DNA from: Roseinatronobacter ekhonensis | GTDB lineage: Bacteria; Pseudomonadota; Alphaproteobacteria; Rhodobacterales; Rhodobacteraceae | DNA length: 64,000 bases | Reading direction: 5' to 3' | NCBI RefSeq assembly: GCF_900499075.1 | Contig: NZ_UIHC01000011.1 | Span: 1-64,000, forward strand | Shown here: piece by piece, positions 1 to 64,000 of the stretch | How positions within the stretch are numbered: position 1 is the stretch's first letter | Layout: each line of letters begins with the position of its first letter | Position numbers and translations under genes: made by a program | The notes under the pieces: generated by a model | Seen by the model: only the letters and a program-made list of their open reading frames with translations | Told to the model about the DNA's origin: nothing | The model's database searches: none

Positions 1-358
1 TGGCGCGATGGATCGGGAGATGTTCGAGCTCTATGTCAGGGGCATTTTGGCCCCGACCCTGCGCACGGGCGATGTCGTCATCCTCGACAACCTACCAGCC
101 CACAGAAGTGCTGTGGCCCGCGACATCCTCAGCGACATCGGCGCATGGTTCCTGTTCCTGCCCAAGTACAGCCCCGATCTCAACCCCATCGAAATGGCAT
201 TTTCAAAGCTCAAGGCCCTCATCCGAAAGGCCGCTGCACGGACATATGACGAATTATGGAAGGCGGTCGGTCATGTTTGTAACCTGTTCACCCCTGACGA
301 ATGCTACAACTTCTTCAAGGCCGCTGGATATGAAACTGATTGAACCAGACGCGCTCTA
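1..358 (+). mobile_element. IS630-type insertion sequence, 3' part only
   Basis: The window opens inside an insertion sequence of the IS630/Tc1-mariner group. Its right end is inferred at about 356-358: the bases after the transposase stop form a terminal-repeat-like stretch (about 340-356) that ends at a TA dinucleotide, the usual IS630 target duplication. Immediately beyond it a different reading frame resumes with sequence of an Mrr N-terminal domain. The left end lies outside the window, so length and inverted repeats cannot be checked. Confidence 0.75.
2..343 (+). CDS. IS630 family transposase, C-terminal fragment (runs in from upstream)
   Basis: This is the C-terminal half of a DDE transposase that catalyses cut-and-paste movement of the element. 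The frame is open to the window edge, so the true start is upstream. Visible signatures are the second catalytic Asp in VILDNLPAH, the FLPKYSPDLNPIE motif carrying the last acidic catalytic residue, and the helical tail normally seen in IS630 proteins. The end of the protein looks intact. Whether the whole element is active cannot be judged from this part. Confidence 0.85.
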   Translation, partial: GAMDREMFELYVRGILAPTLRTGDVVILDNLPAHRSAVARDILSDIGAWFLFLPKYSPDLNPIEMAFSKLKALIRKAAARTYDELWKAVGHVCNLFTPDECYNFFKAAGYETD

Positions 359-359
359 A

Positions 360-1124
360 AATCGCGCACATTGGGCACGGACTTACCTTGGAAAAGCAGG
401 ATTGCTTGAGTCTCCCAAAAGAGGAACACATGTTATCACCCAGAGGGGGAGAGATTTTCTCGCCACTTCACCGGAGCGAATATCCACCTCTGATCTCAAA
501 CAGTTCGAGAATTTTCGTGAATGGCAGACAGCAAGCAGCCCGACCATTACTTCGCCCCTAGATACTGAAAAGTTTTCAGATTCAGAAGCTTCTTCTTCAC
601 TAACCCCAGAAGATACAATCGAAACAGCGAAAGAGAAAATTGACCTCGCCTTGTCCGAGGAGTTGCTTGCCGCCCTTTATCAAATGTCACCAATAGGATT
701 TGAACAGTTGATCTTGGATTTACTTCAAGCCATGGGCTTTGGACGTGGAAAAGCGGAGTATCGTAGACTTACACCCGCAACAGGAGACGGTGGCATTGAT
801 GGTGTGATTAACGAGGATGCGCTTGGGTTGGACGCGGTCTATATTCAAGCCAAGCGATATGCACATGACAACAAAGTTTCTCGCCCCGACATTCAACGGT
901 TTGTCGGATCACTTACAGGCGAAAGCGCAACAAAAGGTGTTTTTGTCACGACTTCTGATTTTTCCCGTGAGGCAGTAGCCTACATCGATAGAATTCAGCA
1001 ACGGGTCGTTCTTATTAATGGCAAGACACTTGCTAGGCTTCTTATTGATTACGACGTGGGGGTTCGCGTCCGCTCGGTTGTGAAAATCAAAAGCTTAGAC
1101 GAAGACTATTTTTCTGAGCGTTAA
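360..1124 (+). pseudogene. mrr: Mrr-type restriction endonuclease, 5' truncated by the IS630 element
   Basis: The C-terminal nuclease domain of an Mrr-like, modification-dependent type IV restriction enzyme is intact. The PD-(D/E)xK core reads GDGGIDGVI followed by IQAKRY, and the fold continues to about residue 230. Upstream, the frame is open from 360 and encodes WARTYLGKAGLLESPKRG, which resembles the end of the Mrr N-terminal winged-helix domain. So homology starts right at the IS boundary and the first part of that domain is gone. A TTG at 402 is the first possible start and would give 240 residues, against roughly 300 for intact Mrr. The gene is visibly richer in A+T than its neighbours, which suggests horizontal acquisition. 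No methyltransferase lies next to it. It is probably non-functional, though a short protein keeping the nuclease domain cannot be excluded. Confidence 0.8.
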
Positions 1125-1166
1125 TCCGTTTGCGCGGAATCAAGGGCGGTCAGGCCCGCCGCGCAA

Positions 1167-1200
1167 GCGTCATGCTGAAAGCATTCCTGCGGCATGACGC
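1167..1200. repeat. Short inverted repeat downstream of mrr
   Basis: GCGTCATG at 1167-1174 is repeated as CATGACGC at 1193-1200, giving perfect 8-base arms around an 18-base loop. It lies about 40 bases after the mrr stop. No T-tract follows, so it is not a classical intrinsic terminator. Confidence 0.5.
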
Positions 1201-1214
1201 GCCCCCCCCGAGCG

Positions 1215-1282
1215 GCGGCGCTTTGGCAGCCAGATGCGCATAGCCTCATCTCTCGATGTACATTGCTGCCATAAAGCGCCGC
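1215..1282. repeat. Long imperfect inverted repeat
   Basis: GCGGCGCTTTGGCAGC at 1215-1230 pairs with GCTGCCATAAAGCGCCGC at 1265-1282: 16 base pairs with a 2-base bulge around a loop of 34 bases. The arm length exceeds what chance would readily give. It could be a stable RNA hairpin, an old transposon end or a recombination site. Confidence 0.6.
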
Positions 1283-1631
1283 AGCCCGGCCTACGCCGCG
1301 CCACCGCGCGCGACACCGCTTGCGCGGCTCGATGCGCTACACCTGTATGCGCGCAACTGTCAGCGGACACCGAATCGGGTCCGCAGATCGCTCTCACTAT
1401 CGCGCCGCAATCCACACGCCTAGATTGCAATGCGCCCCGCGCTACAATCCAAACCCCTCAAAATGCTGTAAAATTCGCCGTTCGCCCGCGGATTAGCGGT
1501 GTTCTGCGCCCGATTTCACCTGTCTGTCGTGGTATTGCGTCACCCTGTGTGCAACAGTCTCGCCTTGTTCACGTGCTGGGTCTGAGTGCTGTCTGAAGCC
1601 GTTTTTTTGGCTGTTCGTGTCAGGATTAGCG

Positions 1632-1814
1632 ATGAATATCACTTCCAAAGGCACCGGGTTCCGGCCCGTGAAATGCGCCACCTGCGGCCATGCCAACAAG
1701 TTCAGGCGGTCGAATTGCAGTTCTTGCGGACGCAAGCTTCCGCCATGGAACAATTTTGATTTCTGGGCGTTGCTCGTCGCGATTGGTGTCATCGTATATA
1801 TCGCGCTGGGCTGA
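1632..1814 (+). CDS. Small zinc-ribbon membrane protein of unknown function
   Basis: This 60-residue protein has two CxxC pairs (CATC and CSSC, residues about 15-33) that form a zinc-ribbon-like knuckle, followed by a single hydrophobic helix (about residues 42-59) that ends the protein. The metal-binding head would face the cytoplasm with a C-terminal membrane anchor. The ATG at 1632 is preferred over an in-frame GTG at 1617. Such proteins are widespread and mostly uncharacterised, so I assign no function. It stands alone, convergent with the following gene. Confidence 0.6.
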   Translation: MNITSKGTGFRPVKCATCGHANKFRRSNCSSCGRKLPPWNNFDFWALLVAIGVIVYIALG

Positions 1815-1829
1815 CGCGCCGCCCGTGGA

Positions 1830-2705
1830 TCAGCGCGTCGGCACCGGCACCTCGCCCCGGTAGTCATAGAACCCGCGCTCTGATTTGCGGCCCAGCCAGC
1901 CCGCTTCGACATATTTCACCAGCAGCGGACAGGGCCGATACTTGGTATCCGCCAACCCGTCATGCAGCACGTTCATGATGGCCAGACAGGTGTCCAGCCC
2001 GATGAAATCCGCCAGTTCCAGCGGCCCCATCGGGTGGTTCGCACCCAGCTTCAAAGACTCGTCGATCGACTTCACCGAACCCACGCCTTCATACAGCGTG
2101 TAGACCGCCTCGTTGATCATCGGCACCAGAATGCGGTTGACGATGAAGGCGGGAAAATCCTCGGCGCTGGCGGCGGTCTTGCCCAGTTTCTCGACCACGC
2201 TGTGCAGGGCTTTGTAGGTCGGCTCATCCGTGGCGATGCCGCGGATCAACTCGACCAGTTGCATCACCGGCACAGGGTTCATGAAATGCAGCCCCATGAA
2301 CTTTTCCGGCCGGTCGGTGCGGCTGGCCAACCGTGTGATCGAGATGGACGAGGTGTTCGACGTCAGGATCGTATGCGGCTGGATATGCGGCAGCAGGTCT
2401 TCGAAAATCGCGGTCTTGACGGTTTCACGCTCGGTCGCGGCCTCGACAATCAGGTCCGACGGCCCCAGCTCTGCCAGCTTGGTGGTGGTGCGGATGCGCG
2501 CCATCGCGCTTGCCTTATCCTCTGCCGTGACTTTGCCACGGCTGACTTGCCGCTCGATATTGCGGTCGATCAGCGCCAGTGCGTTGGCCAGCGCGTCTTG
2601 CGACATATCGCTAAGCCGCACGTCATGCCCCGTCAGCGCAAAGACATGGGCGATCCCGCTGCCCATTTGCCCCGCGCCCACAATGCCGACTGTCTTGATC
2701 TCCAT
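1830..2705 (-). CDS. hbd: 3-hydroxybutyryl-CoA / 3-hydroxyacyl-CoA dehydrogenase
   Basis: This NAD-dependent enzyme interconverts 3-hydroxyacyl-CoA and 3-oxoacyl-CoA in fatty-acid or polyhydroxybutyrate metabolism. The 291-residue length is typical of the short single-function family. A Rossmann motif GAGQMG lies at residues 10-15. The catalytic-domain signature HFMNPVPVM and the C-terminal dimerisation domain (NHPMGPLELADFIGLD) are present. The frame extends upstream, but the start at 2705 places the Rossmann strand at the N terminus as in the family. It follows pcs on the same strand after 68 bases. Confidence 0.9.
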   Translation of the reverse strand: MEIKTVGIVGAGQMGSGIAHVFALTGHDVRLSDMSQDALANALALIDRNIERQVSRGKVTAEDKASAMARIRTTTKLAELGPSDLIVEAATERETVKTAIFEDLLPHIQPHTILTSNTSSISITRLASRTDRPEKFMGLHFMNPVPVMQLVELIRGIATDEPTYKALHSVVEKLGKTAASAEDFPAFIVNRILVPMINEAVYTLYEGVGSVKSIDESLKLGANHPMGPLELADFIGLDTCLAIMNVLHDGLADTKYRPCPLLVKYVEAGWLGRKSERGFYDYRGEVPVPTR

Positions 2706-2773
2706 CTGCCGCTCCTGTCTGGTTCCGGCGCCAACATAGGGCCGGGGCGGGGGATGCTGCAAGCGCGAATGGA

Positions 2774-3463
2774 TCAGCGGGCGGGCAGCAGTTGTTGCAC
2801 GATCCCGACCACCATCAGATACAGGCTGGTCACGATCAGCCCCCACGACACCACTTGCGGCTGGGCAAAGCCTGTCCATGCCGCCCAACCCGCCAGTGCC
2901 GTCCAGACCAGCGCCACCGGCAGCGACACCGCCCGCCAGCGTTGCGTGCGCACAGGGTGGATGAATTTCAACGGGGTGAACATGGCGATGGCCAGAAACA
3001 CCACCGCGCAGAGGATGACCGCCGCAGAGGGCTGCACCGCAAAGAATACCAGCGCCGCCATGTTCCAGCAGCCGGGGAAGCCCTGAAAGCTGTTATCCGT
3101 CGTTTTCATACGCGTGTCAGAGAAATACAGCACCGAGGTGAAGGTGATCGCGATGATCGCGACCCAACCTGTCCAGCCCGGCAACAGGTCCGATTGGAAC
3201 AGCGCAAAAGCAGGAATAAACACATAGGTCAGGTAGTCGATGATCAGGTCCAGAAGCACCCCGTCAATGATCTGGGCGTTTTTCTTGACGTGGTAGCGCC
3301 GGGCCAAGGGACCGTCGATGCCGTCGACGATGAAGGCCACCACAAGCCACAGGAACATCATCGCCCAATCGCCCTTGGCCGCGTCCAGCAGCGCAAGCAT
3401 GGCAAAGACCGCGCCGGTCGCGGTGAACAGATGGACGGAATAGGCCTTTAGGGTCAGCAGCAC
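2774..3463 (-). CDS. pcs: Phosphatidylcholine synthase
   Basis: This integral membrane enzyme condenses CDP-diacylglycerol with choline to make phosphatidylcholine directly, a pathway common in alphaproteobacteria. The CDP-alcohol phosphotransferase motif is D50-G-x2-A-R with G68-x3-D72-x3-D76, preceded by an extra DG at 47-48 as in Pcs. Hydrophobic segments span the rest of the 229 residues, which is close to the family length. The xerC stop lies 18 bases upstream, so co-transcription is likely. A general CDP-alcohol transferase is the alternative, but the flanking LDLIIDY pattern favours Pcs. Confidence 0.85.
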   Translation of the reverse strand: MLLTLKAYSVHLFTATGAVFAMLALLDAAKGDWAMMFLWLVVAFIVDGIDGPLARRYHVKKNAQIIDGVLLDLIIDYLTYVFIPAFALFQSDLLPGWTGWVAIIAITFTSVLYFSDTRMKTTDNSFQGFPGCWNMAALVFFAVQPSAAVILCAVVFLAIAMFTPLKFIHPVRTQRWRAVSLPVALVWTALAGWAAWTGFAQPQVVSWGLIVTSLYLMVVGIVQQLLPAR

Positions 3464-3481
3464 GGGCGGGCCTTTATACGG

Positions 3482-4423
3482 TTAGCCGCGCGCACGCGGA
3501 TGTGCGCTTTCGTAAACATCCATCAGGCGGGTGCTGTCAACCGCCGTATATACCTGCGTTGACCGTAAAGAGGCATGGCCGAGCAATTCCTGAATGGCGC
3601 GCAGGTCGCCACCCTTGGCCAGCAGATGCGTTGCGAAGGAATGCCGCAACGCGTGGGGCGTGGCGCTGGCGGGCAAGCCCAGTTGCAGGCGCGTCGCTTC
3701 CATCACACGGGCGACATGGCGACGGTCCAGCGCGCCGCCGCGTATGGCGCGAAACAGCGGCAGATCGGGGGTTTGCGCATGCGGGCAAGCGCTCAGGTAA
3801 TCCGCGACCGCACGGCGCGCGACGGGCAGCACCGGCACCAGCCGTTCGCGCCCGCCCTTGCCGGTCATGCGCAGCACGTCGGGCAATGGCGCATCGCGGC
3901 CCGTCAGCGAAAGCGCCTCTGACACGCGCAAACCGCACCCGTATAGTAACGTCACAACCGCAACATCGCGCAGACCTGCCCAATCGGCGCGTGTTTGCAG
4001 CGCGACCGTGTCAAGCACATCGCGGGCATCGGTGGCCGACAATGGACGCGGCAGGCCGCGGGTATGTTTGGGCGCACGCGTGGCAAGAATGGCGGAGATA
4101 TCTATGCTCGCTTCATCGGCGATGAACCGCGCAAACCCACGCACCGCCGACAGCTTGCGCGCCAAGGCGCGCGCCGACAGGTCGCGGCCGCGCGCATAGG
4201 CCATCCAGGCCCGCATGTCGGCTTGACGGATCTCACCCAGCGCACGCGGCGTATCCAGCCCGCCCATATGCAATGTCATGAAGCCAAGAAAGTCGCGCAG
4301 GTCGCTGGCATATGCCGACACGGTGTTGGCGGACGCGCCCGACAACCCTTGTTTGCGCTGCAAATAGCGCGACAGCGCAGCGGCCATCGCAGGCGCGATC
4401 AACGCAACCTGCGGTTCCGTCAT
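3482..4423 (-). CDS. xerC: Tyrosine recombinase XerC
   Basis: The enzyme resolves chromosome dimers at dif together with XerD. This 313-residue protein has the SAM-like N-terminal domain and a full catalytic set: R166 in CGLRVSEAL, K189, H257 and R260 in HALRHSFATH, H283 in LGHASL, and Y292. Its ATG overlaps the stop of the DUF484 gene by four bases. That pairing is also found in enterobacteria and supports a housekeeping XerC rather than a phage integrase. Confidence 0.93.
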   Translation of the reverse strand: MTEPQVALIAPAMAAALSRYLQRKQGLSGASANTVSAYASDLRDFLGFMTLHMGGLDTPRALGEIRQADMRAWMAYARGRDLSARALARKLSAVRGFARFIADEASIDISAILATRAPKHTRGLPRPLSATDARDVLDTVALQTRADWAGLRDVAVVTLLYGCGLRVSEALSLTGRDAPLPDVLRMTGKGGRERLVPVLPVARRAVADYLSACPHAQTPDLPLFRAIRGGALDRRHVARVMEATRLQLGLPASATPHALRHSFATHLLAKGGDLRAIQELLGHASLRSTQVYTAVDSTRLMDVYESAHPRARG

Positions 4424-5133
4424 GCCAGCCAGCGGCGCATTGACCGTTCGAAGATACCCGCAAAGAAGGACAACAGGTCAGTCCCCTGTCCCGGCTTGAA
4501 TGTATGCGGATTGTCCGACGCCATCACCAGCATGCCGCCCATCCGCTGCGACCCAAGGTCCAGCCGCAGACAGGCTTCGGACCGCAGATCCGCCGCGCGT
4601 GGGCCATAGAGCCGCGTCGTGGCGGGCACGGTCTGGCGCAAGATTACCTGCCGCGTGGTGGGCGCATGGCCAAGGTTGACATAGTCGTCATTGAACCCCG
4701 GCTCGACCACCACCAGCACATCAGAGATACGCTCCAACGCCGGGTCGGGCCCCGCTTCGGGGCTTTCCAGCACCAGCTTGATGGCATCGACGCGCAGGAT
4801 CTCTGCGACGTCGCTGCCCAGATTGCGCAGGAAATCCTCGAATTGCGTGGGATCCAGCATACGCAAGATCGCGCGGTGCACCTGGTTTGTGCCCGACAGG
4901 TTTTCATACGCCGCCGCGATTACCGCGCGGTGGGTTTCTTCCAGCCGGTCCAGCCGGGCTTCCAGCCGTTCCATCGCCAGACCGCGCAGGTCGACGATAT
5001 TAGTGCCCATCTCACGCTCGCTGGCGGCGACAAGGGCGCGCATCACGTCCTTGTCGTCCAGAATGAGGGCCGGGTCCGACAAGATTTGCGCGCGAAGCTG
5101 GTCCAGCTCTGCGCCAAGGGCCGCTGATGACAT
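4420..5133 (-). CDS. DUF484 family protein
   Basis: This 237-residue soluble protein has an N-terminal helical or coiled segment (about residues 5-75, ending RLEETHRAVI) followed by a GAF-like domain (about 85-230), the usual DUF484 layout. The molecular role is unknown. The family is habitually encoded next to xerC, as here (four-base overlap), which suggests a link to recombination or division that remains unproven. Confidence 0.8.
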   Translation of the reverse strand: MSSAALGAELDQLRAQILSDPALILDDKDVMRALVAASEREMGTNIVDLRGLAMERLEARLDRLEETHRAVIAAAYENLSGTNQVHRAILRMLDPTQFEDFLRNLGSDVAEILRVDAIKLVLESPEAGPDPALERISDVLVVVEPGFNDDYVNLGHAPTTRQVILRQTVPATTRLYGPRAADLRSEACLRLDLGSQRMGGMLVMASDNPHTFKPGQGTDLLSFFAGIFERSMRRWLA

Positions 5134-5190
5134 GGTATGCCTGTCCGTTGACTGCTGCTTTTTGTTCTGTTTGCCGGACTATAGCAAAGA

Positions 5191-5844
5191 TTACAGGATT
5201 TTTTGACCTGTTTTTTCCCAATCCTTCATGAATTGTGCCAGTCCTGCATCGGTCAGCGGGTGGCTGGCCAGTTTGCGGATCACCTCTGGCGGTGCGGTCA
5301 TCACATCCGCGCCAATACGTGCCACGTCCAGAACATGGTTGACGGACCGGATAGAGGCCGCAAGGATCTGCGTCTCGAACCCATAATTGTCATAAACGGT
5401 GCGAATATCCTCGATCAACTCGCAGCCATCCAGTGCCAGATCGTCCAGTCGCCCGATGAAGGGCGAAATGAAGGTCGCACCCGCTTTTGCCGCCAGAAGT
5501 GCCTGATTTGCGCTGAAACACAGGGTCACATTGACCATTTTGCCTTCGCCAGACAGCACTTTGCAGGCTTTCAGCCCGTCCCATGTCAACGGAAGCTTGA
5601 CGGTGATGTTGGGTGCGATCTCGGCCAGCTTGCGGCCTTCGGCGATCATCGCATCTGCTTCTAGCGCGACAACCTCGGCAGAGACGGGACCGTCCACAAT
5701 CTCGCAAATCTCGCGTGTTACCTCGGTAATGTCGCGCCCTGATTTCAAGATGAGCGAGGGGTTCGTCGTGACCCCGTCCACCATGCCCAGATCGTTCAAA
5801 TCGCGGATAGCGCTAACATCGGCGGTATCGACAAAGAATTTCAT
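5191..5844 (-). CDS. fsa: Fructose-6-phosphate aldolase / transaldolase-like protein
   Basis: This small transaldolase-family (subfamily 3) TIM-barrel enzyme has 217 residues. The signature VTTNPSLI lies at 25-32 and the Schiff-base lysine is K83 in ITVKLPLTW. Family members act either as transaldolase in the pentose phosphate pathway or as fructose-6-phosphate aldolase, and sequence inspection cannot decide. The ATG at 5844 is chosen over 5850 because the GAAGGGG ribosome-binding site is properly spaced only for the former. Confidence 0.85.
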
Positions 5845-5926
5845 ATTCATTCCCCTTCGGCTTGCGACCATTTTTCAGGGACGTCATAGCTGATAGCACA
5901 AACCTACGGAACCCCGAAACGCGACC

Positions 5927-8125
5927 ATGCAACCATCCGATGGCCCCGAATTCTTTGACGAAGGCACACCCTGCGGGGTGCTGACCACCGAACCTTTGGG
6001 CCGTGTGCTGGATTACCGCGCGCCCGAGGGCGGCTGCTGGATGGGCGCGTTCGTGCAGGTGCCGCTTGGGCCGCGCCGCGTGATCGGGGTGATTTGGGGA
6101 CCGGCCGACGGGCGCTTCGACCGCACAAAGCTGCGGCAGGTGATCCGCGTGCTGGATGCGGCCCCAATGCGGGCTGAACTGCGCGAGTTCCTGACACGCC
6201 TGGCCGACTACACGCTGACGCAACTGCCCATGGTGCTGCGTTTGGCGACGCGCGTGCCGGGGTTGGCGGACGGGCCGGTCACGCGCAAGCTGCTGTTTCG
6301 CGGCGATGGGTTGCCGGACCGGATGACCGACGCCCGCACCCGCGTCATGGCCGCGCTGGAAGAATTCGGCGGTGCGGGGCTTGCGCCAAGCGAGCTGGCC
6401 CATGCAGCGGGCGTCGGAACAAGCGTGGTGCGCGGGCTTGTGACAGCGGGCGCGCTGGCAGAGCGGGCCGCCCCGCGCGACCAGCCGTTCCCAAGGCTGG
6501 ACCCTGCGCGCCCCGGCCCGGTATTATCGGACGATCAGGCGCGCGCGGCAGATGCCTTGCGCAAGGGCCAGAGTGGCTATGGCACATGGTTGCTGAAGGG
6601 AGTGACCGGGTCGGGCAAAACCGAAGTGTATCTAGAGGCGGTCGCCGATTGCCTGCGCGCGGGGCGGCAAGCCTTGGTACTGTTGCCCGAAATCGCACTG
6701 TCGGCGGAATTTCTGACGCGTGTGGAACACCGCTTTGGCGCCAAACCCGCCGAATGGCATTCGGGCGTGACCCAGTCAGAGCGCCGCCGCTTGTGGCGCA
6801 TGGTTGGTCAAGGCGGCGCGCAGATGGTGGTGGGCGCGCGATCTGCCCTGTTCCTGCCGTTTCAGAACCTTGGGCTGATCGTGGTCGATGAAGAACACGA
6901 CACATCCTACAAGCAGGAAGAAGGCGTGTTCTACAATGCTCGCGACATGGCGGTGCTGCGCGGCGCACTGAACGGGGCGCAAGTGGTGCTGGCCAGCGCG
7001 ACACCCAGCTTGGAATCGTGGGCCAATGCGGAAGCGGGCAAATACACAAGGCTGGACCTGACAACGCGGTTTGGCCCCAATGCCCTGCCCGAAATGGCCG
7101 CGATTGACCTGCGCACCGAGGCGCTGCCCGCCAACCGCTGGATATCACCCAGCCTGCAAGCCGCCGTCACAGCGCGTTTGGGGCTCGGCGAACAGGCGCT
7201 TTTGTTTCTGAACCGGCGCGGCTACGCGCCCTTGACCGTATGCCGTGCCTGCGGCCACCAGATTGCCTGCACTGATTGCGATGCCCGCATGGTCGAGCAT
7301 CGGTTCCTGGAACGCCTTGTCTGCCACCAGTGCGGCGCGACCGCGCCCATCCCCACCAAGTGCCCCGAATGCGGGGCAGAGGACCGAATGGCCCCCGTCG
7401 GCCCCGGTGTGGAGCGGCTGGAGGAAGAAACCCGCGCGCTGTGGCCCGACGCGCGCGTCGCGGTACTGTCGTCGGACCTGTTCGGGTCAGCCCGCGCGCT
7501 GAAGGCGCAGATAGAGGAAATCGCGGCGGGTGGCGCGGACATCATCATCGGCACGCAGATCGTGGCCAAGGGGCACAACTTTCCGCATCTGACGCTGGTG
7601 GGCGTGATTGACGCCGATCTGGGGCTGTCGGGGTCGGACCTGCGCGCGGCGGAACGTGTGTTTCAACTGACGCGTCAGGTTGCCGGTCGTGCGGGGCGGG
7701 CCGACAAGCCGGGCCGCGCACTGATCCAGACCAGCCAGCCGGACCACCCGGTCATTCGCGCGATCCTGTCGGGCGACGAGGAAGCCTTTTGGCAGGCAGA
7801 GGCCAAGGCGCGGCGCGCCCTGTCCATGCCGCCCTATGGGCGCTTGGCGGGCATTATCCTGTCAGGGCCGGAACTGGAGCCGGTTTTCGCCTTGGGCAAC
7901 GCCTTGGCGCGCAATGATGCGGCGTTGAGGCGGATCAATGCGCAGGTCTTCGGCCCTGCCCCCGCGCCCATTGCGCGCATTCGCGGTCAGCACCGCGTGC
8001 GCCTGCTGGTCAAGGCCGCCAAGGGCGCGCCCCTGCAAGCAGCGCTTCGCGACTGGACCCGCCCGCACAAGCTGGGGACGAATATGCGGCTGGTGATAGA
8101 TATCGACCCGCAGAGCTTTTATTGA
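5927..8125 (+). CDS. priA: Primosomal replication protein N' (PriA helicase)
   Basis: The protein restarts collapsed replication forks by binding D-loops, unwinding DNA 3' to 5' and loading DnaB. In 732 residues it has the N-terminal DNA-binding region, Walker A GVTGSGKTE (about residue 225), Walker B DEEHD (about 320), eight zinc-binding cysteines in CRACG, CTDC, CHQC and CPEC (about 438-483), and C-terminal helicase motifs (GTQIVAKGHNFPHL, QVAGRAGR). It is transcribed divergently from the aldolase gene 82 bases away. Confidence 0.95.
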   Translation: MQPSDGPEFFDEGTPCGVLTTEPLGRVLDYRAPEGGCWMGAFVQVPLGPRRVIGVIWGPADGRFDRTKLRQVIRVLDAAPMRAELREFLTRLADYTLTQLPMVLRLATRVPGLADGPVTRKLLFRGDGLPDRMTDARTRVMAALEEFGGAGLAPSELAHAAGVGTSVVRGLVTAGALAERAAPRDQPFPRLDPARPGPVLSDDQARAADALRKGQSGYGTWLLKGVTGSGKTEVYLEAVADCLRAGRQALVLLPEIALSAEFLTRVEHRFGAKPAEWHSGVTQSERRRLWRMVGQGGAQMVVGARSALFLPFQNLGLIVVDEEHDTSYKQEEGVFYNARDMAVLRGALNGAQVVLASATPSLESWANAEAGKYTRLDLTTRFGPNALPEMAAIDLRTEALPANRWISPSLQAAVTARLGLGEQALLFLNRRGYAPLTVCRACGHQIACTDCDARMVEHRFLERLVCHQCGATAPIPTKCPECGAEDRMAPVGPGVERLEEETRALWPDARVAVLSSDLFGSARALKAQIEEIAAGGADIIIGTQIVAKGHNFPHLTLVGVIDADLGLSGSDLRAAERVFQLTRQVAGRAGRADKPGRALIQTSQPDHPVIRAILSGDEEAFWQAEAKARRALSMPPYGRLAGIILSGPELEPVFALGNALARNDAALRRINAQVFGPAPAPIARIRGQHRVRLLVKAAKGAPLQAALRDWTRPHKLGTNMRLVIDIDPQSFY

Positions 8126-8134
8126 CGGCGGATT

Positions 8135-8220
8135 GGCCAAGAGGCCCCGGCTCTAGGCCGGGGCGGACGCTGTGTGTCGCAGCTCGCACGCCCCGGCCTT
8201 GAGCCGGGGCCTCCGGGTCA
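8135..8220. repeat. REP-like palindrome pair, locus 1
   Basis: Two copies of a GC-rich palindromic unit stand in opposite orientation. GAGGCCCCGGCTCTAGGC followed by CGGGGC occupies 8141-8164, and GCCCCGGCCTTGAGCCGG followed by GGCCTC occupies 8190-8213. Their non-palindromic tails (GGCCAA and GGGTCA) point outwards. The pair fills the gap between the convergent priA and rppH genes. The same unit occurs at 28048-28124 with the tails pointing inwards. It resembles a REP/BIME element and could act in transcript 3'-end protection or termination. Confidence 0.75.
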
Positions 8221-8273
8221 GCGCTGCTTTGTTGTTTTGCGCAGCGACCCATTCTTGCGACGGCACTGCGCCG

Positions 8274-8759
8274 CTACGCCAGCCAGTCGCGGAATTCGGC
8301 CATCACGGTGGCGTAGATATCGCGCTTGAAAGGCACGATTGCAGCCAGCATGTCATCCGCCTGCATCCAGCGCCACGCGCTGAACTCGGGATGCTCGGTC
8401 GCAAGGTCGATCTGGTCGTCATGGCCAAGATAGCGCATCAGGAACCAGCGTTGCTTCTGCCCACGGTATTTGCCCCCCCATATGCGCGGCACGAGTGTGT
8501 GCGGCACATCGTAGGTCAACCACTCGCGGGTTTCGGCCAGTGGCCCGACCAGCGCGGGCGGAACAGAAATTTCTTCTTCCAACTCGCGCAGCGCAGCCAG
8601 TCCGGGGTTCTCGCCCGGATCAATCCCGCCTTGTGGCATTTGCCACGCGGGGCTGTCGCTGTCGATACGTTGCGCCCCGAAGACCAACCCCTTGGCGTTG
8701 ATCAACATGACCCCGACGCAAGGACGGTATGGCAGCGCCGCAATCTGCTCTGGCGTCAC
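8274..8759 (-). CDS. rppH: RNA pyrophosphohydrolase RppH
   Basis: This Nudix enzyme removes pyrophosphate from 5'-triphosphorylated RNA to start mRNA decay. The 161-residue protein carries a full Nudix box, GG(I)DPGE through RELEEEIS, at residues 44-65. WQMPQGGI and the C-terminal EFSAWRW match the RppH/NudH (IalA) group. It starts with GTG four bases after the ctpA stop and is the last gene of the argG-gpmI-envC-ctpA-rppH run. Confidence 0.88.
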
Positions 8760-8763
8760 AGAA

Positions 8764-10098
8764 TCAGTTCCCGTTCAACGCCGTCAGGCCGCGCAGAATA
8801 TCGAGGGCATAGGCCAGTTGGTAATCTTCTTCCCGCAGACGGGCCACTTCTTCGGCACGCTCGCGTTCGTCTTCCATCTGGCGCAATTCTTCCTCTGACA
8901 TGTTGTCGGGGTTATCCAGCCGCCCCCGCAGATTGGCCTCGGACCGGATACGGCCGGAGGTGTCGTCGGCCTCTTCAATCGGCGCGCGGCGCGGCTGTTC
9001 GACCACGATATCGGGAGAGACGCCAAGTGCCTGGATCGACCGCCCCGACGGTGTGTAATAGCGCGATGTGGTCAGCCGGATCGCGCCGTCGCCGCGCAGG
9101 GGCATGACGGTCTGCACCGATCCTTTGCCAAAGCTGCGTGTGCCCACCACGATCGCGCGGCGGTGGTCCTGCAACGCGCCAGCAACAATTTCCGACGCCG
9201 ATGCAGAGCCGCCATTGATCAGCACGACAAGCGGTTTGCCATTGATCAGATCGCCCGACTGCGCATTGAAGCGGTCGCCCTCGCCTTCGGCACGGCCACG
9301 GGTCGAGACGATCTCGCCTTGCTCTAGAAACGCGTCCGACACGCTGACGGCCTGCGTCAACAACCCACCGGGATTGTTGCGCAAGTCCAGAACCACACCG
9401 CCCAGCTCTTCCATTCCGCCCAACTCTTCCACAGCCTCTTCCAGCCCGTCGCGCAGGTTTGGATAGGTTTGCTCATTGAAGGTCGACAGGCGCAGAATGA
9501 CGGTGTCGCCTTCGGTCCGCACGCGGACAGCCTGCAACTGGATCGTGTCGCGGATGATCGACAGGTCGAACGGCTCTTCTTCGCCTTCACGAACGATTGT
9601 GACGATAATTTCCGACCCAACCGGGCCGCGCATCAGTTCTACCGCTTCGGCAAGCGTCAGGCCAAGCAACGGCTCGCCATCGACATGGGTGATCAGATCG
9701 CCCGGCTCCACGCCCGCCATATCGGCGGGGGTGTCATCCATCGGGGTGACAACCTTGATAAATCCCTCTTCCTGCGTCACTTCGATGCCAAGACCGCCAA
9801 ACGACCCGCGGGTCTGGGTGCGCATATCGTCGAAATCCTGCGGCGGCAGGTAGCTGGAATGCGGATCAAGCGATGTCAGCATCCCGTTGATCGCAGCGGC
9901 GATCAGGTCCGATGTGTCCACGTCTTCCACATACTGCCCGCGGATACGCTCGAACACGTTGCCGAACAGATCAAGTTGCTCATAAACGTCGCTGCTTTGC
10001 GAGCGTTCCTGCGCCATCAGCGGCCCTGTCACCTGTGTCGCAATCAAGACACCGCCCAGAATGCCGCCAAGGCCTGCCAGAACAAATTTCTTCATCAT
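8764..10098 (-). CDS. ctpA: Carboxy-terminal processing peptidase CtpA (S41)
   Basis: This periplasmic serine protease trims or degrades proteins from their C termini and is often linked to cell-wall hydrolase control. In 444 residues it shows an N-terminal signal or anchor (about 5-25), a PDZ domain (about 100-180), catalytic S300 in [10 protein letters not shown] and catalytic K325 in [11 protein letters not shown]. The Glu/Arg-rich tail (about 385-430) is probably helical. Two adjacent ATGs (10098, 10095) could serve; the second is better spaced from GGAAAG. It lies downstream of envC, as in many alphaproteobacteria. Confidence 0.92.
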
Positions 10099-10150
10099 GT
10101 CGCTTTCCGATCTTTGCGCGCCCGTATTTCGGGCGGCCGTGTGTTTCCGC

Positions 10151-11263
10151 TCAGGGTCGAGCGCCAGTCAATGCGAACCATGCCGCCGGGTCAATGGGCT
10201 TACCCGTCTCTCTCATCTCAAAATAGAGTGTTTGCCCACGACCGCCACCACCCGCCGCATCACCGCTTTGTGTGGGCATGGTGCCCAGAGGCGCGCCTTG
10301 CGGCAGGATTTCGGCGGTTTCGACCAACAGATCGGCCAGACCTACCATCACCAGCAGGATGTCCTCGTCCGGTTCCAGTATGACCACCTGACCGCGTCCG
10401 GCCAGCGGCCCGGCATAGCGCACGGTGCCAGCCCAAGGCGCACTGACCAGCGCACCGGGCAAGGTGGCAATATCCAGACCCGGCCGGGCGACACCTGTTG
10501 CATCGGGCGCATTGAATGCCCGCAGCACGGTGCCGCGCACCGGCAAGGGCAAACGGCCCTTTGCGTCGCGAAAGCCGCGAATGCGGGCAGTGGCATCCGA
10601 CACCGTCGCCGCGCGCGCGGCCAAATCCTGTGCGAAAGCATCCAGCGACGCCGCGCTGGCGGCCAGCGCCGCCATGGCGTCCGCATCATCGGACAACCGT
10701 TTTGGCAACGGCCCGCGTTCGGCAATCGCTTGCGACAGGGCCAGCCGCGCCTCTTGTGCCGCCGACAGTCCTTGTTCCAAGGCCAGCAGCCCGTATTGAC
10801 GCGCGCGGCGGAGGGCGGAGATATCGGCCAGTTTCTCGCGAAGATCCATCACTTCGGATCCCAGCGCAGGGGCGACATCGCGCAGCGACAGGCCCGCGCG
10901 GGCCGCAGCCAGCGCGCCCTCGGGATGCACCAGCACGCTCGCATCATCCAGACTGGCGGTACCCAGCAGAACCGCCAGCAAGCGGCTAAGATCCGCGCTG
11001 CGTTCGGACAAAGCGCGCGTTTGTGCCGCTTCGGTCAGTTGCGCCTCGCGCAGTCCTTCGCGCAGGGCGGCCATGCCGTCTTCATAGGCTTGCACGGTTT
11101 CGGTCAGAGCGTCGATGCGGTCGCGTTGCCGCGTTGCGGCTTGCAATGCCTCTGTCGCCGCTTCCATAGCGCGCGCGGCCTCCATCGCGCGGGCGGCTGG
11201 GTCGGCCTGAGCGGCGGCGCTGCCCAACGCGAAGACAAGAGCGGCGGCGCGCCATAGTCTCAT
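10151..11263 (-). CDS. envC: EnvC-like murein hydrolase activator with degenerate LytM domain
   Basis: This 370-residue protein has a signal peptide (about 1-20), a long coiled-coil region (about 25-225) and a C-terminal M23/LytM domain (about 255-365). Metal ligands expected in active M23 peptidases are missing. The usual HxGxD position reads RPGLDIA, no HxH follows (VMVGLAD), and the last motif is YFEMR. That pattern fits EnvC, which does not cut peptidoglycan but activates septal amidases. The start at 11263 overlaps the gpmI stop by four bases. It is followed by ctpA, and the pair probably acts together in cell separation. Confidence 0.85.
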   Translation of the reverse strand: MRLWRAAALVFALGSAAAQADPAARAMEAARAMEAATEALQAATRQRDRIDALTETVQAYEDGMAALREGLREAQLTEAAQTRALSERSADLSRLLAVLLGTASLDDASVLVHPEGALAAARAGLSLRDVAPALGSEVMDLREKLADISALRRARQYGLLALEQGLSAAQEARLALSQAIAERGPLPKRLSDDADAMAALAASAASLDAFAQDLAARAATVSDATARIRGFRDAKGRLPLPVRGTVLRAFNAPDATGVARPGLDIATLPGALVSAPWAGTVRYAGPLAGRGQVVILEPDEDILLVMVGLADLLVETAEILPQGAPLGTMPTQSGDAAGGGGRGQTLYFEMRETGKPIDPAAWFALTGARP

Positions 11264-12774
11264 GACAGAATCAGGCTCTCGCCGGTCATTTCCGGCGGCT
11301 GCGCCAGTCCCATCAGCGCCAGAAGCGTAGGCGCGACATCGGCCAGCCGCCCGTCGCGCAGCCGTGCGCTGTCTGGCCCGCCCACCAGCACCACCGGCAC
11401 AGGGTTCAGCGTATGCGCGGTATGCGGTCCGCCGGTGTCGAGGTCGATCATGGTTTCGCAATTGCCGTGATCGGCGCAAACCAGCATCGCACCGCCCGCC
11501 TGCTGCAAAGCGACAAGCGTTGCACCAAGCCCCTCGTCCACCGCTTCGCAGGCACGCATGGCCGCAGCCAGATCGCCGGTATGGCCGACCATGTCGGGAT
11601 TGGCGAAATTCACCACGATAAGGTCATACCCCGCGCCGATGGCGGCGACGAGCTTTGATGTCACCTCTCCCGCCGACATTTCGGGTTGCAAATCGTAAGT
11701 CGCCACCTTGGGGCTTGCGGGCATGGCGCGGTCTTCGCCATCTGCCGCCGTTTCTGTGCCGCCATTCAGGAAAAAGGTGACATGCGGGTATTTCTCTGTC
11801 TCTGCCAACCGGAACTGGCGCAACCCATGCGCAGCGACCCATTCGCCCAAGCCATTCTTGACCTGTTGCTTGGGATAGGCCGTGGTCATGAAGGCGTTAT
11901 GCGCGGTCGAATAGTCGACCATCCCCAGCATGGCGGCCCATTGCGGGGGCTGGCCACGGTTGAAGCCGGTGAAACTGGGCGCGCCAAGAGCGGCAAGAAT
12001 TTCGCGCGCACGATCTGCGCGGAAGTTCAGACAGAACACCCCGTCACCCGACCGCGCGCCCGCATAATCGCTGACCACAGCAGGCGCGATAAATTCATCC
12101 GTTTCGCCCCGCGCATAGGCTTGTTCCACGGCTTGCGCGGGGTTGGCGACCTTGTCGCCCTCTGCCAGCGTGATCGCGCGCCACGCGCGTTCCACCCGCT
12201 CCCAGCGGTTGTCGCGGTCCATGGCCCAGTAGCGGCCAATGACAGTGGCGATGCGCGCGCCATCCGGCAGGCTGGCCTGCAAGTCGGCCAGAAAGGCACC
12301 AGCGCTTTTCGGGGCCACGTCGCGCCCGTCGGTGATGGCGTGGACGGCAACCTTGACGCCCGCAGCCGCCAGCGCCGTGACTGCCGCCTTCGTATGGGTG
12401 ATATGGCCGTGAACACCGCCGTCAGACACCACGCCGAAGACATGCGCGGTACCGTTGGTATCGCGCATCTTCTGGGCAAATTCCAACAATGCCGGATTGG
12501 AGGCGAAACTGCCCTCTTCAATGGCAAGGTCGATCTGGCCCAGATCCATCGCCACCACGCGACCCGCACCGATATTGGTGTGCCCCACCTCTGAGTTGCC
12601 CATCTGCCCGCGCGGCAGGCCCACATCGGGGCCATGTGTCAGAAGCGTGGCAGTGGGACACTCCGCCATGATCCGGTCGAAATGGGGCGTGCTGGCCTGT
12701 GCGACCGCGTTGCCCTTGGGCGACGGGTTCAGCCCCCAGCCATCAAGGATGCACAATACGACGGGTCTGGTCAT
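11260..12774 (-). CDS. gpmI: 2,3-bisphosphoglycerate-independent phosphoglycerate mutase
   Basis: This glycolytic enzyme interconverts 3- and 2-phosphoglycerate with two manganese ions and a phosphoserine intermediate. The 504-residue length is typical. Metal ligand D11 in LDGWG, nucleophile S61 in GQMGNSEVGH, and the C-terminal CADHGNCE and GPHTAHT metal motifs are visible. The start at 12774 is supported by AAAGG eight bases upstream. It lies 79 bases downstream of argG, the gap containing one copy of the recurrent 23-base motif. Confidence 0.95.
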   Translation of the reverse strand: MTRPVVLCILDGWGLNPSPKGNAVAQASTPHFDRIMAECPTATLLTHGPDVGLPRGQMGNSEVGHTNIGAGRVVAMDLGQIDLAIEEGSFASNPALLEFAQKMRDTNGTAHVFGVVSDGGVHGHITHTKAAVTALAAAGVKVAVHAITDGRDVAPKSAGAFLADLQASLPDGARIATVIGRYWAMDRDNRWERVERAWRAITLAEGDKVANPAQAVEQAYARGETDEFIAPAVVSDYAGARSGDGVFCLNFRADRAREILAALGAPSFTGFNRGQPPQWAAMLGMVDYSTAHNAFMTTAYPKQQVKNGLGEWVAAHGLRQFRLAETEKYPHVTFFLNGGTETAADGEDRAMPASPKVATYDLQPEMSAGEVTSKLVAAIGAGYDLIVVNFANPDMVGHTGDLAAAMRACEAVDEGLGATLVALQQAGGAMLVCADHGNCETMIDLDTGGPHTAHTLNPVPVVLVGGPDSARLRDGRLADVAPTLLALMGLAQPPEMTGESLILS

Positions 12775-12816
12775 GGCGCGGCCTTTCATGGGCGGGATCG
12801 CCAGCGGCGGGCATAC

Positions 12817-12850
12817 GCCTCCGGCGGGAGTATTTGGGGCAAGATGAAGG
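12817..12850 (+). repeat. Recurrent motif GAGTATTT-GGG-GCAAGATGAAGG, copy A
   Basis: The 23-base core is at 12828-12850, preceded by GCCTCCGGCG. It is identical over the whole core to copy C (62285-62310, opposite strand). It lies between argG and gpmI and here points against the direction of transcription, directly behind the argG stop. Confidence 0.75.
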
Positions 12851-12861
12851 GCGTTAGCCCT
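12846..12861. repeat. Small hairpin at the argG stop codon
   Basis: AAGGGC-GTTA-GCCCTT forms a 6-base-pair stem that includes the TAA stop codon of argG (minus strand, 12854-12856). No T-run follows, so at most it is a weak 3'-end structure. It overlaps the end of motif copy A. Confidence 0.4.
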
Positions 12862-14086
12862 TCAACCGCCGATCGCGTGCCGCCAGCAGTTTCAGGCGTA
12901 GCGCGTTCAACTGAATAAAGCCTGCGGCATCTTTCTGGTCGTAAGCGCCGGCGTCATCCTCGAAGGTGACATGCGCTTCGGAATAGAGCGAATGCTCCGA
13001 CCAGCGCCCGACGCAACGCACGGAACCCTTGTAGAGTTTCAGACGCACGGTACCGGTGACATGTTTCTGGCTTTCGTCGATCAGGGCTTGCAGCATCTCA
13101 CGCTCGGGCGAGAACCAGAAGCCGTTATAGATGAGTTCTGCATAGCGCGGCATGATGCTGTCTTTCAGATGGCCCGCGCCGGAATCGAGCGTGATCTGTT
13201 CGATCCCGCGATGCGCTTCGAGCAGCAGCGTGCCGCCCGGCGTCTCGTAAATTCCACGCGATTTCATGCCGACGAAGCGGTTTTCAACGAAATCCAGCCG
13301 CCCGATGCCGTGCTTGCCGCCAAGCTCGTTCAGTTTGGTAAGGATCGTGGCGGGGGACATCGCCTCGCCATTGATGGCGGTGGCATCACCCCGCTCGAAG
13401 CTGATCTCGACATATTCCGGCGTATCGGGCGCAGCTTCGGGTGCGACGGTGCGCTGATAGACATAATCGGGCGCATCTTCGGCGGGGTCTTCCAGTACCT
13501 TGCCCTCGGAAGAGGTGTGCAGCAGGTTCGCATCGACCGAAAACGGCGCTTCGCCGCGCTTGTCCTTGGCGATCGGGATCTGGTGCGCTTCGGCAAATTC
13601 CAAAAGCTTGGTGCGCGAGGTCAGATCCCATTCGCGCCAAGGGGCGATAACCTTGATGTCGGGGTTCAGCGCATAGGCGGACAATTCAAACCGGACCTGA
13701 TCGTTGCCCTTGCCGGTCGCGCCATGCGCCACGGCATCCGCGCCGGTGGCCGCCGCAATCTCGACCAGCCGCTTGGAAATCAGCGGGCGGGCAATCGAGG
13801 TGCCCAGAAGATACAGCCCCTCATAAAGCGCGTTGGCGCGGAACATCGGGAAGACGAAATCGCGCACGAATTCCTCGCGCAGATCCTCGATGAAGATGTT
13901 TTCCGGCGCGATGCCCAGCAATTCGGCTTTCTTGCGGGCGGGGTCCAGTTCCTCGCCCTGCCCCAGATCGGCGGTGAAGGTCACGACCTCGCAGCCATAT
14001 TCGGTCTGCAACCATTTCAGGATGATGGACGTGTCCAACCCGCCGGAATAGGCAAGCACGACTTTCTTGGGGGCGTTTGCGGGCAT
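12854..14086 (-). CDS. argG: Argininosuccinate synthase
   Basis: The enzyme ligates citrulline and aspartate using ATP in arginine biosynthesis. This 410-residue protein has the PP-loop AYSGGLDTS at 12-20 and the conserved [12 protein letters not shown] and SDP-type internal motifs. The frame runs further upstream, but ATG 14086 gives the family-standard N terminus ([10 protein letters not shown]). It heads the five-gene minus-strand run to rppH and is divergent from the thioesterase gene 133 bases away. Confidence 0.96.
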
Positions 14087-14219
14087 GATGGCTCCGGTAT
14101 GGGAAGAACATAGGTTGGCAAGCGGTCTATTGGCTTTGCGCCCCTGCTGCAAGAGGCCGCACGGGGTTTGCACCGCTGGCGGATATGCTATGCCAAGGCC
14201 TGACTGGACGGAGGCGATA

Positions 14220-14633
14220 ATGGCGTTAGAGCTTTTGCGCGGGGTGATCCACCCGTGGCACCACGATCATTTCGGGCATATGAACGTGCGCCATTATGCG
14301 CCGTTTTTCGACGATGCCTGCTATCACATGTGGACCAAGCTGGGGCTGGCTTATCGCGATATGCTGGCGGAACACGGCGTGCATACCGTGACCGCGCAGG
14401 CGACCACGCGCTTCGTGGCGGAATTGCAGGCGGGCGATCTGATTGTCGTGACGGGCGTTGTCACCAAGATCGGCACCAAAAGCTGTGTCTTTTTGTTCGA
14501 GATGCGCCATGCCGATACCGGCGCATTGCACGCCACATATGAGGTGGTTGAGGTGTTCTTTGATCCCGCGACGCGCGGGTCCACCGCCATGCCGGGAAGC
14601 GTGCGCACCAAGCTGGAGGCCGTACTGGCATGA
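14220..14633 (+). CDS. Acyl-CoA thioesterase, hotdog fold (4HBT/YbgC type)
   Basis: This 137-residue single hotdog domain shows the YbgC-like motif [11 protein letters not shown] (residues 16-26), whose first Asp is the usual catalytic residue. It should hydrolyse acyl-CoA, but the substrate cannot be told. The ATG at 14220 has a strong GGAGG at 14209-14213, whereas the frame upstream has no such signal. Its stop overlaps the ilvA start by four bases, so the two genes are translationally coupled without an obvious metabolic reason. Confidence 0.8.
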
Positions 14634-15877
14634 GCGATTTCGCCGCCCGCGCCCGCGCCGCTGCCGCCCCGATGCGCGCATTGTTTCCGCCCACCCCGCT
14701 GCTGCGCAACGATTACCTGTCGCAGAAATTCGGCGCCGATATATGGCTGAAGCGCGAAGACCTGAGCCCTGTGCGCAGCTACAAGATTCGCGGCGCGTTC
14801 AACGCCATGCGCAAGCAGTTGGACCGCGCGCCAGAGGGGCGCGATTTCGTCTGTGCAAGTGCCGGCAACCACGCGCAGGGCGTGGCCTTTGCCTGCCGAC
14901 ACTTCGGTGTGCAAGGCACGATCTTTATGCCGGTCACAACCCCGCAACAGAAAATCATGAAAACCCGTGCCTTTGGCGGGGCGCAGGTCACGATCGAACT
15001 GACGGGCGATACATTCGATCAGGCGTTGGCGGCGGCACAAAGCTTTTGTGCCGAACGAAACGCGCACTTCTTGTCACCCTTCGACGACGAGGACGTGATC
15101 GAAGGTCAGGCCAGTGTCGCGGTGGAAATGCTGGACCAGATCGGCCACGCGCCGGACATGGTGGTCCTGCCGGTCGGCGGCGGGGGCCTGAGCGCAGGGA
15201 TGACCGCCTATCTGGCGCAAGAGGCGCCGGGGTGCAGCTTGCGCTATGTGGAACCGGCCGGTGGGGCCTCGCTTCTGGCGGCACTGCTTGCGAACGGCCC
15301 GGTCACGCTGCCCCGCATCGACAGCTTTGTCGATGGCGCATCCGTCGCGCGGCTGGGCGCACGGACGTTTGCGCGGCTTGCAAATGTGGAACCCGATCAT
15401 GTTCTGATCGCGCCGGAAAACCGCATCTGCATCACCATGTTGGACCTGCTGAATGTGGAAGGGCTGGTGCTGGAACCCGCAGGCGCGCTGTCGATCGACG
15501 TGCTAGAGGTGCTGCGCCCGCAAATCGCCGGCAAGACGGTGGTGTGTGTCGCATCGGGCGGGAATTTCGACTTCGAACGCCTGCCAGAGGTAAAAGAACG
15601 GGCCATGCGTTTTGCCGGCACCAAGAAATACCTGCTGCTGCGCCTGCCGCAGCGCCCCGGGGCGCTGCGCGATTTTCTGAGCATTCTGGGCCCTGAAGAT
15701 GACATCGCGCGCTTCGAATACCTCAAGAAAACAGCGCGCAATTTCGGGACGGTTCTGTTGGGGATCGAAACCACGAACCCCGACAATTTTACCGGGCTTT
15801 TCGCGCGGCTCGACACGGCCGGATTTGCGTTTTCCGATATAACAGAAGACGAGATCATGGCCAATTTCGTGATCTGA
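14630..15877 (+). CDS. ilvA: Threonine ammonia-lyase (threonine dehydratase)
   Basis: This PLP enzyme deaminates threonine to 2-oxobutanoate, the first step to isoleucine. The 415 residues comprise a catalytic domain with PLP lysine K52 in SYKIRGAFNAM and the glycine loop VGGGGLSAG (about 174), then one ACT-like regulatory domain (about 325-415). That is the shorter IlvA type, with one regulatory unit rather than two. SAGNHAQG is also intact. Confidence 0.93.
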   Translation: MSDFAARARAAAAPMRALFPPTPLLRNDYLSQKFGADIWLKREDLSPVRSYKIRGAFNAMRKQLDRAPEGRDFVCASAGNHAQGVAFACRHFGVQGTIFMPVTTPQQKIMKTRAFGGAQVTIELTGDTFDQALAAAQSFCAERNAHFLSPFDDEDVIEGQASVAVEMLDQIGHAPDMVVLPVGGGGLSAGMTAYLAQEAPGCSLRYVEPAGGASLLAALLANGPVTLPRIDSFVDGASVARLGARTFARLANVEPDHVLIAPENRICITMLDLLNVEGLVLEPAGALSIDVLEVLRPQIAGKTVVCVASGGNFDFERLPEVKERAMRFAGTKKYLLLRLPQRPGALRDFLSILGPEDDIARFEYLKKTARNFGTVLLGIETTNPDNFTGLFARLDTAGFAFSDITEDEIMANFVI

Positions 15878-15893
15878 GGCCCAGCGCCCGCGT

Positions 15894-16229
15894 TCACCTT
15901 TGGCCCAAGCGCGTGCGCCATTGCGCGCGCAACTCTGCGCAGCAGGCCGGAAACATCTCGGTGATGGCAAGGCGCTCGGCCTCTGACGGGCGCCCCGCCA
16001 GCGCGCCGGTTTCGCCTTGGGCGCAAAGCCGCGCCACCTCATCCAGACCAAGGTTCAATGCCGCCCCTTTTAGAAAATGGAATTCTGCGGCAATAGCCTT
16101 CGGGCTGCTCGCCTGCGCAAGCCGCGCCAACCCCTCATCAACCTCGGATGTGAACAACTCCAGGACTTCGCCCAAGGCTTCGTCCCCGACTTCTTCGTGC
16201 AATTCGGATACTCTTGACCAATCTATCAC
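15894..16229 (-). CDS. Histidine phosphotransfer (Hpt) domain protein
   Basis: This stand-alone Hpt protein of 111 residues has phospho-acceptor H51 in FHFLKGAALNLG, with helices on both sides. It should shuttle phosphate between a kinase and a receiver. A GTG start at 16229 is chosen because GGGGG lies six bases upstream and no better ATG exists downstream of the extended frame. It is divergent from the receiver-PP2C gene 119 bases away, which makes the receiver its obvious partner. No histidine kinase is adjacent. Confidence 0.78.
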   Translation of the reverse strand: MIDWSRVSELHEEVGDEALGEVLELFTSEVDEGLARLAQASSPKAIAAEFHFLKGAALNLGLDEVARLCAQGETGALAGRPSEAERLAITEMFPACCAELRAQWRTRLGQR

Positions 16230-16348
16230 GTCTGACCCCCAAAATACTGGCACCGGCCACACTGCGCCAAAGCCCCTAAAGATTCGTAAGGATGCCGCCG
16301 ATTGACCCAACGTCGTGCATTTTCATCGGGTGTTAATTTGGTGGTGCC

Positions 16349-17719
16349 ATGCTGGTGCGGCCCAGAACCTTTGCGGGCCCGAAACTATGGATGTGTGGCG
16401 TGGATACCAGTGTGACACCGCAAGAAGCTTCTGCAATCGCCGCAATCCGCGGCAAACATGCGCTGGTGGTCGATGACAGTGCGGCACAACGGCTTGTATT
16501 GGCGAAGAATCTGGAACGCTGGGGCTATCATGTTGTGCAGGCTGCCTCGGGGGACGCTGCCTTGCAACTTTGCGAAACGACCCGATTCGACCTGATTGTG
16601 TCGGACTGGATGATGCCGGGCATGAACGGGCTGGATTTCTGCCGCGCGTTTCGCGCGCGCGCGCAGGACCGTTATTCCTATTTTATCCTGTTGACCTCTA
16701 AAAACGACAAGAGCGCCGTGGCCGAAGGGTTGAATGTGGGCGCGGATGATTTTCTGTCCAAACCCGTATCCACGCCGGAATTGCGTGCGCGGATCTTCGC
16801 GGGCGAGCGTTTGCTGGCCATGGAACGGCAGGTCAAGGCCCGCAATGACGAATTGCACGCCGCTTTGCGCAAACTGCAAGCATTGTATGACGCGGTGGAC
16901 CGCGACCTGATGGAAGCGCGCAAGCTGCAACAATCGCTGATTCGCGACCGGTTCCATGATTTCGGCGGCAGCCAACTTTCGCTGATGCTGCATTCCTCCG
17001 GCCATGTCGGCGGCGATATGGTCGGCACTTTCCCCATCAACGCGCAGCGCGTGGGGATTTATTCGCTCGACGTGTCGGGCCACGGTGTCGCCGCGGCACT
17101 GCTGGGCGCGCGAATCGGCGGGATGTTCGGCGGTGCCCAATCGCAGAATATTGCATTGTCGCGCAACCACATGACCGGCCAGATGGACGCTGTCGCACCG
17201 CATGACGTGGCGGCGCGGATGAATACACTTATGCTGCAAGAAATCGACACCGAAGCCTATCTGACAATCGCCTATGCCGATCTTGACCTGAGCACGGGAC
17301 GGCTGTCGATGGTGCAGGCGGGCCATCCGCACCCGGTTATCCAGCGCCGCGACGGCGGGGTGGAATATCTGGGCGAAGGCGGTTTGCCCATCGGGCTTCT
17401 GGAAGAGGCGGAATATTCCAGCTTTGAAGCCGAATTGCGGCCCGGCGACCGGCTGTTCCTGTATTCGGATGGAATAACGGAATGCGCCAATGCTGCAGGT
17501 GATGAATTCGGCGAATCCGGCCTGAGTGACTTGTTCACAGAGCTGCGAAAACTGCGCGGCCTGTCTTTTCTGGACGCGCTTAAATGGGGGCTGGCCCAAT
17601 GGTCCGGGCGCGACGAATTCGGGGATGACATCTCTGGCGCGCTTCTGGAATTCAGCGCCTACCGGCCAAGCGCACCGCCGAAGCAACGCTACTACCGGGG
17701 GCAGCCGATGAACGACTAA
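16349..17719 (+). CDS. Response regulator with PP2C (SpoIIE/RsbU-type) phosphatase output
   Basis: This two-domain protein has 456 residues. The receiver domain spans about 35-155 with acidic pocket D42/D43, phospho-acceptor D86 in VSDWMMPG, T116 and K138. A coiled linker (about 155-200) leads to a PP2C-type serine phosphatase (about 205-445) with SLDVSGHG and SDGITE metal motifs. The architecture equals Pseudomonas HsbR, where phosphorylation controls dephosphorylation of an anti-sigma-factor antagonist. No such antagonist or anti-sigma gene is in view. A start at 16391 is also possible, since neither ATG has a good ribosome site. The stop overlaps the end of the broken GNAT gene. Confidence 0.88.
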   Translation: MLVRPRTFAGPKLWMCGVDTSVTPQEASAIAAIRGKHALVVDDSAAQRLVLAKNLERWGYHVVQAASGDAALQLCETTRFDLIVSDWMMPGMNGLDFCRAFRARAQDRYSYFILLTSKNDKSAVAEGLNVGADDFLSKPVSTPELRARIFAGERLLAMERQVKARNDELHAALRKLQALYDAVDRDLMEARKLQQSLIRDRFHDFGGSQLSLMLHSSGHVGGDMVGTFPINAQRVGIYSLDVSGHGVAAALLGARIGGMFGGAQSQNIALSRNHMTGQMDAVAPHDVAARMNTLMLQEIDTEAYLTIAYADLDLSTGRLSMVQAGHPHPVIQRRDGGVEYLGEGGLPIGLLEEAEYSSFEAELRPGDRLFLYSDGITECANAAGDEFGESGLSDLFTELRKLRGLSFLDALKWGLAQWSGRDEFGDDISGALLEFSAYRPSAPPKQRYYRGQPMND

Positions 17720-18162
17720 ACCAGAGCCTTGCGAAAGAAGATGCGGTCGAACCCGTCCTGCTGTCGACGCCCGTTTTCCATGTAGCCCAGTGCGCCATAC
17801 ATAGCGATATTTTCGGTCATGGCCGCGTTTGTATAAAGTGTCACGGCGATTAGGCCCTTTTAGCGCGCAAGCTCTTCGACATGCGCGATCAGCCTTTTGC
17901 CAAGGCCTCGTCCGGCATGGTCCGGCCAGACCGCAACTGTGTCGAGGTGCATCTCCGCGCCCTCCGCACGGCAGATCGCATAGCCCAGAACGTTTCCGGC
18001 AGGGTCCAGCGCGACCGACACCTCGTTCAAACCGATATGCGCCGCGATATCGGCGTGCATGGGGGCCGGATCTTGCCCCATGCGCGGCACATAGCGGGCG
18101 AAAGCAGCGCGACCACACGCACGGATCGCATCGGCCTCGGCCATGGTCGCGCGCCGGATCAC
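17716..18162 (-). pseudogene. GNAT acetyltransferase with an in-frame stop codon
   Basis: A 148-codon GNAT frame is interrupted by TAA at 17860-17862 (codon 101). Before the stop lie the N-terminal strands and acetyl-CoA motif A (HAGRGLGKRL). After it the same frame continues with the expected motif B, LYTNAAMTENIAMYGALGY, and ends at a TAG at 17716. No frameshift is needed, and a single base change would restore the gene. Its start overlaps the Nudix stop by four bases. The upstream part alone lacks motif B and should be inactive. A sequencing error is the main alternative. Confidence 0.8.
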
Positions 18163-18596
18163 CGGGCCATCGCCGCCAGAAACGCGCGATCACCGTCATT
18201 GCCCAGCCGTTCCAGCGCCACGGGCAAGGGCAGCCATTCGGCACGGTGGCCCGGCTCTGTTGGCGGCCCGATACGGCGCAGCCCCTGCGCCAGATAGATC
18301 GTGCACAGCTTTTCGGCCCAAAGGTCGTAATCAGGCATGTAGCAAAACCGCCGGAACGCTCCCAGACGGCGCAGCGGTCGCACACGCCAGCCGGTTTCTT
18401 CCAAGACCTCGCGACGCAGGGTTTGGGGAGGGCTTTCACCCGGATCAATCCCGCCGCCGGGCAATTGCCAGTCATCCTCTGGCCATGCCTGATGGGTCAA
18501 AAGCACACGCGTGCCGCTGAGTATAATCGCATAGGCACCGTGACGGCGGGTATAATGCTGCCCCGGCACGCGCGCGTCACCGAATCTGCGGATCAT
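18159..18596 (-). CDS. Nudix hydrolase
   Basis: This 145-residue Nudix protein has a complete box GGGIDPGES through REVLEETGW (about residues 47-69). It should cleave a nucleoside diphosphate linked to another moiety, substrate unknown. The start at 18596 is the first ATG near the beginning of the domain. It is coupled to the broken GNAT gene downstream and is divergent from hslO; the hslO promoter overlaps its first codons. Confidence 0.78.
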   Translation of the reverse strand: MIRRFGDARVPGQHYTRRHGAYAIILSGTRVLLTHQAWPEDDWQLPGGGIDPGESPPQTLRREVLEETGWRVRPLRRLGAFRRFCYMPDYDLWAEKLCTIYLAQGLRRIGPPTEPGHRAEWLPLPVALERLGNDGDRAFLAAMAR

Positions 18597-18597
18597 C

Positions 18598-18625
18598 CTT
18601 GGCCCTTCCGAGTTGATTCCTATAT
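18598..18625 (+). promoter_or_regulatory. RpoH (sigma-32)-type promoter of hslO
   Basis: CTTG at 18598-18601, a 17-base spacer and CCTATAT at 18619-18625 match the alphaproteobacterial RpoH consensus CTTG-N17/18-CYTATNT at every defined position. The hslO ATG lies 53 bases further on. Hsp33 is a heat-shock protein in other bacteria, so site and gene agree. Confidence 0.72.
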
Positions 18626-18678
18626 GTGGGGGCGAGCCTAAGCGCGCCACGCGCGCAGCACCAGCAAGGATATCTACC

Positions 18679-19620
18679 ATGAGCATCGGCGAACAAATCG
18701 CCTGGGACGACACGGTTTTGCCGTTCCAACTGGACAATAGCGACATTCGCGGCCGCGTCGCGCGACTGGATGGCGCGCTGGAAAAAGTGTTGGAAAAACA
18801 TGCGTATCCACCGCTTGTCGAGGCGCTTGTCGCAGAAGCCACGCTGCTGACCGCGATCATCGGCCAGACCATCAAGCTACGTTGGAAACTATCGCTGCAA
18901 GTGCGCGGCGACGGGCCGGTCCGGCTGATCGCGACCGACTACTACGCACCCGACGAAGAAGGCGCGCCCGCGCGCATCCGTGCCTATGCCAGCTTCGACC
19001 CCGACCGTCTGGAACAGGGCGCGCAGGCGTTTAGCCAGATCGGCAAGGGCTATTTCGCCATTCTGATCGACCAGGGGCCGGACATGACGCCATATCAGGG
19101 GATCACACCCCTTGCGGGCCAAAGCCTGAGCGCCTGCGCCGAGACCTATTTCGCGCAATCAGAGCAATTGCCGACCCGGTTCGCGCTGTCCTTCGGGCGC
19201 GCTACCCTTCCCGGACAATCCCAAGCCTGGCGCGCGGGTGGCGTGATGTTGCAGCACATGCCTGGCAACTCTGACGCGCCTACACGCGACGCCGCCGAGC
19301 AGGCCGAAAACTGGAACCGCGCCAATATGCTGCTGGACACGGTCGAGGAATTGGAACTGATCGGCCCGCATGTCGGCCCGCCCGAACTGCTGGCCCGCCT
19401 GTTCCACGAGGAAGCGCCCCGCGTCTATGACCCGCAGGCGGTGCATTTCGGTTGTTCGTGTTCTGAGGATAAGGTGCGCAGCACGCTGTCCATATATTCG
19501 GCCAAGGATATTGCCACCATGACAACACCAGAGGGCACCGTCACGGCCGACTGCCAGTTTTGCGGTGCGCATTACGTCATGGACCCTGCCACGCTGGGCT
19601 TCGAGGGAAAGGATGGATGA
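18679..19620 (+). CDS. hslO: Hsp33 redox-regulated chaperone
   Basis: This cytosolic holdase is activated by oxidation when its zinc-bound cysteines form disulfides. It has 313 residues, with an N-terminal substrate domain (about 1-230) and the redox switch CSC at FGCSCSED plus CQFC near the C terminus, completing the CxC...CxxC set. The ATG at 18679 has AAGGA upstream. The stop overlaps the start of the next Nudix gene by eight bases. Confidence 0.94.
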   Translation: MSIGEQIAWDDTVLPFQLDNSDIRGRVARLDGALEKVLEKHAYPPLVEALVAEATLLTAIIGQTIKLRWKLSLQVRGDGPVRLIATDYYAPDEEGAPARIRAYASFDPDRLEQGAQAFSQIGKGYFAILIDQGPDMTPYQGITPLAGQSLSACAETYFAQSEQLPTRFALSFGRATLPGQSQAWRAGGVMLQHMPGNSDAPTRDAAEQAENWNRANMLLDTVEELELIGPHVGPPELLARLFHEEAPRVYDPQAVHFGCSCSEDKVRSTLSIYSAKDIATMTTPEGTVTADCQFCGAHYVMDPATLGFEGKDG

Positions 19621-20200
19621 CCGCTTGCGCGCGGCCTTGGATCTGCCCGCCGAGGCATCGAGCGATTTCGATCTGAACCCGGCGCTGGCGCCCGACAACC
19701 CCGCGCGCAAGCTGCGCCCCGCCGCCGTGCTTATCGCGGTGGACGACGCGGGCGGTGTTGTCCTGACCAAACGCGCGTCGCACCTGCGTCACCACCCCGG
19801 TCAGATCGCCTTTCCCGGCGGGCGGCAGGATGCTGGCGACCCGGACTTGGCCGCCACCGCAATGCGGGAGGCGCGGGAGGAAATCGGGCTGGACCCGGCG
19901 CAAGTGCGTATTCTGGGCACACTGCCCACGCATGAAACCGTCACCGGCTTTCTGGTCACACCCTTCGTTGCCCGACTGGACGGGTCGTTCACCCCCCGCC
20001 CCGAACCGGGCGAGGTGGCTGAAGTGTTCCGCGTGCCGCTGGCCCATGTCACCGACCCCGCGCGCTTCGTGATCGAACGGCGTATCTGGCGCGGGCAATG
20101 GCGGCACTTTTATGCAATTCCATGGGGACCGTATTATACATGGGGGGCCAGCGCGCGGATTTTGCGCGGGCTGGCGGACCGGATGGCGCAATGCAAGTAA
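19613..20200 (+). CDS. Nudix CoA pyrophosphatase-like protein
   Basis: This 195-residue protein has the extended NudL-type signature. LRHHPGQIAFPGG (about 58-70) is followed by the Nudix box AAMREAREEIGLD, matching the family that hydrolyses coenzyme A or its derivatives to phosphopantetheine and 3',5'-ADP. It is embedded between hslO (eight-base overlap) and cca (ten-base overlap), so the three are surely co-translated. Confidence 0.85.
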   Translation: MDDRLRAALDLPAEASSDFDLNPALAPDNPARKLRPAAVLIAVDDAGGVVLTKRASHLRHHPGQIAFPGGRQDAGDPDLAATAMREAREEIGLDPAQVRILGTLPTHETVTGFLVTPFVARLDGSFTPRPEPGEVAEVFRVPLAHVTDPARFVIERRIWRGQWRHFYAIPWGPYYTWGASARILRGLADRMAQCK

Positions 20201-21324
20201 GTGGCGACTGGCTGGAGAACGACCGCACGCAATCGGTGCTGGGCCTGCTGACCGACGCGGGGCATCTGGCCTATGCGGTGGGCGGCTGTGTGCGGAATGC
20301 GGCGCTGGGCGAGGCCGTGACGGATGTGGACATCGCCACCTCTGCACTGCCCGAAACGGTGATCGACTTGGCCGAGGGCGCGGGCCTGCGCGCTGTGCCC
20401 ACAGGCTTGGCGCATGGCACGGTCACACTCGTCGCGGGCGGCGAGGGGTTCGAAGTAACCACGTTTCGCCGCGACGTGGCGACCGACGGGCGGCATGCCG
20501 AAGTCGCCTTTTCCGACCGGATCGAGGACGACGCAGCGCGCCGGGATTTCACCATGAACGCGCTATATGCTGATGCGTCGGGGCAAGTGCTCGACCCGCT
20601 GGGCGGTGCGGCCGACTTGCACGCGCGGCGGTTGCGCTTTGTGGGCGATGCCGCCCAACGCATTGCCGAGGATTACCTGCGCATCCTGCGGTTCTTCCGG
20701 TTTCACGCGCAATATGGCGACCCTATGGGCGGGCTGGACCCCGACGGGCTGGGCGCCTGCGCCGAGGGCGCTGACGGGCTGACCCGACTATCTGCCGAGC
20801 GCGTGACCGCCGAATTGCGCAAGCTGCTGAGCGCCCATGACCCCGCGCCCTCGGTCGCGGCCATGGCGGCAACGGGCGTGCTGTCGCGCGTGCTCCCGGG
20901 GGCAGACGCGCGCGCACTCGGACCGCTTGTGCATCTGGAAGGGGCATGCGCCCCGCGCTGGCTGCGCCGGCTTGTGGTCTTGGGCGGCGCCACACATGCT
21001 TTGCGGCTGACAAAGGCGGAATCACGCGACCTGACCCGCCTGCGCGACGCATTGAGCGACATGGCCGGACCTGCCCTGTTGGGCTACCGGCTTGGCGATA
21101 GCTTGGGCGCAGATGCGGTGCTTGCCCGCGCGGCAAGCTTCGAGCAGCCCTTGCCAGAGCTTTGGCAAACCGAAATCACACGCGGCGCAGATGCCCGTTT
21201 TCCGGTGCGCGCCGCCGACTTGCCAGAGATGGAAGGCGCTGCACTCGGGCAACGGCTGAAAACGCTGGAAGCGCGCTGGATCGCGTCAGATTTCAAGCTG
21301 TCACGCGCCGACTTGCTGGGCTGA
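20191..21324 (+). CDS. cca: CCA-adding tRNA nucleotidyltransferase / poly(A) polymerase family
   Basis: This class II nucleotidyltransferase adds or repairs the CCA end of tRNA. The 377-residue protein has the head-domain motif VGGCVRN (30-36), the metal-binding DVD (45-47), and neck motifs RRDFTMNAL and RIAEDYLRILRFFRFHA. The start at 20191 overlaps the preceding Nudix gene. The C-terminal part is helical and more variable, as usual. A poly(A) polymerase function cannot be excluded by sequence alone. Confidence 0.9.
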   Translation: MQVSGDWLENDRTQSVLGLLTDAGHLAYAVGGCVRNAALGEAVTDVDIATSALPETVIDLAEGAGLRAVPTGLAHGTVTLVAGGEGFEVTTFRRDVATDGRHAEVAFSDRIEDDAARRDFTMNALYADASGQVLDPLGGAADLHARRLRFVGDAAQRIAEDYLRILRFFRFHAQYGDPMGGLDPDGLGACAEGADGLTRLSAERVTAELRKLLSAHDPAPSVAAMAATGVLSRVLPGADARALGPLVHLEGACAPRWLRRLVVLGGATHALRLTKAESRDLTRLRDALSDMAGPALLGYRLGDSLGADAVLARAASFEQPLPELWQTEITRGADARFPVRAADLPEMEGAALGQRLKTLEARWIASDFKLSRADLLG

Positions 21325-21375
21325 CTGGCGCGCACGCCCTGAACGCCCTATGTCCTGCTGCAAAGGACAGGCCAA

Positions 21376-23256
21376 ATGTTGCAGAAAACCGACCCCTCCA
21401 ATCGTCCGACCCTTGCCTTTCGGCTGGCCGGGCTGATCGACGGCTTTGCCCATGCGGATGGGCCGCCGCCGCAAACGCTGTTGCGGTTCATGCTATGGTC
21501 GGTGAAAGGGTCTTGGCCCGTGCTGCTGCTGGCCACCGTGATTTCCGCCATTGTCGGGTCGACAGAGGTGATCTCCGCGTTGCTGCTGGGCCAGATCATT
21601 GACGCCGCGGTCGAGACTGGCGCGCAGAATTTTATTGCAACGCATGGCTGGCTGATTGCCGGGTTCGTGCTGTTCTTCATGGCGGTGCGGCCCCTCGCCT
21701 TTGGCATATCCTCTGCGGCCAACAGCATTGTGGTGCAGCCCAATATCTTTGTTCTGGTGCAATCGCGGCTGAACCGCTGGACGCTGGGCCAGCCTGTCAC
21801 CTTCTTCGACAACGATTTCGCAGGCCGGATTGCGCAAAAGCAGGTTCAAACCGCGCGCGCGCTGACCGATGTGGCGAATGAGACCATCAACACGATGGCC
21901 TTTGCACTGTCGTCGATCATCGGGTCGGTTGTGCTGCTGTTCACCATAGACGCACGGATGGCGCTGGCGCTGGCCGTGTGGCTGGTCGGCTATCTGTGGC
22001 TGATCCGCCATTTCCTACCGCAGGTGCGAGAGCGCGCAGGCCAGCGCGCGGGCGCACGCGCACGCGTCAGCGGGCAGGTGGTGGACACAATCAGCAACAT
22101 CAAAACGGTCAAACTGTTCGCCCATGCCGATTTCGAGGATCGCGCCGCGCTAAATGCCATGGGTGTGTTCCGCGACCGCTCGGTCGAGTTCGGCGAGGTG
22201 CAGGCGTGGTTTCGCTTTGCGTTGATGACGGTTGCTGGCATTCTGCCGGTGCTCCTGATCGGCGGTACGCTTTGGCTGTGGTCGCTGGGCATGGCCAGCA
22301 CCGGCGATATTGCCGCCGCGGGCGCGGTGGCCATTCGCATTGCCCAAATGACAGGCTGGGTCAGTTTCGTGCTGATGGCGATCTATTCGAACATTGGCGA
22401 GATCGAGGACGGCATGCGCACCCTGACGCCGCGCCCCAACCTGACCGACGCTGAGGGCGCGCTCGAGATCGGGCGCGCCAACGGGGCGGTCGCGTTCGAG
22501 GGCGTGGGATTTGCTTACGGTCGCGACGCGGGCGGTGTAGACCGGCTGTCGCTATCCATTGCCCAAGGCGAGAAGATCGGGATCGTGGGCGCATCGGGTG
22601 CCGGAAAGTCAACACTCGTGGCGCTGTTGATGCGTCTGTATGACGTGGAAGCGGGGCGCATCACGCTGGACGGGCGCGATATTCGCGACATCACGCAAGA
22701 AAGCCTGCGCCGCAACATCGCGATGGTCACGCAGGAAACGGCTATGTTCAACCGCTCTGCGCTGGACAATATCCGCTATGGTCGCCCCGATGCCACCCGC
22801 GCCGAGATTGAAGCCGCCGCGAAAGCTGCCGAAGCACATGAGTTCATCAAGGATTTGCAGGACCATGAAGGGCGTCGCGGCTATGATGCGCAACTGGGCG
22901 AGCGCGGCGTGCGCCTGTCGGGCGGGCAACGCCAACGCATCGCACTGGCGCGGGCTTTCCTGAAAGATGCGCCGGTACTGGTGCTGGACGAGGCAACCTC
23001 GGCGCTCGATTCAGAGGTCGAGGCCGCGGTGCAGGACGCGCTGCAACCGCTGATGCGGGGCAAGACCGTGCTGGCGATTGCCCACCGCCTGAGCACAATC
23101 GCGCAGCTTGACCGGATTGTGGTGCTTGACGCGGGCCGCATCCTTGAGCAAGGAACCCATGAACAGCTTTTGGCCAAGGGCGGCACTTACGCGCGCTTCT
23201 GGGCACGGCAATCTGGTGGGTTTCTGGGCACGGATGAGACATCTGAACACGCATAG
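21376..23256 (+). CDS. ABC transporter, fused permease and ATPase
   Basis: This half-transporter of 626 residues has six membrane helices (about 45-350) followed by the nucleotide-binding domain: Walker A GASGAGKST (about 405), signature LSGGQ (about 514) and Walker B VLVLDEATSALD (about 537). It should work as a homodimeric exporter of the MsbA/multidrug type. The substrate is not evident. The RNA methyltransferase gene follows nine bases later. Confidence 0.9.
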   Translation: MLQKTDPSNRPTLAFRLAGLIDGFAHADGPPPQTLLRFMLWSVKGSWPVLLLATVISAIVGSTEVISALLLGQIIDAAVETGAQNFIATHGWLIAGFVLFFMAVRPLAFGISSAANSIVVQPNIFVLVQSRLNRWTLGQPVTFFDNDFAGRIAQKQVQTARALTDVANETINTMAFALSSIIGSVVLLFTIDARMALALAVWLVGYLWLIRHFLPQVRERAGQRAGARARVSGQVVDTISNIKTVKLFAHADFEDRAALNAMGVFRDRSVEFGEVQAWFRFALMTVAGILPVLLIGGTLWLWSLGMASTGDIAAAGAVAIRIAQMTGWVSFVLMAIYSNIGEIEDGMRTLTPRPNLTDAEGALEIGRANGAVAFEGVGFAYGRDAGGVDRLSLSIAQGEKIGIVGASGAGKSTLVALLMRLYDVEAGRITLDGRDIRDITQESLRRNIAMVTQETAMFNRSALDNIRYGRPDATRAEIEAAAKAAEAHEFIKDLQDHEGRRGYDAQLGERGVRLSGGQRQRIALARAFLKDAPVLVLDEATSALDSEVEAAVQDALQPLMRGKTVLAIAHRLSTIAQLDRIVVLDAGRILEQGTHEQLLAKGGTYARFWARQSGGFLGTDETSEHA

Positions 23257-23265
23257 GGCCGCGAC

Positions 23266-24477
23266 ATGGGCCTGACCATCACACGCCTTGGCCATCATGG
23301 CGACGGGGTCGCTGATGGCCCCGTCTTTGTGCCGCGCACCCTGCCGGGCGAAGTGGTCGAGGGTGAGGTGACGGGCGACCGCATGGCCGCCCCGCGTATC
23401 CTGACGCCATCGCCCGAGCGCATCGCCGCCCCCTGCCCGCAGTACAAGGCTTGCGGCGGCTGCGCATTGCAACATGCGCGCGAAGCGTTCGTGACCGATT
23501 GGAAAGAGGGCGTGATCCGGCAGGCACTGGCCGCGCAGGGGTTGGAAGCGCCCTTCCACCCGCCGCATATATCCCCCAAGGGAGCGCGGCGCAGGGCCAC
23601 ATTTTCGGGGCGGCGTCTGAAAAAGGGCGCGCTGGTGGGGTTCCACGCGCGCGCGTCTGACACGGTGGCATCTGTGCCCGATTGCCTGATCCTGCGACCG
23701 GACCTGACCGCTGCATTGCCAGTGTTGGAAGAGCTGGTGATAATCGCGGGCTCTCGGAAGGGCGAAATGGCCCTGTCGCTGACGACGTCCGAGCCGGGAT
23801 TGGACCTGTCCGTCACGGGTGGAAAACCGCTGGACGGGCCGTTGCAAGCCACGCTAGGCCAATGGGCGGGCGCGAACGGGCTCGCGCGGCTGGCATGGGA
23901 GGGCGAGGTTATCGCCCAATCCGCCCCGCCCGCGCAGAGCTTCGGGCGGGCGCGGGTCACACCACCGCCGGGCGCATTCTTGCAAGCGACCGCCGAGGGG
24001 CAATCCGCCCTGCAATCTGCGGTGGCCAAGGCCGTGGGCGACGCCCCGCGCGTGGCCGACCTGTTCGCGGGCTGCGGCACATTCGCCCTGCCCCTGGCAG
24101 AACGTGCCGAGGTTCACGCGGTGGAAAGCCTGCGCGACATGCTGGCGGCCCTGGACCACGGCTGGCGGCATGCAAGCGGGCTCAAGCGCCTAACACATGA
24201 GACACGCGACCTGTTCCGCAACCCGCTCTTGCCCGAAGACCTGGCGCGGTTCGACGCGGTCGTCATTGACCCGCCCCGCGCGGGCGCAGAGGCCCAAGCC
24301 CATGCGCTTGCCGAGAGCACGGTTGCGCGCATCGCGGCAGTCTCTTGCAACCCCGTGACCTTTGCCCGGGATGCAAAGATACTCTTGCAAGGCGGATACC
24401 GGCTGGAATGGGTGCAAATGATAGACCAATTCCGGTTTAGCCCGCATGTGGAGCTTGCAGCCGCCTTCGCCAGATAA
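23266..24477 (+). CDS. SAM-dependent RNA m5U methyltransferase, RlmD/TrmA family
   Basis: This 403-residue enzyme methylates a uridine C5 in rRNA or tRNA. Cysteines C57, C63 and C66 plus one near 143 provide the iron-sulfur site typical of RlmD/RlmC. The SAM domain has DLFAGCGTFALPL, the DPPRAG motif, and the nucleophile SCNPVTFARD (about residue 361). The N-terminal TRAM domain is short or degenerate, as in many alphaproteobacterial members. Which uridine is modified is unclear. Confidence 0.88.
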   Translation: MGLTITRLGHHGDGVADGPVFVPRTLPGEVVEGEVTGDRMAAPRILTPSPERIAAPCPQYKACGGCALQHAREAFVTDWKEGVIRQALAAQGLEAPFHPPHISPKGARRRATFSGRRLKKGALVGFHARASDTVASVPDCLILRPDLTAALPVLEELVIIAGSRKGEMALSLTTSEPGLDLSVTGGKPLDGPLQATLGQWAGANGLARLAWEGEVIAQSAPPAQSFGRARVTPPPGAFLQATAEGQSALQSAVAKAVGDAPRVADLFAGCGTFALPLAERAEVHAVESLRDMLAALDHGWRHASGLKRLTHETRDLFRNPLLPEDLARFDAVVIDPPRAGAEAQAHALAESTVARIAAVSCNPVTFARDAKILLQGGYRLEWVQMIDQFRFSPHVELAAAFAR

Positions 24478-24514
24478 CATATCTGCGCAAACTGCCAGAC
24501 CAAAAGGGATACCC

Positions 24515-25291
24515 ATGCTCAGCCGCGCCAATGTCGCCACCTTTCTGGACCAGTCTTGGGTGCGCAATGGCGTGATCGGGGTTATCCTGTTCAATGCCGT
24601 TCTGCTGGGGATGGAAACTTCGCAGCCCCTGATGGCCGCCATCGGCCCGTTCATCCTGACGCTGGACAAGATTTGTCTGGGCATTTTCGTGCTGGAACTG
24701 GCGCTGAAACTGTACGCCTATCGCGGCCAGTTCTGGCGGTCCGGCTGGAATATCTTTGATTTCATCATCATCGGCATTGCGCTGATGCCAGCAACCCAGG
24801 GCTTCAGCGTGTTGCGCGCGTTGCGTATCTTGCGTCTGCTGCGTGTGGTGTCCGTCAGCCCCAACCTGCGCCGCGTGGTCGAAGGTTTCATCACCGCGCT
24901 GCCCGGCATGGGATCGGTTTTCCTGCTGATGGGGATGATTTTCTACATCGGCGCGGTTATGGCCACCAAGCTTTTCCAGAGCAGTTTTCCGCAGTGGTTC
25001 GGTGATCTGGGCAATTCGGCCTATTCGCTGTTCCAGATCATGACGCTGGAATCGTGGTCCATGGGGATCGTGCGGCCCGTGATGGAAGTGTATCCTTATG
25101 CTTGGCTGTTCTTCGTGCCGTTCATCATGGTCACGACATTCGCCGTGGTGAACCTGCTGGTCGGTCTGATCGTGAATTCGATGCAGGACGCCCACGCAGC
25201 CGAATCCAACAAAGCCACCGACGAATACCGCGACGAGGTGCTGACCCGCCTGCGCGAGATTGAAAAGAAACTGGAAGAACGCGACGGATGA
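24515..25291 (+). CDS. Bacterial voltage-gated sodium channel (NavBac)
   Basis: This six-helix ion channel subunit has 258 residues and should assemble as a tetramer. The S4 voltage sensor has arginines every third residue (R101, R104, R107, R110). The pore loop carries TLESWSM at 177-183, the sodium-selectivity sequence known from NavAb and the Roseobacter channels. A charged C-terminal helix (about 235-257) fits the tetrameric coiled coil. The ATG at 24515 follows AAAAGGGA. Family knowledge links such channels to motility and pH responses in alkaliphiles; its role here is unknown. Confidence 0.92.
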   Translation: MLSRANVATFLDQSWVRNGVIGVILFNAVLLGMETSQPLMAAIGPFILTLDKICLGIFVLELALKLYAYRGQFWRSGWNIFDFIIIGIALMPATQGFSVLRALRILRLLRVVSVSPNLRRVVEGFITALPGMGSVFLLMGMIFYIGAVMATKLFQSSFPQWFGDLGNSAYSLFQIMTLESWSMGIVRPVMEVYPYAWLFFVPFIMVTTFAVVNLLVGLIVNSMQDAHAAESNKATDEYRDEVLTRLREIEKKLEERDG

Positions 25292-25367
25292 CGCGGACGT
25301 GAGCGGCGTGCCAGCTTGGCAGGTCATACGCTTTCGGGCATAGTGGCGAAAAAATCCAGAGGCTTTG

Positions 25368-25976
25368 ATGCAGCTTTTTCGCCTGTTGTTGCCCGTGGCG
25401 CTGCTTGCGGTTCTGAGTGCCTGCGCACCCAGCAAGTTCCGAACTTATGACGGGCCAGAGGTGACGCGCGTGGTCGTCTACAAGGCAGAGCGCCGGATGG
25501 ACCTGCTGCATTTCGGCACGGTGCTGAAAAGCTACCGCGTGCAACTGGGCGGCGATCCGTTCGACCACAAGGAACGCGAAGGCGACAATCGCACCCCCGA
25601 AGGCGATTACATCATTGACCGGCGCAATCCCAACAGCGCGTTCCATCTCTCGATCGGTATTGATTACCCAAACGAGGATGACCGCGCGCATGCCGAGGCC
25701 AATGGCTGGCAACCGGGGGGCGATATTTTCATCCACGGGCGCGGGCCACGATTTCAGCGCGCGCGGGGCGACTGGACAAACGGATGCATTGCCGTGACCG
25801 ACCGGCAAATGGAAGACATCTACGCCATGGTCCGCAACGGCACGCCGATCAGGATTTTCGCGTCGAAACCGCAAGACACCGGCGGCACGGCGCCGCTTGC
25901 GACCGGCGTCGCCGTGCTTGTGCCGGGGCCCGATAGCCCCCGGCCTAGGCCGTCCCCCGTCCGTGTGGTGCGCTAA
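25368..25976 (+). CDS. L,D-transpeptidase (YkuD) lipoprotein
   Basis: The enzyme forms 3-3 peptidoglycan cross-links or attaches proteins to the wall. This 202-residue protein starts with a lipoprotein signal whose lipobox ends at C19 (LSAC). The YkuD catalytic pair is H123 in IHGRG and C140 in WTNGC. The Pro-rich tail is short. Its 3' end overlaps the convergent hydroquinone reductase gene by 32 bases. Confidence 0.88.
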   Translation: MQLFRLLLPVALLAVLSACAPSKFRTYDGPEVTRVVVYKAERRMDLLHFGTVLKSYRVQLGGDPFDHKEREGDNRTPEGDYIIDRRNPNSAFHLSIGIDYPNEDDRAHAEANGWQPGGDIFIHGRGPRFQRARGDWTNGCIAVTDRQMEDIYAMVRNGTPIRIFASKPQDTGGTAPLATGVAVLVPGPDSPRPRPSPVRVVR

Positions 25977-26925
25977 AGTCCGGGTTTGGGTTGATCGGCA
26001 CAATGCGGTGCGGGTTAATCGTCTCGTGGCTGTAATGGTAGTGGCGCACGATATGATCAAACTGCACGGTCTGCGCCACGCCGGGGTGCTGGTATAGCGC
26101 GCGCGTATAGGCCCAAAGGTTGGGGTAATCCACGATCCGCGCACGGTTGCATTTGAAATGCGTGTGATACACCAGATCGAAGCGCACCAGCGTGGTGAAC
26201 AGACGCCAGTCGGCCTCTGTCAGACGGTCGCCCGCAAGGTAGGTCTGGCGCGACAGCCGCTCTTCCAGCCAATCAAGCGTGTCGAACAGCGGGTAGACCG
26301 CGTCCTCATAGGCCGCTTGCGTGCTGGCAAAGCCGGATTTGTAGACCCCGTTGTTCAGCGTATCGTAGATGCGCGCGTTGACCGTGTCTATCTCGAGGCG
26401 CAGATCGGCGGGGTAATAGTCGTCGGTATTGCCGGTCAGGTCGTTGAACGCCGTGTTCAACATGCGGATGATTTCCGAGGATTCGTTCGACACGATCTTG
26501 CCTTGGGCCTTGTCCCACAAGACCGGCACCGTCGCGCGCCCGGACACCTTTGGGTCAGCGCGGATATAAATGTCGCGGATGTGGCTGCTTCCGAATAGCC
26601 GGTCGCCGGTTGCGCCGGGAAAGTCGGTTGCAAAGCTCCAGCCGTCGTCCAGCATGTCCGGGTGGACAGCGGACACGTCGATCAGGTCATCCAGCCCCTT
26701 CAGCGCGCGAAAGATCAGCGCCCGGTGCGCCCACGGGCAGGCATAGGACACATACAGATGATAGCGCCCTGCTTCGGCCTTGAAGCCACCCTCTCCCGTT
26801 GGCCCGGCACTGCCATCCGCCGTGATCCAGTTGCGAAACCGCGAGGTGTCGCGCTGGAACGCACCCCCTGTTTTCTTGGTATCATACCATTGGTCTGACC
26901 ATTTTCCATCAATCAGAACGCCCAT
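25945..26925 (-). CDS. Glutathionyl-hydroquinone reductase (xi-class GST)
   Basis: The enzyme reduces glutathionyl-hydroquinones, releasing glutathione. This 326-residue protein has the family motif SYACPWAHR with catalytic C63, the SNESSEIIRML glutathione-binding turn and the C-terminal helical domain with YHTHFKCN. The start at 26925 has AGGAG at good spacing. It is monocistronic as far as visible. Confidence 0.9.
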   Translation of the reverse strand: MGVLIDGKWSDQWYDTKKTGGAFQRDTSRFRNWITADGSAGPTGEGGFKAEAGRYHLYVSYACPWAHRALIFRALKGLDDLIDVSAVHPDMLDDGWSFATDFPGATGDRLFGSSHIRDIYIRADPKVSGRATVPVLWDKAQGKIVSNESSEIIRMLNTAFNDLTGNTDDYYPADLRLEIDTVNARIYDTLNNGVYKSGFASTQAAYEDAVYPLFDTLDWLEERLSRQTYLAGDRLTEADWRLFTTLVRFDLVYHTHFKCNRARIVDYPNLWAYTRALYQHPGVAQTVQFDHIVRHYHYSHETINPHRIVPINPNPDFSAPHGRGTA

Positions 26926-27096
26926 GTTGTGCTCCTTTTCCTGTTGAGCAACAGCTAAGGAGGATCCCTGTGCAAACCAACCTGCATTACCGCGCAAGAC
27001 CTGTGCGCAGCGCGGCGGACAGCTTCACGCGAGCGTGACAAGACTTTTCATCTGCGGCGTTATGTCCATTCCTATAACCAACAGAGGAGCGACATT

Positions 27097-28023
27097 ATGA
27101 CCGACTTCACACGCCGCAGCCTGATCGCCGCCGGGGCCGCCTTGCCCTTGGCAAGCCTTGGCTCCATCAACCCAGCCCGTGCCGAAGCGCCGATGATGGG
27201 TGCCAGTTTTGCCCGCCACCGCCGGTTCATGATTGGCGGGTTCGAGGTGACGACCATTCTGGGCGGCACCACCCCACGCGAAAATCCGCAAGGGATATTC
27301 GGGATGAACGCGACGCCCGAGGAATTCGCCGAAGTCAGCCGCGCGAATTTCCTGTCGACCGACGTGTCGCAGTTCTTCTTTACGCCCACAGTGGTCAATA
27401 CCGGGGCGGAACTGGTGTTGTTCGACACCGGCCTGAATGCAGCGGCAACCACCGAGGCACTGGCCAGCGCGGGCTACACGCCAGAGCAAATCGACATCGT
27501 GGTGCTGACACACATGCATGGCGACCATATTGGCGGCATGATGAACGACGGCGCACCCACCTTTGCCAATGCGCGGTATGTCACCGGGCAAGCGGAATTC
27601 GACCATTGGGCCACGGCGGGCAGTGACGGATTTGACGCCAATGTGCGCCCGATGGCCGATAAGATGACGTTTCTGGGTGACGGGCAAGACATGGTGACGG
27701 GGATAACCGGCATGGCCGCTTTCGGCCATACGCCGGGCCACATGGTGTACCGACTGGAGAGTGAGGGCGCGGGTCTGGTGATCTTTGCAGACCTTGCCAA
27801 CCACCCTGTCTGGTCGTTGGCGCGCCCCGATTGGGAAGTGCGCTTCGATGCCGACAAGGCGCAGGCCGCCGAAAGCCGCCGCCGCGTGCTGGGCATGATT
27901 GCCGCCGACCGTGTTCCGGCGGTGGGCTATCACATGCCCTTCCCCGCGCTGGGATATGTTGATAGCGGCACCGATGGCGCAGAGTTCCATTGGGTGCCCG
28001 AAGCGGGCCAGTTGATGGGCTGA
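27097..28023 (+). CDS. Tat-exported metallo-beta-lactamase-fold hydrolase
   Basis: This 308-residue protein has a twin-arginine signal (TRRSLIAAGAALPLA, cut about residue 29), so it is folded before export to the periplasm. The metal motif is HMHGDH at 139-144, with later ligands in GHTPGH and FADLANH. Family members include lactonases and other hydrolases, and the substrate cannot be assigned. A GAGG ribosome site precedes the ATG. The gap before it (26926-27096) contains a short palindrome TCACGC-GA-GCGTGA near 27027-27040. Confidence 0.85.
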   Translation: MTDFTRRSLIAAGAALPLASLGSINPARAEAPMMGASFARHRRFMIGGFEVTTILGGTTPRENPQGIFGMNATPEEFAEVSRANFLSTDVSQFFFTPTVVNTGAELVLFDTGLNAAATTEALASAGYTPEQIDIVVLTHMHGDHIGGMMNDGAPTFANARYVTGQAEFDHWATAGSDGFDANVRPMADKMTFLGDGQDMVTGITGMAAFGHTPGHMVYRLESEGAGLVIFADLANHPVWSLARPDWEVRFDADKAQAAESRRRVLGMIAADRVPAVGYHMPFPALGYVDSGTDGAEFHWVPEAGQLMG

Positions 28024-28047
28024 GGCCACTGCTGCCGCAAGGAAACC

Positions 28048-28124
28048 AGCCCCGGCCCTGAGCCGGGGCCTCTTGGTCAAAGGGTCTTTCGGCCAGAGGC
28101 CCCGGCTCAGGGCCGGGGCGCGCC
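28048..28124. repeat. REP-like palindrome pair, locus 2
   Basis: The same unit as at 8135-8220 appears twice in inverted order. GCCCCGGCCCTGAGCCGG followed by GGCCTCTTGGTCA occupies 28049-28079, and its inverse occupies 28096-28119. Here the tails face inwards. It again separates two convergent genes (the metallo-hydrolase and the MalY-type gene). Confidence 0.75.
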
Positions 28125-28141
28125 ACGCCTTGTGGCATGGC

Positions 28142-29314
28142 CTATTGCAAATCACCAAAGGCGCGCTGCAACCGCGCCACGGCATCTTCGATCACCGCAC
28201 GCGGCGCACCAAGATTGAACCGCAGGTAGTTTGCGCCGCCGGTGCCGAATGTCGGGCCATGATTGGCGACGATCTGCGCGTTGTCTTGAACCCTTGAGGT
28301 GAATTCGGCCATGTCCATGCCGGTGCCGGAGAAATCGACCCAAGCCAGATAGGTGGATTGCAACGGCATCGACCGAAGGCCGGGAATGGCATTCACGCCC
28401 GCGTCGAACAGCCTGCGGTTTTCCTCCAGATAGGCCACCAGCGCATCGACCCACGCGGCCCCGTCCGGGGAATAGGCCGCGGTCACGGCATGAAAGCCGA
28501 AGCTGTTGCCGGATATCCCCAAAGCGCCAAGGGTGGCCTTGAACTGCGTGCGCAGGCGGTCGTCAGGGATGATCACCTGCCCGCAATGCGTGCCCGCGAT
28601 GTTGAACGTCTTCGACGGCGCGGTCAGCATGACAACACGGTCCATATGCTCGGGCGCGGCAAGCGGCATGACCGTGTGTTTGTGCCCCGGCATGACGAGA
28701 TCGTGGTGAATTTCGTCCGAGATCAGCAGCAGATCATGCCGCGCGCAGAACTCGGCCACTGCGCGCAACTCGTCCGCCGTCCAGACGCGGCCGCCGGGAT
28801 TGTGCGGCGAACACAGCATGACCATGCGCGTGCTGTCATCGACCAGCTTGTCGGCTGCGTCCAGATCCATCTGGTAGGCACCCGCATCCTCGACCAGCGG
28901 GCATTCCAACACACGGCGTCCGGCCGCGTGGATAACCCGCGCAAAGGCGTGGTAGACTGGTGTGAACAGCATCACCCCGTCGCCCGGCGCGGTCCATGTC
29001 TGCAAGCACAGGCCCACCGCGTTGACCAAGCCATGCGTGGTCGAGATATGCGCGGGGTCCACCTGCCAGCCGTGGCGATGTTCCATCCACCAGCAGATCG
29101 CGGCGCGGTAAGCGGCATCATCTCCGAAATACCCGTAAACCCCGTGGTCGAGCACTTTTTGCAGCGCATCCTGAACCACTTGCGGGGGCCTGAAATCCAT
29201 GTCAGCGACCCACATCGCCAAGCCGTCGTCGGGGGATACGCCGTAAAGCGGCTCCATCATGTCCCACTTGGAACAATGCGTGCCGCGCCGGTCGATGACC
29301 TCGTCGAAATTCAT
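28142..29314 (-). CDS. MalY/PatB-type aminotransferase (putative cystathionine beta-lyase)
   Basis: This PLP enzyme of 390 residues is in the fold-type I class. Family members cleave C-S bonds (cystathionine, cysteine conjugates). Key motifs are the N-terminal WDMMEPLYG, MWVADMDF, cofactor-binding SDEIHHDLV, and the PLP lysine in APSKTFNIAG (about residue 236). The start has GGAGG upstream and overlaps the stop of the XRE regulator by four bases. This ties it translationally to the regulator/membrane-protein cluster, an unusual partnership for a metabolic enzyme. Confidence 0.87.
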   Translation of the reverse strand: MNFDEVIDRRGTHCSKWDMMEPLYGVSPDDGLAMWVADMDFRPPQVVQDALQKVLDHGVYGYFGDDAAYRAAICWWMEHRHGWQVDPAHISTTHGLVNAVGLCLQTWTAPGDGVMLFTPVYHAFARVIHAAGRRVLECPLVEDAGAYQMDLDAADKLVDDSTRMVMLCSPHNPGGRVWTADELRAVAEFCARHDLLLISDEIHHDLVMPGHKHTVMPLAAPEHMDRVVMLTAPSKTFNIAGTHCGQVIIPDDRLRTQFKATLGALGISGNSFGFHAVTAAYSPDGAAWVDALVAYLEENRRLFDAGVNAIPGLRSMPLQSTYLAWVDFSGTGMDMAEFTSRVQDNAQIVANHGPTFGTGGANYLRFNLGAPRAVIEDAVARLQRAFGDLQ

Positions 29315-29562
29315 GTGCTGCCTCCGTTTTCGGCACTCTCAGGCGGAGGCGGGAAAGGGTCAAGCGCGAAAAGCTCTGACACCGGGCAGTCCAAAGCCCG
29401 CGCCAGTTTCAGCGCCAGAACGGTCGAGGGGATGAAGACCCGGTTTTCCACCGTGTTGATCGTCTTGCGGCTGACGCCCGCAGCATTGGCCAGATCGGCC
29501 TGTGTCACACCTCGCAGCGCACGCATGTCTTTCAGACGGTTATAGAGCTGATCTTCACTCAT
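29311..29562 (-). CDS. XRE/YozG-like helix-turn-helix regulator
   Basis: This 83-residue DNA-binding protein is nearly all one HTH domain: MRALRGVTQADLANAAGVSR, with the recognition helix continuing KTINTVEN, then PSTVLALKLARAL. The pattern is that of the small YozG group, which in other bacteria and archaea sits beside membrane proteins of the DUF2178 type. Here it overlaps the third membrane-protein gene by eight bases. It probably regulates its own operon through the GTAAC/GTTAC repeats at 31133-31183. Confidence 0.85.
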   Translation of the reverse strand: MSEDQLYNRLKDMRALRGVTQADLANAAGVSRKTINTVENRVFIPSTVLALKLARALDCPVSELFALDPFPPPPESAENGGST

Positions 29563-30097
29563 CCGCGCCACGTTCCTGCCACCACATGGCTGCGTGATAG
29601 CTGGCTTCGTGCAGCGCAAGCGCTACAAACAGCCCCAGCCCCAACTCTAGTGCCGCAATTTGACCAAGATGCACAAGCGCCAACGCACAGACGCCAAGAA
29701 CCAGCACGCGCTGCGCGATATGGGCGGCATGGCGCTGGGAGTGTCGGTAGCGCTCGTCGCCTGACAGACGAAAAGCTGTGCCCAGACCACCGGTCAGGGC
29801 CAGCACAAGCGTGATCGCAATATAGAGATAGGCCATGTTCAGGGCGGCCCCCTGCGTGCCATCGAAATACCAGAACGCCGTGGCCACCAGAAAGACCAGC
29901 GGAAAGGATGCGGCCCAGGCGTGATTGCGTGCCGTATATTCTTGTAAAGTGCCCTTCGCCAAAAGCTTGCCCCAAAGGCCACCTGCGAACGCCGAGACAA
30001 TCAAAACGACACGCATATCGGCCTGTTTCATAAGCGCGGTAATGGCCGCACCAGTTGCGATAATGGCGCAGGCCGCGATCAGGTAGCGGCGCATCAT
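29555..30097 (-). CDS. Membrane protein of unknown function, cluster member 3
   Basis: This 180-residue protein has five or six hydrophobic helices. A central cytoplasmic-looking loop carries GDERYRHSQRHAA (113-125) and the protein ends in MWWQERGADE. The same two signatures, GDxRYR and MWWQER, occur in the upstream neighbour at equivalent places, so the two are paralogues. The start at 30097 (two consecutive ATGs) overlaps the upstream stop. The DER-type loop recalls the DUF2178 family that travels with YozG regulators. I know no function. Confidence 0.75.
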   Translation of the reverse strand: MMRRYLIAACAIIATGAAITALMKQADMRVVLIVSAFAGGLWGKLLAKGTLQEYTARNHAWAASFPLVFLVATAFWYFDGTQGAALNMAYLYIAITLVLALTGGLGTAFRLSGDERYRHSQRHAAHIAQRVLVLGVCALALVHLGQIAALELGLGLFVALALHEASYHAAMWWQERGADE

Positions 30098-30687
30098 ACC
30101 CCGCCCCCGTCGCGTTCCTGCCACCACATCACGCCCGTAACCGCAACGCCAACGCCCAACAGGACCAATCCCACACCCAGCCAAAGCGGAATGATGATTA
30201 GGCCCGACAGGTCTAGAATGATCATGACAGCGCCTAGAACGGTCAAGGCGTGCAGCCCCGCCTCTCGGGCGCGAATCTGGTTTTGGCGGTAGCGCCCGTC
30301 GCCCTCTGACAGGGCCCGGCTTTTCAGCCCGGGCACAAGAACCCCGGCGCCAACAGTGGTGGCGCAGGTTATTAGCGCCCCCGACCATAGCGCGGGCCAG
30401 ATCGTCGCGCAGAGCAGAAGAACGCTACCACCAAGTGCCGTCAACAGAAGTAAGAAACCGTGGTTTGGTTCCGCTGGTAGCTGTCCTTTGCGCTGTTGCC
30501 ATTGCAGCAGCGCATCGGTCTGAAACAGGATCGCCAGCCCAAGGAGGCAGTGGAACAGGAAGCGATCCGGCAGCGCATTGGCAAAGTGGCCTGCCCAGAT
30601 TTCGGCGGTTACACAAAGGACATAGCACAACAGCGCCAGCGCGATGCTGCGGGTTTCGGGTGAAAGGCGTCTACTGCGCGTGAGCAT
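30094..30687 (-). CDS. Membrane protein of unknown function, cluster member 2
   Basis: This 197-residue protein has about six hydrophobic helices, the loop motif GDGRYRQNQIRA (129-140) and a C-terminal MWWQERDGGGV. It is paralogous to the next gene (member 3). It begins at 30687, about 16 bases after member 1. An early WQQRKG loop is basic. No known enzymatic motif is visible. Confidence 0.72.
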   Translation of the reverse strand: MLTRSRRLSPETRSIALALLCYVLCVTAEIWAGHFANALPDRFLFHCLLGLAILFQTDALLQWQQRKGQLPAEPNHGFLLLLTALGGSVLLLCATIWPALWSGALITCATTVGAGVLVPGLKSRALSEGDGRYRQNQIRAREAGLHALTVLGAVMIILDLSGLIIIPLWLGVGLVLLGVGVAVTGVMWWQERDGGGV

Positions 30688-30703
30688 GTTCAAAGGCCCC
30701 TGA

Positions 30704-31111
30704 TCAATCCGCGTGGCCGCGCAAAACCGATGACAGGAAATGCACCGACGGAGCAATGCCCAGAACCGGCCCCATCCAGTAAAAGGCGACCTCTGCCGAG
30801 ATGCCGCCCGCCAAGACAAAGATGAGCAGCACAAGAAAAACCGCAAGGGTTGCCCAATAGCCAAAGACAAGGCTCGCGTTATGCGCGGACATGTTCATTT
30901 CGTCCCATGCCACTTCTGCTGCCGCAGGATAGGCCAGATGCACGATGAAAGAGAGCGCGGACAAACCGATCATGGTGCCACCGATAATCGTGGCCCGGGT
31001 CAGGCCAGACGGCCCGATGCCGGTAAATCCACTGGCGATGGATGCGCCCACAAGGATGATCGCCGTTGCCATCATGACAAATCGCGTTGCGGTGACGAGG
31101 TTGAAGGACAT
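30704..31111 (-). CDS. Membrane protein of unknown function, cluster member 1
   Basis: This 135-residue protein has four hydrophobic helices and a central loop AWDEMNMSAHNAS (68-80). The loop occupies the place of the GDxRYR loop of members 2 and 3, and distant relationship is possible. The start at 31111 has a near-perfect AAGGAGG. It is the first gene behind the promoter at 31146-31175 and so heads the operon. Confidence 0.75.
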   Translation of the reverse strand: MSFNLVTATRFVMMATAIILVGASIASGFTGIGPSGLTRATIIGGTMIGLSALSFIVHLAYPAAAEVAWDEMNMSAHNASLVFGYWATLAVFLVLLIFVLAGGISAEVAFYWMGPVLGIAPSVHFLSSVLRGHAD

Positions 31112-31132
31112 ATTGGAACCTCCTTGCGAAAA

Positions 31133-31183
31133 GTAACCTAGAGGTAACATACAGCGAGTCGCTTGGTAACGTCAAGGTTACAT
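31133..31183 (-). promoter_or_regulatory. Promoter and putative operator array of the XRE/membrane-protein operon
   Basis: On the minus strand, TTGACG (31170-31175) and TATGTT (31146-31151) are separated by 18 bases, a near-consensus housekeeping promoter. It is overlaid by four GTAAC/GTTAC half-sites at 31133-31137, 31143-31147, 31166-31170 and 31177-31181. The last two form an inverted repeat GTAAC-N6-GTTAC straddling the -35 box. This is a natural binding arrangement for a small dimeric XRE repressor, here inferred to be the protein encoded at 29311-29562. Confidence 0.6.
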
Positions 31184-31231
31184 AGCGCCAAGCCCTTGCC
31201 TGCGTCGCCCGTGCGCGATAAATCGTTATGC

Positions 31232-31753
31232 ATGAGCATTCGACCCATCCTGATCCACCCCGACCCACGGCTGAAAAAGCTGTGCGACCCGGTGTCCGAC
31301 GTGACCTCTGACATCGGCAAGCTGGCAGAGGACATGCTTGAGACGATGTATGACGCGCCGGGTGTGGGGCTGGCCGCGCCTCAGGTGGGGATCACCAAGC
31401 GTATTTTCGTGATGGATTGCGTGAAGGAAGAGGGTGAAGCGCCGCGCCCGATGGTGCTGATCAACCCCGAAATCATCGCTGCCTCGGACGAGGTGAACAC
31501 CTATGAGGAAGGCTGCCTGTCTATCCCCGAGCACTACGGCGAGGTCTCCCGCCCCAAGCTGGTCACGATGCGCTGGATGGGGCTGGATGGCAAAACCCAT
31601 GAGGACGAATTCGACGAGCTGTGGGCCACCTGCGCCCAGCACGAGCTGGACCACCTGAACGGCAAGCTGTTCATCGACCATCTCGGAGCGATCAAGCGGC
31701 AAATGATCACCCGCAAAATGGTGAAGCTGAAGCGCGAGAAGGCCCGCGCGTGA
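31232..31753 (+). CDS. def: Peptide deformylase
   Basis: This metalloenzyme removes the formyl group from nascent proteins. The 173-residue protein has all three motifs intact: GVGLAAPQVG (44-53), EGCLSIP with metal ligand C95, and QHELDHLNG with H137, catalytic E138 and H141. The ATG at 31232 begins MSIRPILIHPD as in the family. It overlaps the second deformylase-like gene by four bases. Confidence 0.95.
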   Translation: MSIRPILIHPDPRLKKLCDPVSDVTSDIGKLAEDMLETMYDAPGVGLAAPQVGITKRIFVMDCVKEEGEAPRPMVLINPEIIAASDEVNTYEEGCLSIPEHYGEVSRPKLVTMRWMGLDGKTHEDEFDELWATCAQHELDHLNGKLFIDHLGAIKRQMITRKMVKLKREKARA

Positions 31754-32244
31754 GCGTTCGGCGCTGCCTGCCCTGGCCAGACCCCATCTTGCGGCGCAAG
31801 GCCGTGGCGGTGGACGAGATAACGGACGACATCCGCGCGATCTGGCGCGATATGATTGATACGATGGAAGCGATGCCCGGTGTCGGCCTTGCCGCGCCGC
31901 AAATCGGGGTTGGGCTGCGGCTGGCTGTGGTCGATGCATCGGACGCGCGCGATCAGGCCGTTCGCATGGCCAACCCAGAAGTGCTGCACGCCAGCGCAGT
32001 TATGCGCGCCCATGACGAGGCCAGCCCAAACCTGCCCGGCATCCATGCACGCATAGAGCGGCCCCGCGCAGTGACGGTGCGGTTTTTGAACGCCGATGGA
32101 GCGCTGGAAGACCGCGAGATGGTCGGGCTATGGGCCACCAGCGTGCAACACCAGATCGACCATCTGGAGGGGCGGATGTTCTTTGATCGCCTGAGCCGGG
32201 TGAAGCGGGACATGTTGTTACGGCGCGCTTTGAAGCAGCGTTAG
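31750..32244 (+). CDS. Peptide-deformylase-like protein with degenerate active site
   Basis: This 164-residue homologue of the preceding gene keeps motif 1 (GVGLAAPQIG, 44-53) but has lost two catalytic elements. EGCLSIP is replaced by EASPNLP, so the metal-ligand Cys becomes S92. HELDH becomes HQIDH, so the general base Glu becomes Q135. Both metal histidines (H134, H138) remain. It starts with GTG inside the def stop and precedes fmt by 81 bases. Ordinary deformylase activity is unlikely. A regulatory, ribosome-binding or altered catalytic role is possible. Confidence 0.85.
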   Translation: MSVRRCLPWPDPILRRKAVAVDEITDDIRAIWRDMIDTMEAMPGVGLAAPQIGVGLRLAVVDASDARDQAVRMANPEVLHASAVMRAHDEASPNLPGIHARIERPRAVTVRFLNADGALEDREMVGLWATSVQHQIDHLEGRMFFDRLSRVKRDMLLRRALKQR

Positions 32245-32287
32245 GCCAGTGGCCTCGGTGGTGCCGGTGAGGGGCCAGCCCCTCACG

Positions 32288-32320
32288 CTCCCCGGAGTAT
32301 TTTTCGCAAGATGAAGGGGG
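32288..32320 (+). repeat. Recurrent motif GAGTATTT-TTC-GCAAGATGAAGG, copy B
   Basis: The core at 32295-32317 differs from copies A and C only in the three variable bases. Its last bases (GAAGGGGG) form the likely Shine-Dalgarno of fmt, whose ATG is at 32326. The in-motif ATG at 32311 is in frame with fmt but is less plausible as start. Confidence 0.75.
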
Positions 32321-32325
32321 ACGCG

Positions 32326-33231
32326 ATGCGGATTATTTTTATGGGAACGCCAGAGTTTTCCGTGGCGGCTTTGGACGCGGTCCATGCCGCGCATGACGTG
32401 GTCTGCGTGTATACTCAGCCGCCCCGCCCCGCCGGGCGTGGCAAAAAGGACCGTCCCTCGCCGGTGCAGGCGCGGGCCGAAGATCTGGGGCTGATGGTGC
32501 GCCATCCCGTCAGTCTGAAAGGGGCCGAGGCGCAGGCGGAGTTTGCGGCGTTGCAGGCAGATGTGGCGGTCGTGGTCGCCTATGGGCTGATCTTGCCGCA
32601 AGCCGTGCTGGACGCGCCACGCCACGGGTGCCTGAACATTCACGCCAGCCTGTTGCCGCGTTGGCGCGGGGCCGCGCCCATCCAACGCGCGATCATGGCG
32701 GGCGATGCCGAAACGGGTGTTTGCATCATGCAGATGGAAGCGGGGCTGGATACCGGGCCGGTGCTGCTGCGCGACACGACGCCGATCGGGGAAAACGACA
32801 CGACCGCCCACCTGCATGACCGCTTGTCGCAAATGGGCGCGCGGCTGATTGCAAAGGCATTGGGGCATTTGGACACGCTGGGGCGAGAACCACAGGCTGA
32901 AGATGGCGTGACCTATGCCGCCAAGATCGACAAGTCCGAGGCGCACATTGACTGGACCCGACCCGCACAGGCGGTCGCGCGGCAGATTCGGGCGCTTTCG
33001 CCTTTTCCCGGCGCGTGGTGTGACAGCCCGGCGGGGCGGCTGAAACTGCTGGATGCGCGGGCCGTTGACGGGGATGGCGCACCCGGTGAGGTGCTGGACG
33101 GGCTGACCATTGCCTGCGGCACGGGCGCAGTATCGGTGCTGAGCGTGCAGCGCGAAGGCAAACGCGCCGGTGATGCTGCGGCGTTTCTGAACGGGCACCG
33201 TTTTGCGCCGGGGACGGTGCTGGGCGCTTAG
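32326..33231 (+). CDS. fmt: Methionyl-tRNA formyltransferase
   Basis: The enzyme formylates initiator Met-tRNA, the counterpart of deformylase. This 301-residue protein has the N-terminal [10 protein letters not shown], the catalytic [17 protein letters not shown] and GLDTGP (Asn/His/Asp triad), and a C-terminal OB-like domain. The ATG at 32326 matches the family N terminus and has GGGGG upstream. It is convergent with the MFS gene, overlapping by four bases. Confidence 0.95.
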
Positions 33232-34400
33232 TCCGTGCGGTCCGTGGCGAACAAGTAGACCGCGCAGCCCGCAAGCATCAACAGCGCGAAGAAGCCGAAG
33301 AGCAGGCTGTAGGCGCCGCTGCCCCCGCCCCCCATTCGGTGAACATAGCCGCTGGCGACTTGCAGCAGGCCGACCCCGCCAATTGAAAACAGGTTAATCA
33401 AGGTCACGCCACGCCCTGTCAGATGCGGCGGAATAAAGCTGCGACCATGCGCCATCAGCATGGGAAAGGACGCACCAAAGAAGCCCACCGCCGCCAACAG
33501 CGTCGCGCTGGTCCAAAGCCCCATACCCGGTGCCAATGCCAGAACACCAAGCGCAGCGGCGCCGCACAGGTTGCCCCCAAGGATGACCCATTTGCGCGTG
33601 CCCAAAAGCCGGTCAAGCGGCCCATAGGCGAAATTCCCGGCAATCATCGCAAGCGCCATGACCAGCGTAACCTGCCCAACAACTTGCGCCCCGACGCCAT
33701 ACAGATCGGTCAGGTAGGGTCCCGCCCATAGCCCGCGCAGGCCGGCAGCGGGTGCGTAATTCACAAATAGCAGCGGCATCATCCACCACAACGCGCGAAT
33801 GCGAAGCACGTCGCGCAGGCGGGGTTTCTGGCCTTGTGGCGGATCGGCGCGGGGCGGGTCGGGGATGACAAACCACAAGACTGCCGCCACCAGCGCCGTA
33901 ATAGCGGCCATGGCCCAAAGTGCAGCGCGCCAGCCATAGACCTCTGACGCCCATGCAAGGGGCCACGCCCCCAAGATATTGCCAAGAGAGCCGATTCCGA
34001 TGACCGCGCCTGCCAGCGTGGCAAACAATGCTGCCGGGAAGGTCCGCGCGAATATATAGTAGGATGCCATCAGCACCGGAGCACAACCGACGCCGAGTGC
34101 CATCATCGCCAGATGGATATGCGTCGCGTTCTGCGCCAAAGCGAAAAGCGCGGCGCCACCGGTGCCGCCAAGCCCCAGCATAAGCGCCGTAGTGCGCCGG
34201 GGACCAACTTGATCGAGCGCCATGCCAAGCGGGATTTGCGCGGCTGCAAAGACCAGAAACCACAAGCCAGAAGAAAGTGCCAGATCATCGGGCGTGACCC
34301 CCAGATCCTGCGCCAAAGGCCCGGCCAAGACAGCAAGGAACGCGCGATAGAACTGGCTGAGCAGATAGCCCAGCACCAGACAGGCGACACCAAGTTTCAC
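33228..34400 (-). CDS. MFS transporter
   Basis: This 390-residue protein has twelve predicted helices. A loop after helix 2 reads [10 protein letters not shown], the usual MFS cytoplasmic loop. The GTG at 34400 is preferred because GGAGGAGG precedes it closely, although the frame is open to an ATG at 34460. The substrate is unknown. The gene stands alone between fmt and the Ada-like gene. Confidence 0.85.
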
Positions 34401-34533
34401 GCGCGATCCTCCTCCCAAAGGCTGCGAGACACCTACGTATTGAACTTGTGAAGCAAACACAATGCGCAGCTTTCGGGGTGCGCAAGCGGGTTGAGCGAGT
34501 TATGCGTTGTGAAAATCGGCTCAAGGGTGCGCC

Positions 34534-35370
34534 ATGGAACAAAGCTACCATTACAAGCTGATCGCGCGTGCGATTGCATTGATCGACGCGCCCGGAGGCA
34601 CGGCCCGACGTCTGGACGATCTGGCTGCGGAACTGGGCTTGAGCCCCGCGCATTTTCAGCGCGTGTTCAGCGGGTGGGCAGGCGTGTCGCCCAAACGCTA
34701 CCAGCAATATCTGACCATCGGTCACGCGCGCCACTTGTTGAAGGCACGGGCGTCTACTTTTGACACCGCATTGGAACTGGGGCTCTCGGGGCAAGCCCGA
34801 TTGCATGACCTGTTTCTGCGATGGGAAGCCATGACGCCGGGCGACTATGCCAAGCGCGGCGAGGGGGTGACCATTCGTCATGGATGGTTCGACAGCCCCT
34901 TCGGCCCGGCGCTTGGCATGGCAACCGAGCGGGGGCTGTGTGGGTTGGCCTTTGCCGATGCCCCGGATGACGAAACACTGGCCGACATGAGCAGGCGCTG
35001 GCCAAAGGCACGTTTTCTGGCGGACCCGTCCGCCGCCGCCCCGCATGTTGATGCGGCGTTCAGCCGCAAAGGCGAGGCACGGTTGCACATGATGGGCACG
35101 CCGTTCCAGATAAAGGTCTGGGAAGCGCTGTTGCAGGTGCCACAAGGCCAGGTCACGAGCTATGGCGACGTGGCAAAAACCGTCTGTGATGCCCGTGCCG
35201 CGCGCGCGGTGGGCACAGCGGTGGGGCGCAATCCGATTGGGTTTGTGATCCCCTGCCACCGCGTCTTGCGCGGTGGGGGCGGTTTGGGCGGCTATCATTG
35301 GGGGTTGGTGCGCAAGCGCGCCATGCTGGGATGGGAAGCCGCACGCGCGGATGCCGTGACGCAAGCGTGA
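34534..35370 (+). CDS. AraC-type HTH fused to O6-methylguanine-DNA methyltransferase
   Basis: This 278-residue Ada-like protein has an AraC helix-turn-helix pair (about 25-105), then a methyltransferase domain with acceptor C241 in FVIPCHRV and the RAVGTAVGRNP helix. The N-terminal zinc/phosphotriester domain of classical Ada is absent. The usual methyl-phosphotriester switch is therefore missing, although the protein can still repair O6-alkylguanine. It may auto-regulate by another route. Confidence 0.9.
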   Translation: MEQSYHYKLIARAIALIDAPGGTARRLDDLAAELGLSPAHFQRVFSGWAGVSPKRYQQYLTIGHARHLLKARASTFDTALELGLSGQARLHDLFLRWEAMTPGDYAKRGEGVTIRHGWFDSPFGPALGMATERGLCGLAFADAPDDETLADMSRRWPKARFLADPSAAAPHVDAAFSRKGEARLHMMGTPFQIKVWEALLQVPQGQVTSYGDVAKTVCDARAARAVGTAVGRNPIGFVIPCHRVLRGGGGLGGYHWGLVRKRAMLGWEAARADAVTQA

Positions 35371-35420
35371 TGGCAAATCCTTGCCCATGCTTCGCCATGC
35401 GCATGGCCGCACCCTGCCCA

Positions 35421-35444
35421 AGATGATAGCAATGGGTATCATCT
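35421..35444. repeat. Inverted repeat ahead of the OmpA lipoprotein gene
   Basis: AGATGATA-GCAATGGG-TATCATCT has perfect 8-base arms and an 8-base loop, ending four bases before AGGAG and 13 bases before the ATG. It may be an operator or an RNA hairpin affecting translation or stability. Confidence 0.55.
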
Positions 35445-35457
35445 TTAGGAGTGTCCT

Positions 35458-36096
35458 ATGAAACTTGCAGCCCCCATTGCCATCTCTGTTCTTGTTCTAT
35501 CCGCCTGCGCGCCGGACCCGAACAACCCGCAAAACCGCACATTGACCGGCGCTCTGACAGGCGCGGCGGTCGGCGGTGTGCTTGGCGCGGCGACCGGCGA
35601 TGGCGGCGGCAGACGGGCCTTGGCCGGTGCCGCCATAGGTGGCGCGGCGGGCGCGTTGATCGGGCAGCGGCTGGACCGCCAAGCCGAAGAGTTGCGCCGT
35701 CAACTTGGTGACAACGTCAATATCCAGAACACTGGGCAAGAGCTGATCCTGACGCTGCCGCAAGACCTGCTCTTTGCGACCGACAGCGCGACGGTGCGCC
35801 CCGACCTGCAAAATGATCTGCGGGTGATTTCGGGCAACCTTGTAAACTACCCGCGCAGCGATATTCGCGTTGTGGGCCATACTGACAATACCGGGAGCGC
35901 TGCATATAACCAAAGCCTGTCCGAGCGCCGTGCGACCGCGGTCGCGCAGGTCTTGATGGGCAATGGCGTGTCCGCCAACCGTGTCCGCACCGAAGGGCGC
36001 GGGCTGACCCAACCAATTGCGGATAACGCGACAACCGACGGGCGGCAGCGCAACCGTCGAGTGGAAATCTACATCCGCCCCCATCAGCAGGGCTAA
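35458..36096 (+). CDS. OmpA-family lipoprotein (YiaD-like)
   Basis: This 212-residue outer-membrane lipoprotein binds peptidoglycan. The lipobox ends at C17 (LSAC). A glycine-zipper stretch (about 30-70, with GAAVGG and GAAIGGAAG repeats) precedes the OmpA C-terminal domain (about 95-205) with VGHTDNTG and LSERRA. An intrinsic terminator follows directly. Confidence 0.9.
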   Translation: MKLAAPIAISVLVLSACAPDPNNPQNRTLTGALTGAAVGGVLGAATGDGGGRRALAGAAIGGAAGALIGQRLDRQAEELRRQLGDNVNIQNTGQELILTLPQDLLFATDSATVRPDLQNDLRVISGNLVNYPRSDIRVVGHTDNTGSAAYNQSLSERRATAVAQVLMGNGVSANRVRTEGRGLTQPIADNATTDGRQRNRRVEIYIRPHQQG

Positions 36097-36120
36097 ACCG
36101 CCCGTCCGGCATTGCGACTC

Positions 36121-36146
36121 AGGGTGGCCGGTAGGCCACCCTTTTT
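36121..36146 (+). terminator. Intrinsic terminator after the OmpA lipoprotein gene
   Basis: AGGGTGGCC-GGTA-GGCCACCCT is a perfect 9-base-pair stem (36121-36142) followed by TTTT. It begins 24 bases after the stop codon. Confidence 0.92.
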
Positions 36147-36216
36147 CATTGCGAAAGCTGTGATGCGGTCATATCTTTTTACCAATAGCCCCGCCAATAA
36201 GGGGCAAGGAGGATTC

Positions 36217-36987
36217 ATGCCCTTTCAACGCATTCAGCCTGAAAAGCTGTCACAATCCGTAGTCCGGCAAATAGAGTTACTACTTTTACGCGGAGTTCTG
36301 CGCCCCGGAGAGCGCCTGCCCGCAGAGCGCGAACTGGCCGAGCGGCTGGGCGTATCACGCCCCAGCCTGCGCGACGCCTTGGTAGAGCTGCAGGCACGCG
36401 GATTGCTGGAAAGCCGCGCTGGGGCCGGTGTGTTCGTTGCTGAATTGCTGGACAGCGCGTTCTCGGATTCTCTGGTCAGGCTGTTTGCCGAACATGACGA
36501 GGCGCTTTTCGATTACATCAGTTTTCGTCGCGACATGGAGGGGATGTCTGCCGAGCGCGCTGCACGGCTCGGGTCTGACACCGACCTGAAGGTGATCGAC
36601 ACGCTATACCAACGCATGGAAGCCGCCCATCAGAAACGCGACCCGACAGAAGAAGCGCAGCTTGATGCCGAATTCCACCTATCGATCGTAGAGGCGTCGC
36701 ACAACATTATCATGCTGCATATGATGCGCGCGATGTTCGACCTGCTGCATAAGGGCGTATTCTACAATCGTAAGATGATCTTCAAACAGCGCGCGACGCG
36801 CAGCGATTTGCTGGCACAACACAGGGCGATCAATGCTGCGATTCAGGCCCGCGACCCAAAGGCCGCCAAGGAAGCGGCAAGCATGCACCTGAATTTCGTC
36901 GAGCAGATCATGAACGATTTCAAGCGTAGCGAGCATAACGAAGCGATTGCCCGCCTGCGCTTTGAACATGCACAGGCCGGGGCATGA
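36217..36987 (+). CDS. FadR/PdhR-like GntR-family regulator
   Basis: This 256-residue regulator has an N-terminal winged helix (about 10-75, with ERLPAERELAERLGVSRPSL) and a helical FCD effector domain (about 95-235) with metal-ligand-type residues. Close relatives control pyruvate dehydrogenase or organic-acid use, but the target here is not adjacent. A strong AAGGAGG precedes the ATG at 36217. A small hairpin (GCCCC-N8-GGGGC, 36188-36205) lies just before it. Confidence 0.88.
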   Translation: MPFQRIQPEKLSQSVVRQIELLLLRGVLRPGERLPAERELAERLGVSRPSLRDALVELQARGLLESRAGAGVFVAELLDSAFSDSLVRLFAEHDEALFDYISFRRDMEGMSAERAARLGSDTDLKVIDTLYQRMEAAHQKRDPTEEAQLDAEFHLSIVEASHNIIMLHMMRAMFDLLHKGVFYNRKMIFKQRATRSDLLAQHRAINAAIQARDPKAAKEAASMHLNFVEQIMNDFKRSEHNEAIARLRFEHAQAGA

Positions 36988-37014
36988 AAAAACCCGGCCT
37001 ATCGGCCGGGCTTT
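36987..37014. terminator. Bidirectional intrinsic terminator
   Basis: CCCGGCC-TATC-GGCCGGG (36993-37010) is flanked by AAAAAA on the left and CTTT on the right. It serves the plus-strand regulator gene and probably the convergent ATP synthase operon as well. Confidence 0.85.
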
Positions 37015-37040
37015 GGACTATCGGTTTTTGTGCCTGCGGG

Positions 37041-37604
37041 TTAGTGCAAGCGCTCATCAACAGCTTTGATTGCATCCGCCACAAGTGCATCGCTGCGTGC
37101 GGCGTCAATGTTTTTGGCGATAACGCTTCCGGCTGCGGCCACCGCGACAGATGTCGCTTGATCGCGCACCTGCCGGATTGCACTCGCCTCGGCAGACGCG
37201 ATCTGATCCTCGGCAGCCTTTAGTCGGCGGGCGATAGAGGCTTCGATCTCTGCCTTTGTCTGCTCGGCGGCAATCTCGGCGTCGGCTTTCGCCTTTTCCA
37301 CCATGCGTGCGGCTTTGTCCTTCACCTCGGCATGCCTACGCTCGAACGATGCGTGCAGTTCCAACGCCTCTTCGCGCAGGCGCCGGGCTTCTTCAAGCTC
37401 CGACTTGATCGTGTCGGACCGCTGGTCGAGGAAACCCGTCAGCTTGCCAGGCACCTTGGCGTAGATCAGCACGCCAATGAAAATGATGAATGCTGCAAGG
37501 ACGATCAGATCGGTGTTATACAGCGAGAAAAAGGGCTTTCCTTCCACCGCGGCAAGTGCGGGGCTGGCCAGAAGCGTGACGATGACGGCAATACGAAACA
37601 TCAT
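37041..37604 (-). CDS. atpF: ATP synthase Fo subunit b
   Basis: This peripheral-stalk subunit has 187 residues: an N-terminal membrane helix (about 28-52) followed by a long charged coiled coil (about 60-185). It is last in the Fo operon atpI-B-E-F'-F and overlaps the b' gene by four bases. A leading hydrophobic stretch with an ALA motif may be a cleavable signal. Confidence 0.92.
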   Translation of the reverse strand: MMFRIAVIVTLLASPALAAVEGKPFFSLYNTDLIVLAAFIIFIGVLIYAKVPGKLTGFLDQRSDTIKSELEEARRLREEALELHASFERRHAEVKDKAARMVEKAKADAEIAAEQTKAEIEASIARRLKAAEDQIASAEASAIRQVRDQATSVAVAAAGSVIAKNIDAARSDALVADAIKAVDERLH

Positions 37605-38119
37605 GCGTCCCCTTTCAACTGGTCCTTGACGGCAGAAGCGACGCTTTTGCTGTCGGCCTTCACATCAAACACGGCAAGAATATCAGCGGTCACGTCATTC
37701 GACACGTCGCTGACCATGCTCACAGCATTGGCGGTAATCTCGCGAATACGCTTTTCCGACTCTGCCGATTTGGCCGAAATCTCTGCGTCTGCCTTTGCAA
37801 TCTGCGCGTTCAGCGATTCCTGCATTTCGGCTTTGGCGGCTTCAACAATCCGCTGCGCCTCTGCGCGCGCATCCGCTTCGGCCTGCTTAAAGGCTTCCTC
37901 GGCTTCATGCGCTTTCTGTTTGTATTCTTCCGCCGCCGCAATGTCGGCGGTAATCGCACCACGGCGGTCCGCCAGAACGGAGGCAACACGCGGCAAAGCC
38001 ACGCGCGACATGATGAAATACAAAACAATCAACGCCACGATAAGCCAGAAAATCTGGTTCGAGAACGTCGTTACATCGAGTTGGGGCATACCTGGCCCCG
38101 AAGCGGCACTCTCTGCCAT
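37601..38119 (-). CDS. atpF': ATP synthase Fo subunit b'
   Basis: This second, diverged b-type subunit is typical of photosynthetic and related alphaproteobacteria, where b and b' form a heterodimeric stalk. It has 172 residues, a membrane helix (about 20-42, QIFWLIVALIVLYFIM) and then a coiled coil. It sits between atpE and atpF. Confidence 0.92.
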   Translation of the reverse strand: MAESAASGPGMPQLDVTTFSNQIFWLIVALIVLYFIMSRVALPRVASVLADRRGAITADIAAAEEYKQKAHEAEEAFKQAEADARAEAQRIVEAAKAEMQESLNAQIAKADAEISAKSAESEKRIREITANAVSMVSDVSNDVTADILAVFDVKADSKSVASAVKDQLKGDA

Positions 38120-38194
38120 ATCGTCCCCCTAACCCCGAAAAACACTGGCAGGGCGCACACGCCCCACCAGCCGTAAGGATACGTCGGGATGATC

Positions 38195-38431
38195 TTAGAC
38201 AGCGAACATCAGAAGCAGAGCGACGAGGAACGAGAAGATCCCCAGTGCTTCTGCGAACGCGATGCCGATGAAGAGGAATGCAGTCTGGCCAGCAGCGGCC
38301 GACGGGTTGCGCAGCGCGCCTGCCAGGTAGTTGCCGGCAACGTGGCCCACACCGATACCTGCACCACCCATGCCCAAGCATGCGAGGCCAGCACCGATAT
38401 AAGCGCCCATTTGTACGATATCGCCTTCCAT
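38195..38431 (-). CDS. atpE: ATP synthase Fo subunit c
   Basis: This proteolipid of the rotor ring has 78 residues in two helices linked by the polar loop ALRNPSA. The ion-binding carboxylate is E61 in AFAEALGIF. No obvious sodium-coordination signature accompanies it, so proton coupling is expected. A good AGGAGA precedes the start. Confidence 0.95.
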
Positions 38432-38486
38432 AGTCGTCTCTCCTTACGTTGGAATTGGCTGGATTGGGATCAGACCTTCGCGCCCC

Positions 38487-39230
38487 TTAGTGAGCGGGGT
38501 GCAGCGCGTCTTTCAGATAGACACAGGTCAGAATGGTGAACACATAGGCCTGAATGACGGCCACAAGCAGTTCCAGTGCGTAAAGCGCCGTGACTGCAAG
38601 AATAGGTAGAAAGAAGAAGGCACCAAGTGCTGCGGCAAAGCCCGCGAACACTTTGGCCACCGCATGGCCCGCCATCATTGCACCGGCCAAACGAATGGAG
38701 TGGCTGACAGGGCGCACGAAGTAGGAAATCACCTCGATCAGGGCCAGAACGGGGCGCAACGCCAATGGCGCACTGCTGACCCAGAACAGCTTGAGGAATG
38801 TTGTGCCGTGCAGGATAAAGCCCAGAGCCGTGACCGCAAAGAACACGGTGAACGCCAGAACCGCTGTGACCGCGATATGCGATGTGGTGGTAAAGGCGAA
38901 CGGGATCAGACCCAGCAGGTTTGCGAACAGCACGAACATGAACAGGGTGAAGATGTAGGGGAAGAAGCGCACGGCATCATGGCCCGCCACATCCTCGATC
39001 ATCTTGTAGATGAACCCGTAGGTCATTTCCGCGGCGGATTGTGCGCGGCTTGGCACCAAGGCCCGGCCGCGTGCGCCGTAAACCATAAGCAAGGTCGCGG
39101 CCAGAACGGTCAGCGCCATCCACAGGGTGACATTGGTTGGGGTATACCAAGCAATATCGCCACCAAACAGCGCTTCGACCCGAAACTGGTCCATGGGCTT
39201 GATAACAAGGCCGCCACTTTCTTCTGCCAC
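38487..39230 (-). CDS. atpB: ATP synthase Fo subunit a
   Basis: This stator subunit forms the proton half-channels. It has 247 residues with five or six helices and the essential Arg in [12 protein letters not shown]. The gene starts with GTG at 39230, chosen because AAGGA lies eight bases upstream and the product then begins close to the conserved KPMDQF. The longer open frame overlaps atpI and is unlikely. Confidence 0.93.
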
Positions 39231-39234
39231 AGGT

Positions 39235-39573
39235 CTAGTCCTTTTTCTGCTCACCCGCGCGGGGCGGGGTCGATTGATCTGCCGTCGGAGCCAGTTCGCG
39301 TGCCGAGCGCAGCATGGTCTGCACACCGGCGGCAAAGCCCAGCAATGTAAACACCACCAAAAACAGCGGAATTGTGCCAAACAGCCAATCCAGCCCGTAT
39401 CCGATGCCAGCCCCCATCAACAGGCCGGTGACAAGTTCGATCACCATACGCCAACCCACCTGGGCCATGGAATGATGATCCTGCGTGTCCGGCTTTGGGT
39501 CATGCTTGGCCCGAACCTGCGAGATGCGCGCTTCGAGTGCCTTGAGGCGCTCACGCTCTTCGCTGTCGGTCAT
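39235..39573 (-). CDS. atpI: AtpI/AtpZ-family protein
   Basis: This 112-residue protein has two membrane helices (about 42-62 and 67-90) between charged termini. It is the first gene of the Fo operon. Relatives help assemble the c-ring or transport Mg/Ca. The stop lies five bases before the atpB start. Confidence 0.88.
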
Positions 39574-39600
39574 GCCCTCTCCCGATCACAAGTTGCGCGC

Positions 39601-39629
39601 AAGCTATGCAGAGGGGCGCACAGAGTCAA
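39601..39629 (-). promoter_or_regulatory. Candidate promoter of the atp operon
   Basis: On the minus strand TTGACT (39624-39629) and TAGCTT (39601-39606) are 17 bases apart, about 30 bases before the atpI start. The -10 box is weak. A nearby inverted repeat GGATC-TAAAC-GATCC (39643-39660 area) might be a regulatory site. Confidence 0.45.
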
Positions 39630-39741
39630 GCTGGCAAACGCAAGGATCTAAACGATCCAAGCTTATGAAATAATTATACTTTCTTATGTTCTCGGTTTCC
39701 TTGGTGTGACTGCCGCAGCCAAATTCGCGCTTGCAGCATAT

Positions 39742-39757
39742 TCAACCATATAGTTGA
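39742..39757. promoter_or_regulatory. Putative ArsR-family operator
   Basis: TCAAC-CATATA-GTTGA is a 16-base inverted repeat about 30 bases before the ArsR start codon. CAAC-N6-GTTG palindromes are typical of self-regulating ArsR proteins, so auto-repression is inferred. Confidence 0.6.
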
Positions 39758-39787
39758 CCTTTTATCGGGCACGCGGGACAAGAGCAT

Positions 39788-40159
39788 ATGACCAGCCCTG
39801 CCCCTCCCTCGCTCGATCAGGTTTTTACCGCGTTGGCAGACCCCACGCGACGGGCGATACTGTCGATGTTGCTGGAAGATGACATGGCCGTCACCGACGT
39901 GGCGGAGCCTTTTGCAATGTCGTTGGCCGCTGTGTCAAAACACTTGGGCATATTGGCCGTTGCCGGGCTGATCAGTCAGGAAAAACGCGGGCGGGTCAAA
40001 TGGTGCAAGCTGGAGCCCGACGCCCTACGCGAAGCGTCGGTCTGGATGCAGGCGTTCGGGCAGTATGACGGCGTCAATCTGGATGCGTTTGAACGGTTTC
40101 TGGCGCAGGAGTTGGCTGACCCTGCTCTTGACGGGTCTGACGTGCATTCAACCAGTTGA
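39788..40159 (+). CDS. ArsR-family transcriptional regulator
   Basis: This 123-residue winged-helix repressor begins DQVFTALADPTRRAILSML. The recognition helix is SLAAVSKHLGIL, and no metal-binding CxC is present. It belongs to the group often paired with an SRPBCC/AHSA1 gene, which is absent here. Its last 86 bases overlap the 3' end of the convergent TRAP permease gene. Confidence 0.9.
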   Translation: MTSPAPPSLDQVFTALADPTRRAILSMLLEDDMAVTDVAEPFAMSLAAVSKHLGILAVAGLISQEKRGRVKWCKLEPDALREASVWMQAFGQYDGVNLDAFERFLAQELADPALDGSDVHSTS

Positions 40160-42119
40160 CCGTCAGGGCGACGACCAGAACCGCCGCGCCCACCAATTCT
40201 GCCGTGAAACTGGGCCAGAACAGGGCGATCACGGCGGGAACCATCACCAAGCGCACCGCCGCTTTCATCGGGCCGAACAGATACCCCTCGATCGCGGCGG
40301 CGAAGGCCACCAGCCCCAGCATGGCGGTAAAGCCTGTCCACAGCACATGCGGCAGCGGTCCGCCGTAAATAAGCTCTGGGTTGAACACCATGAACGCCGG
40401 GATCAGATACAGGCCCTTGGCGAATTTCCACGCCTGCACACTGGTTTCCATGGGTTTCGCGCCCGCAATGGCAGCGCCTGCAAACCCGGCAAGCGCCACG
40501 GGGGGCGTGACGTTGCTGTCCTGACTGTACCAAAACACGACAAGATGCGCGATCAAGAGCGGGATGCCGAATTCATTGTGAAGCGCCGGACCGACCAGCA
40601 CGATCAGCACGATATAGCTGGCCGTCACCGGCAGCCCTAGGCCCAGGATCAGCGACGCGATCAGCACAAGGATCAGCGCAATCACGATATTGCCGCCAGA
40701 GAGCGACACCATCATCGAGCTGAATTTCAGCCCCAGCCCGGTCAGACCGACCACGCCCACGATAATGCCCGCGACCGCGCAAGCAATCGACACCGCAACC
40801 GCATTGCGGGCCCCAAGTTCGAGCGACTCGAACACCATCCGCACGCCGCGCATGACCGAGTCTTTGATGCGAGGCACTGTCATCGGGCCTGCCGCATACA
40901 GCGTCCAAGCCCCGCGCAGCCCCGCCATGGCAATGACCGAAATGATCGCCCAGAAACCCACCCGCATGGGAGAGATGTTATTGACCAGCAGGAAGATCAG
41001 CAGCACCAGCGGCACGATGAATTGCCAACCAGCGGCCAAGACCTGCCGCACCACCGGCAGCTCGGACGCAGGCAGCCCGCGCATTCCCTGCTTCATCGCG
41101 ACGATATGCACGAACAGGTAAACCGTGCCCAGATACAGGATCGCCGGGAAGATAGAGACGAGGACGATCTCGATATAGGGGATGCGCGTATATTCCGAAA
41201 TCAGGAACGCGCCCGCGCCCATCAGCGGCGGTGTGATCTGGCCGCCGGTGGATGCCGCAGCCTCTACCCCGCCGGCCTGCGCGGGCCGGTAGCCCAGCTT
41301 TTTCATCAGCGGGATGGTAAAGGCGCCGGTCGTCACCACATTGGCAATGGCAGAGCCAGAGATCGACCCCATCCCCGCGCTGGCAATAACGGCGGCTTTT
41401 GCAGGGCCGCCGGGTTTGCGCCCTGTTGCGGCAAAGGCGAGATCAATAAAGAACTTGCCCGCGCCAGTCTTTTCCAGAAACGCGCCGAACAGCACGAACA
41501 TGAATACGTATGTGGCGGCCACGCCCAGCGGCAGACCAAAGATGCCTTCTTGCCCCAAGTATAGCTGCCCGACCAGCCGGTCCACACTTGCGCCCCGGTG
41601 CGACATCAGGCCGGGCATCCACTCGCCCAGCCCCGGCAAGGCACCCCGCGCGCCAGCCAATGCGTAAAGGATGGCGATCAGCCCGATAATGGTCAGTCCC
41701 AGCCCCACGGCGCGGCGGCTGGCTTCCAGCACGGCGACGGTGCAGACAATCCCCACGATAATATCGGCCTGTGACCACCAGCCAGCGCGGGCGATGATAT
41801 CGTCAAGAAACCAGATGATGTAGAAACCGCTGGCGAAGGACGCGGCCAGAAACACCCCGTCAACGACCCATGCCCACCATGTGCGCCGCCGGTTCTGGCC
41901 GGTCAGCGGAAACAACAAAAACGCAAGAAACAGGATGAAGCCCAGATGCGCGGGACGCTGGTAGAACAGCCCCAGCGGTTCAATCCCCGCCGTATAAAGC
42001 TGGAACAGCGACAGCGCGATGCCGGTCAGCGTAATGGCCCAAAGCACCGGACGCGGCTGTATCGCGTCAGCCGAGCGCATGGATTCGGGGATCTCGTCAT
42101 GCGGGGTGTCTTGGCTCAT
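40074..42119 (-). CDS. TRAP transporter permease, fused small and large subunits (TAXI type)
   Basis: This 681-residue membrane protein fuses the 4-helix DctQ-like and 12-helix DctM-like parts of a tripartite ATP-independent transporter. Conserved stretches include SGSAIANVVTTGAFTIPLMKK, STGGQITPPLMGAGAF and GLPVTASYI. Together with the TAXI binding protein it should import an organic acid driven by an ion gradient. It is the last of three coupled genes. Confidence 0.92.
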   Translation of the reverse strand: MSQDTPHDEIPESMRSADAIQPRPVLWAITLTGIALSLFQLYTAGIEPLGLFYQRPAHLGFILFLAFLLFPLTGQNRRRTWWAWVVDGVFLAASFASGFYIIWFLDDIIARAGWWSQADIIVGIVCTVAVLEASRRAVGLGLTIIGLIAILYALAGARGALPGLGEWMPGLMSHRGASVDRLVGQLYLGQEGIFGLPLGVAATYVFMFVLFGAFLEKTGAGKFFIDLAFAATGRKPGGPAKAAVIASAGMGSISGSAIANVVTTGAFTIPLMKKLGYRPAQAGGVEAAASTGGQITPPLMGAGAFLISEYTRIPYIEIVLVSIFPAILYLGTVYLFVHIVAMKQGMRGLPASELPVVRQVLAAGWQFIVPLVLLIFLLVNNISPMRVGFWAIISVIAMAGLRGAWTLYAAGPMTVPRIKDSVMRGVRMVFESLELGARNAVAVSIACAVAGIIVGVVGLTGLGLKFSSMMVSLSGGNIVIALILVLIASLILGLGLPVTASYIVLIVLVGPALHNEFGIPLLIAHLVVFWYSQDSNVTPPVALAGFAGAAIAGAKPMETSVQAWKFAKGLYLIPAFMVFNPELIYGGPLPHVLWTGFTAMLGLVAFAAAIEGYLFGPMKAAVRLVMVPAVIALFWPSFTAELVGAAVLVVALTVNWLNARQTRQEQGQPTPAPETVQTHPD

Positions 42120-42138
42120 CTGCTCATGTCCGCTCTGG

Positions 42139-42606
42139 TTAGTTGTTTACGACCCGCAACGTCACGCGCCGGTTGGCCACGAGATCTGACAGGTTGATCG
42201 TGTCGTTCCCTTGGCGAAGCCTGTGGCCCACACGCGGCGCACCAACACGCAGAGGCAGGCCAGAAGATGGCATCACTTCGTCAATGCCGGTAATCCAGTA
42301 GCCGCCGCCTTCTGCAGAGGTGAGGGTGCCGCGTCCCAAAACCTCGCCCAGACCGGCTGCGAAGTCGTGCAGGTAGCTGCGCATCAGCACCAGCCGTCCA
42401 TCGCGAGCCACAAAGCAATCGGCCACCGCACCGCCGGTCACGGAATGCGCCCATTCCAAGCAGATTTCCCGACCGTCGAACAGCATTTGTACGACGGTGC
42501 GGTCCTGCCGGTCCACGACTTGCAATATCGCATCCGCCGACGCGGGCGCTGCAAGGGCAACGAAAAGGGCGGCCAAAGCTGGCCGCCCCCAAACAGGCTG
42601 GATCAC
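42139..42606 (-). CDS. DUF1850 protein of a TAXI-TRAP operon
   Basis: This 155-residue exported protein has a signal peptide (about 1-24) and a beta-rich DUF1850 domain with WAHSVTG. DUF1850 genes accompany TAXI-TRAP transporters, and this one lies between binding protein and permease. It starts with GTG overlapping the preceding stop. Its role is unknown; an accessory periplasmic factor is likely. Confidence 0.82.
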   Translation of the reverse strand: MIQPVWGRPALAALFVALAAPASADAILQVVDRQDRTVVQMLFDGREICLEWAHSVTGGAVADCFVARDGRLVLMRSYLHDFAAGLGEVLGRGTLTSAEGGGYWITGIDEVMPSSGLPLRVGAPRVGHRLRQGNDTINLSDLVANRRVTLRVVNN

Positions 42607-43562
42607 GGACGCTGACGGTCCTGAACAGCCGCACCAACTTCTTCTAAGTAGCGCAGCGCGCCCGGGTGGAATGGGATCGGCGTTGCAGCAACAGAGAATT
42701 CCAGCGTGGTGTCGTTGGCCGCCGGGTGGATGGCGATCAGGTCAGCGACGTTCTCATACATCGCCTTGGTGATGTTATAGGCGAGTTCCTCGTCCATATC
42801 TTCGTGCACGATCAGCACGTTGGGCGTGGAAATTGTCGGCACGCCGTCGGTCATGCCTTCATACAGGTCCGCCCGCAGGGTGTAGGGCGCAAAGACCGGC
42901 TGTGCTTCGACCGCTGCGGCGACCTCTGCATCTGTCATCCCGATCATCGCGATTTCGCGCGTGGTCGCAAGGTTCAGGATGGAACTGGTGGGCGGGCCCA
43001 CGCTCCAGAAGCCCGCATCGATGTCGCCGTCGCGCAGCGCATCGGCGGTCTCATTGAAGTTCAGGCGCTGTTCGTCGAAATCGTCATAGGAGATGCCATT
43101 GGCTTCGAGCAGCGTCTGCGCGCTGACTTCGGTGCCCGACCCCGGCGCCCCGACCGACACGCGCTTGCCGCGCAGGTCGTCAAGGCTGGAAATGCCGCTA
43201 TCGGCCAATGTCACGATCTGGACAGCGTTGGGGTAAATGGACGCCAACGCCCGCAATTCGCCGACCTGACGGCCTTCAAACGCGCCGGTGCCTGTATAGG
43301 CCCCATAAACCGTGTCGGCCAACGCAATGGCAATGTCGCTGTCGCCACGTGCGATCAGCGCCACGTTTTCAACCGAGGCACCGGTCACTTCCGCGCTGGC
43401 GGATGCGCCCTCTACATGGTTCGAGATCACTTCGGCAAGGCCGCCGCCGTAGGGGAAATAGGTGCCACCGGTGCCACCTGTTGCAATGGACATCTCTTGC
43501 GCGGCGACCGGGGCCGCAAGAAGCGCTGTCGCGGCCGCAAGGGCCGCTATACGAATTGTCAT
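42603..43562 (-). CDS. TAXI-family TRAP substrate-binding protein
   Basis: This periplasmic binding protein has 319 residues, with a signal peptide ending at APVAAQ (about residue 21) and the TAXI signature IATGGTGGTYFPYGGGLA. The start at 43562 has GGGAGGA upstream. It is first in the operon with DUF1850 and the fused permease. TAXI systems bind glutamate-like or dicarboxylic ligands, but the specificity cannot be read from sequence. Confidence 0.92.
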   Translation of the reverse strand: MTIRIAALAAATALLAAPVAAQEMSIATGGTGGTYFPYGGGLAEVISNHVEGASASAEVTGASVENVALIARGDSDIAIALADTVYGAYTGTGAFEGRQVGELRALASIYPNAVQIVTLADSGISSLDDLRGKRVSVGAPGSGTEVSAQTLLEANGISYDDFDEQRLNFNETADALRDGDIDAGFWSVGPPTSSILNLATTREIAMIGMTDAEVAAAVEAQPVFAPYTLRADLYEGMTDGVPTISTPNVLIVHEDMDEELAYNITKAMYENVADLIAIHPAANDTTLEFSVAATPIPFHPGALRYLEEVGAAVQDRQRP

Positions 43563-43651
43563 GGTATCCTCCCAAGGATATGCGTTTTTCTGTGGGACCT
43601 CATCGGGTCCAATACGAAGACTAACGGCGTAACTCGCCCCCGGCAAGTCAT

Positions 43652-44248
43652 TCAGCCTTGAAACACCACTGGGTAAAGCGACGCGAGCAACAACGCGGCC
43701 ATTGTAAAGTTAAACGCGCGCAGCCAGCTTGGGCGGGCCAGCAGACGGCGCAGGCTCAGCCCCAGTGCAGTCCAGATGACGGTGGTTAGCCACCCCACGC
43801 TCAGGAACCCCAACGCCACCCAGGCCACCGCGACAAGCTGTTGATCGGGCGCGTAAATGGCGACAGCCGCCAGCGACATGATCCAGGCCTTGGGGTTGAC
43901 CCATTGAAATGCCGCTGCTTGCAAAAAGGTCAGCGGCCGCCCTTCTGCCTTGGCGCCCGACGGCGGCACAGCGGTTGCGATCTTCCAAGCCAGCCAAAGC
44001 ATATACACGCTCGATACAATCTTGAGCGCCAGTTGCAGCGGCGGGTAACCGATGAACGCCCCCATCAACCCGATACCTACCAGAAAGACCATCAGTGCAT
44101 GGCCCAAGGCAACGCCCGCCATATGCGGGATGGTGCGCCGAAAGCCGAAATTCACACCGCTGGCCAGCAGCATCACGTTATTCGGCCCCGGCGTGACAGA
44201 GGTCACGAACGCAAAGGTTACGAGGGCGACGAAAATCTCGAAGGTCAT
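43652..44248 (-). CDS. LysE-family amino-acid exporter
   Basis: This 198-residue protein of the LysE/RhtB family has about six helices and the N-terminal signature VTPGPNNVML and QWVNPKAWIM. It should export an amino acid or derivative. It is divergent from an Lrp/AsnC regulator (88-base gap), a classical sensor-exporter pair. Confidence 0.88.
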   Translation of the reverse strand: MTFEIFVALVTFAFVTSVTPGPNNVMLLASGVNFGFRRTIPHMAGVALGHALMVFLVGIGLMGAFIGYPPLQLALKIVSSVYMLWLAWKIATAVPPSGAKAEGRPLTFLQAAAFQWVNPKAWIMSLAAVAIYAPDQQLVAVAWVALGFLSVGWLTTVIWTALGLSLRRLLARPSWLRAFNFTMAALLLASLYPVVFQG

Positions 44249-44297
44249 GGTGTCCTGTCCCTTTTCGCGCAACATACCCGTATCAATCTGCATTCGG

Positions 44298-44305
44298 ATT
44301 GCAAT
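44298..44305. promoter_or_regulatory. Palindrome in the LysE-Lrp intergenic region
   Basis: ATTGCAAT is a perfect 8-base palindrome inside an AT-rich control region and lies next to AATC...GATT repeats (44284-44300). It is a plausible binding site of the divergent Lrp-type regulator, but short. Confidence 0.35.
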
Positions 44306-44336
44306 TATCGCGCGTTTGACGGTATTTTCACAATTA

Positions 44337-44789
44337 ATGAGCGACCTTGATGACAAATCCCACCAGATATTGCGTATTCTTCAGCGCGAGGGGCGCATCC
44401 CGAATCTGGAGCTTGCAGACCGCGTCGGGCTGTCCCCGTCGGCCTGCCTGCGCCGGGTGCAGGATATGGAACGCAAAGGCGTCATCACCGGCTACCGCGC
44501 GGTGGTGGACCCTGCCAAAACCGGCACCGGTTTTGTCGCGTATGTAACTGTGGGCCTGTCGCAGCACACCAAGGCCGCACAGGCCGAATTTGAAAGCCTG
44601 ATGCGCGCCGCCCCGCAGGTCCGCGAATGTCACAACATCACCGGAACGGTCGAATACCTGTTGCGGGTCGAAGCGCGCGATCTGCCCGCCTACAAGCATT
44701 TCCATACCGAATATCTTGGGGCCTTTCCCTACCTGAACACGCTGACGACCATGGTTGTGATGGGATCACCGAAGGACGAGCGCGCCTAA
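44337..44789 (+). CDS. Lrp/AsnC-family regulator
   Basis: This 150-residue protein has an N-terminal HTH (ILRILQREGRIPNLELADRV, then LSPSACLRRVQ) and a C-terminal RAM ligand-binding domain (about 65-145). It most likely controls the divergent LysE exporter in response to an amino acid. Confidence 0.9.
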   Translation: MSDLDDKSHQILRILQREGRIPNLELADRVGLSPSACLRRVQDMERKGVITGYRAVVDPAKTGTGFVAYVTVGLSQHTKAAQAEFESLMRAAPQVRECHNITGTVEYLLRVEARDLPAYKHFHTEYLGAFPYLNTLTTMVVMGSPKDERA

Positions 44790-44850
44790 GATTGCGCGTG
44801 CAAGACGGTTACAATTCCGTTATGCTGCGGCGCAGCAAAAGGGGCGGAAC

Positions 44851-45489
44851 ATGGCCAAGGGCAAGGTAATCACGATAGCGCAGCAAAAAGGCGGGTCAGG
44901 CAAGACCACGCTTGCGGTTAATCTGGGCGTCGCGCTGGCGCGTGCCGGACATTCGGTTGCGTTTCTGGACACCGATCCGCAAGGGTCTTTGGGCCGCTGG
45001 TTCATAACACGTCACGACGCCGGTCGCGCCGAGGGGATGGAGTTTTCGACCGCCTCGGCGTGGGGGGTCGGGTATGAGGTCGGCAAATTGCGCGATATGG
45101 CCGAATTCGTCATCATAGACACGCCGCCCAAGGCCGACGCCGACCTGCGGCCCGCCCTGCGCGCGGCCGATCTGGTGCTGGTTCCGATTGCGTCCAGCCA
45201 TCTGGATCTATGGGCCACCGATGGCGTGCTGGACCTGGCCCGCCGCGAGGGGCGCGAGGTGCTGCTCGTTCTGAACCGCGCACGGGCGGGCACCAAGCTG
45301 GGGGCCGAGATGGTCGAGGCCGCCAAGGGCCTTTCCGCAGACCTGGCAGAGACACAGATCGCCAATCGCGTCGCCTATGCCGCCAGCTTGGGTGAAGGTT
45401 TGGGCGCGGCAGAGGGCGCGCCGAACCCGGCCTTGCGCGCCGAATTGGACGCGCTTTTGGCCGAAGTGATGGGCGCGCTGGAGAGCTGA
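44851..45489 (+). CDS. Orphan ParA-family ATPase
   Basis: This 212-residue ATPase has the deviant Walker A KGGSGKTT (13-20), the DTDPQGS switch (about 40) and IIDTPPK Walker B. No ParB or parS-like gene is adjacent. It could position a protein complex, as MipZ/PpfA-like proteins do, rather than segregate a plasmid. The exact cargo is unknown. Confidence 0.85.
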   Translation: MAKGKVITIAQQKGGSGKTTLAVNLGVALARAGHSVAFLDTDPQGSLGRWFITRHDAGRAEGMEFSTASAWGVGYEVGKLRDMAEFVIIDTPPKADADLRPALRAADLVLVPIASSHLDLWATDGVLDLARREGREVLLVLNRARAGTKLGAEMVEAAKGLSADLAETQIANRVAYAASLGEGLGAAEGAPNPALRAELDALLAEVMGALES

Positions 45490-45494
45490 GCGCC

Positions 45495-46577
45495 TCAGCT
45501 TGACGACCCGCGCCCGACGATGCGGTTGGCATGGCCCATTTTACGCCCCGCGCGGCGGTCGGGCTTGCCATACAGTTGCACGGCCACATCCCGCGTGGCC
45601 AGCAGAGCGGGCACGCGGTCCATATCGTCACCGATCAGGTTTTCCATGACAACATCGGTGTGGCGCGTGCCGTCCCCCAAAGGAAGGCCGGTTATCGCGC
45701 GAATATGCTGTTCAAACTGGTCAACCGTGCATCCATTCTGCGTCCAGTGTCCCGAATTATGCACACGCGGGGCGATTTCGTTCACGACCAGCCCTTGCGG
45801 GATGACGAACAATTCCACGCCCATAACGCCAACATACTCAAGCGCGTTCAGAATACGCCCGGCCAATAGCACCGCATCCGCCCGCTGCGACCCGGTCAGG
45901 TTTGCGGGAACCTTGGTGCGGCGCAGGATGCCGCTGTCGTGCAAGTTTTCGCCGGGGTCATACGCGGCGACAGAGCCATCAAGACCCCGCGCAGCAATAA
46001 CCGACACCTCATGGCTGAAGGGCACAAGCCCTTCCAGAATTGCCTCTGCACCTGCCATGTCGGCCAAGGCTGCGGCGGCGTCATCCGGGGTATTCAACCG
46101 CACCTGCCCCTTGCCATCATACCCCATACGGCGGGTTTTCAGAATGGCGGGCGTGCCGATACTCTTGATCGCAGCCTCTAGGCTTGCCGCATCCGTGAAC
46201 GGCGCAAAAGGCGCGGTGGTCAGCCCCAGATCGCGCAGGAACTGCTTTTCGGTCAGCCGATCTTGCGACGCGGCCAGCGCGCGACGGTCGGGACGAATTG
46301 GGCAGAGCGCCTCCAACACATCAAGCGTGTCCGTCGGAATGTTCTCGAACTCGAAGGTGATCACATCCACCGAGGCCGCGAACGCCTGCAAGGCTGTGGC
46401 GTCGTCCCACGCCGCCATTGTGACCCGCGCGCTGACATCGCCCGCAGGCGGGTTCGCGGCGGGATCATAGATGTGGCACCGGTAGCCAAGGCGTGACGCT
46501 GCAACCGACAGCATGCGCCCAAGCTGCCCGCCGCCCAGAATACCGATGGTTGCGCCTTGTGGCAGGGCTTTAGTCAT
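45495..46577 (-). CDS. purK: N5-carboxyaminoimidazole ribonucleotide synthase
   Basis: The enzyme uses ATP and bicarbonate to carboxylate AIR in purine synthesis. This ATP-grasp protein of 360 residues has [23 protein letters not shown] and [13 protein letters not shown]. Its start overlaps the purE stop by eight bases. Confidence 0.95.
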
Positions 46578-47052
46578 CGCGCGGCTCCTGCGGGATAGAG
46601 TTCGACAAGGCAGCGCGCCACGCATCCAGCCGCGCCGCCAAATCCGAATCCTGCAACGCCAGAATGCCCGCCGCCATCAGGCCCGCATTGGCCGCGCCAC
46701 CAATGGCCATGGTCGCCACAGGGTAGCCGCGCGGCATCTGAACGATTGAATACAGGCTGTCCACCCCCGCCAGCGCCTTGGTCTGGACCGGCACGCCGAT
46801 CACCGGCACACGGGTTTTCGAGGCCATCATGCCGGGCAGATGCGCCGCCCCGCCCGCGCCTGCGATAATCACCTGCAAACCACGGCCAACGGCGTCGCGC
46901 CCGTAGTCCCAAAGCCGGTCGGGCGTGCGATGGGCAGACACGATGCGCGCCTCATAGGCGACGCCCAACTCGTCCAGAATAGCGGCGGCGTCCTTCATGG
47001 TGGGCCAGTCCGACTGGCTCCCCATGATAATCCCGACCTTGACCTGTGCCAT
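46570..47052 (-). CDS. purE: N5-carboxyaminoimidazole ribonucleotide mutase
   Basis: The enzyme converts N5-CAIR to CAIR, the step after PurK. This 160-residue protein has the signature [19 protein letters not shown] and [15 protein letters not shown] 47052 gives the standard N terminus. It forms an operon with purK. Confidence 0.95.
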
Positions 47053-47113
47053 AGAAACCCTCGCACCCTTGCTTTGCTGCCTTATACAAGGCGCGGTCAC
47101 GGGCGCAATTCCT

Positions 47114-47332
47114 TCAGGCGATAATGTCGGGCGTCAATTCGTCTTCTATCCGCGCAATCTGGTCCTTCAGCGCCAGCTTTTCTTTCTTGAAACGCTGCAC
47201 GGTCAGTTGCGTGTTGGGCCCTTGCGCCTGCAAGGCGGCAATCGCGTCATCCAGGTCGCGGTGCTTGCGCTTCAGCACTTCCAGCTTCAGGCGCAATACC
47301 TCTTCATGGGTCAGTTCATGGGGCGCGTTCAT
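47114..47332 (-). CDS. DUF465 (YdcH-like) small coiled-coil protein
   Basis: This 72-residue, almost entirely helical protein has the DUF465 pattern ([15 protein letters not shown] then LKKEKLxLKDxI-like [12 protein letters not shown]). The function is unknown. It is divergent from the small heat-shock gene, sharing a 165-base control region. Confidence 0.85.
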
Positions 47333-47402
47333 ATCAAGACTACCGTGCTTTTCACAAAGACTATCCGGAATGCGCACGCGACAAAAGCCTTTGATGCCCG
47401 CG

Positions 47403-47431
47403 CTTGCAGAATGTTGGCGCCGTCCCCATAT
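47403..47431 (+). promoter_or_regulatory. RpoH (sigma-32)-type promoter of the hsp20 gene
   Basis: CTTGCAG at 47403-47409, a 14-base spacer and CCCCATAT at 47424-47431 resemble the classical heat-shock promoter CTTGAAA-N-CCCCATNT. Counted from CTTG, the spacing of 17 also suits alphaproteobacterial RpoH. The hsp20 ATG lies 66 bases downstream. Confidence 0.7.
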
Positions 47432-47497
47432 CTTGAGCATGGGGCCGCCGCATACGGGGCCCGCAGCACCGTCGCTTTGACTATAAGGACATGGCTG

Positions 47498-47914
47498 ATG
47501 AGCAAACTCACCTTTCCCTCGCACCCGCTTTTGCTGGGGTTCGACCAGTTGGAGCGGCTGGTGGAGCGCACCGCGCGCAGCGGGGCAGACGGCTATCCGC
47601 CTTTCAACATAGAGGTGACAGGGGGCCATAGCTTTCGCATCACGCTTGCCTTGGCGGGCTTTCGCGAGCAGGATCTGTCAATCACGCTGGAAGGCCGCCA
47701 GCTTGTCGTGCGCGGCCAGCAAACCGACACCGACGCCGAAAACCGCGTGTTTCTGCACCGGGGTATCGCCGCTCGGCAGTTCCAGCGGGTGTTCGCCTTG
47801 GGCGACGGGGTTGATGTAGCCCGTGCCGCGCTAAGTGATGGTCTGTTGCACATCGACCTGAAACGCCACGAGCCGGAGGAAACCGTCCAGACCATCCGCA
47901 TTGACCGCAATTGA
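47498..47914 (+). CDS. Small heat-shock protein (Hsp20 family)
   Basis: This ATP-independent chaperone has 138 residues. An alpha-crystallin domain (about 38-130) includes FRITLALAGFREQDL, the loop with FLHRGIAARQFQR, and the terminal LHIDLKR. The ATG at 47498 has AAGGA nine bases upstream. The DUF1150 gene follows after eleven bases. Confidence 0.92.
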   Translation: MSKLTFPSHPLLLGFDQLERLVERTARSGADGYPPFNIEVTGGHSFRITLALAGFREQDLSITLEGRQLVVRGQQTDTDAENRVFLHRGIAARQFQRVFALGDGVDVARAALSDGLLHIDLKRHEPEETVQTIRIDRN

Positions 47915-47925
47915 GGGAAGGCCAC

Positions 47926-48150
47926 ATGAACACCAAGTTTCCAAATCTGAACAGCACCAAACCGATAGCCTATGTGCGCCCCGTGCAGGTCAGCGACCTG
48001 CCCGACGATGTGCGCGACCAACTGGATGGCGTGACGCAAATGTATGCCATCCATCATGAAGAGGGCGATCAGCTTGCGCTGGTGTCTGACCGCACAATGG
48101 CCTTTGTCATGGCGCGCCAAAACGATTTCGAACCTGTCAGCGTGCACTGA
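47926..48150 (+). CDS. DUF1150 family protein
   Basis: This 74-residue acidic protein of the alphaproteobacterial DUF1150 family begins its conserved part at IAYVRPV and has ALVSDRTMAFVMARQNDF. It lies directly downstream of hsp20 and probably shares its heat-shock promoter, which hints at a chaperone-accessory role. That role is inferred from position only. Confidence 0.85.
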   Translation: MNTKFPNLNSTKPIAYVRPVQVSDLPDDVRDQLDGVTQMYAIHHEEGDQLALVSDRTMAFVMARQNDFEPVSVH

Positions 48151-48167
48151 CCGCGCAGGACACTGCG

Positions 48168-48671
48168 TTAGTCCAACTCTCGCGGGACAATGAAATCGAC
48201 ACCGCGTGCAGTTCCGAATTCGATCTCTGTCCATGCGGCGTGATCGAATTCCGCAACCAGCGTGGCGCAGGTGGGAAAGCCTGCGAACCCCGGATGCGGC
48301 ATCGGGTTCGGCAATAGCCGTGCCGCGAATTCGGCAATACCGGGGTTATGGCCAATAAGCATCACCGATGGGGCCGTGGCATGCCGCAAGCGCGCCAGCA
48401 AAACCTCTGGCCCTGCCAAGTATAAATATCGGTCGAACGCAGCCTCCGGCGCGTTTGGCAACATCTCCGCGATACATTGCCAAGTCTGACGCGTGCGTGT
48501 GGCATCCGACACCAACGCCTGCTGCGGGATATAACCCTTGTCCGCCAGCCAGCGCCCGATGCGCGGTGCAGCACCCTGCCCCCGCGCACTCAGCGGTCGG
48601 GAATGGTCGCTGTCGAGCGGATTGTCCCAGTCGGATTTCGCGTGGCGGGTCAGGATCAGGCGCAATGTCAT
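48168..48671 (-). CDS. SixA-like histidine phosphatase
   Basis: This phosphoglycerate-mutase-fold phosphatase has 167 residues. The catalytic H10 is in LILTRHAKS, and the second H is in LIGHNPGI. SixA proteins remove phosphate from phosphohistidine carriers. Its ATG overlaps the stop of the iron-sulfur protein gene. It is the last gene of the long minus-strand run from rpmH. Confidence 0.85.
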   Translation of the reverse strand: MTLRLILTRHAKSDWDNPLDSDHSRPLSARGQGAAPRIGRWLADKGYIPQQALVSDATRTRQTWQCIAEMLPNAPEAAFDRYLYLAGPEVLLARLRHATAPSVMLIGHNPGIAEFAARLLPNPMPHPGFAGFPTCATLVAEFDHAAWTEIEFGTARGVDFIVPRELD

Positions 48672-49315
48672 CGATGAAAATGCCTCATATGGAATTCGGA
48701 TTGTGCCGGATCGCGACCGAAGCTTTGCGACACGGGGCAGACACGGCGCACGGCACAGCCCTTGGACATGCAATCTTGCCCCGCATCGGTATCAAGATAC
48801 GCATGGCATGCGGCGGTATCATACCCTGCGGGCGTCAACGCGCCCACGGGGCAGGCCGTGGCGCAAGGCTGGGCGCAGGCGTCACAAGGTTTGGCGATAT
48901 TTGGCAAGGCGTCCAGTTCAGGTGCCAGCCCCAACGCACCACGATAGGACGCCCAAAGACCGGCACGCGCGCCGACCAAAAACTGCACGGGCGAGGACCA
49001 GACACGCCCGGACGCCAAGGCCCAAGTGTAGAACGGGTGCGGAGGCTGCGTCCCGAATGGGAACAGCGGTTGCGCACCCAAATCAGCGGCCAAGGCGCCG
49101 ATCACACGGGTCGACCAACGGTCCATCGGGTCGGGCTGGCCATCGCGGTATTCGGCGCTTTGAGTGAATTTCGGCCAGAAGGCTGGTTCATCCGGCGCAA
49201 GCAACACGACGCTTCGCATACCGTCGGGCATTGGCGCGGCCCCGTCGGTAACAAGCCCCGCAACCTCTAGCCCCTGCACGCGGGCGGCGTTGCGAATTGC
49301 TGCCAACCCCGCCAC
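48668..49315 (-). CDS. 4Fe-4S ferredoxin-like protein
   Basis: This 215-residue protein has a C-terminal ferredoxin-like cysteine cluster. CDACAQPCATACPVG and CMSKGCAVRRVCPV supply enough ligands for one or two 4Fe-4S centres. The N-terminal part (about 1-120) is not a recognised domain to me, although the layout recalls QueG-like and reductive-dehalogenase-like proteins. GTG start. It lies between argB and the SixA-like gene, and no function is assigned. Confidence 0.7.
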   Translation of the reverse strand: MAGLAAIRNAARVQGLEVAGLVTDGAAPMPDGMRSVVLLAPDEPAFWPKFTQSAEYRDGQPDPMDRWSTRVIGALAADLGAQPLFPFGTQPPHPFYTWALASGRVWSSPVQFLVGARAGLWASYRGALGLAPELDALPNIAKPCDACAQPCATACPVGALTPAGYDTAACHAYLDTDAGQDCMSKGCAVRRVCPVSQSFGRDPAQSEFHMRHFHR

Positions 49316-49321
49316 GCGCCC

Positions 49322-50212
49322 TTAGCCCTGCGGCTGCACAAGCGGTGCAGTGTCGCGGATGATACTGCCAGCCCCGTGGTCGGTGAACAGCTCCAGCAGG
49401 CAGGCATTGGGCGCGCGCCCGTCCAGAATGACCACCGCGCGCACCCCGCCCGCAATCGCGGCCAGCGCGGTTTCGGTTTTCGGAATCATTCCGCCTGCGA
49501 TCACGCCCTTGTTGGTCAGGTCTTGCACATGGTCGGGCGAAAGCTGCGTGACGACATCGCCGTTTTCGTCTTTCACACCCGCCGTATCGGTCAGCAATAG
49601 CAGGCGGTCAGCCTTCAGCGCGGCGGCAATCGCGCCCGCGGCGGTGTCACCGTTGATGTTGTAGGTTTCGCCCTCTCGGCCCATGCCAAGGGGCGCGATA
49701 ACTGGGATAAACCCGCCGGTAAACAGGTGTTGCAACAGATCGGTGTCAATCTCGACAGGGCGGCCGACAAGGCCCAGTTCGGGATCATCGGCTTCGCATG
49801 TGACCATGCCGCCATCCTTGCCCGACAGGCCCACGGCCCGCCCGCCTTCGTCTTGAATGGCCTGCACGATGCGCTTGTTCACCAGCCCGGACAGCACCAT
49901 CTCGACCACCTGCATGGTCGCGGCATCGGTCACGCGCTTGCCGCGCACGAAATCGGACTGGATGTTCAGTTTGCCCAGCATCTCGTTAATCATCGGGCCG
50001 CCGCCATGCACAATGACAGGGTTCACGCCCACCTGCCGCATCAGCACGATATCGCGCGCGAAGCTGGCCATTTCCTCGGCGTCGCCCATGGCGTGGCCGC
50101 CGAACTTGATGACCACAATCGCGCCAGCATAGCGTTGCAGATAGGGCAGCGCCTCTGACAGGGTGCGGGCGGTGGCGAACCAATCTTGGGACATGGGCTT
50201 TTGCTTCTTCAT
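49322..50212 (-). CDS. argB: Acetylglutamate kinase
   Basis: The enzyme phosphorylates N-acetylglutamate in arginine synthesis. This 296-residue protein has [21 protein letters not shown] and the ATP-binding GGMIPKTE. The start overlaps the engB stop (ATGA), while an internal ATG at 50194 is possible. Confidence 0.95.
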
Positions 50213-50865
50213 CAGGTCAGGCCAGCGATAATCGCGCGCAGGTTGGCGATACCGTCGCCGGTCTCGGACGAGGTGACAACCAATTCCGGATAGGCGGCGG
50301 CGTGTTTGGACAGCTTCTCGCGCACCTGCGCCAGTGTTTTCTCGCGGGCGCTCGCGCCAATCTTGTCGGCCTTGGTCAGCACCACCTGAAAGGTCACGGC
50401 AGAAGTGTCGAGCATGCGCATGATCTCTGCGTCCACCTCTTTCACGCCATGGCGCATGTCGACCAAAAGGAAGGCGCGGCGCAGCGTGGCACGACCGGAC
50501 AGATAGGCTTTCAGCAAGCGTTGCCACTTTTCGACAACCGGGACGGGTGCCTTGGCAAAGCCGTAGCCCGGCAGGTCGACCAGGTAATGGCTGTCGCCCG
50601 CGGTGAAGAAGTTGATCTCTTGCGTCCGCCCCGGCGTGTTGGAGGTGCGGGCAATCGCCCGCCGCCCGGTCAGCGCATTGATAAGGCTGGATTTACCGAC
50701 ATTCGAGCGGCCGGCAAAACACACCTCCATCCGGTCGGCGGGCGGAAGGCCGTCCATCGCGACCACACCTTTTATGAAATCCGCCTGGCCGGTCAGCAGT
50801 TTGCGACCGGCCTCGACGCTGTGTTCATCGGCCTCTGGGGCCAGGGGGAAGGGAAGTGTGCTCAT
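50212..50865 (-). CDS. engB: Ribosome biogenesis GTP-binding protein EngB/YihA
   Basis: This 217-residue GTPase is essential in large-subunit assembly. G1 is GRSNVGKSS (about 52-60), G3 DLPGYGFA, G4 TKADK and G5 SSETGDG. It overlaps both the MOSC gene upstream and argB downstream by four bases or fewer. Confidence 0.95.
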
Positions 50866-51605
50866 GCGGCAAGCTCCACCACATCGCCCGTCTGGATCGG
50901 GCCGGATTGTATAACGGTGGCGTAAACGCCGAAATTGGTATCGCCGCGCGCGCGCTCCAGCGCGGCAAGCGTGTCGTGATCAATCTGCCCGGTGGCACAA
51001 TCGACCATAGTCGCGCGACAACGGCCAATCGGCTCCACCACGCGCAGCCGCGCGGCCCCGATGGTCAGATCGCGCCCGATCAGGTCACATTCGGCCCAAG
51101 GCTCGATCCCGTCCAGCCACAGGTTCGCGCGCCAGCGGTCCAACCCCAGATCGGCCCCAAGCTGTGCGCCAAGCGCCGCATTCGACGCAAGGTTCAGGAT
51201 GGACACCGATTCGAAATCGGTATCGGTCATGCCGCGCCCGGCTTTGACCAGCTTGGCCGGACCCGCACGGCCCACCGAATGAAGCGGGCGCAGCCAGTCC
51301 AGCAATGCGGCCTCGCCGGCTTGCGTGTCAGGGTCAATGGTCAAGGGCGCAAGGTCGGGATGTGTCAGGGTCAGGGTAGACCCGTCCCAGACCGACCGGA
51401 TGGCTTGCAGCCCCGGGACCTTGGCCCCGCGCGTGAAATTCATGCACGGGTTCCAGCCTGGCATCAGCATCGCCGCATCATGCGCGACGGCCCAATGCCG
51501 ATCCAGCGGCAGACAGCGCCCCTCGGTCAGGTCCACCTTGGCCAAGGCTTCGCGCCCATGGGCCTTGATGGGATGGCGGAAGATATGCGCCAGCCGCCAC
51601 CCCAT
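50862..51605 (-). CDS. MOSC domain protein
   Basis: This 247-residue protein has an N-terminal beta-barrel (HIFRHPIKAHGREAL) and a MOSC domain with ANLWLDG and PIGRCRATMVD, whose Cys is the conserved sulfur-carrier residue. Relatives handle molybdenum-cofactor sulfur or N-hydroxylated compounds. It sits between yidC and engB, an arrangement common in Rhodobacteraceae. Confidence 0.87.
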   Translation of the reverse strand: MGWRLAHIFRHPIKAHGREALAKVDLTEGRCLPLDRHWAVAHDAAMLMPGWNPCMNFTRGAKVPGLQAIRSVWDGSTLTLTHPDLAPLTIDPDTQAGEAALLDWLRPLHSVGRAGPAKLVKAGRGMTDTDFESVSILNLASNAALGAQLGADLGLDRWRANLWLDGIEPWAECDLIGRDLTIGAARLRVVEPIGRCRATMVDCATGQIDHDTLAALERARGDTNFGVYATVIQSGPIQTGDVVELAA

Positions 51606-51609
51606 GCCG

Positions 51610-53376
51610 CTAGCTCTTCTTCTTTTTCACGCCGATATTGCCAAGCAGATCGGGTCGGGCCCCATGCATGGACATGATCGAGTATTGCTGGATGAACGTG
51701 ATCGTGTTGTTGGCGATCCAGTAGAGCACAAGACCAGACGCGAACCAGCCCAGCATGAACATGAAAATCCACGGCATCCATGTCATGACCATTTGCTGGA
51801 TCGGCTCTGTCGGCGCGGGGTTCAGGCGCATTTGCAGGAACATCGACACGCCAAGGCAGATCGGCAGGATACCGATAAAGACCAGCGACAAAATACTGTC
51901 GGGCGGCGGTGCGGCCCAAGGCAGTACACCGAACAGGTTGAAAATAGAGGTCGGATCGGGTGCGGACAGATCGTTGAACACGCCGAACCATTCTGCATGA
52001 CGCAGGTCGATGGTGACGAAAATCACCTTGTAGAGCGAGAAGAAGATCGGGATCTGCAACAGGATCGGCAAGCAGCCTGCCGCCGGATTGACCTTTTTTT
52101 CCTTGTAAAGCTTCATCATCTCTTGCTGAAGCTTCTGGCGGTCGTCGCCTGCGCGTTCCTTCAGCGCCATCATTTCGGGCTGAAGTTCCTTCATCCGCGC
52201 CATGCTGACATAGGATTTCCACGCCAACGGCAGCAGGACGGCCTTGATCAGCAGCGTCAGCGCAACAATGGACCACCCCATATTGCCGATCAAACCTTCG
52301 ATGAAATAGAGCGTGGCGAAAATCGGTTTGGTCAGGAAAAAGAACCAGCCCCAGTCGATTGCGTCGATGAACCGTTCGATCCCCAACTCTGACTCGTAGG
52401 TGCGCAGGGTGGTCCATTCCTTGGCCCCGGCGAACAGCATGGTCTGCGCTTCTGCGCTTTCGCCCGGACCGATTGCGACGGTCGGCAGATCGGCACGGGT
52501 CTGGTACACATCGCGGGCCGGAATGTAGCGGGATACGGCGGTAAACGACTCTCCCGGAATGGGAATGATGGTCGCCATCCAGTATTTGTCGGCAATGCCC
52601 AGCCAACCGTTTTCCTGCACCTCGACGACGCGCGCATGGGTGGCCTCGCGATCATCCACACGGAAATCGCGCACGTTGCCATAGCTTTCTTCGGTCAAGG
52701 TGCCGTCAGCGACCTCGACAAAGCCTTCGTGGCTGATGAAGAAATTCTCCAGATCGGCGGGTTCGCCATGCCGCGACAACAGGCTGTAGGGGGCCATGCG
52801 CGCGGTATCGGTGCCGGTGTTCTCGACCGCTTGGGTGATGGTGAACATATAGTTCTCATCCACCTCGAACGTGCGGCTGAAGCGCAGGCCTGCGCCGTTT
52901 TCCCATGCGATGGTGACGGGGCTACCGGGCGCCAGCGCGCTGCCATCGACCACTTGCCAAGGCGTGTTGGCCCCCGGCACGTCGTCCCATGTCATGTCGC
53001 GGCCCGGCCGCCAGCCTTGCAGGGCATAAAACGCTTCGTTCCGGCCCTCTGGCGTTAGCAGATGGACAATGTCGGAGCCCGGATCGGTTGTCTCGAAATA
53101 ATCCTTCATGGACAGATCGTCGATCCGCCCGCCCAACATGTTGATGGAGCCCTTCAGGCGCGGGGTCTCAATCGCGACGCGGGGCAATTCTTCGGCCACA
53201 GGTGCGTCGGCCTCTGCCATGGTCTGCGCACCTTCGGCTGGCGGCAGGCTCAGTTCCGCCGCCTCCTCGTCCGAGATCGCGACGGGTTCGGGCGGCGGAA
53301 ACATGTACATCCAGCCGACAAGAACCAGCAAGGATAGCGCGAATGCCATTAGAAGATTGCGATTCTGATCGTCCAT
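51610..53376 (-). CDS. yidC: Membrane protein insertase YidC
   Basis: This Oxa1-type insertase has 588 residues: an N-terminal helix (about 8-25), a large periplasmic beta domain (about 55-345) and five C-terminal helices (about 355-570) with the cytoplasmic helical hairpin KELQPEMMALKERAGDD. It belongs to the rpmH-rnpA-yidD run, here with ttcA inserted upstream. The basic KKKKS tail is typical. Confidence 0.95.
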   Translation of the reverse strand: MDDQNRNLLMAFALSLLVLVGWMYMFPPPEPVAISDEEAAELSLPPAEGAQTMAEADAPVAEELPRVAIETPRLKGSINMLGGRIDDLSMKDYFETTDPGSDIVHLLTPEGRNEAFYALQGWRPGRDMTWDDVPGANTPWQVVDGSALAPGSPVTIAWENGAGLRFSRTFEVDENYMFTITQAVENTGTDTARMAPYSLLSRHGEPADLENFFISHEGFVEVADGTLTEESYGNVRDFRVDDREATHARVVEVQENGWLGIADKYWMATIIPIPGESFTAVSRYIPARDVYQTRADLPTVAIGPGESAEAQTMLFAGAKEWTTLRTYESELGIERFIDAIDWGWFFFLTKPIFATLYFIEGLIGNMGWSIVALTLLIKAVLLPLAWKSYVSMARMKELQPEMMALKERAGDDRQKLQQEMMKLYKEKKVNPAAGCLPILLQIPIFFSLYKVIFVTIDLRHAEWFGVFNDLSAPDPTSIFNLFGVLPWAAPPPDSILSLVFIGILPICLGVSMFLQMRLNPAPTEPIQQMVMTWMPWIFMFMLGWFASGLVLYWIANNTITFIQQYSIMSMHGARPDLLGNIGVKKKKS

Positions 53377-53476
53377 CGAAGGGGCGTTCCTGTCATTGCG
53401 GCTGTCGCGCCCGGTTCAACAGAAGGGGCGGGCAAAGGTCAAGCGGTTTTCCCGTGTATGCGGCGTCACATCCGGG

Positions 53477-54322
53477 TCAGGTCGGGTCGTCTTGCGGGGC
53501 GATTTCCCGCGCAAGGGCCAGAAAATCGAACAGTTCGGGGTCCGGCATATGCGATGGGCGCACGTTCATGAGCGCGCGGAACATCGTGTTGCGCCGTCCG
53601 GGAGTGCGCTTTTCCCACTCGTTCAGCAGCGCCTTGACCTGCATCCGCTGCAACCCGTCTTGGCTGCCACACAGGTCACACGGGATGATCGGGTAGTCCA
53701 TCGCACGGGCGAAACGGTCGCAATCGTCCTCGGCCACGAAGGCGAGCGGGCGATATAGGAACAGATCGCCCTCCTCGTTTACCAGTTTGGGCGGCATCGT
53801 CGCCACGCGCCCGCCGTGAAACAGGTTCATAAAGAACGTCTCCAGCAGGTCATCGCGGTGATGGCCCAGCACGATGGCGCTGCACCCTTCTTCGCGCGCG
53901 ACGCGATACAGGTTACCGCGCCGCAAGCGCGAACACAGCGCGCAATAGGTGCGACCGGCGGGCACCTTGTCCATCACGATGGAATAGGTGTCTTGATACT
54001 CGATGCGGTGGGGCACCTGCATTTTTGTCAGGAACTCTGGCAAAACGGTCGCCGGGAACCCCGGCTGGCCTTGATCCAGATTGCAGGCCAGCAGCTCGAC
54101 CGGCAACAGCCCGCGCCATTGCAATTCCACCAGTGCCGCCAGCAGGGTGTAGCTGTCCTTGCCGCCCGACAGGCAGACCAGCCAACGCGCACCCGGCTCA
54201 ATCATGCCGTATTGGTCGATCGCCGCACGGGTTTCGCGGATGATGCGCTTGCGCAGCTTGCGAAACTCTGTGCTATCGGGCGCGTTCTGCAGCAGCGGCG
54301 GCAGGTCGGTATCGTCGAACAT
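53477..54322 (-). CDS. ttcA: tRNA 2-thiocytidine synthetase TtcA
   Basis: The enzyme thiolates C32 of certain tRNAs using an iron-sulfur cluster. This 281-residue protein has the PP-loop SGGKDSY (about 50), [11 protein letters not shown] and PCDLCGSQ supplying the cluster cysteines. It lies between yidD and yidC, two bases after the yidD stop. This is not the usual place for the gene. Confidence 0.93.
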
Positions 54323-54323
54323 G

Positions 54324-54584
54324 TCAGTCCTTTCCGTGCGTGCACGCATCATGGGCCGGGTCGGCCCCCGGCACCGGGTCATAGCCGGAACTGCCCAAGG
54401 GCTGACACCGACCAAGACGGCGGATGGTCAGCCATGTACCCTTTATTGCGCCATGACGTTCCAACGCTTCCATCGCATAGGCAGAGCATGTCGGCTGGAA
54501 TCGGCAGCCATGGCCGACCCATGGGCTGAACACCAGGCGGTAAAACCGGATGGGAAGCGAGACGATCCATGCCAGCGGCGTCAT
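54324..54584 (-). CDS. yidD: Membrane protein insertion efficiency factor YidD
   Basis: This 86-residue protein of the YidD family has [16 protein letters not shown] and [15 protein letters not shown]. It is peripheral to the membrane and assists YidC. Its start overlaps the rnpA stop by four bases. Confidence 0.93.
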
Positions 54585-55003
54585 GGCTTGCCTCCATGCA
54601 GCTTGCCCAGCGCGCGTTCCAGATCGTCGACCATGGCCGCGAAATCGTGGCTGACGGTCGCACCGGGGCGACCGACTAGAACATAATCCCAACCGGGGCG
54701 GCCATGCTGCGCCATCACCTGCCGCGCCATGGCGCGCAAGCGCCGCTTGGCACGGTTGCGCGTGACGGCATTCCCGACCTTCTTGGAACAGGTATAGCCC
54801 ACGCGGATCAAGGCCGCGTCGTCACGCGAGCGCGCTTGCAACAAGAATGCCGGGCACGGCGCGCGCTTGGCCTTGGCGGCGCGCAGGAAATCGGAGCGCT
54901 GTTTCAGGGTTTCCACAGTCACACATGACGAAACCGGGCCAGACTTGGGCGAGGCGTCGTCCCCCACCCTGTCTGAACCCGGCGCATTCATGTTGTCACC
55001 CAT
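54581..55003 (-). CDS. rnpA: Ribonuclease P protein component
   Basis: This basic protein binds the RNase P RNA and aids tRNA 5' processing. Up to 140 residues are encoded. The core starts at [13 protein letters not shown] and includes the signature [11 protein letters not shown]. The N-terminal extension is variable, so the start may be 55003 or the ATG at 54991. It follows rpmH. Confidence 0.92.
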
Positions 55004-55030
55004 GGCACGGCCCGAACCGGGCCGGACGGC

Positions 55031-55165
55031 TTAGGCCGTCAGCTTCTTGCGGCCCATGCGGCGGCGCGCGTTGATGATCTTGCGGCCCGCCTTGGTGGCC
55101 ATGCGCGCGCGGAACCCGTGACGGTGCTTGCGAACCAGATTGCTGGGCTGAAATGTGCGTTTCAT
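55031..55165 (-). CDS. rpmH: Ribosomal protein bL34
   Basis: This 44-residue, Lys/Arg-rich protein begins [18 protein letters not shown] and ends [11 protein letters not shown], fully canonical. It is first in the rpmH-rnpA-yidD-ttcA-yidC run. Confidence 0.96.
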
Positions 55166-55251
55166 CGCTTGGCGTCCTTGTCAGTATGATACAGTCGTTA
55201 TGGCACGCGTTTTCCCTACCGGAATCGGCGTCCAATCAATCTCAGATGCGC

Positions 55252-55280
55252 AAGTTACAAGGCCAGCCCCGCCAAGTCAA
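55252..55280 (-). promoter_or_regulatory. Candidate rpmH promoter
   Basis: On the minus strand TTGACT (55275-55280) and TAACTT (55252-55257) are 17 bases apart, about 87 bases before the rpmH start. Good spacing and a good -35 box make it the likely promoter of the ribosomal-protein/insertase run. Confidence 0.6.
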
Positions 55281-55441
55281 TTCGGAAAACCGGGTTCAGC
55301 GCGGCAATCGGTGCGGAATTGAAACAATCGGCCCGATACGGTCACGCACGGTAAACCAAGCGTGATAGGCCTGTCACATCCGCAACGCATGCGGCATTCA
55401 GGACGAAGTGCAGCCTGTAACCTGAACCGAAGGAGTCCTCT

Positions 55442-56170
55442 GTGACCATACCCGACCCCAAACCGTCAGCATGGCGGGCAAGGCTGCCGCTGATCGCGCT
55501 GGTGGTGGTGGCCGCCATCGGCGCCTTCGCGCTGCGCGACTACCTGAGCTTTGATGCCCTGCGCGACAACCGAGAGGCGCTTCTGGCCTTCCGCGACGCC
55601 AATTATGCGCTGACTGCGCTGGCCTTTGTCGCAGCCTATATCGCAATCGTCGCGTTTTCCTTGCCCGGTGCGACGCCCGCCACCCTGACCGGCGGCTTTC
55701 TGTTCGGCCTGTTTCCGGGCGCGTTGTTCAACATCCTTGGCGCAACCATTGGCGCGGTGCTGATCTTTCTGGCCGTGCGCACGGGCTTGGGCAAAGGGCT
55801 GGCCGAAAAGATCGACGCCAGCGACGGGCGGGTGAAACGCATGACCCAAGCCATCCGCGACAACGGCGCGTCGGTCCTGTTTTCCATGCGTCTGGTGCCG
55901 GTGCTGCCATTCTTCGTGGCAAATGTCATCCCCGCGCTGATCGGGGTGCGCACATCCGTTTTCGCGGCGACCACATTCTTCGGCATCATCCCCGGCGGGA
56001 TAATCTACACGTGGGTCGGCGTGGGCCTTGGGGAAGTGTTCGCGCGCGGCGAAACCCCCAACCTGGGCATTATATTCGAGCCCCATATCATTGGCCCGTT
56101 GCTGGGGCTGGCGGCCCTGTCCTTTCTGCCCACCATAGTCAAATCCATCCGCAAGGAGCGTAAAGCATGA
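55442..56170 (+). CDS. TVP38/TMEM64-family (DedA-like) membrane protein
   Basis: This 242-residue protein has about six helices and the VTT-domain motifs ATPATLTGGFLFGLFPG and MRLVPVLPFFVANVIPALI. DedA-like proteins flip or transport lipids. The GTG start is supported by GAAGGAG. It overlaps the following oxidoreductase gene by four bases, and in other genomes the two are fused. Confidence 0.88.
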   Translation: MTIPDPKPSAWRARLPLIALVVVAAIGAFALRDYLSFDALRDNREALLAFRDANYALTALAFVAAYIAIVAFSLPGATPATLTGGFLFGLFPGALFNILGATIGAVLIFLAVRTGLGKGLAEKIDASDGRVKRMTQAIRDNGASVLFSMRLVPVLPFFVANVIPALIGVRTSVFAATTFFGIIPGGIIYTWVGVGLGEVFARGETPNLGIIFEPHIIGPLLGLAALSFLPTIVKSIRKERKA

Positions 56171-57561
56171 GCACGATCAAAACGGATATCTGCGTTATCG
56201 GTGGTGGCTCTGGCGGGTTGTCGGTGGCGGCAGGGGCAGTGCAGATGGGCGCGCGTGTGGTGCTGATCGAAGGTCACAAGATGGGCGGCGACTGCCTGAA
56301 CTATGGCTGCGTGCCCTCCAAGGCGCTGCTGGCGCAGGCGCGCGACGCAAAGGCGCGGGGGGGCACACCCTCGCCCGCCGATTTCACCAATGCCATGGCG
56401 CATGTGAAAGCGACCATCGCCACGATCGAGCCACATGATTCGGTCGAACGGTTTGAAGGGCTGGGTGTGCAGGTGCTGCAAGGCTACGGGCGCTTCACCG
56501 GCCCCGATACGGTCGAGGTGAATGGCACCAAGGTTACGGCACGCCGCTTCGTCATCTCCACGGGCTCTGCCCCGTTCGTGCCCCCCATAGAGGGGATAGA
56601 GACGATCCCCTACATGACGAATGAAACGATTTTCGACCAACAGGCGCGCCCCGGCCATTTGCTGGTCATCGGCGGTGGTCCCATCGGGCTGGAAATGGCG
56701 CTGGCACACAAACGGCTTGGGTCAGAGGTCACTGTGATCGAGGGCGCAAAGGCCATGGGCCGAGACGACCCAGAGGCCGCCGAGATCGTGCTGGCCAGCC
56801 TGCGCGCCGAAGGGATCGACATTGTTGAGGGCGCACAGGTCGAAAAGCTGTCCGGCCGCGCGGGCGCCATAGAGGTGCAGGTCAAGGGCGGCACGATTTT
56901 CACCGGCACGCATCTGCTGGTCGCTGTGGGGCGCAAACCCAATCTGGACAAGCTGGATCTGGACCGCGCGGGTGTGAAAACCGACCGTGGCGGGGTCAAG
57001 GTTGGCATGGACCTGCGCAGCACCAACAAACGCGTCTATGCCATTGGCGATGTGGCCGGCAAAGGGCAGTTCACACATCTGGCGGGGTATCAGGCGGGGA
57101 TCATCATCCGTGCCATGCTGTTTGGCCTGCCCGCCAAATCGCGCGCCGACCATATACCGCATGTCACCTATACCGACCCGGAACTGGCCCATGTCGGCCT
57201 GTCAGAGTCGGATGCGCGCAAGGAATACGGCATCAAACTGTCGGTCCACAAGGTGGGCTATGACCAGATAGACCGCGCGCAGGCCGAGGGCGCGACAACG
57301 GGCTTTCTGAAGCTGATGGTCGCAAACGGCCGCCCCGTTGGCTGCACCATCGTGGGTAAACAGGCGGGCGAATTGATTGCCCCCTACGCGCTGGCGATTG
57401 CCAATAATCTGAAGCTGTCGGCCATCGCGAATACGGTTCTGCCCTACCCGACATTGGCGGAAATCGGCAAACGCGGCGCTGGGGCCTATTTCTCTGTCAA
57501 ACTGTTTGATAACCCTACTGTGAAGCGCGTGGTGCGGCTGGTGCAGAAATGGCTGCCCTGA
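56167..57561 (+). CDS. FAD-dependent pyridine nucleotide-disulphide oxidoreductase (mercuric-reductase-like)
   Basis: This 464-residue flavoenzyme has FAD motif GGGSGG, redox disulfide CLNYGCVPSK (active cysteines), NAD motif GGGPIGLEMA and a C-terminal dimer domain. The expected catalytic His of dihydrolipoamide dehydrogenase (HPTxxE) is replaced by Tyr in YPTLAE. Lipoamide is therefore an unlikely substrate. The coupling with a TVP38 protein suggests a membrane-linked redox function. Confidence 0.87.
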   Translation: MSTIKTDICVIGGGSGGLSVAAGAVQMGARVVLIEGHKMGGDCLNYGCVPSKALLAQARDAKARGGTPSPADFTNAMAHVKATIATIEPHDSVERFEGLGVQVLQGYGRFTGPDTVEVNGTKVTARRFVISTGSAPFVPPIEGIETIPYMTNETIFDQQARPGHLLVIGGGPIGLEMALAHKRLGSEVTVIEGAKAMGRDDPEAAEIVLASLRAEGIDIVEGAQVEKLSGRAGAIEVQVKGGTIFTGTHLLVAVGRKPNLDKLDLDRAGVKTDRGGVKVGMDLRSTNKRVYAIGDVAGKGQFTHLAGYQAGIIIRAMLFGLPAKSRADHIPHVTYTDPELAHVGLSESDARKEYGIKLSVHKVGYDQIDRAQAEGATTGFLKLMVANGRPVGCTIVGKQAGELIAPYALAIANNLKLSAIANTVLPYPTLAEIGKRGAGAYFSVKLFDNPTVKRVVRLVQKWLP

Positions 57562-57588
57562 CCCGGCCCGCGGGCACAACGGGCGGAC

Positions 57589-58986
57589 ATGTTTGCAAAC
57601 AGTCTATCAGGACGGTTCTTGTGGTTGGTTGTCATCTTCGTGATGGTGGCCGAGGTGCTGATTTTCGGCCCCTCGGTCGCGCGCTACCGTGCCGACTACC
57701 TGGAAGCGCGGCTGGAGCGGTCACAGATCGCTTCGCTGGCGCTTCTCGCCTCTGACGGCTCTATCGCGGGCGAGCTGGCCGCAGAACTGCTGGACAATGC
57801 CGGAGTGTTCAACGTGGTGCTGCGCCGCGACGAGGTGCGCGAACTGGTTCTGGCCTCGCCCCTGCCCGGCCCGGTGGATGCGAGCTACGACTTACGGGAT
57901 GCCAACCTGCTGGGCCTGACACGCGATGCGTTGCAGGAAATGGCGCGGTCCGAACCACGCATCATCCGCATTATCGGCAACCCCGTGCAGCGCGGTGGAT
58001 TGTTGATCGAGATCACGCTCGACACGGCGCAATTGCAACGCGAATTGTGGGAATACAGCGCGCGCATTCTGGCTTTGTCGCTGGCAATTTCGGTGTTCAC
58101 GGCGCTGTTGCTTTACCTATCGGTGCGCATCTTTGTCGTTGCCCCGATGAGCAGGGTCATCCGGTCGATGTCGGACTATGCCGAGGCCCCGCAGGACGCG
58201 ACTCGTATCATCACACCGCAATCCAACATCGCAGAATTGCGGCAAGCAGAGGATGCCCTGCAAAAGCTGCAGAATGACCTGACCGGGCTGCTGCGCCAGA
58301 AAGAACGGCTGGCCCAGCTTGGCGGGTCGGTTGCGCGGATCAGCCATGATTTGCGCAACATGCTGACCACCGCGTCCATGCTCGCCGACCGGATAGAGAT
58401 GAGCGAAGATCCAAGCGTGAAACGCGCCGCACCCAAGCTGGTAGGGTCGCTGTCGCGGGCGATCAACCTGTGCGAATCGACCTTGGCCTTTGGCAAGGCG
58501 GAGGAACCACCGCCCCGTCTGGAACGCCTGCGTCTTGCCCCGCTGGTCGAAGACGTGATCGAAAGCGAGAAACTCGCCACCGACACGACCGCCACCATCA
58601 CCTTTGTCACTGATGTCAGCCCGACGCTGCACCTGCGCGCCGACAGCGAACAACTTTTCCGTGTGCTGGGCAACCTTGTGCGCAATGCGCGCCAAGCGCT
58701 GGAAGCCACGCGTAAGCCCGGCGTGATAGAGTTGACCGCAACCGAGACCGTGGACGAGGGTCAATCCGGCGTCGCGATCCGCATCGGAGATAGCGGGCCG
58801 GGCCTGCCACCCAAGGCGCGCGACCACCTGTTCGAGGCCTTTCAGGGCGGTGTGCGCAAGGGCGGCGTCGGTCTGGGGCTGGCGATCGCGGCAGAGCTGG
58901 TGCGCGGCCATGGCGGGCGGCTGGAGCTTGTCCGCTCTGACGGCGATGGCACCGAATTCCGTATCTGGCTGCCGGAAAACACGTGA
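57589..58986 (+). CDS. Orphan sensor histidine kinase
   Basis: This 465-residue kinase has two membrane helices (about 8-28 and 160-183) around a periplasmic sensor, then a HAMP-like linker, the dimerisation/phospho-acceptor helix with ARISHDLRNML, and an ATPase domain (NLVRNARQAL, GDSGPGLPP, GGVGLGLAIA). No response regulator lies beside it. The stop is 80 bases before tRNA-Arg. Confidence 0.88.
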   Translation: MFANSLSGRFLWLVVIFVMVAEVLIFGPSVARYRADYLEARLERSQIASLALLASDGSIAGELAAELLDNAGVFNVVLRRDEVRELVLASPLPGPVDASYDLRDANLLGLTRDALQEMARSEPRIIRIIGNPVQRGGLLIEITLDTAQLQRELWEYSARILALSLAISVFTALLLYLSVRIFVVAPMSRVIRSMSDYAEAPQDATRIITPQSNIAELRQAEDALQKLQNDLTGLLRQKERLAQLGGSVARISHDLRNMLTTASMLADRIEMSEDPSVKRAAPKLVGSLSRAINLCESTLAFGKAEEPPPRLERLRLAPLVEDVIESEKLATDTTATITFVTDVSPTLHLRADSEQLFRVLGNLVRNARQALEATRKPGVIELTATETVDEGQSGVAIRIGDSGPGLPPKARDHLFEAFQGGVRKGGVGLGLAIAAELVRGHGGRLELVRSDGDGTEFRIWLPENT

Positions 58987-59067
58987 CAGGTTTTTGACGA
59001 AAACCCGCAAAAACACCGCCGCCCCCCCCTTGCAAACCCTTTGGCGGGGCGATAATCACGCCCCAAC

Positions 59068-59144
59068 GCACCCGTAGCTCAGCTGGATAGAGCACCTGAC
59101 TACGAATCAGGGGGTCAGAGGTTCGAATCCTTTCGGGTGCGCCA
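59068..59144 (+). tRNA. tRNA-Arg (ACG)
   Basis: This is a complete 77-base cloverleaf: acceptor GCACCCG paired with CGGGTGC, D arm GCTCAGCTGGATAGAGC, anticodon loop CTACGAA with ACG at 59102-59104, T arm GGTTCGAATCC, and an encoded CCA end. Confidence 0.97.
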
Positions 59145-59153
59145 TTTTCCTTT

Positions 59154-60296
59154 TTATGCGACACGCTCGCCACGCACCCAAACTGCTTGCAGCAGTGGTG
59201 TTGGGCCCTTCGTTCGGACGCGCAACAGGTCGGCATGCAAACCGATGTTCAGCGCGCCCCGGTCTTGCATGTCTGCCGCGCGGGCCGGTGCTGCCGAGAC
59301 TGTCGCCAATCCGGCAGCCAAATTGCCCCAAATCTGTCCCAAAAGGATGGCCGACTGCAACAGCGCGGCAGGCACATAGTCCGAAGAGACAATATCCAGC
59401 AGGCCCGCCTGCGCCAGATCACCCGCCGCGACATTTCCCGAATGCGACCCGCCGCGCACAAGGTTCGGCGCGCCCATCATCACGGCGATCCCGTGTGCAT
59501 GACAGGCGCGTGCTGCATCCAGCGTGGTGGGGAACTCTGCCAGCCGCACCCCATGCTCGGCAGACGTATCGACATGCGCCTTGGTCGTATCGTCATGGCT
59601 GGCTAGCACCGCGCCATAGCGCCGCGCCGCCTGCACCACGGCGTGTTCATGCCCCACGCGCACTCGCTCACCCAGCGCTTTCTGCCGGGCGACATGGTCT
59701 TCGAACTCTGCATCCGTCATGCCGTGTTTGCCGCGCATATAGACCCGCAGTTGCGCAAGGTCGGAAAACTGGCGCTGCCCAGGAGTGTGGTCCATCAGGC
59801 TGACAATGCCCACGCGGTCCTCTGCGCCGAATTCATCCAGCTCTTCAATCAGAGTCTCAGAGCAGACCTCCGCCCGCAGATGCAGGAAATGGCTGATCTT
59901 CAGCGCCCCGGCAGCGCGCATTTGCAACAACTCATGCGCCAGATCGCGCGCATATCGTCCGCGTCCGCGCCGGTCTTGCCCGGTCAGCGACCCAAGCCGC
60001 AGGGCATCGAACACGGTGGTGATGCCGCAGCTTGCCAATTCGCGGTCATGGGCCACGACGGCGGCGGCATGCGGCCAATCCACGCCGGGACGCGGGGCAA
60101 GATGGCGTTCCAGATTGTCGGTGTGCAACTCGATCAGGCCGGGGCACAGGATATCCCTCGCGAAATCGACCGCGCCGGGCACGGCAGACGCACCCGGATC
60201 AATCGCGGCAATCCGCCCGTCCCGTATCAGCACCGATCCGTGCATCACCTCGTCGGGCAGGACCACTTGGGCATTGGACAAGACAAGTTCTGTCAT
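59154..60296 (-). CDS. phnM: Ribose 1-methylphosphonate 5-triphosphate diphosphatase
   Basis: This C-P lyase pathway enzyme removes pyrophosphate from the triphosphate made by PhnI/GHL. It is an amidohydrolase-fold protein of 380 residues with metal motif ELHTDNLERH, ASHDD and SSDYVP. It lies apart from phnJKLN, divergent from the DUF1045 gene by 94 bases. Confidence 0.93.
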   Translation of the reverse strand: MTELVLSNAQVVLPDEVMHGSVLIRDGRIAAIDPGASAVPGAVDFARDILCPGLIELHTDNLERHLAPRPGVDWPHAAAVVAHDRELASCGITTVFDALRLGSLTGQDRRGRGRYARDLAHELLQMRAAGALKISHFLHLRAEVCSETLIEELDEFGAEDRVGIVSLMDHTPGQRQFSDLAQLRVYMRGKHGMTDAEFEDHVARQKALGERVRVGHEHAVVQAARRYGAVLASHDDTTKAHVDTSAEHGVRLAEFPTTLDAARACHAHGIAVMMGAPNLVRGGSHSGNVAAGDLAQAGLLDIVSSDYVPAALLQSAILLGQIWGNLAAGLATVSAAPARAADMQDRGALNIGLHADLLRVRTKGPTPLLQAVWVRGERVA

Positions 60297-60327
60297 TTGC
60301 GACCTTCTGTCAGTAGGATACAGATTG

Positions 60328-60345
60328 GCGTCATGCGACTGTCAC
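60328..60345 (+). promoter_or_regulatory. Pho-box-like site
   Basis: GCGTCAT-GCGA-CTGTCAC fits the PhoB binding layout of two 7-base repeats with a 4-base spacer (consensus CTGTCAT-N4-CTGTCAY): 5 of 7 and 7 of 7 matches. It is 45 bases before the DUF1045 start. Phosphate control of C-P lyase genes is well known. Confidence 0.5.
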
Positions 60346-60390
60346 GCAGTCATGGCACGACAACGGCAGTTCATGGATAGGACCACCGCC

Positions 60391-61071
60391 ATGCCCGACG
60401 CTTACACCCGATACGCGGTTTTCTACGCGCCACCCGTGGGCAGCGAATTCGCCATAGCAGGCGCGCGGTGGCTGGGTTGGGACGTGGCCGATGGCCGCGC
60501 ACTGCCCCATCCGGATCTGGGTCTGGATCTGGCAACGGTTACGCAAACACCCCGCAAATACGGGCTGCACGGCACGCTCAAACCGCCGATGCGGCTGGCC
60601 ACACCGCCCGAAACCTTTCTCGACGCGGTCGAGACCTTCGCCCAGTCGCGCCCAGCCGTCGATCTGGGGCAATTGCGTCTGCGCATGCTGGGGGCTTTTC
60701 TGGCCATTGTTCCCAACCCGCAGCCCGCGGCGCTTGGCGATCTGGCAGCAGAAGTCGTGCGCTCTCTGGACCCGTTTCGCGCGCCCCTGTCGCAAGCAGA
60801 CATGGACCGGCGCCGTGCAGCGGGGCTGAGCGCGCGCCAAGATGCGCTGCTGGTGCAATGGGGCTATCCCTATGTGATGGAAGAGTTCCGCTTCCACGTC
60901 ACGCTCAGCGGCCAGCTGGACCCGGCGTCGATGCGCGACGTGTTTCGCGCCGCCGACGCATGGTTCGGGCCGGTGCTGGCAGAGCATCACAGCCTGTCGG
61001 AACTGGCGGTATTCGGCGAAGATGCGGATGGGCGTTTCCATCTGCTCAGGCGCTTTGCGCTGACAGGTTGA
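60391..61071 (+). CDS. DUF1045 phosphonate-cluster protein, 2H-phosphoesterase-like
   Basis: This 226-residue protein of the DUF1045 family is regularly found in phn clusters. Two H-x-T motifs, HGT at 60-62 (GLHGTLKPP) and HVT at 169-171 (RFHVTLSGQ), are the signature of 2H phosphoesterases, which open cyclic phosphates. PhnP, the usual cyclic phosphodiesterase of the pathway, is not seen in the window, so this protein may replace it. The ATG at 60391 follows AGGAC; 60373 is an alternative. It is convergent with phnN, overlapping by 26 bases. Confidence 0.83.
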   Translation: MPDAYTRYAVFYAPPVGSEFAIAGARWLGWDVADGRALPHPDLGLDLATVTQTPRKYGLHGTLKPPMRLATPPETFLDAVETFAQSRPAVDLGQLRLRMLGAFLAIVPNPQPAALGDLAAEVVRSLDPFRAPLSQADMDRRRAAGLSARQDALLVQWGYPYVMEEFRFHVTLSGQLDPASMRDVFRAADAWFGPVLAEHHSLSELAVFGEDADGRFHLLRRFALTG

Positions 61072-61591
61072 GCGCGCGCAACATCTGTTCCAGCGCCGCA
61101 TCGACCGTGCCGTCATTCCGGATCAGAACTGCGCCGTCGGGCAGATCGGTCCCGACCCGCTTCAGCCTTGCGGCAATCTCGCGCGCGGATTCGCGTCCGC
61201 GCGCGCGCAACCGTGCAGCCAGCACCTCTGGCGCGGCGGTGATCATCAAGATCTGCGCCTCCGGGTAGCGCGCGCGGATTGCGGGCAGCGCACGGCGTGA
61301 CCCGTTGAACACCACCATCCGCCCCGCCAAAAGTTCCGTGTCGATGCTGGCCGGAATTGCATAGCGCAACCCGTGCGCGGCCCAGTGCACCGCGTATTGC
61401 CCCAAGGCAAGGCGTGCGTCGAACAGCGCCTCGCTGACCGCGTCGTGATCCTCTCCAACTGCGCCCGCCGCACGGGTGATGACGCGGCGCGCGACCACAA
61501 CATCGGGGCAGGCGTCTGCCAGCGCGGCGATCAGCGTGTCTTTGCCGACGCCGGACGGACCGACCACGACAACAAGCTGGCCCGCGCTCAT
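61046..61591 (-). CDS. phnN: Ribose 1,5-bisphosphate phosphokinase
   Basis: The enzyme converts ribose 1,5-bisphosphate to PRPP at the end of the C-P lyase route. This 181-residue P-loop kinase has GPSGVGKDT near the N terminus. Its start overlaps the phnL stop by four bases. A guanylate-kinase-like fold is the general family. Confidence 0.93.
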   Translation of the reverse strand: MSAGQLVVVVGPSGVGKDTLIAALADACPDVVVARRVITRAAGAVGEDHDAVSEALFDARLALGQYAVHWAAHGLRYAIPASIDTELLAGRMVVFNGSRRALPAIRARYPEAQILMITAAPEVLAARLRARGRESAREIAARLKRVGTDLPDGAVLIRNDGTVDAALEQMLRALNLSAQSA

Positions 61592-62274
61592 GCCGCCCGC
61601 TCCTTGGGCGCGAAGCCCTGCACATCCACCTCGCGGTCACATACTGCCGCGCGCGCATCGGCATCATGGAAGATGCCCAGTATCGCGGCGCCACGGCGCT
61701 TGGCGTCGGTGATCAAATCCAGGACAATGGCGCGGTTTGCAGCATCCAGACTCGCTGTCGGCTCATCCAGCAACATTGCGGGCCAGGGATGGATAAATCC
61801 GCGTGCGATATTCACCCGCTGCTGCTCGCCGCCGGAAAAGGTCGTGGGCGACAACCCCCACAACCGTTGCGGAATGTTAAGCTTGGCCAGCATCGCTCCG
61901 GCCTGAAGGCGCGCCTCGGCCTCCTCCATCCCTTGCACCAGCAACGGCTCGGCCACAACATCCAGCGCGGGCACACGCGGAATAACCCGCAGGAACTGGC
62001 TGACATACCCAAGCCGGTCGCGGCGCAGCGCCAGAACGTCGCGCGGGGCGGCATTGCGCAATTCGACCCCATCCACACGGATTGACCCGGCATCACAACG
62101 GTAATTGCCCCAGATCATCCGCATCAGGGTCGACTTTCCAACTCCAGAGGCTCCGGTCAGCGCCACGCATTCGCCCGGCCCGACCCGCAGGCTGGCACCT
62201 TCCATGACCGGCAGCACCGTGCCGCCCTGATTGTGCAGCACGAACTGTTTGCCCGCATCCCTGACCTCTATCAT
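61588..62274 (-). CDS. phnL: C-P lyase subunit-associated ATPase PhnL
   Basis: This 228-residue ABC-type ATPase is required for methylphosphonate use. Walker A is GASGVGKST, signature FSGGEQQRV and Walker B AMLLDEPTASLD. The start at 62274 gives the family N terminus (IEVRDAGKQF). The GATGAAGG end of motif copy C lies just upstream. Confidence 0.93.
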   Translation of the reverse strand: MIEVRDAGKQFVLHNQGGTVLPVMEGASLRVGPGECVALTGASGVGKSTLMRMIWGNYRCDAGSIRVDGVELRNAAPRDVLALRRDRLGYVSQFLRVIPRVPALDVVAEPLLVQGMEEAEARLQAGAMLAKLNIPQRLWGLSPTTFSGGEQQRVNIARGFIHPWPAMLLDEPTASLDAANRAIVLDLITDAKRRGAAILGIFHDADARAAVCDREVDVQGFAPKERAA

Positions 62275-62284
62275 GCCTCTTTGT

Positions 62285-62310
62285 CCTTCATCTTGCCCCA
62301 AATACTCACG
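62285..62310 (-). repeat. Recurrent motif GAGTATTT-GGG-GCAAGATGAAGG, copy C
   Basis: On the minus strand the 23-base core is identical to copy A. It lies in the 63-base gap between phnK and phnL, in the direction of transcription. AAGGA at its end precedes the phnL ATG by about 10-14 bases. Confidence 0.75.
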
Positions 62311-62337
62311 ACACGCGGCTGGCCACGGCCAATTTGG

Positions 62338-63108
62338 TCACACATGCAGCACCGAACTGACCAGAAGCTGCGTATACCCGTGTTGCGGGTCGTCCAGCAC
62401 CTGGTCCGTCAGGCCCTCTTCCACCACATGGCCGTCCTTCATCACCATCAGCCGGTCCGCAAGCAGGCGCACCACGGACAGATCATGCGTCACGATCACC
62501 ACAGACAGGCCCAGTCGCCGCACCAATCCGCGCAACAGGTCCAGCAGGCGCGCCTGTACGCTGACATCCAGCCCCCCCGTGGGTTCGTCCATGAACACCA
62601 ACCGTGGCCCCGTCACCAGATTGCGCGCGATCTGAACACGCTGCTGCATGCCGCCGCTGAACGTACTGGGGCGGTCATCCATCCGGGCGGTATCGATTTC
62701 CACGCGGGTCAGCCAATCGGCGGCCTGCGCGCGAATGTCGCCGTAGTGGCGCGCGCCCACGGCCATCAGCCGCTCGCCGACATTGCCGCCTGCACTGACG
62801 CCCATGCGCAGCCCGTCGCGCGGGTTCTGGTGGACAAAGGCCCAGTCTGTGCGCGCCAGCCAGCGGCGTTCCGGCTCTGACATCGTCAGCGTGTCGCGCG
62901 GGCCATGCGCCCGAGTGTCAAGGATGACGCGGCCTGTATCGGGCGCAAGATGTCCGGCAAGGCAGTTCAGAAGCGTCGACTTGCCCGATCCGCTCTCGCC
63001 GACAATACCCATCACCTCGCCGGGCCATAAGGTGAAATCCACATCGGCGCAGCCAATATGCGCACCGTAGCGTTTGCTCAGGCCCTCGACCTGCAACAAG
63101 GGGGTCAT
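62338..63108 (-). CDS. phnK: C-P lyase subunit-associated ATPase PhnK
   Basis: This 256-residue ABC-type ATPase binds the PhnGHIJ core. Walker A is GESGSGKST, signature FSGGMQQRV and Walker B RLVFMDEPTGGLD. Its start overlaps the phnJ stop by four bases. Confidence 0.94.
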   Translation of the reverse strand: MTPLLQVEGLSKRYGAHIGCADVDFTLWPGEVMGIVGESGSGKSTLLNCLAGHLAPDTGRVILDTRAHGPRDTLTMSEPERRWLARTDWAFVHQNPRDGLRMGVSAGGNVGERLMAVGARHYGDIRAQAADWLTRVEIDTARMDDRPSTFSGGMQQRVQIARNLVTGPRLVFMDEPTGGLDVSVQARLLDLLRGLVRRLGLSVVIVTHDLSVVRLLADRLMVMKDGHVVEEGLTDQVLDDPQHGYTQLLVSSVLHV

Positions 63109-63950
63109 GCGTTTGCCTCCATCTGCGCGGCGCGCGTCGCGCAGTAATCGGTGTCCGAGCAGACGAACATGCGCCCGCCGCTGTCGTCGGTGATCACTTC
63201 ATCCAGATAGCTGTCCTGCGCGCCGCATATCGCGCAATCATGGCCTGCGGCTTTTGACGGGGTGAAGGGATAATCCTCGAAGTCGAGGCTTTCGACCCGC
63301 GTGAAAGGCGGCAGCGCGTAGATGCGGCATTCCCGTCCCGCGCCGAAAAGCTGCAAGGCCGGCGACATGTTCAGCTTCGGATTGTCGAATTTCGGAATGG
63401 GCGACGGGTCCATCACATATCGCCCCTCGACCTTGACGGGGTAGGCATAGGCGCGCGCGATTTCGCCATGGCGGGCAATGTCCTCGTATAGGCGTACCTG
63501 CATCAACCCGTAATCTTCCAGCGCGTGCATGGTGCGGGTCTCGGTCTCGCGCGGTTCCAGAAAGCGCAGGGGTTCGGGGATCGGCACCTGAAAGACAAGG
63601 ATCTGCCCCGCCACCAGCGGAGCTTCGGGTATGCGGTGGCGCGTCTGGATCACACTGGCATCTGCCGTCGACTCGGTCGTGGCCACACCCGCGACCTTTT
63701 CGAAAAAGCTACGGATGGACACGGCGTTGGTGGTGTCATCCGCCCCTTGGTCGATCACTTTCAAACTGTCCTCGGGCACAAGGCACGCGGCTGTCACCTG
63801 CACGCCGCCGGTGCCCCAGCCATAGGGCATCGGCATTTCACGGCTGGAAAACGGCACCTGGTAGCCGGGGATCGCGACAGCCTTCAGCAGGGCGCGCCGG
63901 ATCATGCGTTTGGTCGCCTCGTCCAGATAGGCGAAATTATACTCGGTCAT
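63105..63950 (-). CDS. phnJ: Carbon-phosphorus lyase PhnJ
   Basis: This radical-SAM enzyme cleaves the C-P bond of ribose 1-alkylphosphonate 5-phosphate, releasing the alkane. It has 281 residues. The C-terminal cysteine set CAICGAQ and VCSDTDYC provides three 4Fe-4S ligands and the catalytic Cys. ATG 63950 starts the standard TEYNFAYLDE N terminus. Confidence 0.96.
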   Translation of the reverse strand: MTEYNFAYLDEATKRMIRRALLKAVAIPGYQVPFSSREMPMPYGWGTGGVQVTAACLVPEDSLKVIDQGADDTTNAVSIRSFFEKVAGVATTESTADASVIQTRHRIPEAPLVAGQILVFQVPIPEPLRFLEPRETETRTMHALEDYGLMQVRLYEDIARHGEIARAYAYPVKVEGRYVMDPSPIPKFDNPKLNMSPALQLFGAGRECRIYALPPFTRVESLDFEDYPFTPSKAAGHDCAICGAQDSYLDEVITDDSGGRMFVCSDTDYCATRAAQMEANA

Positions 63951-63954
63951 GGGC

Positions 63955-64000
63955 TTACCTGTCGGCAAATTGGTGCAACCGCGCGCTCTTGTGGCGCGGG
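63955..64000 (-). CDS. phnI: Probable 3' end of phnI (enters from beyond the window)
   Basis: Upstream of phnJ on the minus strand a frame open to the window edge ends with TAA at 63955-63957, encoding the basic tail RHKSARLHQFADR. In known clusters phnI precedes phnJ, so this is most likely its C terminus. Fifteen codons are too few to prove it. Confidence 0.45.
   Translation of the reverse strand, partial: PRHKSARLHQFADR

Follow-up and report, generated by a model that had tools for sequence, protein, structure and literature searches.

The question raised by this locus of Roseinatronobacter ekhonensis is whether a run of five minus-strand genes, encoding three membrane proteins, a small XRE-type regulator and a PLP enzyme, forms one functional unit and what that unit might do. 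The genes lie in a window of 64,000 nucleotides, the whole stretch of DNA analysed, from a genome of 3.9 Mb. An earlier note had taken all five as one self-contained module, perhaps an envelope-stress or peptide-sensing switch. The reading proposed here, to which we give a probability of roughly 60%, is that the locus is an autorepressed, phosphorelay-free switch built from a membrane sensor and a repressor. Its core is more compact than the earlier note held and occurs more widely: only one DE-loop membrane protein, the XRE and a double operator make up the conserved unit. The module is a widespread but apparently undescribed bacterial control switch, to which exchangeable genes of a detoxification type are attached. 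The double operator, which retrieves the module unaided, is the main new result. The features of the locus are as follows, with TM denoting transmembrane helices.

31166..31181, minus strand: operator site 1, GTAACCTTGACGTTAC, which includes the -35-like TTGACG (31170-31175)
31133..31148, minus strand: operator site 2, GTTACCTCTAGGTTAC, which overlaps the -10-like TATGTT (31146-31151)
31119..31125, minus strand: ribosome-binding site of MP1, AAGGAGG, as read from the sequence
30704..31111, minus strand: MP1, 135 aa, 4 predicted TM, N-in/C-in, the core membrane protein of the module
30094..30687, minus strand: MP2, 197 aa, 6 predicted TM, GDGRYR loop and MWWQER tail, an extra DE-loop membrane protein
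29555..30097, minus strand: MP3, 180 aa, 6 predicted TM, GDERYR loop and MWWQER tail, a paralogue of MP2
29311..29562, minus strand: XRE/HTH_3 regulator, 83 aa, CylR2-like, a predicted autorepressor
29312..29375, minus strand: promoter-like block (GCTTTTNGNGCTTGNNC...), found 5' of patB in module-free congeners and here also coding for the XRE C-terminal tail
28142..29314, minus strand: PatB-family PLP C-S lyase, 390 aa, a neighbour or optional cargo outside the core

These coordinates agree with the original description of five overlapping or nearly touching genes. MP1 and MP2 are separated by a 16-nt gap, MP2 and MP3 overlap by 4 nt, and the overlaps of 8 and 4 bases reported for the regulator and the PLP enzyme are those of MP3/XRE (8 nt) and XRE/PatB (4 nt). 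In this cluster the XRE gene is adjoined by MP3, not by MP1.

Upstream of MP1 lie two 16-bp palindromes (31133-31148 and 31166-31181) that the earlier note did not contain. The -35-like TTGAC lies within site 1, and site 2, of the form GTAAC-N6-GTTAC, follows about one promoter spacer further, over the -10 region, with 18 nt between TTGACG and TATGTT. The -10 element is weak by consensus, and the promoter under the operators is the only one seen ahead of the operon. The operator elements first emerged from sequence 5' of loci that had been identified by protein search, and both sites are present in 8/8 MP1-family loci so identified, from eight genera. The pattern GTWACYNNNNNGTTAC has two matches in the host's 3.9 Mb, both at this locus, and shuffling the window gives an expectation of zero. 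The predicted target is therefore the operon's own promoter. The operator also changes together with the recognition helix: XREs with an SRKTI helix are associated with GTAAC...GTTAC, and those with an SRQTV helix, in a like gene pair, with a different palindrome (approximately TGTAAAGNNNNCTTGACA) at the same promoter position and with TTGAC built in. This covariation supports the XRE as the binding protein, and the presence of a conserved operator at its own promoter which varies with the recognition helix makes it very likely that the XRE represses its own operon. A wider regulon in relatives was also considered and rejected, as single-site matches elsewhere were no more frequent than those of a reversed-pattern control.

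A scan of about 85,000 genomes for the double operator at the DNA level, blind to proteins, returned 74 loci, 55 of them proteobacterial and 19 from Bacteroidetes. An XRE of the same family lies downstream in 48/48 proteobacterial loci with at least 585 bp of downstream sequence (E about 1e-24 to 1e-36); the remaining 7 of the 55 have at most 511 bp and fall outside this count. The gene directly ahead of the XRE almost always encodes a 4-TM protein in which a D-E pair is conserved, with the 6-TM version taking this place in a few loci (L056, L081, L084). Stop and start codons of the two genes overlap in 42 of 44 measurable loci, by exactly 4 nt in 31. Hosts include Rhodobacteraceae, Hyphomonadaceae and other Caulobacterales, Parvularculaceae, Sphingomonas, Rhizobiaceae and Maritalea, as well as two gammaproteobacterial MAGs. 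Conservation of the regulator with a membrane protein thus extends well beyond the family, and the outcome that would have counted against the earlier proposal, a cluster conserved in no relative, was looked for and is contradicted by double-operator loci in many hosts. The near-invariance of site 1 among these loci is partly built in because the letters TTGA and GTAAC were imposed by the search; unbiased evidence for conservation comes from the unimposed positions (C6 98%, C11 95%, A-1 80%) and from the protein-found loci. The pattern also allows the module to be searched for with no knowledge of its proteins. The 19 Bacteroidetes matches among the 74 are without an XRE, were judged convergent and were left out. 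In 7 of 8 such loci opened (the eighth is incomplete) the site precedes an SRPBCC and ArsR-type operon on the other strand, and the Bacteroidetes double sites have a fixed 12-nt spacer, unlike the proteobacterial spacing.

Judged by sequence, the closest characterised relative of the XRE is CylR2 (phmmer E=5e-10; profile E=1.5e-22 over 63 of 66 residues), with homology across the whole small HTH protein. Members of the XRE family are 63-83 aa in length and are without a ligand-binding domain. CylR1/CylR2 is a two-component cytolysin regulator (Haas 2002, Rumpel 2004 as cited in PMC3709268), in which CylR2 and the membrane protein CylR1 together serve to sense a lantibiotic subunit in Enterococcus faecalis (PMC3709268). 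CylR1 is a suspected membrane protein with three predicted TM and is needed for induction, by a mechanism that is unknown (PMC3709268). In both the module and CylR1/CylR2 a single transcription unit encodes a membrane protein and a very small XRE repressor, and no phosphorelay takes part; the two XREs are homologous, and the repressor works at a promoter. However, the module has two GTAAC-N6-GTTAC sites over its own -35/-10 whereas CylR2 controls a divergent toxin operon, its membrane proteins have 4 or 6 TM against the predicted 3 of CylR1 (a comparison by TM count only), and its cargo is other. No peptide or toxin biosynthesis genes were noted adjoining the module in the loci examined, which sets it apart from a CylR-type lantibiotic or toxin operon. 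The best reading is that the module would work like CylR1/CylR2, a likeness of logic that need not mean membership of that system. The suggestion of an envelope-stress or peptide-sensing switch hence gains a real precedent through the CylR2-like XRE, with the signal itself a matter of proposal.

The proposed kinship of the three membrane proteins is supported, and it runs through the DE loop. MP2 and MP3 carry EGDGRYRQNQ and SGDERYRHSQ, respectively, and share MWWQER, as had been noticed; their C-terminal halves align over 76 residues (BLASTP E=2e-6), which places the shared motifs above chance. Plain BLASTP finds no likeness between MP1 and MP3, and the links of MP1 to MP2/MP3 by single sequence are weak. 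Profile-profile comparison aligns MP1 with the MP2/MP3 family (hhalign E=4.9e-5, probability 68%) over columns that are exactly the DE loop and the next TM, with the WDEMN loop of MP1 opposite the GDERYR loop of MP2/MP3. None of the three scores above cut-off against Pfam and NCBIfam, and assignment to unrelated known families, which would have spoken against kinship, was looked for and not found. MP1 reaches 13.3 bits against DUF6442 (Pfam gathering cut-off 25), MP2 has no Pfam match, and MP3 matches TgpA_N only, below cut-off. Below threshold, the Pfam families matched by module proteins include DUF6442, DUF3796 and DUF2178, with weak E-values only in other members. An MRAP match of MP1 (1.1e-5, below cut-off) was judged spurious because MRAP is a eukaryotic single-TM family and was matched over 32 residues.

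AlphaFold predicts a confident four-helix fold for MP1 (pLDDT 91.7), for which a fold search of the PDB gave no match at E<=0.001; the model of MP3 is weak (pLDDT 62). In the MP1 family D70 is invariant and R10, E71 and W86 are near-invariant. Lys and Arg residues per sequence number 1.8 at the N-terminus, 2.4 in the TM2-TM3 loop and 1.4 at the C-terminus, with 0.2 and 0.4 in the two remaining loops. From this positive-charge bias the DE loop should be cytoplasmic, and the N-terminus, DE loop and C-terminus of MP1 are all predicted to lie on that side. D70, R10 and E71 would therefore be on a face able to meet the XRE, and MP1 may contact the XRE through these conserved residues.

In the searches run, 6-TM DE-loop proteins like MP2/MP3 were located inside the module only. 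A search of 198 family genomes with MP2 matched MP2 itself and MP3 only, and a 6-TM profile gave convincing matches among 395 family genomes only in this cluster and in one other genome, where two tandem 6-TM genes are arranged as in Jhaorihella thermophila (L081). Neither a DNA-pattern scan of genome contigs nor plasmid tblastn found relatives of MP2/MP3. A weak MP1 match in one further genome (G349) was a false positive, an ABC-transporter permease.

The view of all five genes as one self-contained module did not survive, as PatB is an older neighbour and MP2/MP3 are optional. The module stands ahead of patB in 4 of 37 genomes of the genus, with 0, 1 or 2 extra 6-TM copies: MP1-XRE in G199, MP1-6TM-XRE in G222, 6TM-XRE at a contig edge in G206, and MP1-6TM-6TM-XRE in the cluster studied here. 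By family score the enzyme belongs to the PatB C-S lyases (TIGR04350; 401.6 bits, cut-off 340), in line with its earlier description as a MalY-type or C-S lyase-type PLP enzyme. Its gene is present in 36 of 37 congeners versus 4 for the module, and PatB is therefore a pre-existing neighbour and not core. Of 30 patB loci inspected, 24 have def immediately beside patB, and patB adjoins def in congeners without the module. There, a promoter-like block (GCTTTTNGNGCTTG...) lies ~50 nt 5' of patB, and in module carriers the block doubles as codons for an unusual tail at the C-terminus of the XRE (...FALDP...). The module thus adjoins patB but leaves this promoter region in place, and patB seems to retain a promoter of its own inside the 3' end of the XRE coding sequence. 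The switch sits between def and patB with a 4-nt overlap, so read-through would put the C-S lyase partly under its control; patB is part-time cargo at most.

This arrangement bears on the idea of a dedicated C-S lyase operon, in which the membrane proteins would serve to export or detect a sulfur compound that PatB acts on. The XRE/PatB overlap fits it, as does the order MP1-XRE-PatB in at least 11 double-operator loci from several genera (at the def locus where seen), but the distribution of patB, its adjacency to def and its retained promoter-like block do not. Elsewhere the membrane protein-XRE unit precedes alpha/beta-hydrolases, SMR exporters or nothing, and we regard a dedicated operon of this kind as very improbable.

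The other cargo is varied. A membrane-anchored alpha/beta-hydrolase is found in 13 loci, where it often overlaps the XRE and is followed by a squalene/phytoene-synthase-like gene. An SMR exporter is present in 5 loci, placed before MP1 or after the XRE, and a CPBP-type protease in one (Sphingomonas soli). Many copies of the module are without cargo, and cargo therefore does not identify the signal; the SMR and CPBP genes are compatible with a membrane-active chemical or peptide signal but are not proof of one. This gain and loss of metabolic cargo and membrane copies argues against a toxin-antitoxin pair, with the membrane protein as a membrane-active toxin and the XRE as an autorepressing antitoxin. 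Such a pair is suggested by the toxin-first order with a small autoregulating XRE behind, resembling HigBA-type loci, by weak matches of the XRE to antitoxin families and by a very weak PADLOC '2TM effector' match of MP3 (E=0.009). However, no match is above the cut-off of any known toxin or antitoxin family, as a type II system would show, and the module is chromosomal and syntenic in several genera. The XRE is also without a toxin-neutralising extension, its tail reusing the patB promoter region, and this explanation appears improbable.

In the proposed membrane-sensor/repressor switch, an XRE dimer would bind the two operators covering the -35 and -10 and repress the promoter. If the membrane is disturbed, or something enters it, MP1 would hold the XRE or render it inactive; what the switch senses is probably something acting on the cell membrane. 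Release of the promoter would raise the output of the whole transcript: membrane protein(s), XRE and any cargo that it carries. MP2/MP3 may broaden or tune the input, or may themselves act as tolerance proteins.

A purely protective role was also considered, that of an autoregulated tolerance or immunity operon whose membrane proteins protect the membrane, as SdpI does, while the XRE itself senses a cytoplasmic ligand or protein level without contacting a membrane protein. The variable number of 6-TM copies in congeners suits a dosage function, and SMR and CPBP genes within the operon are in keeping with it. However, an XRE of such small size and without a ligand-binding domain is poorly suited to sensing by itself. 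Its neighbour is nearly always an overlapping DE-loop membrane protein whose conserved residues face the cytoplasm, suggesting a cytoplasmic partner, and we consider the protective role alone rather unlikely. SdpI of Bacillus subtilis is a membrane immunity protein that sequesters the repressor SdpR. The proposed switch shares this logic, with a membrane protein inactivating the autorepressor of its own operon; SdpR is of the ArsR family whereas the regulator here is an XRE, and the likeness proposed is one of logic.

How the membrane protein communicates with the repressor is unknown, CylR1/CylR2 included (PMC3709268). As the operator here is identified and near-invariant, is the sole pair in its host and has dozens of natural variants in Alphaproteobacteria, this question becomes directly testable. 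More tentatively, the module may represent a distinct, widespread alphaproteobacterial class of switch in which a DE-loop protein acts directly against a CylR2-like repressor at a near-invariant, promoter-fused double operator. It would then be a portable cassette for responding to membrane insults through SMR efflux, hydrolases or a C-S lyase, and added 6-TM DE-loop proteins would widen its range of inputs.

Pairs of a small XRE and a membrane protein are common among bacteria and archaea, an example being YoaS(DUF2975)/YozG of Bacillus. A full-text search for small XREs with DUF2178, DUF3796, DUF2975 or YozG found no description of this module, and in the literature searched no operator or function was found described for XRE + DUF2178 or YoaS/YozG pairs. 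Both kinds of pair resemble the module in having a small YozG-type XRE adjoining a small membrane protein, and some module proteins have weak DUF2178/DUF3796 matches below Pfam cut-offs. XRE + DUF2178 gene pairs are seen, for example, on Haladaptatus plasmids.

In module-bearing species, the C-terminal tail of the XRE repressor is now encoded by the promoter-like block of patB, the neighbouring C-S lyase gene (window 29312-29375; compared loci L152-L179). At L158 (genome G204) and L166 (genome G219), the place upstream of patB held by the peptide deformylase gene def is taken by a glycine-rich, tail-fibre-like gene, and sequences resembling the XRE tail (FALDP..., FTLDA...DSAANGGKP) are readable in the patB upstream region. 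These two regions are possibly decayed module copies.

The surroundings of patB and the module in the window include the following features.

31163-33231, plus strand: a pair of consecutive genes for peptide deformylase, then fmt
28049-28118: large inverted repeat, arms of ~24 nt, CCCCGGCCCTGAGCCGGGGCCTCT ... GAGGCCCCGGCTCAGGGCCGGGG
27097-28023, plus strand: metallo-beta-lactamase-fold hydrolase gene (HMHGDHIGG)

Three deformylase-like genes occupy the position equivalent to the window's two in genome G483 (L026). The hydrolase carries a twin-arginine-like signal, TRRSLIAAGAAL, and its gene is convergent with patB; the inverted repeat separating them is a candidate terminator or REP-like element.

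Operons with the XRE operator also include an SMR-family exporter at L086, L076, L116, L108, and L053, positioned either 5' of the membrane protein gene MP1 or 3' of XRE.

A double palindrome closely resembling the module operator, GTAACTTTGAAGTTAC-N12-GTAACTTNTGAGTTACGCA with a fixed 12-nt spacer, occurs in Bacteroidetes. It sits immediately upstream of an operon encoding an SRPBCC protein and an ArsR-type regulator (L055, L063, L072, L074, L087, L090, L122). This is apparently a convergent operator that belongs to a regulator family unrelated to that of the module.
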